A stretch of 64,000 bases of DNA, from assembly GCA_949317995.1 (NCBI GenBank), contig OX439047.1, positions 32,216,950 to 32,280,949 on the forward strand, in the 5' to 3' direction. Within the stretch, counting starts at the first letter, position 1; every line of letters starts with the position of its first letter. The translations under genes and the position numbers were made by a program. The stretch comes from Acholoe squamosa. Lineage: Eukaryota > Annelida > Polychaeta > Phyllodocida > Polynoidae. Under the pieces are notes generated by a model. That model searched no databases. It was not told the DNA's origin and worked only from the letters and a program-made list of their open reading frames with translations. This document shows, in pieces, positions 1 through 64,000 of this stretch.

Positions 1-1000
1 GATTGCATACTCCACCACAAGTCCATGGAAGACAAAATGTAAAAGTACTGCCATATGTGTTTATTTAGTATAACATGTGTTTGTTTAAGGCATTCACTAA
101 GTTATAAACAGTTGCCCATAACACTTAATGCACACTGGAGGGGGTCGTCGAGCCTTTTCTCATTGTTTTAATCTTCTTTTCCCATTTCACATGGCCAGAC
201 ATATCAATATTTAGACTAGAAAACTTAAAGCAGTCTCACTGAGAACCGATTGTCTCATAGATTTATGAAAGGGCTGGAGTTTAGAAGCGTGCATATGCCA
301 AAATTAGATATTATTAAAGTGATTCTTCTTTTCTTAGCATTAATTCAGAACACAGACTCTCTTGGTGCCCAGAAGAAAAACATTATTCTGATTCTTTAGC
401 AGAATTCAACGAAATACGAAACTAGCTATTAGGAATAATGGCATTGTCTTTCTTTTCATTGAAATGAAGCCAAGGAAAGAGGGTGGCTTCAAAATATAAC
501 CCAGAATATACATTAAGATATCAATCAGCTCATTATAAAACCAAATGAGAGAATAAAGGAATACATTATAAGAAATTAATAGATATATCTGCCCTTAAGA
601 ATGCCCCTCCCTCGTACCTAATATGTTTTTGGACACGTGCGGGCTGCATAGGGGAGAGGTCATGGCCTTCTCAACCCCTCCCACACACAATAGGTGTTTA
701 CCTAACAAAGGCTGTGAGGTGCTCATATATCCCACGCCACCCACGCACCATCTGAGCAGCTCACCGTTCTTTCATCACGACATACCTGGATTGGAGCTGC
801 TCAGCAATATCACAGAGAAAAAGAACCTAAATACTGGGAGAAGCAGCAAGTTAAAGCTACAGATGTCAATTTTGGTTCACATTTTACTAATTGCCTTCAT
901 CAAGCCGCAGTCATGACGCCACCTTGAGACGTCAGTTGGAACTAACCTGACCTACCTGTGGGGCTGGGATCGACTTAAAACTGTTAACCAGAACTGTGAG
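1..1000. other. Intergenic, no gene seen
   Basis: AT-rich non-coding sequence. The only open frame of any length (623-916, +) has no recognisable motif and no convincing splice context. No RNA gene or clear repeat was seen. Confidence 0.5.
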
Positions 1001-1222
1001 CATTTAAACAATCATCGGCCCACATCAACATCGATTTCGGATAATTGGTGTTGGCAGTTATCATTAACGAATCGGTATTGATTTGCAGTCACCGGTAATT
1101 GGCAGCCATTGGCAGCTAACAGTAACCAGTCATCAGTAATTATACCCAGGCAATATCAGCAATTGACAGCCATTGGGAGCCAACAGTAACCAGTCATCGG
1201 TAATTGTGACCATTGGCTTAAA
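1001..1222. repeat. Imperfect minisatellite, CAGTAATTGGCAGCCATTGG type
   Basis: Degenerate direct repeats built around CAGTAATTGGCAGCC and CCAACAGTAACCAGTCATC. A second block with the same words, including the leader AGGCAATATCAG, lies at 1995-2150, so an array may have been split by the intervening 770 bp. Non-coding. Confidence 0.6.
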
Positions 1223-1439
1223 TACTCCCAGTAGTTATGTCAGAACCCCTCCTTGAACATAGGTCATTATTCATATTTGAAATCAAGGATTCAGCTCTAA
1301 ATACATTATTAACCATAATAATGTCTAAAAACACAATAAATCAGCCTTTATATAAAATACATAACAATAGGGTGACTTTTATCATAGATTTTTATGTACA
1401 AAGAATTTTACATTTCCGTTTTCAGTTTAGGGGGTGTGG

Positions 1440-1665
1440 ATGGGGGGTCCCCCATGTCATATGTCAATATTAAGAAATGGTCATGTCACATGTCACTTGG
1501 ATCCCCATGTCCCATGTCACCTCTAAGAACGTATCATGTCCCATGTCGATTTTAAGATAGCACCTATGTCATGTCACTATTTTTTTGCCTCATGTCACTA
1601 AGGCCCATGTCACATGTCGATTTTAAGAAATGGCATGTCACCATGTCGAATTTGATGGACCACAC
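1440..1665. repeat. CATGTC-rich repeat block
   Basis: Irregular array of CCCATGTCACATGTCGATTT followed by TAAGAAATGG. It is the reverse complement of the GACATGG/AATTTCTTAAAATCGA array at 46450-46930, so this is a dispersed repeat family and not a local expansion. No coding potential is visible. Confidence 0.65.
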
Positions 1666-1738
1666 CCATAGTTTAGGGTTTTTTGTGAATACCCCCGAAA
1701 ATTGGCATAAAAATCTGCATATTTTGATTATTGGAATG

Positions 1739-1752
1739 GTTGCCATGGCAAC
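1739..1752. promoter_or_regulatory. RFX X-box-like palindrome
   Basis: Exact GTTGCCATGGCAAC, matching the known RFX consensus GTNRCC(N0-3)RGYAAC. No ciliary or other gene start is adjacent. The same word recurs elsewhere in repeat-rich sequence, so function is not implied. Confidence 0.35.
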
Positions 1753-1994
1753 CAGAAACAGGCATATAGGTTGATTTTTCATGAAAAATGTTCATTTTAC
1801 CATCCAAATATGGGCCATTTCTACTGAAAATGGTGCATTTTAAAGGAGACCATTCAATTCTGCATAAAAATTTAGCTTAAAATATTTTTATAATGATTTT
1901 AGAGTAATTTTGCCCCTCCAATGCCCCCGGGTGGCCAAATGGGGAATTAAAAATCTCCCACGGAGGGGTGTTTTACCTTGATAGGTCACTTTAT

Positions 1995-2150
1995 ACCTAG
2001 GCAATATCAGTAATTGGCAGCCATTGGCAGCCAACAGTAATAATCTATTAGTAATTGATACCAGGCATCAGCAGTAATTGGCAGGCATTGGCAGACAACT
2101 GCAATGAACAATTAATAATTGTAGCCAATTCCAATAAATAATTATTGGTG
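1995..2150. repeat. Second block of the CAGTAATTGGCAGCC minisatellite
   Basis: Shares CAATATCAGTAATTGGCAGC and CAACAGTAAT words with the block at 1001-1222, in the same orientation. Confidence 0.55.
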
Positions 2151-2485
2151 CAAGGTTTGGGTTTGTGTGGCCATGGAATCAGACATCCTATTTTCTATTG
2201 TTGCTGTGGCAGATTTAGATAGGGGCACCACTGGGGTGGCCCAGGAGTCCCTTAATTCCCTTCGCCATCAACAATGGGCCTATTTACATCCTATTTGTTG
2301 AAAACCTTATAAGATTATTGCATTTTCATGCCGACACAAATGTATTTGCTGGGGCACCTATTTCTTTTTAATTTCCAGATAGTGTGGCTTTTTGGTCGAT
2401 ACCACAACCTCATTGCAGCTGTGTTGGTATGTTGTGATATATCCAGCTTCAGTAGTTAGTCCAATTCATTCAGAAGTCTGGTGAC

Positions 2486-2797
2486 CTAAGCAAATAAGAG
2501 ATTCCAGGGACCGCAGTTTGGCGTCATGACAACATAACTACAAGGGAAACTGCTGTCATCCTGCCTTTGTTTCCACCAATTACTGTAGGCATTTGAAGCC
2601 AGCTCCCTACTTAGAGCATGCAACACAGTGCCAATATTGCACGATGCATTTCCCTCTTCTAACCTTGTCAGCACTTTCTGAAAGGTCCTTGTTCTCACGA
2701 AGAAGTCAGCTTTTGTGTGGGCAATAGTCCCCACACAGATCCTGAAGGCGATAATTGTACATAAGGAATTCTCAACATCAGCAGAAATGTTGCACAT
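2486..2797 (-). CDS. Unrecognised 103-codon ORF
   Basis: Open frame from ATG to stop with a mixed, protein-like composition, including a Glu/Leu-containing central stretch (KVLTRLEEGN) and several Trp and Cys. I see no domain, signal peptide or membrane segment, and no flanking splice sites that would make it an exon. It may be a decayed transposon fragment or chance. Listed only because it is among the more protein-like frames of the first 13 kb. Confidence 0.12.
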   Translation of the reverse strand: MCNISADVENSLCTIIAFRICVGTIAHTKADFFVRTRTFQKVLTRLEEGNASCNIGTVLHALSRELASNAYSNWWKQRQDDSSFPCSYVVMTPNCGPWNLLFA

Positions 2798-2952
2798 ATT
2801 GTTTTACTTGTGTTCCCTAGTAGGCAAGAAAAAAAGCAGTTTCAGAAATCCACCTAAAAGAAAAAAAAACTATAATCATTTACTGATTTTTCATAGTATT
2901 TATGTAATAAATGAAGAATATCTTGTTGGGAGAGCAGAAGGCCATTTTATCA

Positions 2953-3012
2953 TGATAACTTGGATTACGGATCCGCCGCCAAAGTTTTTGGCAGATTCTG
3001 GCTGCCCATATT
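2953..3012 (+). repeat. Terminal fragment of the AACTTGGATTAC MITE
   Basis: TGATAACTTGGATTACGGAT followed by CCGCCGCCAAAG matches the terminus of the short element at 13512-13742. Only one end is recognisable here. Confidence 0.5.
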
Positions 3013-3059
3013 TGTCAAGATTTGTAGTAAAACAAAGTGTAATAAGTCCATGGGGATAG

Positions 3060-4880
3060 GTAAACGCTCAACAATTCGCGTTCTTTCCTATATGTACATC
3101 TCCAGAATGTGTACTTGACTGTCAAAAGGTCCTTTAAATGCTCATAAAGTGTAATTTTCGGGTGTCCTATGTGGATTTTGTTTGTTTTGTCTTTTGAGAG
3201 TCTAACCGCTGGGAAATGTTGGTCCAAAATATTACTTTTTTTTTAACTCTGGTCGCCCAAAGTGCTGAGTCAGAATTTTATAACCCAAATTATTGTAATA
3301 ACATGGCCTAAGGTTATATCAATACAGCCTCACCTTACTCTGGAGGTCATTTCTTAAAACAGTGCGATCGCCCACAGCACTACGACTGTAAATTCCAATG
3401 CTATACAAAGTTTTGATATTCATAATGTACATCCAAATCAGTCAGGTCTTCCTTTGCAGTTTCAGAGGTGGTGACGTTAAATTATATTGAAATGACACCC
3501 AGGAGGTTATTTCAAAAAAGGCTATACACATGTGCATACAGCTGGAGTTTCTCTGGACTATCCTTCTAGTCCCCCGAACATAATTATATGCAGGGAGCTC
3601 CATCTGGTAAGAGTTGGAGGAAGTATAGCATTACATAAAAATAAGTTCACATACAGCAATTATGACACAAAGCACTGCAAAAAGCTGAGACATTTTTGCA
3701 TGCTCGTTCTGTAGTGCCCTGGTGTTATAGGGTCAAGGATACCCACGTCTATGATTGACTAATCATTGTACTTGGAATAGTCAATTTTATAATTCCTCTG
3801 TTAAAGGTTGCAACAGCATCGACCCGTATTCATGTAATGTATGTAGACAGAATTACCTGAAGTAAAGGAAGCCGATGGGAAACACTATTTTAATCTTTCT
3901 GATGCTTTCTGTCGAATGACTCTAAATGATTTTGGTCAGCAAAAGGATATTATACCTTTGAGAAAGGGTAACACCAAGACTATCATCCCCTTTTATGAAA
4001 ATGGCGATTGTATTCTCTAGAATGTACATCAGGATAAAATTACATTACTTTTTTTTCCCGAAATATCTATTCAACTTTTAAAGCAATTGCTGCTACTATT
4101 TAAAAAGAAAGAATAGTACCCATCACTCTCCCCAAAGAAGCGTCCTCATGCCTCGCTGCATGGTTTTGGTACAGCATCATCTGTAGTCAGGCACCACCCA
4201 CGTGCCATCTGATGATAAACCATGACATTACGCAGCCAGCACTATGCCCTAGATACTGTATCTGGGCTGTTTGCTATAGTATAGCTCCTATCCTATATAG
4301 TTTTATATCACAGTCATAATCAACACTGTGACCACAATCCTAAGTACATATATAGTACTCCCATTTTACCCTTCTTTTTGTCTGCTATTGAATTCCCTCT
4401 CAGGTAACAAAATGGGGTTATTTTAACGTTTAGGGTAGGTAAACCTTATAAAGATGTCCGTTCCTGTGCATGTATTCCATGGGACAACTTTGGTGGCTAG
4501 TAGTTCTGGAGGGTGTTGCTCCTATTGTAAAAAGAGCTTTGAGCATGTGCCCTCTTTTCTAAACAAGTCGTGCACTGCTTCACCCTTCAACTTGCACTCA
4601 CCACATTAGGCTGAAAAGTCACCTGCCTTGTTTAAAATAGAGAGAGCTGCACTACCAGGTACCTACTCATGTCACACGCTCTATAGTTTATTATACTGAC
4701 CGACTTCTCCCAACTAGGTACCTACTCAAATACCCCTTTTTTAGCACCGTACTTAAATGACCACTTGTGAGCAACAAAATGGCCAAGTTATAGATACATG
4801 AAAAGAAAGGACTGGAAATGAGGGCATATTTAGCCAGCTCTTCCTTTTACTATAGGAGCAACACCCTCCTGAGAGCAGTG
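3060..4880. other. Intergenic, nothing recognised
   Basis: AT-rich DNA with short ORFs only. No gene, RNA or well-formed repeat was recognised. Confidence 0.5.
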
Positions 4881-4888
4881 GCCACTTA

Positions 4889-5035
4889 GAATACTGGTAC
4901 CTTAGGTAGCAGAGACACTTAGGTGCAGACACTTAGGGTGTATGCGGGAGGACACCAAGGGTGCCAGGTGCAAACCACGGGACATTTAGGATGCAAGGAC
5001 ACATAGGATGCAACGACAGGACATTTAGGGTGCAA
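4889..5035 (+). repeat. Solo left arm of a 15-bp-subrepeat foldback element
   Basis: Begins GAATACTGGTACCTTAGG like the complete copies at 6030 and 10078, followed by degenerate 15-bp units of the type GGACACTTAGGGTGC. The opposite inverted arm is missing. Instead the sequence runs directly into an unrelated palindrome at 5057. Confidence 0.7.
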
Positions 5036-5056
5036 TGATAACTCGAACTGAATGGA

Positions 5057-5167
5057 GTGTGTATAAACCAATTAGATACCATGAGAGACCCCTGATCGTA
5101 TTCAATGAGTTATACAAATTGAACACGACCAGGGGCCATGAGTGGTATCTGATTGATTTTATGCACA
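5057..5167. repeat. Imperfect palindrome, MITE-like
   Basis: The arm with AATTAGATACCATGAGAG is mirrored by the arm with CATGAGTGGTATCTGATTG around a short centre near 5112. It explains the overlapping short ORFs on both strands. It abuts the solo foldback arm ending at about 5035. Confidence 0.6.
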
Positions 5168-5487
5168 TGACATCGGTTTTTATTTTATCATACATGCAAT
5201 ACAACACTGTAGTAAACAGATAACTGACAAAGTGTAGAGCTATGTTCCGGAATATTCACTTTATGAATTTCTCAACGTTTTAATACCACAACCTTTTCAC
5301 ACACCTCCAAATTTGCCAAATACCAACTCCATATTACTCCTCCTCTTTTCCTTATAGTGTACCCCTCCTCTTTGAGTGAGGCAGGCTTTAAATGAAATTA
5401 AGAGATAACACGGGAGGACAGTCTCAGCATCCCTTATACGTTTGTACACAAGGTTGTCATCGATACCTACACTATAACAAATACATT

Positions 5488-5575
5488 AAACAAATGTCCA
5501 TGACCATGGGATGTTTTTACATCGTATTCCCGAGGTGGGACTGGCGTCTCCCATGAAGCCATCATACCGCCACTT
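5488..5575 (+). repeat. Half-copy of the CATGGAATATTTTTGCATCG palindrome family
   Basis: ACAAATGTCCATGACCATGG then TTTTTACATCGTATTCCC resembles the left arm of the complete palindrome at 30856-30992, continuing to its centre. The right arm is not recognisable. Confidence 0.5.
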
Positions 5576-6029
5576 AGGCTTGGTAAGGGTACCCGATCAT
5601 AGACAATAGTTTGGCCAACTGGACTTGACATACCTTTGGAATTCATACCTACTTCTTAATAATCAATATTGAGCTTTCACCAGAGCATACTACTATAAAC
5701 ACTTTCACCTTGAGCCAACCACCTTGCACCTTGAGACAACCACACATGCTCAGTATACTTACACAATTGAAATTCCCTCCTTCATGGTCTCTTACTGGTA
5801 GAGGCATACCCTGTTGTACATGGTGAAAGAACTATATACATGTGCATGGGCTCTTACTAAAAGCATGTACATTGCTTTTGGTTGGCTTTAGGTGTGAGGT
5901 AGTTGGCTCAACGTAAAATGGTGGTTGGCTCAAGATGAAATCACTATAGGTCCCAAAACATTGAGTGATAACACATACATTGTGTGCCTTTTTGTCAATT
6001 CTTGATGCTATCATGTATGTAGTACATAT

Positions 6030-6718
6030 GAATACTGGTACCTTAGGTAGCAGAGACACTTAGGGTGCAGACACTTAGGGTGCATGCAGGTGGACACTTA
6101 GGGTGCTAGGACATGTAGGGTGCAAACCACAGGACATGTAGGGTGCAAGGACACATAGGGTGCAACGGCAGGACATTTAGGGTGCAAAACAAACTGGTCT
6201 AGATTTGTAAACTGTGAACTATTCTGCCCCCCTCAGAGTGTCTGCCCCCCACCCCTCCCGAGGCTGGTGGCCGGGAGTCGGCCTCCTGTCGGCAGTGATA
6301 GTGGAACTAAAAAGATTTAGGATTAATAGTGAACCAAATAATCATACTCCAAGCTCTAATAGAACTAGAAACAATTAAAGGGCTAAGGATACTGTCCCTA
6401 CGCCGTCAGTAGGCGGTTTTGTTGTGTATACAAAGATGAAATCACCAGCCTCTACCCCTACCACTGATTTTATTCCCCATAGCCTTATAAACATAGAGAT
6501 AAAATTAGTGGTGCGAGCTAGAGGCATGTGATGTCTGTTCAGAGGGGACTCCCTACAGACAGATGGGCTATAAACAGACTGCACCCTAAGTGTCTTGGTA
6601 TTTTCACCCTGCACCCTACCTGTCCTTTTTGTGCACCCTAAGTGTCTGCTACCTAAGTGTCTTCGCACCCTACATGTCTGCACCCTAAGTGTCCTTGCAC
6701 CCTAAAATACCTGTTACC
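6030..6718. mobile_element. Foldback (TU/FB-like) element, complete copy, 689 bp
   Basis: The left arm (6030-6190) is an array of about 15-bp units such as GGACACTTAGGGTGC. The right arm (6578-6718) carries the same units inverted (GCACCCTAAGTGTCC). The element is flanked by a perfect 8-bp duplication GTACATAT (6022-6029 and 6719-6726). The middle has no transposase-like ORF but contains a smaller palindrome around CCACTGATTTTAT. Long terminal inverted repeats made of short tandem repeats are the hallmark of foldback elements (Drosophila FB, sea urchin TU). The 8-bp duplication fits that class or hAT-type transposition. The element is non-autonomous. Confidence 0.75.
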
Positions 6719-6965
6719 GTACATATCACGCCGGGTATATATTCACGTAACCCACTTAAACTCATGATATATCTGCTTTAAACCATATGGTCCAGGTGTG
6801 TCACATCTAGTGTATATGGGAGACATTTCTATAGACCAGGTTACATGATAAATCATATTCAGAGTGAGATTCTTTTGTTCTAAGGTGTGACCATGGTTTT
6901 AATTAATTATCTGTATCTATGCAGAAGTAAAGTTTGCTATATCAGGCCAGTGAAAAGCATTAATG

Positions 6966-7034
<69 letters not shown>
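6966..7034. repeat. (TA)n microsatellite
   Basis: About 70 bp of almost uninterrupted TA dinucleotide. Confidence 0.95.
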
Positions 7035-7038
<4 letters not shown>

Positions 7039-8280
7039 ATACCAAAGATTTTGATTTTTGACAAAATGGCTAGTTGGTCACGTTGGAAACATGCCGTTTA
7101 GGATTTTAGGATAGGCTAACCTAAAGACGTCCGTTCCTGTGTATGTATTCCATGGAACAGCTTTGGTGGCTAATATCTCTTAGAACAATGGCCACATAGG
7201 CTTGGTAAGGGTACCCTATCATAGACAACTGTTTGGTCACGTTGGAAACATGACAAAGATGGGTACTTGCAGACGTCATCATACAATGACTATTACTTTG
7301 AATATCAACAGAAATAACTCCATGTGTTACTCTAACACCTGTACTTTAAGACAAGTAGGGTAATAGGCTCATAGAATAATATATGGGGAAGAGGGAACAG
7401 AATGTAACAGATGGAGGACTCTTGTATGTGGACTTCTTTAGGTTAACCTACCCTAATAACCGTCATTTCCAAGTTGAAATAACGTTAAAAGATTGTTCAG
7501 CTTATCTCCATTTCGTGGACTCAAACCAACATTAAAAAAAAATAACATTAAAAAAACCATTGATTCAACACACTATAAATTCTCATGAAAATATGCATTA
7601 AAGTGATGCACTGAATTAATATTGAAACCATCTTATCTTGCTCCCTACCAATCCTGTATATTGCCATAGGATATTTACTTCATTTCTTCTCTCTGATGTA
7701 TTTGAATCATTTGCCCCCATCTGTTGATGCTCCAATGGTACATGAGCCCTCCTTAATCAAGCAATCGTGCTCCTCGTCAATTAGAGGAATAGCCTACTGA
7801 TTCATGAATAAGGTAAGACAGACAAGGAATGAACTCTAAATGTTTCAATACGGGTGTTTACCAAAACAAGGATCATAATGCAAAGAAAGACCATTTTCAT
7901 TCATTCATGGATATATATATCTTTATCTACATACCTAGCCAATAAACTTGTTAAAACTCAACTCAAACTCATCGGATCTTGATAATAGAGTTGATACAAC
8001 TATTATATTATCATTACCATTATTAGACAGATGTATAATTGTAGCATCCAGCCAAGTTCCATCACAACATTTCCTGCCACCTAGCAAGACATATTCATAT
8101 CACAAAATAACATTGAATCAATGTTTTTGGACCACCTAAATCAACATTCTTCTGAGTCCACATTCTGTACGTTGATCAACATTGTTCGGGGTCTTTTACT
8201 GAGAATTTTTAATCAATTAGTGTTAGTCCAACTAACCATCGGTGAAGGTCAATCTACGTTCACTCAACATTTCTTGTTAA
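7035..8280. other. Intergenic, nothing recognised
   Basis: AT-rich DNA. A phrase near 7200 (CTTGGTAAGGGTACCC) also occurs near 5580, so low-copy repeats are present, but no gene is seen. Confidence 0.5.
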
Positions 8281-8352
8281 CTGGGCTGTTCCACCTGGGC
8301 TGTTCCACCTGGGCTGTTCCACCTGGGCTGTTCCACCTGGGCTGTTCCACCT
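8280..8352 (+). repeat. 14-bp tandem repeat, about five copies
   Basis: Near-perfect tandem copies of GGGCTGTTCCACCT. The core CTGGGCTGTTCC occurs once more just beyond the right end of the neighbouring element (about 8961-8972), as if the array had grown from a target-site duplication. Confidence 0.85.
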
Positions 8353-8353
8353 G

Positions 8354-8963
8354 AGACCTGTTTCACAAGGGCCATATACTAGTGACATAGACTTAAGAGC
8401 AAGATACTCATAAGGTGGTGTTAAGATCAATCATTGGATTCATTGGTCATATCTCCATAGCTCACTCTTAGTAGGAGGTGTTTCAAAAGGAAATTGGGAT
8501 TGAAGCTTACTAGTAAAGAGTCAATGTAAGAGTGACATATGACCAACAGAAAGTAGCTGATTTATGTGGAAGGTTGAGGGTACACATAAATGGGAAAAAT
8601 CATATCAATTAGTGGAACCCCACATATCTTTTTAATCCATGATGTCAGGAATATATCAAAATGAAATACCCTTTTATAATACCTTTTTATATTGTGAAAT
8701 AACAAAGTAGAGGCACGTTCTGCACCTGGGTGATTGATCTTACTAGCTGAATGATTGGTCTACGAGTGACCTAAGGACTGATCTTGATTACTGCCCCTAT
8801 GTCCAATTGACAGCTGTTTCTAAAGGACCAGTCTTAAGTTCCAATACTAGTGACAGCTTGTTCCGAAACACTAGTAGTCATTCCTAAATGACTGATCTTA
8901 AGTTGTCACTAGTAGAGTGGAAAGATCGATCTTAAATAAGGAATGCTTATGAAACAGGTCTCT
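8354..8963. mobile_element. Non-autonomous inverted-repeat element, about 610 bp
   Basis: Inverted termini AGACCTGTTTCACAAGG (left) and AGACCTGTTTCATAAGC (right, read on the minus strand). The interior holds repeated subterminal words such as GATCTTAAG and ACTAGTGACA in both halves. No ORF with transposase features. Flanking CTGGGCTGTTCC on both sides may be the duplicated target. Confidence 0.55.
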
Positions 8964-9329
8964 GGGCTGTTCCCTGGCCGCCAGCACGTGAACACTCCAG
9001 ATCTACCTGGAGACTTGGAATGTTCATGTATGTTTCGGACATCATTTGGAAAAGAAGCCCTAAACTGACAGACATACCACGTCCACCACTCAGATTTATG
9101 ACTCGGACATCGAATTATAACATATTGAGAAGGCATTCTCTACCAGCATGTTTCTGCAGGTACATGTATTATATAATCCGTGTGCGTTAAATTCGCCATG
9201 ACTTTGAACTTGGCATAACACATGAGGGTAGATCCACAAGTTAATTTGCATCCTTTATTGAATCTTTGTCCCGGAAATTCCAACGCCTAGATCTACACGT
9301 TGCCTTTATTCCTTGATGTAAAATATTAT

Positions 9330-9645
9330 CTTTCCCATTATTCTATCCAGGGCATTTTTGATTTTGTATAGAAATGTATGGGCAGACCATTTCATATTCT
9401 TTATTTTAACGGTAAAAACATAGAAATTATGAGCATTGTGAAGAATGTGTAAAAAAAAGAATAGCTAAGCTATTAACGGTAGACCAAGATCCGTTCACGG
9501 AAATTGATGAAAATTTATGAAAATTCTTGAAAATATCTTAAAATTTCCAAAAATCCTTAGAATTAAAAAAAAGGAAATCCAGGGTCGGCCCTGCTTTGCT
9601 AGGGTAGGGCTTGGGTCGGTCAGGGACCCTCCTTTTTCATGCCTA
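9330..9645 (+). mobile_element. GGTCGGT-type MITE, degenerate copy
   Basis: Shares TATAGAAATGTATGGGCAGA and the right-end phrase TTTGCTAGGG...GGTCGGTCAGG with copies at 25560-25895 and 53640-53965. The copy at 12705-13010 is inverted. The A-rich interior carries direct (not tandem) words such as GAAAATT. Non-coding. Confidence 0.6.
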
Positions 9646-10077
9646 GTCTGTGTTCCCTTTCAGGCAATCGGACATGCGTCCTTATTTATGTGCATTCTTT
9701 CCCCGTTATGTCTGCCTGTTGTTAAGGTCTCTCTCTTTCTATTCTCTTTATCTGAATCTCTGAAGATTCCTTTCCATATAGCCATAATATTGGTTCATTA
9801 AACCTGTAAATTTTGCTAGCCTCAATACTTTTCTCACGGCCGATAGAGTAATCAGTGAATGATACATGAAATCGACCTGGATTTCACTTTGGTCCATATC
9901 TGAGAATCTACGTGCAACTATCCACCAAAAACAGTGCCATTGCAGACAGCGGACAGCTCCCAGATCCCCAGGTGAGCAGGTACCGAGTTACTCACTTAGC
10001 AGGTACAAACTCTGAGTGAGCAGCTCATACTCTAACCCCATTTACCACTAGCCCCCCTTACACACGTGTAGAAGCCT

Positions 10078-10776
10078 GAGTACTGGTACCTTAGGTAGCA
10101 GAGACACATAGGGTGCATGCAGGTAGACACTTAGGGTGCTAGGACATGTAGGGTGCAAACCACAGGACATGTAGGGTGCAAGGACACATAGGGTGCAACA
10201 GCAGGACATTTAGGGTGCAAAACAAACTGGTCTAGATTTGTAAACTGTAAACTATTCTGCCCCCCTCAGAGTGTCTGCCCCCCCCCCCTCCCCTCAGAGG
10301 CTGGCAGCCGGTAGTCGGCCTCCTGTCGGCAGTGATAGTGGAATTAAAAAGATTTGGGATTAATGGTGAACCAAATAATTATACTCCAAGTTCTAATAGA
10401 ACTAGAAACAATTAAAGGGCTAAGGATACTGTCCCTACGCCGTCGGTCACCGACTGACGGGCGTCAGTCAGCAGTTTTGTTGTGTATACAAAGATGAAAT
10501 CACCAGCCTCTAGCCCTACCACTGATTTTATTCCCCATAGCCTTATATGCATAGAGATAAAATCAGTGGTGCTAGCTAGAGGCACGTGATGTCTGTTCAG
10601 AGGGGACTCCCTATAGACAGATGGGCTATAGACTGACTGCACCCTAAGTGTCTTGGTATTTTCACCCTGCACCCTACCTGTCCTTTTTGTGCACCCTAAG
10701 TGTCTGCTTCCTAAGTGTCTTCGCACCCTACATGTCTGCACCCTAAGTGTCCTGGCACCCTAAAGTACCTGTTACC
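10078..10776. mobile_element. Foldback (TU/FB-like) element, second complete copy
   Basis: Same architecture and interior as 6030-6718: left 15-bp-unit arm (10078-10215), a common interior (AACAAACTGGTCTAGATTTG), and inverted right arm (10640-10776). Flanks AGAAGCCT and AGAAGGAA are a possible degraded 8-bp duplication (5 of 8 match). It has an extra CGACTGACGGGCGTCAG insertion near 10450 relative to the first copy. Non-autonomous. Confidence 0.7.
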
Positions 10777-10873
10777 AGAAGGAATGAAGCCCCTGAGCTG
10801 CTCCCACCCACTGGCTACTGTACACTGAACAAACAGTGAGCAGCACAGTTGTATCTGGATCGACTCACAGCCA

Positions 10874-10940
10874 CTCAGCAGACCCTTGGACAAACATCCA
10901 CCACCCACTCAGCAGACCCTTGGACAAACATCCACCACCG
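10874..10940 (+). repeat. 32-bp direct tandem pair
   Basis: Two adjacent copies of CAGCAGACCCTTGGACAAAC continuing ATCCACCACC. A related CTCAGCAGACCC phrase occurs in the LTRs at 35.3 and 40.8 kb, hinting at a shared retroelement origin. Confidence 0.7.
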
Positions 10941-11059
10941 GGGGCCCTAGTTCTTTGTCACATTATCAGTGAAGTGTCAAGGTTGGTAATCTTGTATTTG
11001 GAACATAGTCTCAGAGCAGAGAGGAAGCATTGTGAGCGGCTCTCTGAGGGTGAGTAACT

Positions 11060-12380
11060 TGTTACCTTAAGCTGCCTTTATTGTAATTGCGGGAACTTGG
11101 TTGCACCAATTATTATATCAGTGGTAGATTCCTGAGGGTATCCATGTCTACAGCGTCTGTGATAGATGAAATGGGCATCACAACATGCATTTCGTCCACC
11201 TTTTGTTGCAGTTGATTGCTATATACATACAATTATTATGATAGCGCGAGGATCGGAATTAAGATTGGTTTCATTGCTGAGCCCGAAGAGCATCAACATC
11301 TGCATTGGGAGTCTATACATATACCATATTTAGTCCCATGCAACTTTGCACACAGAATGATAGTTAGATATCACATGTGAAGGGTTTTGTGCGATGATTC
11401 ACTCTTCTGCGATGCCCAGTTGGGGATAATATAAACTAGTTTTAACGGTATTTGGCGATTTGTCATAAAGGGGGACCACACTGTCATGATAGAATGCGCC
11501 AAGCTATTTACAGTACATTGCTTTTCTTTTTTGGAAAACAGTAGGACCTGCTGATTGTACACATCTAATGACCCTACAATAGTTCCCCGTACCCAGTACA
11601 ATGGTATTTATAGTCCATTTACAATTGGGGCTGAGTGTGCAAAGAGAAATATTCTGAAACGTTGTGCAACGTTGTATGACAACCTACTCATATCAAAAGT
11701 TATAACATGATTATCGAGTTTCGGCACTGATTTGAGTTTTTAAAGTGGATAAAACGAGTTCCCATATATTGGGATACAAGAATCTAAAATGACAGCAGAC
11801 CATGACCATGACAGTGAGTTGACACCAACATAAATCCTCCATTTGTGAAGCATATATACCAAATGAAATGATATACTTTGGACAGAACATCCTTGAAACC
11901 TTATCCTACCTCCCTGTTGACTAGATTCCTTTATATTATGGCTGTATTTAATATAAAAAATCGTAAACTTTCTAAGCGGGCGACTAGCCATGCGTCTTCG
12001 CCATTCTGTCAACAGCACCTATGGCACTGCCTGGTGTGTACTAATTGAACTATCCGTCTGCTCGGATTTGCTACACGGTACCGGAATATTTCATCATAAT
12101 ATTCTGGCCATTTTGAGCAATTATAGTGTTCAAATCATGTTTTGGAGTTTGGTAATATCTAATAGAATATATTTTAATTGTTTTAATAAGTTGAGAAGGC
12201 TACACATGCTGTGTAACATGTGTAAATTGGAGTGTTTTTCTCTGCGGTCCGCTCAGGAGGGACATGAAACCAAGATGGTGGAGGGCTGTCTCATCCGCTC
12301 GTAACAGAAAACAATGGACTCAATCAATTTTAGAGGGAAATACTTAAAATTAATGGTGGAAACCATGTTATAAACGCAAT
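11060..12380. other. Intergenic with a dispersed repeat at 11530-11640
   Basis: No gene recognised. The reverse complement of 11530-11640 (phrase TACTGGGTACGGGGAAC) resembles 49985-50105 (TACTGGGTACAGGGCAAC) at roughly three-quarters identity by eye. Both copies are interrupted by stops, so this is a dispersed non-coding repeat. Confidence 0.5.
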
Positions 12381-12382
12381 GT

Positions 12383-12491
12383 GTAATGATTAGACTTGAA
12401 CTCGTTGACTTTAGGGGTTTGATAAAAGCATTCGCCTATGGCTCATGCTTTTATCACCCCCTAAAGTCAACTCGTTCAAGTGTAATCATTA
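12383..12491. repeat. Long near-perfect hairpin
   Basis: Arms of about 48 nt (12383-12430 and 12445-12491) are over 90% complementary and are joined by a loop of about 14 nt. Words TTGACTTTAGGGG and GATAAAAGCAT recur inverted. The loop does not resemble either arm. Most likely a small MITE; a hairpin-RNA locus is possible but unsupported. Confidence 0.75.
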
Positions 12492-12704
12492 TATATTACA
12501 TACGTAATCCTGCGCAAAATCAGAGAGGAGAGGCTACAGGTTTTGCCATTTTTGTTCTCTTATTCGTATCCGTAGGTATGGGGACCAATACAATTGTATG
12601 TGTACTTAGAATTACAGCAACGAGCCAGGCCATCCGAAAAGAATGCGACCAATGTGGTGCTATAACCTAAACTATTCTATGCAGCTATATGATAGGATCT
12701 CCCC

Positions 12705-13010
12705 ATTAACTTCGGGCCAAAAAAAAAGAAGTTAAGTTTCTAATAACCCGACCGACCCTAGCAGAACAGGGCCAAAAAGAATTTGGGGGGGGGGGACTTT
12801 GACGAATTCTGTTGTTTTTTGGGAGAATTTTGCTTGATTTTTTTCATCCATTTTCATTTTCATATTCTTCCCCTCTTTCACAGCTGTCAAAGTTTTCCAT
12901 CATTATTTGGCAATGAAATCGAAGAATTTGATACATCAATTGATGTGTGCCCTAATATTTCCCATACATATGTAAAAACAAATATCGACCTACCGACCAT
13001 ACCTTTTCAA
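12705..13010 (-). mobile_element. GGTCGGT-type MITE, inverted copy
   Basis: On the minus strand it shares CCTGTTCTGCTAGGGTCGGT and CGGTAGGTCGAT ends with the copies at 25.6 and 53.6 kb. The phrase ATGTGTGCCCTAATATTTCC corresponds to the reverse complement at 53700. The open frame across it is explained by the repeat. Confidence 0.65.
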
Positions 13011-13511
13011 GTCATGTTACTAGAAACAAACAATATTTTTAGGCCCCGGGCGTTGTGAAGAACACTTTTAAAGTTTGGTTTACTATATGATGACATTTCC
13101 AAGAAACTGTGCTCAATATTGCCCACCTATCCCATCGTTTCCATAGCAACGAAGAGTAAAATAATTTATGTACAGACCGATTCTGCAAAAATCTTCTATT
13201 CATATTCCAAAGATAAAAGAGTCGCTCTTAAAATTAATTGTATCTAATGAGCATATTTTTCACCCATCTTCCATTATGGTATCCCCTTGTGGCTAAAGAG
13301 ATAACTAAAAGCCTTCCTTTATCCTTCGTTAAATCACATGTTTGTGCCTCATTAGTCAGCCATAAATATGCATATTTATCTCTAGATAGGCTACACTGCC
13401 TGATCAATATCTATGTTTTAATCCGGCACATTTACTACATATTAAAGATGTGAGCGACGCGGCTCGGACACCTATAGATACCAATATTCTTTGCCGTGGT
13501 TAGCCGTTTTA

Positions 13512-13742
13512 TTCTAATGACTTGGATTACAGATCCGGCGGTGAAATTATTGGCAAAACCAAAAAAAAAAAAACCGGGACGACGGGATTTTTGGAGAATT
13601 TAACAACAACAAAAATACCCTTTGAAGAAAAATTTAAGTGGCTTCGAGCTATGGGGTATTTTGGCTGTCAGATAGAAGCATATGTGAGTTTTTTCCCTCT
13701 GACCGACCAAAGTTGAAGGTGAAAAAGTCTGTAATCCAAGTT
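13512..13742. mobile_element. AACTTGGATTAC MITE, about 230 bp
   Basis: Terminal inverted repeats TGACTTGGATTACAGATCCG (left) and CTGATAACTTGGATTACAGA (right, minus strand). A/T-rich centre with a poly(A) run. A single end is found again at 2953. Confidence 0.65.
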
Positions 13743-14171
13743 ATCAGAATTAAGTGGCCTTGGTTATCTTTTTTTCCGCTTCTTCTTCACACTTTTAATT
13801 AAAATCATTTTGTGGCATTTTGAAGAATCTTTATAATATGACAGTTTCAATTTACAATCAAAATTAATTATTGTGAGCTTGTGAGCTGGGTTTGTTTTTA
13901 GTTCTCACTGTAAAAGAAAGTCATCAAAATAACACGGATCGCTGGTAAATTCAACAATCATCTCTTAAAGTGTATAATTCAAGATATGCCATCTTGATAT
14001 CATATTTCTTTCTGACATATCTTAAAGTACAGAATGGCTCAAACACATCGCTGTGCACGTCATCACAATGGGAACTTGATAGTCAGTTTTGCCATCTCAG
14101 CAGTGTACATGTATTATAAATACACCAACTTCTCATCCTTTCCTCTTACAGGTGAAGACAGTTATATAGAC

Positions 14172-16355
14172 ATGGCCGACATTTATCTAAAAGGCTCCAG
14201 TCCAGAGAGGTGTCCAACAGCTGGTGTAACCTTGACAACATATCATACCTTGGTCCTCCGGGGTCTCCACACCTTAAGGCAGGAGGGCCTTCTCTGTGAC
14301 TTCACTTTGGTGGCAGATGGCTGCCACTTCCCAGTCCACAGGGCCTTGTTGGCATCTGTCTCTGAGTACTTCCGGGCTGTCTTCCGGTCTGGCATGATCG
14401 AGACACAGCGGGACGCCATGGAACTAAAAGGTGTATCAGCAGTTGGTCTCAGTAGGGTCCTCGGTTTTGTGTACACGGGGGAACTGAGTATGAATGAGGA
14501 GGTGGTCGTGGAGGTATTAAGGGCAGCAAATCACCTTCAGTTGCAGCATGCAATTGATATGTGTACACAGTATTTAATGAAAAGCCTTAACTTGGAGAAT
14601 ATAAGGGATATGCAGGTATGTATACTAAATCGACACACCACAAATGAAGCTTGTTTTCACTTTGTTAGATAACATTTTTGTATAGGTATTCATATGCTAT
14701 ATTTTCAATCTTCAATATCATCTGTCGAATGGGTAAAATCGATTTTGAAAACAAATAGGTATACAGCCAAAAATAATTAGCATTCGCGCCATAATTTGTA
14801 CATCCATTAAAGTTCAAATATTAGTTAACAAATCTATTATGGTGTCATTACTTACTTAATTCTGTTAAAAATAGTCTAGTTTTTTCTGATTAGAGCTCCT
14901 TTCTTACAGTAGAAAATTATTACAATTTAAACCATGAGGACTAAGATATATATCATGAACAATAGTTCTCAAAGCAAGCGCAATTGATTCTGTTGAAATT
15001 GGTCTCATTTATTCTAAACTGAACTTTCCTTTTGTCAGAGCATCGCAGATACTTATGATCTCATTGCTCTGAAGGATGCAATCCAAGGATTCCTCCTGAG
15101 GAGAATCTCCAAGTTCTCTAGAACCAACTACTTCAAGCAACTACCAATGAACGAGGTGTGCAACCTGATAAGGGACGATAGGCTCCATGTAAGCTCAGAA
15201 ATCAAAGTGATGAAGATCATTTTTGACTGGATTAATTATCACAGGGAGAAAAGGGAACCACTTATTGGCAATCTGATGAAGGATACCCGCCTGGCGCTTA
15301 TGTCCAAGGTTGAATTGCAGACATTAGCCCAGGTGCCTTACATCAGGAGGAACCGCCACTGTCTGGAGCTGATACGAGCAGCTCTTCACTTCAGCAGCCT
15401 GTCTGATGAAAAGGTACTACTGGTTTCTCCCTCTAGTGAGATAAGGAGTGAACTATATGTGGTAGCATTTAGCTGCACAGAGCAGCATTCTCTCCATACC
15501 AGTGTTCTGTACAACAATCATTGGTGCCTCCTGGACACGGCTCTACCCCAACCAAGGCACTTCATCAATGCTGCAGCCACTGTTTGTAACAACTTTTTAT
15601 ATGTATGTGGTGGACAGGGTATCAAGGCTGCCATAAGCTCCTGCCTCTGCTACAACCCTTATACCTGCAAGTGGACCACTATATCACCCTTGAAGCAACC
15701 AAGGAAGAACTTTGAGCTTGTATCCCATGACCTGAATCTCTATGCCATTTGTGGAATCAGCAATAACTTTGAAGTGATTGATGACGCTGAGGTGTACTCT
15801 ATTGAGCATGATAAATGGGTCAGTGCCTTCAGGACCAAATCAAAGATTACTGACATGGCAGCTTGTGTCCAAAAAGACAGAATCTACATAGCAGGAGGGG
15901 TGAATGAGCACTGCTACCATGTAAGAGACTTTGCTTTTTACGACACCCGCTCAAGGAAACTCCAGTCAGGGCCAGATTTATTGGAGATAAAATTCAAACC
16001 GAGAATGGTGTCCACTATGGACAAGCTATATCTCACAGACTTGTACAGAACAGAAGGAATACCTACCCATCTGGAGGAATATGACCCTAAGGTCCAGCAG
16101 TGGAGTAAAATCCCACTGCCAGGGGTCCAATTCTCACGCTGCTTCAGTGCTATCAATATTGGTCCCTGGATCTACTTTATTGGGCGCAATGATGTAGAGG
16201 ACGGCAGTAGTAAGAGGTATAATGTCCAATCAAAAGCAATAGAAGACATTCGGTCCTTCCCCTGGCAGGTCGAATCTCCACTTTGTGTATCTATGAAACT
16301 CCCTAATGGACTGACACGTGGAGCTCTGAAAAAAAACATGACAGGATTTGAATAA
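14172..16355 (+). CDS. Kelch-like BTB-BACK-Kelch protein (Cul3 ubiquitin ligase adaptor)
   Basis: Two coding exons, 14172-14615 and 15039-16355, joined in phase 0 across a 423-bp GT-AG intron (donor CAG|GTATGT, acceptor TTTTGTCAG|AGC), give 586 aa. The exon opens at 14152 behind a strong acceptor (CTCTTACAG), so an upstream 5'UTR exon is likely. An ATG at 14034 lies in that intron and was not used. Residues 33-140 are a BTB domain (LCDFTLVADG, FPVHRALLASVSEYFRAVF). Residues 146-250 are a BACK/3-box region that in this family contacts Cullin-3. Residues about 285-570 are Kelch repeats (LYVCGG at 336-341, IYIAGG at 430-435), several of them degenerate (ICGIS, YFIGRND). By eye it is nearest the KLHL9/13/26 group, but no orthologue is claimed. 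Such proteins recruit substrates for Cul3-dependent ubiquitination. Confidence 0.92.
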
Positions 16356-16720
16356 ATTCGCAATGGAAGCACCTGCAATCTGGGAGTATGTTTTGGACTG
16401 AATATGTGCCACATAGCATTGATGGTGATTTATATTGACCAGGTTTGGGGAAGTTGCCAAATGCTAGGTAATGTAAAATAGACTTACCAAGGGAATACAC
16501 TAACGCTGTCTAAGGGGACAATGACCTGCGATTTTATATGCGGGTCCGTTCTAAAAACTATTAAAAAGGCCAATCTGTCCCGGAGACTTATTTTTCTGAT
16601 ACTTCCAGATATTGTAGGACTGTCTAATCCTGGCGTGTTTGTCACTAGTTATATCATGTACCTTCAATATTGTTAGGTGTTGTGAAAAAGAGTCATTGCG
16701 CACAAATAAAAAAAAGTTAA
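16356..16720 (+). other. Probable 3'UTR of the Kelch-like gene
   Basis: Follows the TAA at 16353-16355. The first good AATAAA is at 16705-16710 (ACAAATAAAAAAAAG), giving a 3'UTR of about 370 nt. The A-rich run right after it is genomic. Confidence 0.5.
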
Positions 16721-16898
16721 AAGATAAAATCGTCTTAACATGGATGTTGCATGTCTGTTTTCTAGCGGAATGACTTAAGCTAACACTAATTTCATTAATG
16801 CCTTTTTAAAGCAAAAGGTTCCAGGGATGGATGTGCTATGCGTGCGGCCCTTGCTATGCGACCTAGCTTTCTATGGCTATCTGCCTAAGTATGTTGAG

Positions 16899-16901
<3 letters not shown>

Positions 16902-16961
<60 letters not shown>
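16902..16961. repeat. (TA)n microsatellite
   Basis: About 60 bp of pure TA repeat downstream of the Kelch-like gene. Confidence 0.95.
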
Positions 16962-16963
<2 letters not shown>

Positions 16964-18999
16964 CAAATATTGATACGATCTGCGAAAAGGGCCCTTAGTG
17001 CAAGGTGCGTTTAGGTCCCTATTCCCAGTACAAGTCACATTTATAACTAAAACACATCATATCTATGTATAGGCCAAACCTTGTTTATTCAAACTGTGTG
17101 CGGTGGGTTATCAGTGATTCTGAATCACGTGACTATTAATGATAATGTCGGATGGTGCTTGGAAAGACATTTTGGAAAGTCGTAAAAGGGAAAAGTCTCA
17201 AGAATATTATCTTTTACAAAGATGCTCAAGCTTTTAGCAATTTAAGCCATTAAATGAAATGATGTTTTTCCTTTACATTTTCTTGTTGAATGTTATACAT
17301 TATATTTATCATAATATCATGTGATCACTTAAAATTGAAACATGCCGAACGCTAGTGGTTTTTCAATATCATTAGCTGCCGAATGAGACTGCCTGCAAAG
17401 GTGAGACGCAACTATAAATGCTATTTGCAATTGTCAGTGAGAGTACTGCAATTCAAGGCATTGTTCAGTAAATAAAGATTATTTTTCTCCCCGAAAAGGA
17501 AACGACACAACAAAATGATATGCAGAAATGCTATTTTCTCCTTCACTCATGAGTGTTATGCAGGGAAAAAACGACAAGCATACGTTTTATTTCTATTATA
17601 CCATCGTTTATTACATTACACAACAATAAGCAGATATGTAATAATGTGGTATGTTTTGTGAAAGTCAACCATACACTGCCTCGTGCCTGATAGATAACTA
17701 TGAATTATATCCAGAACACTCAGTTACAATACCTGGGCTAAAACTTATATACAAGCCCAGGAATGTAGAAATACCCAAAGCTAACAACAGAAGTCACATC
17801 CTGTACAAAATAGTGCATTTTGAGTTAGTTAGTTATTCATATGGGAGGTGCTTTAATTATGCATTGTTTTAAGAAATGTTTATTAACCAGCTTAGATCAA
17901 TGGCACTGCATCTGAGGATATGTCATACCTAACCGTTTGAAAAGAGCAATAGATAGATTGAATGATTGACATGCACAATTATTTCTGCGAATTTGGTTCC
18001 AATTCTAATTCCATCAACTTTGATGTGATATATTCATGGTCTACTATGAAGTGAGAGTATAGGAAAGAAAAAATCAAAAGATCTAGCTCTATATCAGGTA
18101 GGGCCTACCCTATAATGCTAGCAGGCAGGTACATAGACAACATTACAGAACACTCAACAGGTGGACTATAATGGTTTCCGAATAACACATAATATATGGC
18201 TTATGAAGAGTGAAATACCATGATTGTTGATATAGAAAATGACGGTTTCATACAAATCTATGAAATCTCGTATCCATTAATATTGCTTTAAACAGTTATT
18301 CAAGACAAGAAAACGTGACTTTGCTTGGCTTTTAGCTTGCCAGTTCAAAATGGATTCTCCCAATACTTGTTGGCTTTCAAACGTCATCAGATTGCCTTCC
18401 CATTATTGATTTAAAAACACTGATTAACAGTCTTGCCATTTGGACATTGTGTGATGCAAGTCTTTTGACTGTATTGTTGAGAAACACCACTTATTAGTCA
18501 TCTACAAGAGCTCTACATTACAACCACAAATTACAGCCAATTGGTACACAAATTGCACATACATCCTGCATTAATACTTTGTAATAACTATGAACACTGC
18601 TGCAGGCTTGCCTAATAATTATTATTATCTCCAATTATCTTCTTCCCATCAGATACCCCTTTTGCGATATCACTGCATGATGAGTGAAAACAATGCCCCA
18701 GACGTGAGCATTTATCCTTGTTTCCACCAGATCCCAATAATTACACGGGGGATTTCCAGATTTTATCTTGGACTCTGTTTGATCAGACACCGATGCCCTA
18801 ATGGTGTGTACTCAAACCAAATATTATCCATTTCCAAGCATTGCAACTTTTAAATCATACTTAGATGAGCCCTCCTGACATGCCTAATTATAAGAATAAA
18901 CAAGCTGGCACTCTGCATACACATAGGTATATAGTGGGAACAAGACAATTCTGTACACTTTCCTTGGTCATATCACAATCGTCCTTCTGACCGTTTCAA
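16962..18999. other. Intergenic and probable 3'UTR of the stress-protein gene
   Basis: The two convergent genes end here. Minus-strand AATAAA signals occur at 17586-17591 and 17607-17612, but they lie about 1.4 kb beyond the stop codon, so poly(A) site choice is uncertain. No other gene recognised. Confidence 0.4.
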
Positions 19000-21900
19000 T
19001 TAGTCCTTCTCCCACTTGCAGATCAAAACGGGTACCTTGGCCCTCCTAATGACTGCGTCACTGACAGACCCAAGGATTGCCTTCTTGATCTTCCCCAGGC
19101 CTCGTGCACCCATAATGATCATCTCTGCCTGCTGATCCTTAGCTGTCTGAATGATGTGGTCCGCTGGAGAACTACCAGTTCCTGTGGCCCATTGTCGCTC
19201 GATCTGGGTGGTGAAAAAATAGAGTACATGTAATTGAAGTTTTCAGGCAAAACCTGCTGCATATGTATGGATTATATTCTTGCAATGGCACCTACAGTAA
19301 TACTTCATACTTTAAATGAAGGATTATTTTATAACCTATTGATTAATCATTAAATTTGGATCGGTTGTCCAAAGGTATTTATAAATGAGTGAATTCTACC
19401 TTGAGTTGACCCATTCGTTCTTCATACACATCACGTAATTCCATCAGCTCCTCCTCCTTCTTCATCAGCTCGCTCTCCTTCTCTGGAAAGTACATTTTAT
19501 AAGGATGGATCATAAGGACATATGATACAATGGTTAAAGATTATCATTCATTGACTATGATGCTTTACTCTTGCAGTATAATAGTGGAGTTTTTTTACAT
19601 GAGGAATTACGTAATTATCTGATATGCTCTATATGGAATGAGCAATTACATCATTATCAATTAGGCTCCCAAGAAATATCACACTTGACAAAATGTGGAT
19701 AGTTTTGGGTCATCTCAAAAATTGATTTAGAGTTAGAGTGATCGAAAACCACAAAATCAACCTTTTATTACATTTAAGTGCTGGAAGCAATATTGCATTT
19801 ACAACAAAAGTTAGTAAAACAAAATACAAAACTGCAATGTTGTTTCTTCGACCGAGGTCCATTTACAAAGCAGAAACATCAATGTCCTCATGTTTCTTAT
19901 GAATACACCAAGCCCAGCAAATTGTCGTCATCTGTCGCCATGATTGGTCATCAATGGTGACTCCTTTTTGAGTGATAACTCATTCAGTCATCTTTCGCCA
20001 CTGTGTGTTAGACTCACATGGCATAGCAATTGCTATTCCTGGTGATCTTGTGCTATAACGACGTCGTGTTCCATCTAACCACATGTGTGAGCCACTTCAC
20101 ACAGGTTGACGAGGACTCACGACAATTTGCTGGGAGGGAAGTCAATTCCGTCCACAGCAAATTCCAAAATTTGCCGCATTATAGGGGAAAGTATAAATAT
20201 TTCAGCAACATAATAATTTCTATGCAATAGCAGCCTTCTAACAAAAGGAAATTTTCTACAAAGCTGTCAAAATTGAGCAGAGCAAAATTTATCGTGGAAT
20301 CAAAATTGCCATGCGTTGCCTTTGTTGATTCGGGAACAATCTGTTGCATTTGAGAAATAACATATACTTCGGACACACCCTCTTCAGTCTGTGGCCCGCA
20401 AGTGAAATACCCATGCCCTGAAAACAGAAGAGTCCAGAGAATCAGATTATGCCATGATCCTACCAAATTCTCATCTCCTCAACCCTTCTTCACTGTGGCC
20501 AGCAAGGCCTGACCTAAAATGACGTGCCCTCCTAGATCTTTCTGTTAAGCGATGCTTTGCATATGGGTTTAGCCCAAGCTCCACTAGGCGTCACATGGCG
20601 GCAGCGTTCCTGCGCATAACACTTTTCCCTTTGTTCTGTATGTTATTGTTTATATCATATAGTGCATTGGAGTACCCTTTCCGCTTGGCTCCTCAATATT
20701 TTACATCACGCATCAGTTTTTTTTGTGAATGTCGCGGCAATTTCGCGGCAATATCACGTCATTGACACACCTGTGTCGCCTAGAACAATAGGTTTTGGTG
20801 TGCCCGATGTAACGCTGCCGCCCCGTGCCACCTAGTGGAGGCCTGACTTTAGGTAGGTATGATATTAGTGATTAGTCTACCTAGTGCAACAAAACCAATA
20901 AATCTATACACACATAAACTGACTAGTTAGACCAATATTTAGCTAAGTCTACGGCTGCCAGCTTCCATGAGTAACAGCAGACCAGTTGCCATGGCAACCC
21001 TATCAGTTGGGTTTTACAAGATTCTAACAATTTAGATTTTCAAAATGGCCAAATCTGACATTTCTTATCTTTCTTATATTTCACCACTTATGACTCAAAT
21101 ATCACCTTGACAAAATATTCAAAATATCTCATTTTGGATGATTTAAGGCCGGTTTAAAGCATGTATCCCTGATTTATTGTTATCTATTCACCATGAGAAT
21201 ATCATATTTAGATGAAATTAGACAAATTAAGTTGCTATGACAACCTTGAGGGTAAAAGTTCACTGTCGTGCAACACAAGTATCCTCACCACCGCCGGAGG
21301 CGCAGAGACAGCTGCACGCTGATTTGGGTGTACCTAGGCATTGAATATGGACAAAAGTATAAAGTGCTGGAGGTATCTTTCTCAGAATTTAAATATTGCC
21401 ATGATTAGAATAGCAGTGGCCTAAGTAATAAGGCAATGCTCTGAGATCTAGTCGACGCTATTGTAATCTAATCTCTCTATAAATCTCGAGTATAAAAGAT
21501 CATCCTATACATTTGCATTAGCATTGATAACCCATAAAGCAGTACAACGTGAATATAGAGAAAGAAAAGCTGATCTCTCTATTTGATATACTTGAGACAG
21601 ATGTGTGGATGTCATAACTTACCTCGCAAAGGCGATCGAAAATTATTTATGAATTTCACTTTCTATAACCTTGGTTATGTGATACATAGAATAAATTATA
21701 GAGCATAGTCAATAATCCCTCTCCATATTTGAAAAGATATAAGGCAGATAAATATCATGATAAATGAATCATTTATCTACCAATGCTTGAAATACATTGA
21801 ATTTGGAAATGGATGGGGATAACCTTTAGGTCATAGTACCATTTATTGGTGAGAGTAGATACAATTGATAAAACATCGAAGGGATGTTGCCAGCGCTATT

Positions 21901-24900
21901 GTCTCAGCTAGTGACGGTTGTAAGTTTTTAGGGGTAAATGCAGTGAAGAGGGGGGATGTATTCTATTCTACTCCTTTTGCACCGATGTAAATCGAACATC
22001 AGTAAGAAATATTGAGCAGGTGTTATCCAATGGAACGTTCTCAAACGTCGCCTTCTTATGGGATGGTGGTACCTTTGGATTTTTTAGTGTATAAGCTATT
22101 ACTAGATGTGTGCAATGAAATCATCAATATAGTGAGAGAGGGTTAGTGCCTTCATTTGTGAACAACCCCTTTTACTATCCATTACAACCATTGCTTCTAT
22201 ATATCATTTTTCGTCTGTCGATTTTGGTTTCCCCGATAGAACCTTGGGAAGAATGCTTAGAGATCGCCAAGGCCAAGTGGAATAGGTTTAAGCTTAGAAG
22301 ATGGAGACTTTTACAGAGCTCGGTTCTAATGCAAATTTATAAGAGATCCCAGTGCTGGATGACTTTCGCTGTCTTCGTATCTCACTATCTTCTCAGCGAT
22401 AAAGGTGGATAGCGTTTTATTCAAGGTTGTCACTCATTTCAAGATTTCATATTACCTGTGTTATAATATGCCGATATTAGATACAGATTATGCAAATTAC
22501 CTCAGGTTTCTGGCAGCCGCTAAGAGCGGAGGAGTTCCTCTCATTAAAAGATCCTTCTACACTCTTATCTTATTCTGATCTAAATGACCAAGACAGAATA
22601 GAATAACGCAATCTAGGGCAAAGAGCACACATTGACCATTGCCTTAAAACAGCTTGTTTATGGATATATGAATATATCATCATAATAGACAACAATCACG
22701 AATACTGCGACTATAGCCAATCAAAACCGTGCAAATCATGATATCAATTTTAAGGCCAAAACAAAGCATGCATGTCTACTTACTGGCCTCGATGTAGTGG
22801 GCAAGAATGACTACTGTGCCTTTTCTGTGTAAGTGATAGATGTACCCTGAGAGAGAAAACGACAGTATGAATAGTTTCATTATCATTGCTAACCAGTAGA
22901 GGAAATGGGATATCTAGGTAGAGTGAATTACATGCTTTAGACTGAAAAATCCTGAGCTGAAATATTCTTGGTAGTCGTGTAGGAACTACTTGTCGCACAC
23001 CATTTTACATGCACTACTGAAAATGGTAAATAAATTCAACATCTATCATGTCTCGTTATACTAGATAGTAATGCACATTGAAAGAAGAGTTATCGATTAA
23101 TCTAACAAAGGGTGGTTATTCTATTTTAACATATGCTCTAGAAGACACTTTAAATCTCTTAATTCAATTTTGAGTTACTGATAGAATTCACGGGAAATTA
23201 AGGACAGTAGAATGGTCGCCATGTCAACAGAGAGTCAAATATCCCGTTTGCATAACAAACACATAGTTTAAGCAGCCGAAGTTTGTTCACACTGTCATAT
23301 AGGTCTAGAACACATTTTTTCTGGTCATTTGCGTTGTTGCCCCTTGACCCAGTACTATGACTCATGTAAACATCCACAAGAAGTTATATATACCTCCAAG
23401 CAATGCCTATATTATGCTTAACACGTTTCCTTTCCCTTGCCCCAAATACACTTGTCTCGGCCCACTCCATCAATCATCATGGTATCTCTTTGGTGTAAAC
23501 TGCTAACCTAACACGATGGAATTGACTTCTTAAAGGTTAAAAGTATATTGTATTACTGTCTTTCCTGCAGACAAGCGTTGAAGTTTGGCACGTCAGCCAC
23601 GGAAGATGATCCTCCAGTCTCCGAGCTGCTCGGAGAAGAAGGTGTAACCATGCATAGTTTCTGCCAGCAGTGAAGGGCAAGGTCATGTACACAAAGAACA
23701 GACCTTGATCCAACTATAAGCATTGCGATATTCCATGGTATAGGTCCCTACCCTATTTTGGTTATTGCCATAGTATCATTGAAAAATTTCCTTTAATTGC
23801 AATCACTGCTCTCCCTGGTAGTTAGCTTAAATGAAAAAAGTAGAATATGATAATTGTATAGAAGCACCCTTCATCTATTACGATGTATATGGTGAAGGAT
23901 ATGTCTTAAGAGTGGGTAGGGTGGTCTTCTGAGGTGTTTAGTGCAGGGCTGGGAAAGTAACCCTAATCTGAGCTCCTGGAGCTACAGGAGGGCTGCTGGA
24001 TAGAAATGCATTAACTTAAATACCTCCTCCCTATTCCTCTTCCAGCTGACTTCCTCCATCAGCTGGGTAAGGTAGAGAAAATCTAGCAGTATCTAAGCCT
24101 GTGAAAGGTTGCACAAAGGTTACAACGCTATGGGCTAACCTAGAGAGAACTGCAGGAATGTTAATAGATTATATGCCACTATTTAACCAAAACATTCTGC
24201 CGTTATCCATACGCTAACAACAAAATCGTTGTGCACTAATTAGATCTAGTATAATATGATCCAGTGTTCAAATTTTCTATACAATGTTTCAAGTGAACAC
24301 TGCTGCGGGCGTTCACCAGTTATATGGAAAAAATGATCGAAAGCAAAATCCTTGATTTTGGACATAAAGCCAGTAAAATAGGTAAAACAGCCATACGACC
24401 ACTTTCCATACTGGATGATGCCATTGGACTACAAAAAGGAATCCATACTGTTTAACTAAAGGGTTTCCTCACATGTAATGGGTTATTTTAGATGCGTAGT
24501 TGAACCACTTGGGCCTTCCTCCACCCATCCTAACCCTCACCCACATCTGGGCCACTCAGCTGAGGACACATGTACACAGGGACAACATCCTTTCTCATAT
24601 CCCATTTTTCTTGATCTATTTTATTCCCTGGCGTCCTACCAGTTCTCTGTCATATTCAGTCGCCAAACTAGACTCTGGATAACCAGGTCTGGATGTAGAG
24701 CCTTCACTCATGTAAGATTTACAGTTGGATGCAAGGCGCTATGGTAATGGGTAACACAGGTCAACATCAGCTATTTGGACTTTTTATCATTGTTGATAAC
24801 CTGTGACGGTAGCTAGGTACAGCGATTGTAATAGGCCAGTCAGACATTAGGGCTTAAAAATGTGTTAGGGTTAAGAGATCCTACCAATGCTTGTCAAAAT

Positions 24901-26257
24901 CTATATTGTCAACAGTTCTAAAAGCGTCATATTGAAGAAGTCATTGCCATAACCATGGTGTCTTTTGTTAATGTTTGACATGACTGAGACATTATTGGGT
25001 ATAGCTTAGTGCTCTTTGAATTGTATGAATCCTGGGATACCTCCCTCAAGAGAACTCTCTGCTTTTTAAATGCTGATTACATAATCCCGTTATCATGACA
25101 ACGATATAATTCGATGCCTATAATTAAATCGAACCAGCCATGCAGTTTCATGATAAACTTGCATTTGGATAATGACCATAAATTCGAATGAAGAAACTTA
25201 TTATCGCCAATGATTGCAATACATTTCATGTTGGGCATAGGTTTTGTGATTTTCTTTTCAGATATCGATAGCTTTAGGTGCAATGGAAAGTAAAACCCAG
25301 GACCTTGGTATAATGGTGTCTTATTGGATATAATTTGGCCGAACCATCTCCAGATCCTGAGTAAATAAGCTTGTGCTACGTTAACCCATGCCAGCTGATA
25401 GCTCTAACCTCTACCTCCGATACCTGACTTTGCCAGATAACTGTTACACATCCACACACTAGGGCTAGTGCTGATGCAGCTGATAGAAATGCCGCTGTGC
25501 TCACTTGTTTTATTAGGCTAAAAAATAAAGTTGTGTTTCCAGTTACTTGCCTCAAATATCTAGGTTCGGTAGGTCGGATTTTTTTTTTTTTTTTGGTATA
25601 GAAATGTATGGGCAGACATGTTGGATTCTACGATTTTACAGTAGAGTTATGAAAAGCACAAGGAATGTGAAGCTCATGTAAAAATATGAATGAATGTTAT
25701 GACCTGTATACCAATAGATAAGGACCTACATAAGCTCCATGAAAAACTGATGAAAAAAATAAGAAAATCACGGGAAAAATGCATAAAGATTGCCAAAAAA
25801 TGTTAAAAATTCACAACAACAAAATAATTCCAGGACCATCCCTGTTTTGCAAGGGTCGGTCGGGTTACTGGAAACAAACCTTTTTTTTAGGCCTTGAGCT
25901 GAGGGCGAAGTGGGTTTCATGTTTCCTTTGGGTTCATATTGGCTTCCCAGCTATTGTACAAAATTAAGCATTGCTCCTGGAAATGCAACCACATATTTGG
26001 CAATTTGAAATATAAAACAGTGAAAAACGATATATTCCATGTATGGGGAATGAGCCCTTTGCCTTCCTTCGGGAGTTGGCGACCAAGAGAAATAGGAGGA
26101 TTTTCCTGCCACCACTTACCTCTTGTAATGATAGATAATAAAATATGCTAAAATATTCAGAATATTTAAGTTTAGAAAAGTAACTATTGGACTTACAGTC
26201 GAATGCCTTCTCAGCAAACTCACTCCAGTCGATGGCAATTACCACACGTTTCGGCAT
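19000..26257 (-). CDS. Universal stress protein (UspA family), four exons
   Basis: Minus-strand exons 26257-26197, 22846-22784, 19482-19400 and 19203-19000 (stop at 19002-19000) join with matching phases (1, 2, 0 nt carried as T|GG, A|AG, AAG|ATC) into 136 aa. All introns are GT-AG (3350, 3301 and 196 bp). The start MPKRVVIAIDWSEFAEKAF is typical of the family's first beta strand with its conserved Asp (D10). Exon 2 gives the TVVILAHYIEA strand. Exon 3 is a charged helix. Exon 4 carries G101-x2-G104-x9-G114-S115, the full G2xG9xG(S/T) ATP-binding motif, then a C-terminal VPVLIC strand. A single-domain cytosolic ATP-binding stress protein is expected. An acceptor at 26292 (CTTTCAG) suggests a 5'UTR intron upstream. 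Confidence 0.9.
20579..20842. mobile_element. MITE with CCACTAGGTGGCAC-type termini, in USP intron 2
   Basis: Left end CTCCACTAGGCGTCACATGG then CGGCAGCGTT is mirrored by the right end AACGCTGCCGCCCCGTGCCA then CCTAGTGGAG. About 260 bp, no ORF. The right terminus contains a CTCF-type motif (see 20825-20838). Confidence 0.65.
20825..20838 (-). promoter_or_regulatory. CTCF-like motif
   Basis: CCACTAGGTGGCAC on the minus strand fits all 14 positions of the known core CCASYAGRKGGCRS. It lies inside the terminal repeat of a MITE, so it may be part of a transposon end and not a bound insulator. Confidence 0.35.
20985..20998. promoter_or_regulatory. RFX X-box-like palindrome
   Basis: Exact GTTGCCATGGCAAC in intron 2 of the stress-protein gene. 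A weaker relative GTTGCTATGACAAC lies 250 bp downstream near 21232. Confidence 0.35.
21250..22783. other. Remainder of USP intron 2
   Basis: AT-rich. A short + strand frame near 22235-22310 (EPWEECLEIAKAKWNRFK) looks protein-like, but I cannot tie it to splice sites or a family. Confidence 0.35.
23571..23673 (+). CDS. Possible terminal exon of an unidentified gene inside USP intron 1
   Basis: A strong acceptor (CTTTCCTGCAG at 23560-23570) is followed by 33 open codons and a TGA stop. The peptide runs QALKFGTSATEDDPPVSELL and then GEEGVTMHSFCQQ. Base composition is richer in G+C and codon choice more gene-like than the surrounding AT-rich intron. Phase 1 at the acceptor. No partner exon found on the + strand, no family recognised, and no nearby poly(A) signal. 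It could also be an exon relic. Confidence 0.25.
23674..25555. other. USP intron 1, nothing recognised
   Basis: AT-rich. The frame at 24478-24747 shows no domain or splice context. Confidence 0.4.
25560..25895 (+). mobile_element. GGTCGGT-type MITE in USP intron 1
   Basis: Left end TTCGGTAGGTCGGAT followed by a T run and TATAGAAATGTATGGGCAGA. Right end CCTGTTTTGCAAGGGTCGGT then CGGGTTACTGGAAAC. A-rich interior. About 335 bp. One of four copies in the window. Confidence 0.7.
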
Positions 26258-26299
26258 GGCTGTGTGGTGTTAAGTCCTGTCTTTTTGTCTACTGAAAGA

Positions 26300-27355
26300 A
26301 TAAGACATGATATAAGACTATTACTATTGCACTGAGTATGTTCTGGTTTTTTTTACATACATACCATTGTTTATCAAAGGTTTTTATATTACTAAAGTAC
26401 AGCAGATATTCCTCTACTTATACTCTTAGAATGCAGCCGGTCGCAGATATATTCTGGGTACATCTTATGTCATAATTTGTGACATACTTATAGCCCAAGT
26501 AGCCTCCTGTATGTTCATAACTCCATTTCCAAAGGACGTTATATCCGGTAGCTAATGTTTTAATCATACAACACCTATGTGCTATTTGCATGTGTTTTTA
26601 TCTTAGATATTCCATTTAGACCAGATTGAATATGAACATTCCTACTTCGTCACACGCATAGTAAGATCATTCATGAACAACCTAGTATTATACTGCATGC
26701 CTTGCTAGAGAACCTTCCAGAGGTGGTATGGCAATCTGTATCTAGCTGTAAAGGTTCAGAAAAATAAACCTAAGTCACAAAAAGCTAAAAGTGAAAAAAC
26801 AAGGCATATATATGTCAGAGTTAATCGAAAGTAAAAGAGCCCCCCACATGCCACACCATGATGGGCCTAGGACTAAACCTTTACTTTTTTTTTGCTTTTA
26901 AGGGGGTTTCTTTTATTTTGTTGGCATGCAGAATACTCGCACGTGGAAAAACAGAATTAGCCGAAAGGGCATTTGGCTACCGTCAGCTCATGACATGGCT
27001 ATACTGTATACATAAAGGGCCCAATACCTCAAGGGGAGTGTTTTTGACCAGAGCACCATAGTTAAGGTGTTACAGTGATGGCAGATGCATTTAGAATTAA
27101 TTTCAGACATAATTGTCAAGACTTGATGAACTAGTTATACTGCTACCATTGCCCGCTTCCACCTGTAATTTGCTGTTCTGGGTAGAGAATTACAGTCTGC
27201 TTAAATTATCACACGTTAATAACTAGAGTTAGATATGAGTGCCGTTGTAATCGCTACAGTGAACTACATGAAGACCTGCGATTGAAACTACAAAAAAAAA
27301 GTATGGACCAGATTTCACTCAAAACAGCCTTAAGGGGAATTTCTCCAATTCTTAG
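26300..27355. other. Upstream region of the USP gene
   Basis: Should contain the promoter and any non-coding first exon of the minus-strand stress-protein gene. I could not place a TATA box or initiator. The + frame at 26858-27061 has no recognisable domain. Confidence 0.35.
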
Positions 27356-27359
27356 GAAC

Positions 27360-27579
27360 GAGTGATTTATTGCCATACGGGGGTTGTGTTGTTACATTTA
27401 GGGGGGGGGGCATTTTGAAAAAAGAGCCCATCGGTGGGGACCCATAAACTTTCACCATGGGGGGGGGGGTCAAAACTACATGAGCAATTCCAGTCATCGG
27501 GACGCGTCCTTCCACATGCGTAACTGAAAAAGTCCACCAATTATTCAGCCTCCCTCCCTCATTTGGCAATAAATGACTC
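27360..27579. mobile_element. G-run MITE (ATTTATTGCC termini), copy A
   Basis: Ends GAGTGATTTATTGCC and GGCAATAAATGACTC are inverted repeats. The interior has runs of ten G's (near 27400 and 27460) on the + strand. Homologous copies are at about 41780-41992 and 42870-43160. The Pro-rich minus-strand ORFs in all three copies are products of the G runs. Confidence 0.65.
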
Positions 27580-27649
27580 TTCCCTCACGAGAATAAACTT
27601 AAATAAAGAATTCCACTCAATACTGAAAATGAATCTAGATCTGAGTCCC

Positions 27650-27650
27650 T

Positions 27651-27700
<50 letters not shown>

Positions 27701-27724
27701 CTCCTCCTCCTCCTCCTCCTCCTC
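27650..27724. repeat. (CT)n followed by (CTC)n microsatellite
   Basis: C-rich lead, then about 38 bp CT, then about 27 bp CTC. It directly abuts the left end of the element at 27725. Confidence 0.95.
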
Positions 27725-29092
27725 ACACACTAAGAAATGTGTTTAGTTTTTAAACACTTTTATGCATATTTAAAACACTTTCTTGTAACACATTGTTGAA
27801 CACTTCTTTGGGTAAAACACTTAACACTCTTTCAAAAAGTGTTTAAAATTTCAAAAGTGTTTTGATTGAAATGTGTTTTAGTTGAAAAAGTGTTTAAATG
27901 ATTCTGAGACTAAAGTGTTTAGGTTCAGAAAGTATTTAAAATGAGTTTCAGGCAAATCAATGTCCTTGTTATTATTTTTATTTTCCTAATAAACCCATGG
28001 TCCCTCTATCTATTTTGGTCCTTCTATCTATTTTGCTTTAAGTGTGTTTGTCTGTACTTACTATGTTAATAACCTGTTGTGTGAATATTGCCAGTCCCTA
28101 TTTCTTCTCCATCTCCTGATTGTGTTCATATTGACATTTGTCAAGATCTATGATGTTATTGTACTGTTTCATTTGTGACTTTCCTTTGAAAAAAACCATC
28201 AAACTTGGTCTGCTCTATAGCATTATTTAAATGAACATAGCAGTTCATTAATGCAATGAGCAAGTCCAAATAAAAAAAAAAAAAAAGTCCCAGTTTTAGG
28301 ATTAGTGAGTCCTTCCTACCACATATTTCTGTCTCTCTGCAGGTAGAGAATACCAAATTAATGTTGATAGCAAGTTGATGAATCTTGATCATCCATTAAT
28401 TCTATCAACATTGATTCTGTGCTAACAGGGCTTTGGCTATAGTCAAGATGAGTTCAAACACTTTGATGCACAGAGTTAGTCAGTGAGTTTAGGACTGGGA
28501 TGTATGTGAAGAGTTTGGTTCCACCAAAACACAATTTCTCAAAAGCCTACAGATTAGAAATACTTAAATGTAATACAAAAGCTATTTTCTTTGAAAGATT
28601 TTTTTTTCGGCTGTTCAGATTTTGTTTAGTAAAGATTTCATCATGATAGCTCTAAAATTAACTTCAGGATAGTACTTCAAAAATGGGTATATGTTGGGAA
28701 TCTGGAATGGATTTATTGCGTTTTGGAACCAAACTCTTCATGTATTAATCCTGAATATTACAAAATGGGTATTTAGCAGGGGTTACATTGGAATCAAGGT
28801 AATGAGAAGGTAACTTTTAGTCATTTCTTTCACAAATTTTTCTAAGATAAAGTGTCAATGTTGTATTCTATCAGGATGTTGTGTATCATTATCATTTATA
28901 AATACTTAAATTCAGACATTTGTGTCCAAATGAATGTTACCGTAGTACCATCAAAGCTGGCTCCTGCCACCTAGTGAGCTGGATTGGAACCAAGTATCAA
29001 AACACTTTTATAAACCTGAACACTTTTGCAGGAAAAGTGTTTCAAGAAAAGTGTTTAGGTAAAATGTGTTTTAGTTTAACACATTTTTTAGA
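27725..29092. mobile_element. Non-autonomous DNA element with GTGTTT/AAACAC subterminal repeats, about 1.4 kb
   Basis: Left end CACACTAAGAAATGTGTTTA and right end CACTCTAAAAAATGTGTTAA (minus strand) are inverted repeats. Roughly the first 230 bp and last 100 bp are dense in AAGTGTTT and AAACACTT words in both orientations. The flanks on both sides are CTC repeats, consistent with insertion into a (CTC)n tract. No transposase ORF in the middle. Terminal CACTNTAA with subterminal repeats suggests a hAT-like family, by inference only. Confidence 0.6.
28964..28977 (-). promoter_or_regulatory. CTCF-like motif
   Basis: TCACTAGGTGGCAG on the minus strand matches 13 of 14 positions of CCASYAGRKGGCRS. 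It lies near the right end of the 27725-29092 element. Confidence 0.3.
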
Positions 29093-29099
29093 GTGCACC

Positions 29100-30030
29100 C
29101 TCCTCCTCCTTCTTTGAAGCCCATAATTTGCCGTTCCTTGGCATATACATGTATACTTGTCTTTTGACTTACTGGCCTACTTGTGAGCTACTCATTCACG
29201 TGGTCTGCTCTCTCTGCTCCAATAACTACAGTACTTACTTCCTCCTGTCAAGTATGTAACCTTCAGCACCCAAGGCTCGTAAATAGGAATAAAAAGACCC
29301 TTATCATGTGGGAAGGTAATTCATAGGCACAGTACCACAGTTATAGGGACATGGGTGTGAAGGAATTCCATATTTATCTCCTTCATTTTGTATGATTGAC
29401 AGGACTTGGTCACAAAAAAAAAACTTTCAGCAGCAAGAGGCTCTGTGGGCAAGGAAAGGGACCGTATGTATCAAAGTAGATGCTCCGTGTGATGACAAGC
29501 GGGAGAGCGATCTACAAACAATCATAATGTATTTGAAGGTGGTCTCCTTGAGTCTGTTTCTGATTAACTAAAAGGCGTTTTACTCAATGCTTAAACTCCA
29601 CAGTGCAAAAGCTCTGAGAGTTGCAGGCAGATAGATAGTCTGTTTGTCCTTTTCCCTTTCGCTTTTGAAAGTATGAACTTTCAGATTCGGGGTGCCTTTT
29701 AAGCAGCGGTTTTCATTCCTGCCGTAGAGCGAGTATATTAATCAATGTTTGAGCTAACAGTCAAAGGGAACATTCAGCCTACACTAAAACTCTTCTTGGT
29801 TTTAGTTGACTTTGCATGTAGCTATTCTTGCTTGATCTATGACAGTTGTACCTCTGAATGAAAATGGGATAGGATTAGGCCATTTTGTCCACTACTAACA
29901 TCTGTAATGTTTAAGGTGCGAGAATAAGTTTTCAGCCAAACAATTTATGACATTTTATTTGTAATATTAGTTATCCCAAAAGGATAAGAGCATAAGCAAA
30001 TGAATTGACTAAAATACTGTAGCTTGTCTA
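29100..30030. other. Intergenic, nothing recognised
   Basis: No gene, RNA or repeat structure was recognised. Confidence 0.4.
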
Positions 30031-30042
30031 GTTTGCATGCAG

Positions 30043-30350
30043 GTAGGCCAAGAGGTGATGTAGGCCTCACTGTTCAACCAGCCTCCTTTCTAACCACTAC
30101 CTCCCTAGTTGATGCCCCTGTGACACCTGTGCTAGCCTGTAACTACCCTATACCTCCCTCTTGTCTCCTCCTTCATCACCATACCCCACCGTTAACACTG
30201 CTCCCTGCTCCACCCCAAACCGTGGAGTTCATCCTCCACCCTGGAGGAGAGCACCACAGTAGTTTCCACACACCCCCTCACACCTACACACATGCCAGGA
30301 TGTATGGCATGAGGATAGCTCATCTTGCCAACCAAAATAACGACTATTAA
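30043..30350 (+). CDS. Possible C-terminal exon, Pro/Thr/His-rich, unidentified
   Basis: A clean open frame of about 100 codons starts at a possible acceptor (TTTGCATGCAG) near 30042 and ends with TAA at 30348-30350. Composition is Pro-, Thr- and His-rich early (LLLHHHTPPLTLLPAPP), then QTVEFILHPGGEHHSS and a basic end MRIAHLANQNNDY. G+C is well above the flanks. No domain recognised and no upstream exon identified. Low-complexity tails of this kind occur in transcription factors, but that is only a suggestion. Confidence 0.3.
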
Positions 30351-30855
30351 CATAGTCTTTGGGCCCTACATCCAAGGTCCAATCTTAAATAGGAATAATT
30401 TGGTGTTGCTTAACCAAGATAGGTTCTATATCATTTGAACAGATTTAACATGATAAAAATTCCACTATTATGATATTTTTCAACGAAGCTATACTGGTGT
30501 GTGGATCAATACCCCGTGTGCAGTGCACATAACAGTTTATAATTCAATCTAAAATTTCAGGGAAAGATATCATTTAGATGAATATCTTAAATCTATTGAC
30601 AAAAGGCACAGAGCTTACAATAACATGTATCTGGGTGCTGCAAGTAAAACAAATAAGGAAATAACAGAACTATAAGAATAGTATAATGTCCAGGTCTAAG
30701 CTTTAGAGCTGTGCACCTTTGGGGCAATGGTAACAGAAATTATTACTGGGATAATGTTAGGGCTTGTATTCTATTAGCCAATTTGGTCATATTTTGATTA
30801 GCCAAAGTCAAAAGTGATTAGCCAATCATGTTGAAGAATGATTACTGAAATGTGG

Positions 30856-30992
30856 TACATAAGCAAATGTCAACGACCATGGAATATTTTTGCATCGTAT
30901 TCCCCGAAGTGAGTCTGACGTATTCAACGAGGCCTTATAGGGGAATGCGATGCAAAAATATTCCATGGGAGTTGACATTTGCATTTATGTCA
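30856..30992. mobile_element. Palindromic MITE, about 135 bp
   Basis: Left arm GCAAATGTCAACGACCATGG then AATATTTTTGCATCG. Right arm CGATGCAAAAATATTCCATG then GGAGTTGACATTTGC. Almost the whole element is arm; the centre is about 35 bp. A diverged half-copy is at 5488. Confidence 0.75.
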
Positions 30993-30999
30993 TGGCCCT

Positions 31000-32830
31000 A
31001 CGGGGTTAATTTGCTTTAAAATAGAGAAACACAGCTTAAATCTTTTCAGAATCCAAGATGGCAGACACCCATTGAATACGGCCACATTGTATTCCATCCC
31101 CCCATTGAATACGGCATATCCAGTACTGTTCTATAGTATCGGTCGTATCTGCCATGACATAAATTGTTTTTCTCCTACATGTCCATCCTAAGTAGTGCTC
31201 ATTCAAAATGACTCATGTTCAAAGGCCCAGGTTAATTATTCAAAAGCCTAGATGTCAACTCGCCACCAAATCTTTCGAGCAGCGAGCATTGCAATACATG
31301 TAGCAATATAACCTCCAACCCTTCCCTCAGCGCAGACGATGGTTAGTGTGGTTGTATCGAGTGTGTGAGATGTTACCTCCCAAAATAATGTTCCCTGCTG
31401 ATGAGTTATGAGGCCCACTGCTGGGGTATACTACTTGGCCAAGGTATGACCATTACTGACCTCCTACAAGGTCGTCCTCCCAAGCTATACCATTCCAGAT
31501 AGATGTTTTGAGAGTCTACTTTGGAGTGCCAAAATAATATATGTTTTGGCTAGAGGTGTTGGTATGCTGATACTTATCACTGTACGTAGCTGAGTCAGGT
31601 ACGTCAGTGAATTTATTTCTGAAGCCGCTGTGTTTCCCTCTTTTCTTTTAAAGAGTAAAAATGTTGGGCTGGTGGCGACGCCCACAATGTTATCAATGGG
31701 ACTGTAATTCTTCAGACTCCAAGAAACCGAGTGACTCACCCATGAACCGATTGCTTTTGGGTTGAAATTTATGTCTAAGTCGTATCATTTCAATTCTCAA
31801 TGAATATCCTAGATGGATCGTATGAAGGAAGGAAATTGCAATTCTCACTAACGTTTATCACTCACTACTGGATAAGACAAGCATGCCTCAGAATAATCCT
31901 TTAATATGCTCTTTTCAATTACAGGACATCTCAGGAACCTCATGGAAGTATCTTAAAATGTCAAATTAATAGTTTCCCATACTTCTCATACTATTTATAA
32001 AGCAGTATTTTCTTTTTTAGAATTGCACACCATTGCTACAATCAGGATACTTCTCATGAAAATTAGGAATATGTGTCAAACTTTATGAATAGGGTTCCTA
32101 AAATGAAGGCAGGGCAGGGATGAGTGAGACTGGGGTTGGAGACATAAGGTGGATAAACGTAACGACAAATACAGGTCTAGGTAAAAGTTGATCCATGGGA
32201 ATGAAGTCTAAGACTTTTGGTCATTTTCAACTCCCCGACCCCGACCATGTTAAGATTTCTGTCATTCATTTGATCAGCATAGTTTTTTGTCACACTTAGA
32301 CCAACACCGCAGTTGAAGGAGTGGGTCCATAGATTTTTTTATGGCCAATATATAGGGATATCTATGAATATACAAATGCCTATACCCCTTGAATCATACT
32401 GAGATCTTCAGAACTATAGTTAGTAGAGTTTGGATTGTTTGAGATCAACGAGAACTTCATCCGCACTTAATGACATTTGTTCTTTCTTCTGTCACGTATA
32501 CTAGTTCATTATTGGCAAGAGCTCAAATCGCAAACCTTTAAAAATAGTGCAATACTTTAGCCAGAGCATTTTGTCTACATGAGCTAGACAAAGTGCTAGG
32601 TGTAGAGCAGTAGAGGCATTCCCTGTTGACATCTGCAAGTATTCCAACATACACCTCAGTCTGTTGTAGGTTAGGATGTGTACACAACTGAATACAAGTT
32701 GTCTTGTGTGTAAACCTACACAGTAGGCTTATACTATGTCTTCCAACGGTTGTATATCTCTGCTGACAGTCTAGGATGATAAAACGAATAGACACAATCT
32801 TCATGAATATCTATAGCTGTTAGGTCTAAC
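31000..32830. other. Intergenic, nothing recognised
   Basis: Short minus-strand frames (31485-31739, 32538-32804) have no domains and no convincing exon boundaries. Confidence 0.4.
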
Positions 32831-32840
32831 AGTGTCTCCT

Positions 32841-32891
32841 TTCACAGGCAAACGGGACAGACAGCTACTGTCTGTCCCGTTTGCCTGTGAA
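32841..32891. repeat. Perfect 24-bp hairpin with 3-nt spacer
   Basis: Arms 32841-32864 (TTCACAGGCAAACGGGACAG plus ACAG) and 32868-32891 are exact reverse complements separated by CTA. There are no mismatches, so the structure is young or maintained. Not a terminator in this eukaryotic context. Confidence 0.9.
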
Positions 32892-33715
32892 GCCCTTCCA
32901 AATGGACAGCACCTCTGGTCAAACACATGCAATTTCAAATAATATCTGAAATGGACAGTACCGCCAGTCACAATCAAACCTATTGAAATTGACATGTGCT
33001 CTATAGAAATGAGCAAATTATCTTTTCACAGCTCTGCACGAGCTCCTATCATTATGCAGTGATGGAAATAATGGCATGAGCTACTCATACAGCTTACAGG
33101 AGGCCACATGCAGTAATTGAGTGAGTTGCTCATCAGGGTGGGTATAGGTGGTACATGGCATCTACCTGTTTGCTCACTGCTAATTTATGAGGGTTGTTCA
33201 GCCACCCTATGTTTATGTTTGTGGGTTGCACAGCTGACACTCTCCAAACACACTCTGCAATAAATTACTCAATCTCCATACAGAATTCCAAAGCCTTGCC
33301 AAAATAGATAGAGCGCCATTTTCTGAAGTAGGATCTATGTAATACGTGCCATATGTGCTGGGACTATCATTATCGGAGCTATGAGCTCCCAGTACTGATA
33401 TTTCACAAGACCCACAGCCCTCAAATTCAGGCTATACCGAGGTAGCGCATTGTCCAATGGGTGCGGCAATAGCTGAAGCTGGTTACCAGCTCTTATCACT
33501 GATAATAGTTAGCTGATGGGTACCACTACCCCCCCCCCGATAGGACCGCAGTGAATGGTTGGTGCTTTTTCATTGGCTGATAATGAAACCAGCTTAGTCG
33601 GTATAGGCAATTATGGACTGTAAGCCCCAGCAAATATACCATGGCAATGGGAATGGAACTACTGGTTTTGTTTGGTGTGGTTAGGAGAGAGGTAAACAGG
33701 ACAATGTGTATATAC

Positions 33716-33783
33716 CTGAAGTGGCCAACGGCGCCTGTACTAAGCTGTTCCTTCTGCTTCCCCCAGGGTCTATAATACTCCAT
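33716..33783 (-). CDS. Possible first coding exon, unidentified gene
   Basis: ATG at 33783-33781 in an ideal context (TGTACCATGGAG) opens 22 codons, MEYYRPWGKQKEQLSTGAVG plus HF, then a donor CAG|GTATAT at 33716/33715 in phase 2. The upstream minus sequence stays open for another 26 codons, so the true start could be earlier. No downstream exon on the minus strand could be assigned and no family is recognised. Confidence 0.22.
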
Positions 33784-34041
33784 GGTACACCTCTCTCGGT
33801 GGGGCGACAACTTCACCAGGTAGAAGCATGAAGCCACACGTAGACATTCATAACAGAGCAAGACACAGCTGCGTTCTCTACCAATTTAGGCAATTAATTA
33901 CACTAATGCTATGCATTCTCTAGCTGAAATCCTCAGGATTCAAGTAGCCTAGTTCTTTGGGAAAGTGACCTCTACGTCCTCGTATTCATAAAACCAATCA
34001 TAAATTTATACCCCCGCTGGCCTCACTGACACGGAGAGTAG

Positions 34042-34400
34042 CTAGAGTGAAAAGCTAGTCAGCCTTAGAGAGGGAATTTCTTGTGAAGTATGGCTTACAC
34101 CATGAATGTATTTTGGTGTATTGGGATATAATGTATGGGGTGGGGTGGCCTTGTACAACCCCTCTCTACTCCAGCTGTCACTGTCTGGGTAGGAAAAAGT
34201 GGGAGGGACAAGAGGAGAGGCACACATTCTCCTGGGTCCATGTCCTCCTGCACAAATCTCCTGTACAATCTCCTCCATACACCATAATAGTAGTGAAGAG
34301 CTAACTTCAACTGAACAAAGGAAATCACATGAATGGTTATTGACAAGCTTTTGGAGGATTTGAAAGTGTCACTGGTAATTGTCAACATCGCATCGGTCAA
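34042..34400 (-). CDS. Overlapping open frames, unidentified
   Basis: Two long minus-strand frames overlap here (78 and 101 codons), both open through the same C/T-rich stretch. The low stop density may only reflect composition. The frame beginning MEEIVQEICAGGHGPRR looks the more protein-like. No domain, splice site or partner seen. Confidence 0.12.
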
Positions 34401-34664
34401 AATTGTTCAGAGAGCCATAGTTTTGAATGACAAAAATATGATTGCGAAAAACAAAAGACCAACATACTGTTCCCCCATACGAATCTTCTATGTGAATGCT
34501 TAATGAGACCCCAATAAAGATTTACTTCCATATGCCTCTGAAGATACTGATCATGAGTACAATGAAGTTGTCCTCTACATGCACAACCATCTCTGCGGCA
34601 ATAGAAGTATCATTACAAACGGGGGAGAACGCGCCTCCAGGGAGATTTTTAGTACTGGTTTTGG

Positions 34665-34678
34665 CCTCCAGGGGGCAG
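34665..34678 (+). promoter_or_regulatory. CTCF-like motif
   Basis: CCTCCAGGGGGCAG matches 13 of 14 positions of CCASYAGRKGGCRS. A weaker CGCCTCCAGGGAG lies 33 bp upstream. Confidence 0.3.
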
Positions 34679-34801
34679 TATATGGGTAAAACACTGACAA
34701 ATATGCTAAAAAGTGCTTTAGACCAATTTTTGATAAGGAATCCAGTGATATGCTTAAAATCATTCCATCTTCACTGGAAATGTTCTATTTTTGGAATGTT
34801 A

Positions 34802-34859
34802 GTTGCCATGGAAACATAGAAAATTGGATGATAAGGCTTTTTCTGGTTGCCATGGAAAC
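34802..34859. promoter_or_regulatory. Two RFX X-box-like sites
   Basis: GTTGCCATGGAAAC occurs twice (34802-34815 and 34846-34859), 44 bp apart, each one base from the perfect palindrome. No gene start adjoins them. Confidence 0.3.
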
Positions 34860-35076
34860 CACTCCTGTATTCCAATTGGGAAATTTTGCCACAACCCTTT
34901 TTTGAAATTCCTTCAGGAACTCAGAACCGAAAACAGAGTACAAAAATTCCCTCTAGGACCAATTTTATGACAAAAACATCACATTTCTTTGGTTATTTTC
35001 CACAAAACCGTATTTCTTTGCATTATTAGTGTTATAGATGTGTAGAATAGTATAGATTTTGATACTATACATCGTG

Positions 35077-35293
35077 TTTCAATAGTTTCCATGACAGGAT
35101 GGCCTCAAATCGTAGCAGGAGGTATAAGAAATGACTCCATACCAGTGACTACATAGTGAGCTACAGTACAGGCCTCAAAATAGCAGCTGCTATTTATTCA
35201 ACTACTGACTCAATACCCACCACTATGAAGTCATAGCACCCAGTCATAGGAGCCACTATTGGCTACATAGTGACCAGTCATACCTCCTACATG
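35077..35293 (+). repeat. Left part of tandem unit 1, interrupted by the LTR element
   Basis: Starts GTTTCAATAGTTTCCATGAC and runs to CATACCTCCTACATG. It is nearly identical to 42627-42843. In that other unit the sequence continues without interruption, so 35293/41710 marks the LTR insertion point. Confidence 0.8.
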
Positions 35294-36124
35294 TGTCACA
35301 TATATATATATATGACACCTTTAAGACCCACACTCAGTGCTGTCCGCATCCCTACCGCCACTCAGCAGACCCCCATCTGCAACTAAGCGGCCTAACAATA
35401 GTGTCTCCAATGCTAGTCTGTACTTACATGTGGGTCTGGCTGTATAAGGCCTAGACCACAATAGGGGAAGACACACAGAGACAGTGATACCAGCCAATTA
35501 CTTTTCACAGTTCAAAGGATGCATCCCTTAACAATCATGTAACTCTATTGTAGTGGAGACATGGCAATTGGATGCTGGGTCTAACTTTGTCTGGGGCAAT
35601 CAGCCCCAGAGTTGGGATATAAGGCCCCCAGTAGGAGGTCCATCCATCTCAGAATCCTGAGAACCACCACAGCAGTAACATCTCCAGTCCAGCTCTCCTG
35701 CAGCCTGCTATGCCTCTGCACTCTGTTGGGTTAGACTATGCCAGACAGGCATAGGACTACACCCCACTTGTGGCCAGAGGCAATCTTCTACCATTCATCC
35801 ATCAGAGGGTAAAGTTACAAATTAATATCATCCCTCTAAGCAGCAAGCCAGGAGCTAGGTTGTGGGAACCCACCTCGAACTATATTGGACAGTGTATCAT
35901 TATAATTACTATTACACATAGGAGTGGAACACTATTTTATAACCAACATTATATTTACTGTGTGTGGAAATTACCTGTATATTAACATTTGTATTACTGA
36001 TACATAACATGTTCTGCCTAAGCCTAATAAACCAGTGATAACTGGAATAACACTAATAAGAGCTTGATATTCTTACTCTCTATAAACCACTAGTCTTATG
36101 ATATTTCTCATATGACAACTTGAT
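35294..36124 (+). repeat. 5' LTR
   Basis: 831 bp. A TATA-like TATAAGG at 35618-35624 and a poly(A) signal AATAAA at 36026-36031 set the likely U3-R-U5 order. The 3' LTR carries AAAAAA where this one has AATAAA, so it has lost that signal. Confidence 0.75.
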
Positions 36125-36245
36125 CATAAAGTGGTGGAGAACATCCTACTAAGATCCCAAATTACACAAGCTTTTATCAGTCAAGCTGGCAACATTACCA
36201 GGAAATACCATACACACAGCAAACCCACTCCACCCACCCAGTGAC

Positions 36246-36560
36246 CTTACATCCATGTTCAAAAGGTCACCAGTGAGGTCTCCCATACGTCAGTGAGGTC
36301 TCCCACACGTTGGTTAGGTCCCCCACACATCAGTGAGGTCTCCCACACGTCAGTGAGGTCTCCCACACGTCAGTGAGGTCTCCCACACGTCAGTGAGGTC
36401 TCCCACATGTCAGTGAGGCCTCCCACACATCAGTGAGGTCTCCCACACGTCAGTGAAGTCTCCCATACATCAGTCAGGTCTCCCATGCATTAGTGAGGTC
36501 TCCCAAACATCAGTGAGGTCTCCCCCATGCCAGTGAGGTCTCAGTGTGGTCTCCAACACG
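36246..36560 (+). repeat. 20-bp minisatellite in the LTR element
   Basis: About 15 imperfect direct copies of GTCAGTGAGGTCTCCCACAC. Units abut without unique spacers. Confidence 0.9.
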
Positions 36561-36729
36561 TCAGTGATACCTACAACACAACAGTGACCCCTGCAACCCA
36601 TTAGAGGGTCACCAACCTGTCCAGGTATTTATATCTCACAGGACATCGGTATATCTCATAGGATGTCTGTACATCTCATAGGATATGTATGCACCCCATT
36701 GGATGTGTATGCACCCTACAGTGCATTTG

Positions 36730-36860
36730 TAAAACCCATCAGGAACATTACCAAGCCATATGTGACGTTCCCAAGCCATATGAGACGTTCCCAAACCATA
36801 GGGGACGTCCCCAAACCATATGTGACATCCCCAAGCCACATGTGACGTAACCATTCACAG
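36730..36860 (+). repeat. 20-bp minisatellite, CCAAGCCATATGTGACGTTC
   Basis: About six imperfect copies (CCCAAGCCATATGTGACGTT type). Produces open frames on both strands that are not genes. Confidence 0.8.
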
Positions 36861-37275
36861 AGGACACTTATACACCTCATAGGATGTCTACACGCTCCAC
36901 AGATATCCATACAGTGAGTACATAACAATTATTCAAGCACATGGAACCACCTACTGTCTGACCCTACTCATGATAGAAGGAAAATTCTGATATGATTTGA
37001 ATCATTAGAACTATTTACCCAGGCTCATAGGAAAGTTGTACAACCCAAAGCACATTTGCACAACTCACAGGAAATTTATACAAGTCATAGCATGTTTGTA
37101 CAAATCATAAGAAATTTGTACAACCCATAAGTGACCTTACTCAACCATAAGTGACATTACCCAACTATCAGTGACGTCACTCAACCATCAGTGATTCCTC
37201 ACCAGTGCTGTCATAAGTTATCTCATCCAACACGATGAGTAATACCAAAACAGGAACTCCATCAAGGTTGACTCC

Positions 37276-37368
37276 ATGCCACCTCCTCAACCCCAGTCAG
37301 GAGACATCACAGTTGAGGAACTACAGGAGGTACTCAAGCCTCTGCTGGCCCTACTACACCAGGAGAAC
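37276..37368 (+). pseudogene. Short gag-like remnant, speculative
   Basis: An ATG opens MPPPQPQSGDITVEELQEVL followed by KPLLALLHQEN and a stop. A Pro/Gln-rich start and amphipathic Leu-rich helix would suit the N-terminal part of a retroelement Gag, and the location (about 1.1 kb after the 5' LTR) fits. No zinc knuckle or protease follows. Could be chance. Confidence 0.15.
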
Positions 37369-37599
37369 TAGAGGGTCACAGCGCCAATGGGCCAGTGCAC
37401 TGTGGCACTCAATATCAAACAACATCATCTACACCAAGTCTACACCTAGAACAATTAGAAACTGTTGCTCACAGAGCAGAGACATTACCCCATTTCAATC
37501 ATGGATTGTATACCATCAACAGATGCATCACAAAGGATATGGGTGAGAGTACCAAAATTTCTGTACACTTCAAAGTGGCTGTATAACTGCTAAATTCTA

Positions 37600-40090
37600 T
37601 GTAAACCTTGACACAAGTTGTTTGAATGAAACAGATACCATTGTAACCTGTATCAAAATTGTCCTCAAACCAAATCAAGTAAAAATGAAAAAAAAAAGAA
37701 CAGCAAACTCCAACTATGCCATTTATAGCATTCAAATTATTGAAGTTCAAAATTTTCAAATCATATCAGAATCTCCTTTGCATATATTTCAAAATTTCAC
37801 TAACCCACTATTCTAGGTATCGACTTGCCCAAAGTATTTATATTTTGTTTCAAAAAAAAAGAGGGGGAAAAAATCCTAAAGTCAGTTCATCTAGGCAGGG
37901 AAATTATCACCACCAACTCTTAATAAAAAAAAAACAAAAAAAAAACGGCAATTCTAGAATATAACACCCATCGTATGATTTTTAAGAGAGAATGAAGTCC
38001 TAGTCATCATCATAAAGAGGGACACCATACCAATCTTTGACTATTGAAAAGAAAAGAAATTTTTTGAAAAAAAGGGTATTGTAGAAATTCCGTTTCATTC
38101 TCAAAATCATGTAGAAGGGAAGTTGTGGAAATATTCCTGGAAGAAAACCTTCTATTAAAGGAATCAGAAAATCAAAAAAAAAATGATTATATTTGAAAAA
38201 AAAATTATCAAATTCTCTTATCATGGAAAAGAATGAAAAAATGAAGAAAATGTTATTACAGAAATTTCTTCAAGTATTGACAAATGAAAAATCTTTCTTT
38301 GAGAATATTCCATAAAAAATATTTCAAATCTATTTTGAAAAAAAAAGAGAGAAAGAAAAAATCTCCAAATATTCTTATTGAAAAGGAGAAATTATTCAAA
38401 AATATCTTTGATGAAGAAAATCTTTCTGAGAGAAAAATTAATATCTAAAATTTTCCAATGTGAAAAAAAAAAGAAATTAGAAAAATGCGAAATCAGAAAA
38501 AGAAGAGAAGAAGGAAAATTGTTGATACTACTCTGAACCTGAAACTTAAAAAAAAAGGTAACAAACAAAATATCTATATTGGTTCGAGGAGTGACAGAGT
38601 GTAACAGACGAGTATATGGACTCGGGCTCGCTGTCCTAAGATGCGGCCTATTTATTGATAAAGAAAAGAAAAATAAAGTCCAGCATAACAGCAAACAGCT
38701 CACAACCAACATGGACCTGATTGTATGACATCACAAACATGTGACCCAACTGTGGTGTCCTAGTTTGACACCAGAGGTAGTGCCAGTGCCGAGACCATAT
38801 TCCCAATGATGTCTCATTTTAAAGATCTTGAGATGAACTTTGATAATGAATTTCCTTGCAGAGGGGTGTTTTTGCTTGCCTGGTCACATATTACCCACTA
38901 CAACATAATTAGGGTATTAACAACTGCATTAGTTAATTGAAGAATTACAATTTTCTAAAAACGAAATCTCACAATGTGTCAATTTAGAAACAATCTGCTC
39001 AAATTTATATCATAAGTAACATAAAGATACGAGTACTGAATTTACTTTCAAATCAAACCCAGAGAGTTTACCTCTCCATAATACACCAAGCATTAGGTGT
39101 CAAACTTATTTTTTTCATGCATGAGAAAATTCTCAAAACTGTATAATCAATTGTTTCCAACGATCAAGTATACATAAATATGCAACAGTACACTTTAAAC
39201 TTAAGTTGTACAAAAACAGCAGTTGTATACTGACCAAAGGTTTATTATGGAAAATGCGCCATTCAATAAACCAAAATGGAATGATAAAATTAACTTATAT
39301 CATGTAGAAAATGTGCAAGGTTCCACCTTGTACACCAAAAAAAACTATAAGAAAGAAAGTAAGTGTACTTGTACAAAATCATGTATGTGTACCAAAAATT
39401 GAACTATCTAAACTGTTATTCGATGCATTGCATGAATGATTAATAATTATGAAGATTGATCTTTCAGAAACACCTCTAGAGTCAAATATAGCCACCACTA
39501 GACTCACATAATGAATGCATTAAGGCCAGTCATAGGCATTGGCCCACTGCATTTAGAAGACAAAAAGCCATAAGATTCACAGTCATTATTGATGTATAGT
39601 ATCAAAATCTATACTATTCTCACAAAATCTTGATGATTAATACGCACATACGCGTACAATTGTACAAAATAATTCAGGAAATGTACAAATTTCAAATAGT
39701 ATATATGAAGCATGCAAGGTAGATAACTCAGACAGTTTTTGTACCAAAATTGACCACTTGTATACTATACCAAGGTTTACTTAAAGAAACACACTTTGGG
39801 TAACCAAGAAATTGATAAAAATGAAACGTGTAAAATGTAGAAAAGTATAAGAAAACCTTATACACAAAAAAAAAGAATATATTCAAAACTACTCGCGATA
39901 GGTATTAAAATGTAAGTAGTTACTTAAGATACTGACCAAATAATCTTTTACAGGAACATGTACTCAAGAAGCATACCAGCGGTATGCTCCATAAATGCTA
40001 GGAAAAAGTAAATTAGAGCAGTGGCCCACTGCCAAAATTGCCAATTAATACACCCATAGAGCAAAATTCCAGAGTAACTCAGAGACAAAC
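37600..40090. other. A-rich non-coding interior of the LTR element
   Basis: Many A runs and degenerate GAAAAT words with no long frame. Nothing resembling reverse transcriptase, RNase H or integrase was seen. Confidence 0.6.
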
Positions 40091-40149
40091 AAGCCTAGTG
40101 TACATAAAGTACTCCGTTTTTCCGGTCCTCGGAAAAATTTGTCTCAAGA

Positions 40150-40450
40150 AATGTTATGTTGTAAATTGTATGTTTGCACACTAGATTGTACATTTGTACC
40201 CAATCACATGCTAAAATTGTATGTCGCACACTAGATTGTATGTTTGTACCCAATTTTTGCACATTCGTATGCAATTGTACACTAATTTGTATTTTTGTAC
40301 GCCTATTTATATTTTTGTTCACTAATTTGTATGCTGAGTGTCAAGTTGTACATTTGTACCCCAATTTTGCACATTTGCACAAAATTGTACAGAAATTTGT
40401 ATCTTGTACCCAAATTTTGCACACCTGTATGCATATACACCCATTTTTCG
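40150..40450 (+). repeat. Degenerate TTGTACATTTGTACCCAATT repeat
   Basis: Irregular direct repetition of TTGTACATTTGTACCCAA and TTTTGCACATTTG words. Generates Cys/Phe-rich frames that are not genes. Confidence 0.7.
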
Positions 40451-40747
40451 AAAAAGGCAACTTCAAGCCATGTTGTACGTCAAGCATACTTAGGTCTGTT
40501 TGGCATCCAAACCAGAAAGTTGCACAATTTACGGTTATACGCCTAGAGTTAAGGAAATGTATTTTTACCCAAAAACAAAAATGTTGTACATACTGATAAG
40601 CTCTACCACAAAATTTGTATTTGAAGCACTCCCTATTACTTCAAATCCACTCACACAATTGTATGTCAAGGTAAAAAAAAAAATAAATTTGTATATCACA
40701 AGGCGAATAGTCGGAGATTCACAATTTTTCCCAGAGGGGGGAACCAT

Positions 40748-41709
<962 letters not shown>

Positions 41710-42612
41710 CATGCACAATTAATAGTATGACAAATGGTCTAGTATGCACTCCTGTGTTCAAATGAGCATAGGGCTGCAGTAAGGGATGAGTCATCTATTG
41801 CCGGGTAGGGGGGTTTGTTAAATTTTGAAAAAGACTCCCTCAGCAGGGGGGGAACCCAATAAACCTTCACACTGGGGGGGGGGTCAAAACTAAATATGGG
41901 CAGTTCAAATACCCATTGCAACGCATCAACATGTTTATCTGATTTTTGGGGGGGTCATTTTGGCCCCCCACCTGGCAATAAATGACACATCCCTAACTAT
42001 ATAAAGGTGATCCCACCTGGTTACACGGTCACACACATGGTCAATTCTCATGAAAATGGATCATAGTTTGAAATTAGGTCAGTGGTCATTATTCTGCATC
42101 CTGCTTATTTTTTCTAGGAGCCCATATATACAATGTACAATACAATTAATTGGAATAATCTTGCAAAATCAAAGCATAGGCTAGATCAAAAATGCATAGA
42201 TGTTATGATCCCACAATTTCTCAGAGGATGATTGAGGCCAGGGATGCTATATAGGAAGCCTCCTCAACATCTGTGAGTGGCCTTGGGTCAAGACCTTTTG
42301 GTTCATTAGTCTATATATAGAGAATAGTTATGTGAGTACAAAGCAAAGAGCACAGATTGGCTACATTTGAGCAACGGAGTGCAGAGGGCAGCAGCTAAGA
42401 CTACCCACTAATTATTCACATAGAGGGCTATCATACAAGCACCCCTTATTGAGTCACTGCTCTGGTGGCTATTTAGCCAGTAGGCAGTATGATCACCCAG
42501 TAATGTAGCCAGCTATTTGGTCACTATGGCCAAAATCCTAAGATCAGCTGGTAAGATTTGGCCCATCTCCAGTCGTAGCTGGCTGAACCTGTCGTAGAAT
42601 CTATTGAAACAA
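41710..42612 (+). repeat. Right part of tandem unit 1
   Basis: Continues from the LTR insertion point (ATGGTCTAGTATGCACTCCT) and ends at CTATTGAAACAAGGTCCAGG. Corresponds to 42841-43802 of unit 2. Contains G-run MITE copy B (about 41780-41992). Confidence 0.75.
41780..41992. mobile_element. G-run MITE, copy B
   Basis: Inverted ends GTAAGGGATGAGTCATCTAT and GTTAGGGATGTGTCATTTAT (the latter on the minus strand) with G8 to G11 runs inside. Confidence 0.65.
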
Positions 42613-42626
42613 GGTCCAGGATCCCG

Positions 42627-43458
42627 TTTCAATAGTTTCCATGACAGGATGGCCTCAAATCGTAGTGGAAGTTATAAGAAATGACTCCATACCAGTGACT
42701 ACATAGTGAGCTGCAGTACAGGCCTCAAAATAGTAGCTGCTATTTATTCAACTACTGACTCAATACCCACAACTATGAAGTCATAGCACCCGGTCTCAGG
42801 AGCCACTATTGGCTACATAGTGATCAGTCATACCTCCTTCATGGTCTAGTAAGCACTCCTGTGTTTTCTTGTCAGGTGGGGGGCTTGTTAAATATAGGGG
42901 GGCTATTTTGAAAATGACTCTCTTGGTGTGGGGGGCAAAGCCCAATAAACCTTCACACTGAGGGGGGTCAAAACTTAATATGGGCAATTCAAATGCCCAT
43001 TGTAACGTGTCATTCCACGCGTGTATATATGATTTGGGGGGGCATTTTGCAGAATCAGTTCTTACGGGGGGTCACAATCATTTTTGTCAGAAAAAAAAAT
43101 CTGCCCATCTGCCAAAATCCATCAAGCCCCCCACCTGGCAATAAATGACTTGTCCCTAACTATATAAAGGGGATCCCACCTGGTTACATGTCACACACAT
43201 GATCAATTCTCATGAAAATGGATCATAGTTTTATATAATGTCAATGGTCATGATTCTGTATACTGCTTATTTTTTCTAGGAGCCATATGTATAATGTACA
43301 ACATAATTAATTGGAATAATCTTGCAAAATCAATGCATAGGCTAGATCAAAAATGCATAGATGTTATGATCCCACAATCTCTCAGAGGATGATTGAGGCC
43401 AGGGGTGCTACATTTAGGAAGGCTCCTCGACCTCTGTGAATGGCCTTTTGGATCATTA

Positions 43459-43518
<60 letters not shown>

Positions 43519-43802
43519 CTTATATAATTTTGAAGCAAAGAGCACAGATTAGCTACATTTGAGCAAAGGAGTGCAGAGGGCAGCAGCTAAGACTACCCAC
43601 TAATTATTCACATAGAGGCTACCATACAAGCACCCCTTATTGAGTCACTGCTCTGGTGGATATTTAGCCAGCAGGCAGTACAATCACCCAGTAATGTAGC
43701 CAGCTATTTGGTCACTATGGCCAAAATCTTAAGATCAGCTAGTAAGATCTCCAGTCATAGCTGGCTGAACCTGTCGTAGAATCTATTGAAACAAGGTCCA
43801 GG
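42627..43802 (+). repeat. Tandem unit 2 (about 1.2 kb)
   Basis: Uninterrupted version of 35077-35293 plus 41710-42612. Shared phrases include CAAGCACCCCTTATTGAGTC and GAACCTGTCGTAGAATCTAT. Contains a left-truncated G-run MITE copy (about 42870-43160) and a TA array that unit 1 lacks. Confidence 0.75.
43460..43516. repeat. (TA)n microsatellite
   Basis: About 57 bp TA. The homologous position of unit 1 has only CTATATATAGAG. Confidence 0.95.
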
Positions 43803-43914
43803 TGTCAGGATTATTTACAATGCCTGTGACATTTCTAGCTGAAATAGGAAATAGGCGGTAGTGAATTGATAGTTGTGCTTCCGTTGCTTTTTTATTTACA
43901 TCGACACAATATTA

Positions 43915-43916
<2 letters not shown>

Positions 43917-44009
<93 letters not shown>

Positions 44010-44110
44010 ATATCTATCTATCTATCTCTCTATCTATCTATCTATTTATCTCCCAACCTGTCTATATACCTCTCTATCTATCTTTCAATTAATTTATCTA
44101 CCCATATATC
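43917..44110. repeat. Compound (CT)n-(CTAT)n microsatellite
   Basis: About 80 bp CT followed by about 110 bp imperfect CTAT. It yields Leu/Ser and Ile/Tyr low-complexity frames that are artefacts. Confidence 0.95.
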
Positions 44111-44249
44111 TATATCTCTGTTTCTTTTGCCTTTCTTGCTCTCTGTCGCAAGTCGTCCTAAGTATAAGTCATGGCTAACATATGAATGATGGTGCCCATG
44201 CAGAAAAAAGTACGGGTACTTCTTAGGATTGAAAAGTGCCTCGGAGTGA

Positions 44250-44843
44250 CAGGGCCAGTCGGAACTGTTTCGCCATTTGACACAACTTTGGCAGATTGAC
44301 AGACGGGAACAGAGGCAAATTTTGAGTAGCAAATTGCCCACAGTGCCAGTGGATGGAGAAATGTTACATCAAAAGTTACTTGTCCGTAATGTGATTTATA
44401 TTCGTTTTACTGGATACATAAGACAGCAAAGAAATTACCCCCTAATAAAGGTAATAAGAGGAGTGCCTATTCTACATCAAAGCAACATTTTTGCTTATAA
44501 GCCATTATGCTCGTGTGGCAATACCTCTTATGTGAGCCCAAATGAAGGAGGAATTCTTGCTTCATTCCTTATGATTCTACTTTCATGGAAGATTGGATTG
44601 AACCTACATCGAATTATAGATTTCATTATGCAACTGATAGCAATTGGCGACATGTATAAACTCCATATCTCAAGGGCATTGACACAATATAAACGACTCA
44701 AAAGTCTGAATGACAGAAAGTCATCAGGACATAAGACGGAAAGGTCGTTCAAATTGTGCTTACAAACAACCTATCAATGTGTAGTGAAACAATCCTACTC
44801 TTCTCTTTTCGTGTTTAAATGTTTTCAAATGAAAAGCAGGTAA
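44250..44843 (+). CDS. Unidentified long open frame (about 197 codons)
   Basis: Open from just after a TGA at 44247-44249 to the stop at 44841-44843. The first ATG is at 44361, leaving 160 codons. At this base composition a frame of this length is unlikely by chance. A splice donor AAGCAG|GTAAGG lies at 44839/44840, just before the stop, so it could be an internal or first exon. The sequence has a hydrophobic stretch (GILASFLMILLSW) and a basic C-terminal part but no family I recognise. It follows a microsatellite and could be a decayed mobile-element frame. Confidence 0.3.
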   Translation, partial: QGQSELFRHLTQLWQIDRREQRQILSSKLPTVPVDGEMLHQKLLVRNVIYIRFTGYIRQQRNYPLIKVIRGVPILHQSNIFAYKPLCSCGNTSYVSPNEGGILASFLMILLSWKIGLNLHRIIDFIMQLIAIGDMYKLHISRALTQYKRLKSLNDRKSSGHKTERSFKLCLQTTYQCVVKQSYSSLFVFKCFQMKSR

Positions 44844-45479
44844 GGCCTATGCACAAAAGATGAAACTGCAAATTTTGAGGATTATGTCAATGACCTACTT
44901 GCAATGGGAATTGCTATAGTAAAGGTGAGTTGCTTACAATGAATATGTTCCCCACCTGTGAGCTACTAGGGCCAGGGTAAGGCTGAGCTATCGGTATGAA
45001 GCTCGGGGCAGCTGACTCCACCTGGGCCAGCATGGGCTAATGGGTGGTTGGGGATTACTTGGTAGAGTTGCTGGTTTCTATTTGGGTGGTGACGGCTGGG
45101 ATTGTTGTATGAGTGTATCTCTAGATTTAGGAAAATAGAAACCATGGGGCTATGGCCCCAAAATGGAGGCACAGTTGTTACTTAACTAAAAAGGATACAC
45201 TGCGTTTCGTTAACATTATCCAACCTGCTCCTACTCAGTAACCAGTTTGATAAAATTAGAGTTTACCACAGTACAAAAAGCAATATCAGAAAATAATAAG
45301 GCTCAAGACAGTGCATGGACATAAGGCAAATTTCTCAATATCATACATTTAAACGCTAAAACATATAACTCGAGTCTTGGCTCCTTTACAGTAAGATTTC
45401 ATCACAAACACAGCCCTACAAGTAACATAGTAGCATATATCTAAGCATGGTCGGAAGGGGGCTTCCCTAGCCCACTTAA

Positions 45480-45642
45480 AAGGGTCTATATCTCCTCTTT
45501 CCTATCCCCTCAGGATGTGTGTGGTGCACATATGCGCGGGCACTGACACATTCCTCTGTTAAATTATCTACCTGTGAAGCACGGGATAGCCACTTAGTGC
45601 CGCTAAAGTGCTGTAAAACACAAATCAATCAATCAATCAATC
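45480..45642 (+). repeat. LINE/SINE-type 3' tail ending in (AATC)n
   Basis: The sequence AAGTGCTGTAAAACACAAAT followed by four or five AATC units is typical of retroposon 3' ends in animals, where a short hairpin region precedes a 3-5 bp tail repeat. Only the 3' part is recognisable. Confidence 0.5.
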
Positions 45643-45839
45643 ATGGTCGGAAGGAATTTCAAACAGCTAAATGAGCAACACCTTCAGAAACTCACCTTGA
45701 AATCTGCAGCAGCAATTTAAGAGACCCCTGCTCTGTCCTTTTGTAATGTACAGCCCGAAAGCCCAGTAGGTGGTATATGTATAGGTGAAAACTCAGGTAC
45801 ACAGAAGCTTACTCCACACTGGGATGCAATCCGTCGCAG

Positions 45840-46060
45840 TTCACTCCTAACTACTGCAGCGCCCTCCGCGGAACGCAGGGGTTATTTATTTCCGGAAGCC
45901 CCGGAAGTTGTTGGCCGCCCACGTCTGGTGGCGCCCCTCTCTCGCCACTTTCCCCCAGATGTTCCTGGCTGCACTCTTATCTAAAGCTTTGTACTTGTAG
46001 AGTGTTGTGCTGGAAATCTTCCCAGTTAAGAGAGAGCGAGAGAGAGAGATTTCCAGGGGG
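45840..46060. promoter_or_regulatory. GC-rich block with paired ETS-type sites
   Basis: A locally GC- and CpG-rich patch in AT-rich DNA holds TTCCGGAAGCCCCGGAAG (about 45890-45908), two head-to-tail CCGGAAG words matching the ETS/GABP core. Such pairs mark TATA-less promoters in animals. A minus-strand frame of 64 codons overlaps but is not clearly a protein. No gene could be attached. Confidence 0.25.
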
Positions 46061-46402
46061 TTAGACACAGTATATTGCATTACTGAGACGCACAGAAAGT
46101 ACTAAAAAAACAGGTGACACTCAGAATGGGCTAGTCCCACTCACAACCATTGCCCCAATCACTTAGAATGCCTGTATTATTGTTAGTGCTACCTACCCCT
46201 TGTTGTTTTAATGTCAATTAAGTCCAAATACCTGTAGTATTTCACATTTCCTTGTTGAGGTGAAGACCTGCATGGACCCATTAAACCACCATTACTGATT
46301 AATGACCCAAATAGTTGTACTCACCTGATTCCCTCTAAGGGAGCGACCCTTGCTTCAAAGGCCCTTATTTTCCCTCCAAATCTAGGGTCACTATAGACTG
46401 TA

Positions 46403-46978
46403 AGCGGGACTGGAGCTGGTTCTTGGTGACAGGCACTGATATGGCTCTAGACCCCTAAAATCGACATGGCGACATGAGGATTTTTTGGCCTAGTTACTTG
46501 AGACATGGCCAATTCCTTAAAATTGACACAGTGACATGGCAATTTCTTAAAATCGACATGGTGACATGGCAATTTCTTAAAATCGACATGGTATCATGCC
46601 CATTTCTTAAAATCGACATGGGACATGGGGACCCCCCATCAAGGGCCCAACTGATAAGAGCTGATAGGATGGAACCAGCATGTCCCTGGAAGCGGGACTG
46701 GAGCTGGTTCTTGGTGACAGGCACTGATATGGCTCTAGACCCCTAAAATCGACATGGCGACATGAGCATTTTTTGGCCTAGTGACTTGAGACATGGCCAA
46801 TTCCTTAATATTGACACGGTGACATGGCAATTTCTTTAAATCGACATTGTGACATGGCAATTTCTTAAAATCGACATGGTATCATGCCCATTTCTTAAAA
46901 TCGACATGGGACATGGGGACCCCCCATCAAGGGCCCAACTGATAAGAGCTGATAGGATGGAACCAGCATGTCCCTGGA
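46403..46978 (+). repeat. 288-bp tandem duplication
   Basis: Two head-to-tail copies (46403-46690, 46691-46978) starting AGCGGGACTGGAGCTGGTTC and ending CATGTCCCTGGA. The period is 288 bp at both ends of the unit. The interior is the GACATGG/TTTCTTAAAATCGA array, the inverse of 1440-1665. Confidence 0.9.
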
Positions 46979-47397
46979 AGTGGGTGTTACCCAGGGACAA
47001 GGTACCCATCATGATCAGTTGGGTTTACCTCAACCAGTGAAATTCAAAATGGTGGACACACAGGACGTCCATACTAAGCCCTATACAGCCTGTCTCTGCT
47101 ACTGAGTGAATAAACCTTGTGGGTGTACTGTGGTGTGGAGGACATAGCCACATACCCACCTATAAATGATAAGTGCTATTAGATGTATAGTCTACATAGC
47201 AAACAGTAAAGGTATATATGTACTACCTGTATGATAAACAGGCATACTTATGTATGGGCAGTGTGTACAGTGATTGACCAGTGCTCTCTGCAATTGTCAT
47301 GGGTGAATGAACACCCTGAAAACTTACTGCTCCCTTGACCTTATTACCCACAAACACTGCAGGGGGTGGCTGCCATTATGTAAACACTGGATCTGAG

Positions 47398-47526
47398 CGG
47401 TATTCATTAGCCACACGCCAGCCACGCCGCGGGCGCCACAGGCGCACCTCCTCTCTAGCTGGAGTGCGAGCACGTTCAGGTCCGGGCGCACGCCAATGGC
47501 TGGGCGTGCCGCCTATTGAATACCCC
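47398..47526. mobile_element. GC-rich MITE, about 130 bp
   Basis: Inverted ends GGTATTCATTAGCC and GGTATTCAATAGGC enclose CpG-rich DNA (GCCACGCCGCGGGCGCC). The open frames on both strands are by-products of its composition. Confidence 0.5.
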
Positions 47527-47529
47527 TCA

Positions 47530-49200
47530 GGTGTCCCATTGGGGATGGAAATACACTGCATGGGAATAGTTGAGGGCTGGACACAGAATAAATGATTGAG
47601 CCCAAGGACAAGGTATATACTACCAGGCACATACATGAAAACAGTGGGTACATGCTTTAGTTGCTGAGTGCAAGGGTTTTGAAAATGTGTCACCTGTTTT
47701 TACTATGACTTACTTTCCAGCTGTGAACAAAGTATCACAGCTGGATACTCAGGCTACAGGGGGGGGGGGTGTACAGACAGGACACAGCAGTGAGTGACTT
47801 CTGCTGAAGATGGCAGAATCCTATTGGTGAAATACTAGTACTTATGTAATTCACTGTTGTCATCTGGAACTTACCTGGTGTGGGATTCTGGCCATATGGA
47901 ATATTGAGGATGGCCAGGTTATCAAGATATATACGGTCCCAACATGTCTGTAGCAAAAATGATATTGTCAAATCCCGTGACATTTCCCCAGTCTGTCACC
48001 AATGCCTGTCTTAAAATGAAAAGAATGCTTGATACCCCAAATCATCACGAATGTTAGTATCATTTTGTTAATTCAATTTTCAAGATTTATTAACCATAGA
48101 TCAACAATTCACTTTATGTATTCATTAAGTAAATGTTTGATTCAATTGTAACAGAATAACCAAAACTCACTTTCGTTGCACCTAAAAGTTAGAGATGGAT
48201 AAAGCATTTTTTTTGTATAAAACATTATTTATAGATGGAGGGACTGCCAGTTATTAACAAAGTAGATTTACAAAGATTAAAATACAATCATTATAGAATA
48301 AGACGTTTATTGGCAGAATGAAGAACCTAAGGATATTGGAAATACTTCTTTTCCCTCAACTCCATAAGAGTCAATGGTATTTAGTTGAGTTAGAGAAATC
48401 AAATAGGCCTTTGATAGCCACTGGTAAGGATCAATTTGCGTTAGAGTGATAATAAAACCAATTTCAGATCAAAGAATATGATTGTGTTATGTATAACATT
48501 TAATCTTTACCGTCAAATGTGGAAAGAGTGAGCCGTGAAGAGCATTACCCCATCGTACAGCACCAAGCAGTTGTCCTGACACGGCTGTGCACCTAATTTG
48601 GATTGTAATGCTTGATTTAATTATAAGAGAAATTCCGAGACTTAATTTGGATTTAGGATAGGTCAGTAGCACACCAAACTCATGGAGACAAGGGTCGAGA
48701 AATGTTCTTATGCAATACATAATTGGAAAGCTCATGCCCTTAAATAAATAAATTTAGAAGTTGATTCTTTTGCTTTTCCCTTGCCTGGGAAAATGCACAT
48801 TCCTGCCAACGTGATGTATTTTGAATATGCAGTTTTCTACCCAATAATTGGAGTGTTACCTATTTACAACCTTACGTGAAGTCAGATGAAAGTTTTGAAC
48901 AATGTTGACTATATAGATGACATTGCAAGGTTGGTGATTAGGATGTGAATCACCAGAGAGGAGCACAGTAGGCTAGTATCTACCGCCAGTATCTGCAACC
49001 AACCTGGAGATGGCAGCACCTACAATGTAAACACCACAATTCTAGGTCGGCAAGGTGGGAGCTGCCTCACATCCAGGCCCCATATCCAGTAGTGTATACT
49101 ACAGCAGCCTACAACTCTGCCTACAACAGGTTCACCTCCTCCAGGGTCTTCACCACCACCAGCAGAGAAGGAGAGGCACCTCATCTGTTATCAACCCCTT
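47530..49200. other. Intergenic and probable upstream region of the FrnE-like gene
   Basis: AT-rich until about 48950, then G+C rises toward the coding exon at 49204. No TATA box was placed. No other gene seen. Confidence 0.4.
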
Positions 49201-49203
49201 AAC

Positions 49204-49436
49204 ATGGCTGCTGAAGCTGGCAGCAGCCCCCCACGTGTCAAACAGAAGCTAGTGATTGACGTGGTGTCCGACGTGATGTGACCATGGTGTTGGGTGGGCA
49301 AACGGAAACTGGAGAAGGCAATGGCAGCCGCGGCCGACCGCTATGAGTTCGTCGTCCGCTGGCAGCCTTTCCTCCTCCGGCCCGAGATGCCCCCCGAGGG
49401 GATTGTTAAGCCTCCCGATGACCCTGACAACCCAAG
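49204..49436 (+). CDS. FrnE/DsbA-like oxidoreductase, first coding exon, with in-frame TGA at the active-site Cys (candidate selenoprotein)
   Basis: ATG at 49204 has an ideal context (CTTAACATGGCT). The exon runs 77 codons plus 2 nt to a donor CCAAG|GTAAGA (49436/49437). Residues 15-30 read KLVIDVVSDVM-TGA-PWCW, then VGKRKLEKAM, RYEFVVRWQPFLLRP and EMPPEGIVKP. This is the N-terminal strand, active site and following region of the DSBA-family FrnE group, which normally has SDVxCPWC. The TGA (49279-49281, position 26) replaces the first Cys and the second (C29) is kept, giving UxxC if decoded as selenocysteine. The rest of the frame is intact, CpG-rich and ends at a proper donor, which argues against a pseudogene. 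Downstream exons and a SECIS element were not found; a TGC to TGA nonsense change is the alternative. Confidence 0.75.
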
Positions 49437-50515
49437 GTAAGATAATTGAGTCTGTGCATGACTGACAATGTTTGAGTGTGGTGATAACAATGGTAGTGGC
49501 TAGCATCATGATATCAAAGATCATGATGACAAGTCCTGACCCCCATGCTGCAGCCCCTGACCACGCCCACCACTGCTGAAGGAGCTGGCTGGAATCTCCA
49601 GCACCAAGTGGTCCTTCAACACAACCAACACCACCATCTCCTCCAGGCCCCATCAGCAGAATGGTGCTGATCTCCCCTTCAGGAGAAAGGGGTGGTGGAT
49701 AGGACTTATAGTGGAACTGGGCACATGTAGGATAGAGTATACAGGAGGGATGAATGGGGCTTAGAGAATAATGTTATATCTTTTAGAGCTTTGTAGTTAC
49801 AAACGATGCTTGAGTGGGAAGTGGGATTGATTCAGAAGGAGACATAGGTGTCAATAGTGAATGTCGTAGTTGCACGTAATATAATATAGGACTATGCCTG
49901 ACAATAAACATGCGTGTTAAAAGCCCCTCTAAACTGAGCGCCCTAATGGCCCGGGGCCTAATGGTTACAAGGAAGAATACACTTGTTTACATACACTCTC
50001 AGCCACAATTGTAAATGGGCTATAAAGACCATTTTACTGGGTACAGGGCAACCTACATCGGGGCATTGGATTTGTACTTACAGCAACTACTACTGATTTC
50101 CCAAAAAACCATATTCACACCCAACCCAATATGGGCTGTGCCTATGATGATTTTGAGTTGGGCATTATATGTATATATATTAATATCTCTATTCGAAGCT
50201 CTCTGCAGTGGTGGAATGGGTCAGTGCACCTAAAGGGTCACAGGATCTGGGTCGATATTGGGTGTATTCTATCACTGTTTTCAATTATCTATAGTGATAA
50301 ATTATATCCAGTTCTATAGCCTAGAACCTGGCTACCAGAGGATGCATTTTGTGTCGATATCCTTTACATTGATTTTGTTGTAATACTTATTGGTGATAAG
50401 TGTGAACCCTATATTTTGAAGGCAAAGTACATTGATTACATATCCCCTTACCTGATTTGCATATGATTCTATCTAACTTCCCATCATATAGAAAGAGAGG
50501 AGTGATTGAGAGACA
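49437..50515. other. Probable intron of the FrnE-like gene
   Basis: No matching next exon was recognised. Contains a copy (49985-50105) of the dispersed repeat also seen inverted at 11530-11640. Confidence 0.4.
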
Positions 50516-50519
50516 GACA

Positions 50520-50528
50520 GAGGCAAAC

Positions 50529-50572
<44 letters not shown>

Positions 50573-50640
50573 AGAGCGAGCGCAACAGAGACAGACAGAC
50601 AGACATGAGCAGACAGACAGAGACAGACAGAGACAGAAAG
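50520..50640. repeat. (GA)n followed by ACAGACAG repeats
   Basis: About 40 bp GA then imperfect ACAGACAG units. Confidence 0.9.
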
Positions 50641-50699
50641 ATCATTAGTATCATTCTTGTTAGATAAGTTTTACTGAGCCCCCTAAATGGACGTGTATT

Positions 50700-53380
50700 T
50701 TGCTGAGTTATGGTCCCGATTACACAGCATAACATTGCATCTTTGAAAGGGGGCTCTGCCCTGCGATGCAGCGGTTATGTATACAGGTTAAAAAATGTCA
50801 TATCACCAGGCATGGATCTGTGCATACAATCGAACCATGTACCCTAGGTATATAGGGTTGAGCAAACATTAGGATCCGCACTTCGTAAATATGAAACGGG
50901 CCAACTGAATTCATTGAAAAGCAGGCGAGCATGACCAATGCAGACAACCATTTTATATTCAGGCCACCCACTTTCATTTCAACATTTTACTCGCGTATAC
51001 AATAGTTTTACCAAGTTGATACACTAGATGGCGCTCCAGTAGCCCCCCTGGTTTGCACTCGGACTATTATTATTGAGATACCAATTGATAGAGGCTCAAC
51101 ATCTTTCTGAACATCTAGGCAACTATACACACATAGGTGTGTGTCTCGTTGGTTCATTGATCTACATTCTGGTACACGTCAAATCATAGGCACTTGACCC
51201 ATCTTACGTTGTCTTATCTGTGTTCGATATCTCCTCCAGTGAGATACCTGTGCACTAAGTATACAGCAAACCTACCATGTATTCTAAGCATATCTAGTTA
51301 TAGCACGGTGCACTTATAGTGTACTTGGATTGATGCCAGGTCACCTCAGCAGGGGGATCCGCCGACCCTAGGCCAAAAACATACCTCTACGTCATATCTA
51401 TGTCATCATTATAGACGTAGTCTCAGTACGTCACGGGTTTTATCATGGTTATATGATTGCGATAGTTATATAGAGAGGTATAACCGTCTGCAATGTGTGC
51501 ATCTGATTGGTAGTTCTTAATAATGTGAAAACTTAATCTCTATATCGCATAAAATGGTTTTTCATATTGGATACACTGTCGTTACATTATGTCTTTTATC
51601 GTGGCTATAGATCTAAAGGCCATGTATAGATTTATAGATTTTTTTTTTTATTCTACTATGGGCTGATTCGATGGGTGATCTTTATTATGCTATTAAATAG
51701 CATGATTATAATACTCAATATTGAATGGAGTTAAAAAGAGCCCTGAAAACGTTTTTGAAAACCAGCTTAGTGGTAACCCTAGCTACTTAGTCCACTCCAA
51801 GTACACCTACATCATTAGAAAGCTGCATTGGACACATCACGAGAGAGATGTAGTGTATCATTACTGTCTGTGCCTGTCAAAGGCATAATTCATGTATTTT
51901 CGGGTATACAAGGAAAGCTCGAAAGGCAGCAAGACCTCAGGTGACGTTTTCAGACTGTCAACTCTAATAATGATGGGGATGAATCCTATAGCTCCCATCG
52001 TAGATTGGGGATGATTTTGCCACTAGGGGACTAGTACTTATATTATTGAAGATAACATCCTTTGCCTTGTGAGTGGTCATTTTAACTTTGGGGATGGCGG
52101 AATTCTAGGATATATAGAAACATAAGAATACTTTGGGTTCTTTGTTGAAAAGCCTTTATCAAAATATAGCTATGCTGTGTGTCTTAATCAACGAGGACAA
52201 TTTTGTTACTTTTGAAAAGTATTATACATGGGTTGGGTTTACAGCATGCAAATCATAACAGCATCTGTCTAAGTTTTAGCCTGCTGACGCCAGGTGGCTC
52301 TATGCATCACTTCATGACCTTTGCCGCCAGTTTGGCAGTTGAACAACTAGAACACATTTCCATGGTTACAAGGGTTGGCAAGGTAACCCTTCACCGTTCA
52401 CCTATTGGGACCAGAGGGTCAAGTGTGATGCTTCATTCCAGCATGTACAAAATGAATAGTGTTGGGTAGCAACTCTGGGGGTCATTTAAAGGTCATGTGT
52501 ATGGCAGCCATCCACCATGTTGAGAATAATGATAGACAATTCCTGGCAGGGGGCAATAGAACTATCTGACAAGGAAACATTTCAATATCCCGTGAGTCAG
52601 ACCAATGTAACTTGCCAATTTACAATCAGGGAAGAATGAATGAAACATGGTTATGACCATAGACAAAATGTTAACAGTAAGGCTAAATTGAATCAATCTG
52701 GATGGAAGTTACCAGATCTTCTCTTTTGCTTAGCCTCATAGAAAGACTCATTTCAGAACCCATGGGATAGCCTTCTCATTAAATAAGTACTAACTTACAA
52801 CTCTCAATCTACATCTGGCTTAGCTTTGTATGGTAGATATACTCAGATGATCTTGAAAAGAATTGACATAAACTTTATCTAACTATAAAAACAATGCAGA
52901 AGAAATCGTTAGGGGTATATGAAATGGATCTGTGGGAAACATTTTTCTGCAGGTCACATCATACAGTTAGATGGCCTACTCGATCAGTACCCATTGGTGC
53001 TAAGTCAAGCACTTCTTCCCCTTAACGTTCACTGACGGTTAAATATTCCACTTTTTATGGTAGTCTAAGTGATCCATGAATAGTTTGTGTATTCCTAGTT
53101 TCAGTTTCCTTATTGCTCCTTGGTGGGATTTGAACTAGGTTCCTCCTGATTGTGACTCCTTTGTGCTCCTATCTGTGCTAGTGGGGCAGGTGTTGAAAGT
53201 GGAACTATCAATATGATATTTCAACAATAGACCTACTACAGTGAGATGTCATATGAGGCCCAGTAGACTAATAGGAAACACAGACTGGAGTGACCATAGT
53301 AAGGAAATATGCCCATAGTAGGGCCAAATGTCCACAATGTCCTCAGTAAGTAGCGCGAGTCCTACTTATATGCCTATTGC
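50700..53380. other. Intergenic or intronic, nothing recognised
   Basis: No exon of the FrnE-like gene was found. The frame at 52203-52469 (LLTPGGSMHHFMTFAASL) contains a possible donor GGCAAG|GTAACC at 52382 but matches no family I know. Confidence 0.35.
51021..51034 (+). promoter_or_regulatory. CTCF-like motif
   Basis: ACACTAGATGGCGC matches 13 of 14 positions of CCASYAGRKGGCRS and is close to the fly-type CTCF core. Not within a recognised repeat. Confidence 0.35.
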
Positions 53381-53393
53381 AACCTGGCTCAAC

Positions 53394-53466
53394 GGTTGCA
53401 GCGGTAGTGCAGCAATAGGATTCTCACTTTGCATGTGAGGGGTCTAAAGTTCAAGTCTCGGTGGTG
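53394..53466 (+). repeat. tRNA-Ala(TGC)-like SINE head or pseudogene
   Basis: The anticodon arm CTCAC-TTTGCAT-GTGAG is intact with anticodon TGC. A-box-like TAGTGCAGCAATAGG and B-box-like AGTTCAAGTCT are present, but the acceptor stem does not pair, so this is not a functional tRNA. Confidence 0.6.
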
Positions 53467-53639
53467 CTGTAAAACATTTTTCAGTTTAATAGGAAACATC
53501 TCATCTATTGCAGTGTATTTTTCTAAGACCTAACTTTGTAACTAATTGAGACAGACGCTTGCTTGAACACTAACAGAATCATCAACATCTGCCAAGGCCA
53601 AGAAAAAATAAAAGCGGTGTTTTTCTAGTAACATAGCTC

Positions 53640-53965
53640 AAAGTGCTAGGGGCGGTAGGTCGGATTTCTATTTCTTTTTTTTTCACATTTATATAGGAAA
53701 TGTTAGGGCACATATCAATGGATGTATCAAATTCTTTGATTTCATTGTAAAATAATGATGAGAAAATGGCAACTATTAGAGAGGGGAAGAACACGAAAAG
53801 GATACAGGGAAAACCCTTAAAAAGTAACGAAAATTTCTTTAAAATATGAAAAAATGAGACAAAATTCTTCAAATCACAAAAAAAAAAAAAAAAATTTGCC
53901 CCTGTTTTGCTAGGGTCGGTCAGGTTACTGGAAACACACCTTTTTTTATTTGGCCCAAGTCAGAA
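53640..53965 (+). mobile_element. GGTCGGT-type MITE
   Basis: Left GGCGGTAGGTCGGATTTC, right TTTTGCTAGGGTCGGTCAGG then TTACTGGAAAC. Poly(A)-rich interior. The minus-strand frame over it resembles the + frame at 12783-13058 only because both lie in the same repeat. Confidence 0.7.
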
Positions 53966-54040
53966 AATAGCAGGAGAATAAATTCTTTTCATAACAAAAG
54001 ATTTCCGGTTAAAAACATGCAGCTTTTCAAGAGCATCCCT

Positions 54041-54105
54041 GGAATGGAATCGAACTCAGGATCTTCTGATGTGAAGGTAAACATGTTACCACTACACCAT
54101 TTTGA
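54041..54105 (-). repeat. tRNA-like SINE head (Val-like), minus strand
   Basis: On the minus strand: A-box GGTGTAGTGGTAA (54098-54086) and B-box GAGTTCGATTCCA (54058-54046) with a 28-nt spacing typical of tRNA. The anticodon stem does not fold cleanly, so it is a tRNA-derived repeat or pseudogene. Confidence 0.55.
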
Positions 54106-54499
54106 CTGTGCTGAAAGATCTCCACTTGAAGTCTCATATGATCTGTTCCCTCTTTGTGTGTTGAAAGCTAGAATTCTACTTTTTTCCAAGCCTAAAAACA
54201 TTAGAAATATGCCTGGGACCATATGTCACTTTTGCATTTACTGCAAAGATATGATCATACTCTAAATATTTTAGTGACCAATTCCTATTATATTCCTATA
54301 TAGATAAGATTATATTATAAGGTATCATGGTTACAAGTACTAGAGGATAATAGAAAGGATATTGAGTATGTGCAAGAATGGGTGAGAGAGGGGCTTAACA
54401 GGGAACAATTTTCTCACAAACCCATTATGAATACATAATCATGGTCACATTGTAGAAATAAGATTGACCTACCAAAATAAGTAATCTTTACAATAATTC

Positions 54500-54567
54500 T
54501 CAATGGGGCTTGAACTTGCCACCTTCAGCTGCGAAGTTCAGTGGCGTATCAACTGAGCTAATGAGGC
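54500..54567 (-). repeat. tRNA-like SINE head, unit 1
   Basis: Minus strand starts GCCTCATTAGCTCAGTTGAT with a good A-box (TAGCTCAGTTGATA) and B-box (AGTTCAAGCC), but the D and anticodon stems are degenerate. Confidence 0.55.
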
Positions 54568-56141
54568 ATGTGGAGTGGTTGGTGCTAGGATATGATATAA
54601 TCTCAGACATCAGTGTAGAGGCTAGACCCCTACTTTGCTGGAGTATTCATTTAGAGTCCGACTGAGTATAGCACCATGCCTGAGTCTTGTGCCATACTCA
54701 TGCTTATCCTTTTTCCCAATGTGTGGCATTTAAGCAGGATCAGCATGAGTATGGCATGTCAGGGGAGAGCCTCTATGCTCTCATGGTACTCAGGCAGTGC
54801 CAGAGACTATGTGAAACTCAGGCTGATTCTCTTCTTTTTTTTTTGTCAGTGTTGTGGGCGTATGTACCATCCTTTGGCCAAACTGCTAGAACTAACAGAG
54901 GCCAGTGAGGTATTTGGGATCATTATTAGGTCCACTCTGAAAGGGTACGTGAAAAATATTGAATATGACATGATATTACTGGATTAGTTGTCAGCAAATA
55001 GAAGGCCCTCATAAATTTTACTCATTATCTATTCTCTAAGTTTAACTTTCTATTACCTGATTCATGGGTACATGATAGGCTCACCATTGAGTTTACAAGT
55101 ATATTTTTGTACCACATATGTATATTCGCAATATTTCATTTTCTCACCATAGATAATGTTTAGATGGAGAATGCAAGTATGTACTGGAAGTAAGTATAGA
55201 GGCCTAACTAGATGAAGGAAATAACAGTTATAAACCCATTTCAATATCTTCGATAGCTGTTGCATATGTACAGATTCCTCTTAAAGGTGCCTCTGTTAGA
55301 TCATTCACCATCCGTTCCCGCAGAGCCCATGGTACCTACTATAGTTTGTATGGATGCCTGGAGAGGTTGTCCATAGTTGGCTAAAACATACCAGATACGC
55401 TGGGGTCATGGCTGTTGGTGCTGAATTGGTGAGTGCCAATTACATTAAGCAGGCCCCCGAACACTAACCCAACACCAGGTTACAAGTGCTTCCGACATCC
55501 AGGGGCATACTGATGACACTGCTTATACTCCCGGCCTATACTGTATGCCATGTTTTGTGGCTTTTTATTTTTGTGTCTCATCCTGCAGACTGAGGTAATT
55601 TACTGTCTTTTATCAGAATGGAATTGAAACTGTTATATTAGATTTTGTTGAGTTACTGTTTTCATTTTGTGAAAATAGTGCTATGCCTGTTAGTATGTTA
55701 TTTTTGTAGCAAAGCACTTATCAGTTTTTTTCCAATTTCGGTTCTAATGCTTCTATAGCTGGAATCCCCAAAGCATTGAGAATATGGAAGAAACGATTTC
55801 ATAATGTTTGACGGCAATTACCCTTAATGAGGAGTACCATTATATCCATAATGCAATATTTTCCTTTCATAATGAAATTCAGTTTAGCCTTGCAATCATT
55901 AGCTTAAGTCTCAACTCCCATAGTCTAAACACAATCATCTGCCTCTGAACATAGGTTGGCGAGTTCCTTGCTATTAGCGCTTCTGGATCTGCTTTCACCA
56001 ATTATCTTTAGTGGTCTTCTCGTTGACCTTCTTGATAAACAGATCATTGTCTTCAGGATAGGCATATCTCAGGTTTGGTCCAATGAGCAATACCTATAGC
56101 CATAAGTTATCATGTATAGAATCTCTTCCATACCAATTTTG

Positions 56142-56146
<5 letters not shown>

Positions 56147-56191
<45 letters not shown>
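56147..56191. repeat. (CT)n microsatellite, unit 1
   Basis: About 44 bp CT. The unit 2 array is 4 bp longer. Produces Leu/Ser and Arg/Glu repeats in frames that are not genes. Confidence 0.95.
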
Positions 56192-56193
<2 letters not shown>

Positions 56194-56635
56194 GTGCGAG
56201 TGCACGTGTGTGCTCTCTCTTTGTCTCTATCTTCCACTCTTTCCCTCTACCTCTCTGTTTCCCTCGCTTTCTACTTATCCTCTCTATCCCTACCATGGGT
56301 AGTCGGGGATAGTTCTCTCATTTCTATGCAACTGTGCTTTATATATGGGGTAGTTATATCGTCCACTGAAAGCACGGTGCTTGCTTAATGTAGACTCTGT
56401 AAGCAGTGGTGGGATAGTGGTACCGTAAGCTTTGGCTGTCATTAACCCATATCAAATTGAGGCCCCTAAATCAAACCAACTCATAAATCGCAGTATACTG
56501 TGTTGAAGTAGCCATATGCTTGGTATATTAAAGCTTATTACACGATTTCTGTGATTCTAGTGCTTTTCCTTGATATTCCCATGCACATACCTGTCGATAT
56601 TGCATGGCATGATGCATGCATCATGACTTTTGTAA

Positions 56636-56675
56636 GGTGTGTGGTTATCCAAGGATAACAGGCGCACCTTACATG
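56636..56675. repeat. Hairpin GTAAGGTG...CACCTTAC, unit 1
   Basis: GTAAGGTGTGTGGTTATCC is followed after AA by GGATAACAGGCGCACCTTAC, a near-perfect stem with a tiny loop. The same hairpin occurs in unit 2 at about 58945-58984. Confidence 0.8.
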
Positions 56676-56804
56676 TCATATGTTACATGTTAAAACCTAC
56701 GAAATTTTCATTGTCAGGGTAGGGGTCAAACATGAATACATAATCATGGTCACATTGTAGAAATAAGATTGACCTACCAAAATAAGTAATCTTTACAATA
56801 ATTC

Positions 56805-56872
56805 TCAATGGGGCTTGAACTTGCCACCTTCAGCTGCGAAGTTCAGTGGCGTATCAACTGAGCTAATGAGGC
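56805..56872 (-). repeat. tRNA-like SINE head, unit 2
   Basis: Exact copy of 54500-54567 displaced by 2305 bp. Confidence 0.55.
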
Positions 56873-58446
56873 ATGTGGAGTGGTTGGTGCTAGGATATGA
56901 TATAATCTCAGACATCAGTGTAGGGGCTAGACCCCTACTTTGCTGGAGTATTCATTTAGAGTCCGACTGAGTATAGCACCATGCCTGAGTCTTGTGCCAT
57001 ACTCATGCTTATCCTTTTTCCCAATGTGTGGCATTTAAGCAGGATCAGCATGAGTATGGCATGTCAGGGGAGAGCCTCTATGCTCTCATGATACTCAGGC
57101 AGTGCCAGAGACTATGTGAAACTCAGGCTGATTCTCTTCTTTTTTTTTTGTCAGTGTTGTGGGCGTATGTACCATCCTTTGGCCAAACTGCTAGAACTAA
57201 CAGAGGCCAGTGAGGTATTTGGGATCATTATTAGGTCCACTCTGAAAGGGTACGTGAAAAATATTGAATATGACATGATATTACTGGATTAGTTGTCAGC
57301 AAATAGAAGGCCCTCATAAATTTTACTCATTATCTATTCTCTAAGTTTAACTTTCTATTACCTGATTCATGGGTACATGATAGGCTCACCATTGAGTTTA
57401 CAAGTATATTTTTGTACCACATATGTATATTCGCAATATTTCATTTTCTCACCATAGATAATGTTTAGATGGAGAATGCAAGTATGTACTGGAAGTAAGT
57501 ATAGAGGCCTAACTAGATGAAGGAAATAACAGTTATAAACCCATTTCAATATCTTCGATAGCTGTTGCATATGTACAGATTCCTCTTAAAGGTGCCTCTG
57601 TTAGATCATTCACCATCCGTTCCCGCAGAGCCCATGGTACCTACTATAGTTTGTATGGATGCCTGGAGAGGTTGTCCATAGTTGGCTAAAACATACCAGA
57701 TACGCTGGGGTCATGGCTGTTGGTGCTGAATTGGTGAGTGCCAATTACATTAAGCAGGCCCCCGAACACTAACCCAACACCAGGTTACAAGTGCTTCCGA
57801 CATCCAGGGGCATACTGATGACACTGCTTATACTCCCGGCCTATACTGTATGCCATGTTTTGTGGCTTTTTATTTTTGTGTCTCATCCTGCAGACTGAGG
57901 TAATTTACTGTCTTTTATCAGAATGGAATTGAAACTGTTATATTAGATTTTGTTGAGTTACTGTTTTCATTTTGTGAAAATAGTGCTATGCCTGTTAGTA
58001 TGTTATTTTTGTAGCAAAGCACTTATCAGTTTTTTTCCAATTTCGGTTCTAATGCTTCTATAGCTGGAATCCCCAAAGCATTGAGAATATGGAAGAAACG
58101 ATTTCATAATGTTTGACGGCAATTACCCTTAATGAGGAGTACCATTATATCCATAATGCAATATTTTCCTTTCATAATGAAATTCAGTTTAGCCTTGCAA
58201 TCATTAGCTTAAGTCTCAACTCCCATAGTCTAAACACAATCATCTGCCTCTGAACATAGGTTGGCGAGTTCCTTGCTATTAGCGCTTCTGGATCTGCTTT
58301 CACCAATTATCTTTAGTGGTCTTCTCGTTGACCTTCTTGATAAACAGATCATTGTCTTCAGGATAGGCATATCTCAGGTTTGGTCCAATGAGCAATACCT
58401 ATAGCCATAAGTTATCATGTATAGAATCTCTTCCATACCAATTTTG

Positions 58447-58451
<5 letters not shown>

Positions 58452-58500
<49 letters not shown>
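58452..58500. repeat. (CT)n microsatellite, unit 2
   Basis: Four bases longer than the matching array of unit 1, the only length difference found between the units. Confidence 0.95.
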
Positions 58501-58502
<2 letters not shown>

Positions 58503-59027
58503 GTGCGAGTGCACGTGTGTGCTCTCTCTTTGTCTCTATCTTCCACTCTTTCCCTCTACCTCTCTGTTTCCCTCGCTTTCTACTTATCCTCTCTATCCCT
58601 ACCATGGGTAGTCGGGGATAGTTCTCTCATTTCTATGCAACTGTGCTTTATATATGGGGTAGTTATATCGTCCACTGAAAGCACGGTGCTTGCTTAATGT
58701 AGACTCTGTAAGCAGTGGTGGGATAGTGGTACCGTAAGCTTTGGCTGTCATTAACCCATATCAAATTGAGGCCCCTAAATCAAACCAACTCATAAATCGC
58801 AGTATACTGTGTTGAAGTAGCCATATGCTTGGTATATTAAAGCTTATTACACGATTTCTGTGATTCTAGTGCTTTTCCTTGATATTCCCATGCACATACC
58901 TGTCGATATTGCATGGCATGATGCATGCATCATGACTTTTGTAAGGTGTGTGGTTATCCAAGGATAACAGGCGCACCTTACATGTCATATGTTACATGTT
59001 AAAACCTACGAAATTTTCATTGTCAGG

Positions 59028-59095
59028 GTAGGGGTCAAACCTGCAGTCTCCTGATCCCAAATCCAACTCCCTATGCATTGTGCCACAGGGACTGA
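59028..59095 (-). repeat. tRNA-Pro-like SINE head spanning the duplication border
   Basis: Minus strand shows A-box-like TGGCACAATGCATAGGG, a TTTGGGA loop (anticodon TGG if read as tRNA-Pro) and B-box GGTTTGACCCC (59041-59031). The end of tandem unit 2 falls within this B-box, so unit 1 keeps only a truncated tRNA-like end at 56731. Confidence 0.5.
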
Positions 59096-59363
59096 TGAGA
59101 AAGTGTGGGTGTTTGCCTGTATATGTATAATGCCATAGCCCCTACCTGGATAGTAGTGACCCCAGCAACTCTCACATGCGCATAGTTAGAATATCATTAT
59201 AATTATAGAGGACTCGTTCAAGCCAAACCAAAGTGGTTAGAATGCCACCAGTAGCTGTCTGCGTTCTCACCAACCCCTCCCCAGCACTACTGCTGCTGCT
59301 CCCATAACTGCAATGACTGCAGGACGCGTTCAGACCAAACCAATGGCTGCCGGGCACACGTAC

Positions 59364-59430
59364 CGATGGTCAAGTGGTTAGCGCATTGCACTCAGCTACT
59401 AAAGGTAGGCGGGACGAGTCCCGCTCCGGG
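59364..59430 (+). repeat. tRNA-like SINE head (Ser/Leu-type A-box)
   Basis: GATGGTCAAGTGGTTAGCGC is a good A-box/D-arm. The downstream GGGACGAGTCCCGC is a poor B-box. Followed by a T run and no complete cloverleaf. Confidence 0.4.
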
Positions 59431-59564
59431 CGAACGTTTTTTTTCACAGAGTGTAAACACACAATGGCTGGCTTTGAGTCCCGGGGAGAGAAAGATTTTT
59501 GTTTTCAAATTATATTTATTGATTTTCTATTGAATATCTATTGATTAATCGTGTAATAAAATAA

Positions 59565-59985
59565 ATAGTTAATGGATATGTCATGACTTGTGACTGATAT
59601 CCAACAATAACATGCAATCAGGGGGCTTTGCCCCCTCATTGCATGTTACTGTAATCTCCCCCATATAAGGCGCACCTCGCGTAAAAGGCGCACCTAGAGT
59701 TTTAGAAAATAGCCCAAAAAAATGAAAAAGTCATAACTTTTGTTCTACTTAATGAATTCTCAAAATTCAAAAAGCTATGTGTTGCTAGAGCACCCAGGAC
59801 CCCCTACATCCTATTATGACTTAGGGGGGAGTGTAAGATATCAAATGAAAGGTCTCCCCCTTCTGGATCTGGATCCAGTAAGAACTAAAACCTCTCTTAC
59901 AAGACGCGCCTTGTACGTGGGAGATTACGGTATTGTTGGATATCAGTCATGCATCATGACATATCCATTAATTACTTGTTCATTA
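59565..59985. mobile_element. Nested palindromic element, about 420 bp
   Basis: The outer arms TTAATGGATATGTCATGA and TGACTGATATCCAACAATA are repeated inverted at 59929-59980. Nested inside are GTAATCTCCCCC / GGGAGATTAC and a small palindrome GCAATCAGGGGGCTTTGCCC. Contains the ATAAGGCGCACCT motif found in many animal MITEs. No transposase frame. Confidence 0.65.
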
Positions 59986-60383
59986 TTGAGGATTTATTGA
60001 GGATCGTAGCCAAGGAAAGCACTTGTGTATCCTTCGTAATGTTGGTCTTTTTCAAATGATTGACGCATAAATGAAAATGGTGATCTAATGGTAATCCTTG
60101 AAAATTCATCAAAGGCAATAAGAGATGCACTTCTTAAATTCATACTGTATAGAACACAGGTCTATATTGGGGCAGGCCTAGGTATAGATCGATTCAAAGA
60201 CAGATAGCTTTCGATGTAAGGGGCTGTCTGTTGAAAAGGCAAGGAAGGCAAATACCATACTGAAAAGATCAACAGAAACTTTTTGTTGGTGACCTTGAGT
60301 CCCTGGTCCTCCCTCAATGTCACCACAAATATCTTCCCGTCCACATAAAAGACTTCCCATCAATCGACTTCTGGGCTATTAAA

Positions 60384-62520
60384 GTTCTTTTGGTGACTGG
60401 CATTTTGGATTGGTACTAACAGTGATATTGATTTGATGGATGTTGTTGTGACATTTCATAACTGAATTTCCTAATCCTGCTTCCTGTCCACATAAAAGAC
60501 ATTTCCAGATCACACAAAACTGCGGACAACTCCTTCCAAACTGGCAAATTGATTTGGAATTGTGTGTCCACCTATCCAGCTGTTTGGTGGGGTCAGTCTT
60601 TTTTGTTGATTGACAAATATTACGTCCATTCTGTTTTTATAAGACGCAGGGGTTAAAAAGCAATCTCGCGGATTGTCACGTGGTACGAGAACTGATCAAT
60701 ACTGGTGCTTCCTAGCGGGATGATGTAAAATAGCCCAGAAGTTGATTGATAGAATCGTGGGTTACAGAATGATAGGGGCCAGATGAAAAGCCAATCATTG
60801 AGATTAATCCTCAAGATAAGCATGTTAGGTTTGTGGGAATTTTCCTCTCTATTTGTTTTCATGCATGGAGGTTTGTAATTGGCCCCAAATACTTTTTTGT
60901 ATATTTCTGAATACATGTATTATGTGAGGAAATAGGTGCTCTAGACATTGATTATACACATTACATCGATCTTTCTTCAAAATGGGTAACTTACTACCTG
61001 AAAAGTTTCGGCTTTCTTGCAATAACATTTTATCATCTTGTGTTTTCAGAATGCAGTTCTTTTGGTGACTGGCATTTTGGATTGGTACTAACAGTGATAT
61101 TTATTTGATGGATTTGTTGTGACATTTCATAACTGCATTTCCTAATCCTGCTTCCCGTCCACATAAAAGACATTTCCAGATCACACAAAACTGCGGACAA
61201 CTCCTTCCAAACTGGCAAATTGATTTGGAATTGTGTGTCTGCCTATCCAGCTGTTTGGTGGGGTCAGTTTTTTTTTTATTGACAAATATTACATCCATTC
61301 TGTTTTTATAAGATGCAGGGGTTAAAAAGCAATCTCGCGGATTGTCACATGGTACGAGAACTGATCAATACAGGTGCCTCCTAGCAGGATGATGTAAAAT
61401 AGCTCAGAAGTCGATTGATGGAAGCTTGGGTTACAGAATGATATAAGCCAATCATTGAGATTAATCCTCAAGATAAGCATGTTAGGTTTGTGTGAGTTGA
61501 GGGTCATGTTTCAGTGTCTATTATAGTTATTATTTGTACCGAGAAGTCATTTGTTAGGATAACCAATGATGAACAGATTTCGTTGTTTCCTCTAGTAAGG
61601 AATAATGTAATTGATAGTTACAATGAGATATTATATGGTATATAAAATCTCCTGTATGAATGGCATTTATCACATCGGTAGGTTAATCTAACTGGTAATG
61701 TTTGAATTACAAGTGGCTTCGATAGTGATTCAAATTAACAAGGAAAGCAGCTCTGAGAGGAATGATAGCTATATTGGGGTTTGTGCAGTACATGTTATTT
61801 CCATAGGGAATTCTGCCAACATGGCCAGCATAGCCTCACAAGGATATCCATTGTGCTGTCTACATAACCAGCTGCAGCCCCACACATTACCAACAGTTAC
61901 CGCAATTGGTATGTGTTGCTTCTATGGACGGATTGAGCATCTGAGGAGCCCCAGAGAAGAAAATAATATGTTAAAACCTCCCCATACTCAGTCGTATAAA
62001 GAAGTAGGCCATTGCAAAACCATATTATGGTTTTGCATACAATTAAATGTTCAATTCTTTATATTTGAATATTCAGAATACCAATTATATCAATTGGGGA
62101 TGGATTACACTTATGAATTGTAGCCTGATTCAATCATATATAAGAGCCACGGTGCCACTATCATACCATGACAGGCACGTATGTTAGCCTTTGGTTGACA
62201 CCTATCAGCAGTGAGTGATATATTGGGTTGATAACTGAAAATAGATGACTACTGCCACACGAGTCTGTTTCGGCCTGAAGGCATTTTGAAGTGGTCCTGC
62301 GTTTGTGACTAGATCTACTTTGTGTATTTCTGAATACATGTATTATGTGAGGAAATAGGTGCTCTAGACTTTGATTATACACATTACATCGATCTGCCTT
62401 CAAAATGTGTTTTCAGAATGCAGTTCCTTTGGTGACTGGCATTTTGCATTGGAACTAACAGTGATATTGATTTGATGGATGTTGTTGTGACATTTCATAA
62501 CTGCATTTCCTAATCCTGCT
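60384..62520 (+). repeat. Diverged triplicated repeat
   Basis: Segment A (60384-60838) recurs as B (61056-61497), offset 672 bp, and partly as C (62423-62520). All start GTTCTTTTGGTGACTGGC or close. The spacer ending GTGTTTTCAGAATGCA precedes B (60903-61055) and C (62325-62422). The minus-strand frames in A and B share ILRINLNDWL and YHVTIREIAF, but both are short and derive from the repeat. Confidence 0.75.
61698..62123 (+). CDS. Unidentified 141-codon ORF
   Basis: ATG-to-TAG frame between repeat copies B and C. Cys- and His-containing middle (GYPLCCLHNQLQPHTLP) and an acidic Tyr-rich end. No signal peptide, domain or splice context recognised, and codon use is not distinctive. It may be chance or a remnant of the unknown repeat around it. 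Confidence 0.15.
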   Translation: MFELQVASIVIQINKESSSERNDSYIGVCAVHVISIGNSANMASIASQGYPLCCLHNQLQPHTLPTVTAIGMCCFYGRIEHLRSPREENNMLKPPHTQSYKEVGHCKTILWFCIQLNVQFFIFEYSEYQLYQLGMDYTYEL

Positions 62521-62529
62521 TGCGGCAAC

Positions 62530-64000
62530 TCTTGCTACCTTTAACTTAAATCGATATGTCATTCTATAATGGCCATCTGGTATATCGAGTGTAAACCTTT
62601 GGGTGATACCATTATCCTTACAATGCTGGAGTCATATATTATATCGTACAACCTTATGAGAGCGCTTACCAGGTCTAAGTCCAAGCTACTAGTGTGACAG
62701 GCAGATGTGTCTTATCTCTTTGTGATGATATGGGCAAGTATAAATTCATAGGTGTTTATCTCCCATCTTATAACCCTGATCCAAAAAGAGGTTTTCCCCT
62801 TACTATCATCCCTTAGAGTAATGAGGGCTATATGTAGAATGACCATAAGTATCAAGGATAAGAACTACAAATCCACAGTGAGAGGGAGGGAAATATCTGG
62901 ATTACCTCTCTTGCAGACTTAAACGCCAACATCTGAACAGTAATAATGAAGCAGATTGTCAGTATTTCTAGTAGCTTGTTGTCCTATTGATATACCCCTG
63001 GGTATTACATTACCTGTCACCATGTCTCTCCATTGAAGGATCTGAACCTTATTACCTGCACTATGCATCACAAAGACTTGTTACAATGTGGTCTGTTGTC
63101 TCACACAATGAGGTTGCCACTCTATAGGTTTATACATTATTAAAGCCCCACCCCTCCCCATCTTACATAGCCTGAGAGCTGCACATGTAGGATATATCAG
63201 GTTCCATCAGTGCATCTCCAGTAGGATAATACCGTATAGTTACTAGTGGGTTTCCTAATGGAGAGGCTAGTGAAAATGCCCCACAACAAATGCCACTAGT
63301 TTAGACATAATTGGTTTCATTTGGTGACTACTATTTATTCTAGAGGTCCGAGGATTTTATTTGATTCAACTTCCCTAAATTGCCTTGTGTAAATTACACT
63401 GAACTACAATATAATGATTGTACAACTTTACAAGTTCCAACATTTATATTGTATTTAGTGCAGCTCGGGCTTTGATGCAAGTATACGGTAAGGATGTGGG
63501 GACAGATATTAATCGATGCTGGTGGAAGGACCTGTCATGTAGTATATAGATGTGAGATGCTCCAACAACCTTCATGAGTAGCTCAGAGTCTCTGAGAGCA
63601 GCTCACCACCCAAGATGATAAAATGGAGGAGAAGCATCTAGTACAATACAGAATATTGTTGAGTATAAAGTAGCAGTGGGCCCATCGGAGTGGGACATAT
63701 GCAAAGCCCTCTTAAAGAGTAAGTTAGCTAGGAAGGCAAGAATATGTTGGTACCTGGTCACACCCAAGGCATGGCCTCATACAATTTTATGGACAGAATC
63801 CTATTTCAGGAACCCAGTATTGATTGTATGTAAATCATGATGAGATATCATAAAGCCCCATTTGCCACCCCTTGTCTACATGCAGCAGCTTGGTGGGTAT
63901 CGGTTCAGTCCCGGCCCCTGGGAAATCAGAATGCTATCCTGTACAGGCTACCATGATTAATGAATAGCCAAAAACTGCTGAAAGGAAAAACCATGTCGTA
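62530..64000. other. Intergenic, nothing recognised
   Basis: AT-rich sequence with no long frame, RNA gene or structured repeat identified. Confidence 0.45.

Follow-up and report, generated by a model that had tools for sequence, protein, structure and literature searches.

Sec-containing DsbA/FrnE proteins in animals and beyond

Selenocysteine (Sec) in the place of the upstream Cys of CxxC has been reported for DsbA-family proteins of Ciona intestinalis, Ciona savignyi and Branchiostoma floridae. For C. intestinalis and B. floridae, exon 1 contains the TGA, within a portion that had been misannotated as UTR. SECIS elements are described for each of the three species, those of Ciona being of form II (PMC2874816). 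Sec-DsbA has also been tabulated in Nematostella (two), Lottia (one), Capitella teleta (one) and Branchiostoma (one), the forms of Amphimedon and Trichoplax having Cys (PMC3473315), and FrnE (DsbA) is listed as a family in SelenoDB 2.0 (PMC3965025). The main text of a centipede selenoproteome names neither DsbA nor FrnE (PMC4244043), and DsbA is likewise absent from the main text of work on tRNA-Sec. Beyond animals, Sec-DsbA has been described in prokaryotes and Micromonas (PMC2874816), and Sec-FrnE in the green algae Mamiellophyceae and M. viride (PMC6627142). For Deinococcus FrnE, a function as cytoplasmic disulfide reductase has been proposed, with a role for its C-terminal CxxxxC in regeneration of the active site (PMC8945050).

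The candidate gene described here, from the annelid Acholoe squamosa, resembles the Ciona and amphioxus genes in its proposed Sec at the first Cys of CxxC and in a putative SECIS element downstream. It shares with C. intestinalis and amphioxus the position of the Sec codon in the first exon, and its SECIS-like element looks to be of form II, like those of Ciona. It differs from the published metazoan Sec-DsbA genes in coming from another genome and in having a large first intron (~22 kb). Deinococcus radiodurans FrnE (DR_0659, PDB 5cnw) belongs to the same family and likewise has a CPWC motif and a C-terminal Cys pair; it carries Cys instead of Sec, however, and its tail reads CxxxxC where the Acholoe protein has CADC. 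The Sec-FrnE/DsbA proteins of algae and bacteria come from lineages other than animals, and in bacteria Sec insertion relies on a SECIS system of another type.

An exon with TGA in place of the first active-site cysteine

The window analyzed is a 64,000-nt stretch (C13:32216950-32280949) of a 1.48-Gb genome assembled in 63 contigs; its features, together with those found further along the same chromosome, are collected in Table 1. Read on the plus strand, the 233 nt of exon 1 translate to MAAEAGSSPPRVKQKLVIDVVSDVM*PWCWVGKRKLEKAMAAAADRYEFVVRWQPFLLRPEMPPEGIVKPPDDPDNP, where the asterisk stands for the TGA. The exon ends in AAG, the last two bases of which belong to a split codon, and GTAAGATA follows directly on the 3′ side.

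Table 1. Features of the predicted Acholoe FrnE/DsbA gene (extended numbering continues that of the window; see text)
Feature	Position	Strand	Remarks
Coding exon 1, FrnE/DsbA selenoprotein gene (predicted)	49204..49436	+	77 codons + AG, donor GTAAGA
In-frame TGA (codon 26), proposed to encode selenocysteine, the U of the UPWC active site	49279..49281	+	
Pro-Trp-Cys of active-site motif	49282..49290	+	Cys, presumed resolving residue
Intron 1, start inside window	49437..64000	+	continues to extended 71390; ~22 kb in all
Exon 2 (predicted)	71391-71550 (extended, outside window)	+	bacterial FrnE HMM, GT-AG borders
Exon 3 (predicted)	75420-75582 (extended, outside window)	+	bacterial FrnE HMM, GT-AG borders
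Exon 4 (predicted)	79825-79961 (extended, outside window)	+	bacterial FrnE HMM, GT-AG borders
SECIS-like element (Rfam SECIS_1)	81229-81293 (extended)	+ (coding strand)	20.6 bits

When the TGA was read as a residue, exon 1 matched the N-terminal part of the Pfam DSBA domain (PF01323) with an E value of 2.5e-11. Its best solved relative by sequence was Deinococcus FrnE 5cnw (1.3e-9), which aligns the first Cys of its CPWC motif opposite the TGA. The same position is Cys in all 10 bacterial FrnE proteins that we extracted and aligned, a sample drawn from 669 matching plasmid records. A sequence-only reading of this DNA had described just such an exon at these coordinates, its sole in-frame stop being a TGA that coincides with the first Cys of CPWC in FrnE/DsbA proteins, and both the translation and the alignments to 5cnw and the bacterial proteins bear it out. 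The start codon is flanked by A at -3 and G at +4, with no further in-frame ATG between the upstream stop and position 49204, and the observed/expected CpG ratio is 0.74 in the exon versus 0.43 across the 224 kb examined. Given the homology and the three downstream exons that keep the frame (see below), a chance origin of this open frame can be excluded.

Conservation on both sides of the TGA bears on where the protein begins. Mean per-site identity to the 10 bacterial FrnE proteins is 60% for residues 15 to 25, immediately before the TGA, and 46% for residues 27 to 66. Were translation to start after the TGA instead, for example at Met40, the protein would be without its UPWC site and the TGA would belong to the 5′ leader. 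There is indeed an in-frame ATG at codon 40, and annotation once misplaced the Sec-coding part of the Ciona and amphioxus genes in the 5′ UTR (PMC2874816). Yet a downstream start would leave unexplained why a leader should be conserved at the protein level, and of all the alternatives considered here we give this one the least credence, which is to say almost none.

Three predicted downstream exons complete the gene

For a search beyond exon 1, the next 160 kb of the chromosome were added to the window, and the resulting 224 kb were scanned with a hidden Markov model (HMM) of the ten bacterial FrnE proteins; positions in this extended numbering equal the C13 position minus 32216949. Beyond exon 1, the scan returned three collinear plus-strand stretches covering profile positions 78 to 126, 124 to 182, and 180 to 211 (E values of 3e-5, 2e-6, and 6e-4, respectively), all within 31 kb of the start of exon 1. 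Inside the window itself, the HMM and motif searches yielded weak scattered matches only and no exons 2 to 4. Exon borders were placed by eye from homology and consensus, and every intron in the model reads GT...AG. Downstream exons completing the DSBA domain were among the things that the sequence-only reading had suggested looking for, and three of them, in frame and with GT-AG borders, are now in place.

Joined, the four exons comprise 693 nt and encode 230 residues followed by a TGA terminator, the only internal stop being codon 26. No frameshift occurs over the 230 codons, all six internal splice borders are intact, and in the joined sequence the two remaining forward frames contain 10 and 20 stops. 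The predicted protein matches Pfam DSBA over residues 17 to 209 (4.2e-33), FrnE 5cnw (5e-19) and the bacterial FrnE HMM (2.7e-55, in a search of one sequence), and is 28 to 35% identical to each of the 10 bacterial FrnE proteins over 203 to 220 aligned positions. That is, a DsbA-type thioredoxin domain of the FrnE kind spans the whole of it. Its C terminus reads CADCAKI, and no targeting signal was evident by eye. With NCBIfam, the single match, to a (seleno)lipoprotein family, was a weak one, scoring 22 bits where the cut-off is 190.

The clean frame is difficult to reconcile with decay. A recent pseudogene, derived from a Cys-type FrnE gene by a nonsense change at the active-site Cys codon, would account for a TGA inside the reading frame, but it would have had to escape any other lesion in its codons and splice borders. 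In addition, a random nonsense change would yield TGA on the Cys codon with a chance of about 1 in 85, a figure which assumes all single-base changes to be equally likely (the 229 other sense codons offer 84 nonsense changes, 21 of them to TGA). Nor would decay explain the SECIS-like element at a 3′ UTR position, described below, or the presence of Sec at the same residue in the published Ciona and amphioxus homologues (PMC2874816). We therefore consider such an origin very improbable; judged from its sequence, the gene is very probably not a pseudogene.

A genome search with the DSBA model returned three matches, of which the other two were rejected as FrnE copies since by eye they look like GST kappa; this search was incomplete, exons 2 to 4 of the FrnE gene being absent from the three. 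The genomic and viral contig collections that we scanned yielded no relative and no animal FrnE sequence.

A SECIS-like element ahead of a poly(A) signal

In the 2.6 kb following the stop codon, Rfam found a match to SECIS_1 whose score of 20.6 bits lies below the gathering score of 35 (E value of 1.1 over all 4227 families, on the order of 3e-4 for a single family). The element starts 1,268 nt past the stop, and 43 nt separate its end from ATTAAATAAA, a poly(A) signal. Its core consists of ATGA, a helix, an unpaired apical AAA, a small inner hairpin, the 3′ strand of the helix, and CGAT, and the fold has helices both above and below this core, with a long lower stem. The small inner hairpin makes it look like a form II element.

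Measures of folding and pattern alone do not single the element out. Its fold energy is unexceptional (z score of -1.13, with 27 of 200 shuffled sequences folding equally well). A loose pattern scan of the 224 kb, which does not discriminate, produced 191 hits (105 on the plus and 86 on the minus strand), among which the element is not prominent by hairpin energy. A stricter pattern left 16 sites on each strand; requiring a helix I and a minimum of four G/C in the 7-bp helix reduced these to four sites, the SECIS-like element among them. Because this last filter was chosen after the results had been seen, the chance that it implies for the 1.4-kb 3′ UTR, about 0.01, is a rough one. A second AATAAA lies upstream of the element, at position 80705, and a transcript ending there could stop short of it. 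With Rfam, no SECIS was listed in the whole window at the gathering score, or in positions 48800 to 64000 at E values up to 10, as expected from a gene that ends outside the window.

We conclude that the mRNA probably carries a SECIS element, its predicted 3′ UTR extending to the element as judged from the poly(A) signal. The 3′ UTR was also where the earlier reading had proposed to look for a SECIS, and a SECIS-like element is what the Rfam model found there, at a score below gathering.

The same element bears on the possibility of an assembly error or an allele, that is, that codon 26 actually reads TGC or TGT in a gene for an ordinary Cys FrnE. The proposal hinges on the call of a single base. 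A Cys gene, however, would have no reason to maintain a SECIS-like element ahead of its poly(A) signal, and a Sec form of the family has been tabulated in an annelid (PMC3473315). We regard a miscalled or allelic codon as even less probable than a pseudogene.

Signs of selenocysteine decoding in the genome

The genome contains two tRNA-Sec genes with a TCA anticodon, scoring 80.8 and 79.9 bits. A third match to the tRNA-Sec model (47.5 bits, just above the family cut-off) is typed as tRNA-Ser by ARAGORN. Glutathione peroxidase (GPx) matches number nine, four with one in-frame TGA, one with a TAG and four free of stops. In two of the four TGA-containing matches the TGA could be read at the catalytic site, NVASK*GF (NVASKUG). 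From the tRNA-Sec genes and the GPx TGA codons, the genome looks able to decode Sec.

The GPx genes also offer a yardstick for the FrnE element. For a TGA-containing two-exon GPx match, SECIS_1 was found 3.8 kb downstream of the second matched exon at 30.6 bits, likewise under the gathering score in this same genome, which serves to calibrate the 20.6 bits seen here. No SECIS_1 match was found in the 2.6 kb that follow a different GPx exon with TGA, nor in the short flanks of four TGA-containing GPx loci (4 of 8 GPx loci fetched).

Two further observations came from these searches. At the GPx locus C2:69465453-69466318, an in-frame TGA in one matched stretch is followed by an in-frame TAG in the next; the TAG may simply come from reading past the end of an exon, or the copy may be decayed. 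Also, 32 of the 48 listed tRNA-Sec model matches fall in C7:70074311-70120095, at 43.6 to 43.7 bits, below the cut-off of 47, and often lie about 1.06 kb, or multiples thereof, apart. This is probably a tandem tRNA-Ser array; a similar match elsewhere was typed as tRNA-Ser by ARAGORN.

Proposed decoding and function

Each rival explanation needs coincidence to account for where the TGA lies, for a frame and splice borders that are otherwise clean, for a SECIS-like element and for a genome that shows signs of Sec decoding; hence we favor a functional Sec-DsbA/FrnE. We are highly confident that the locus is a functional gene for an annelid selenoprotein and belongs to the metazoan DsbA/FrnE family, as its sequence features suggest. 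The apparent stop at codon 26 almost certainly inserts Sec. The selenoprotein interpretation of the sequence-only reading has thus gained support from the downstream exons, the SECIS-like element and the genomic signs of Sec decoding.

In the proposed scheme, the four exons would be spliced to encode a protein of 230 residues that adopts a thioredoxin fold of the DsbA type, and UGA codon 26 would be recoded as Sec by tRNA-Sec, directed by the form II-like SECIS near the end of the 3′ UTR. The gene's own terminator is also TGA, so two UGA codons must be told apart. Other selenoprotein mRNAs do distinguish a Sec UGA from a terminator UGA.

By analogy with DsbA/FrnE chemistry, the enzyme is probably a thiol-disulfide oxidoreductase, in which Sec26 of UPWC would attack disulfides or accept electrons and Cys29 would be the resolving residue. 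The C-terminal CADC, which may help to regenerate the active site, suggests a second redox center like that of Deinococcus FrnE. A more far-reaching version, which we put forward as an unlikely one, is that CADC is a built-in partner of UPWC, comparable to the CxxxxC tail of the Deinococcus protein; the animal Sec-FrnE would then be a self-regenerating selenoenzyme, passing electrons between its two redox centers, possibly in trans between two molecules.

Other features of the window and genome

Elsewhere in the window, positions 54427 to 59043 hold a 2.3-kb direct tandem duplication (54427-56734 versus 56732-59043; 99.7% identical over 2312 positions), which is either very recent or an assembly artefact. 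A BTB-BACK-Kelch (KLHL-type) gene with at least two open stretches lies at 14034-16355 (BTB, 1.2e-26; Kelch, 1e-16). Two further stretches, 36271-37194 and 46398-46984, hold satellite-like 20-bp arrays (13.6 copies in the first) and a 288-bp unit repeated twice at 97%.

The mitochondrial contig (C63; 15,641 bp) carries, on one strand, the ten genes that were looked for, in the order nad4L, nad4, nad1, nad3, nad2, cox1, cox3, nad6, cob, and atp6. The general Proton_antipo_M model picks up both nad2 and nad4, the latter being matched by its own model as well, and nad6 scores below the curated cut-off. This is the ground order of annelids, and it points to an annelid.

Significance

Animal Sec-DsbA/FrnE is already published as a computational prediction (PMC2874816, PMC3473315, PMC3965025), and in Ciona and amphioxus Sec occupies this first Cys position too, which makes the finding little of a surprise. 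The Acholoe gene extends a known family by one member and does not represent a new kind, and its phylum probably has one published case already, in Capitella. The literature surveyed, as far as its available portions go, held no biochemistry of the animal Sec form, which is not proof of absence. What is known of recoding itself is left unchanged by the Acholoe gene. Rather, its value lies in a complete gene model for a family of animal selenoproteins in which annotation can go wrong, as seen in Ciona and amphioxus (PMC2874816).
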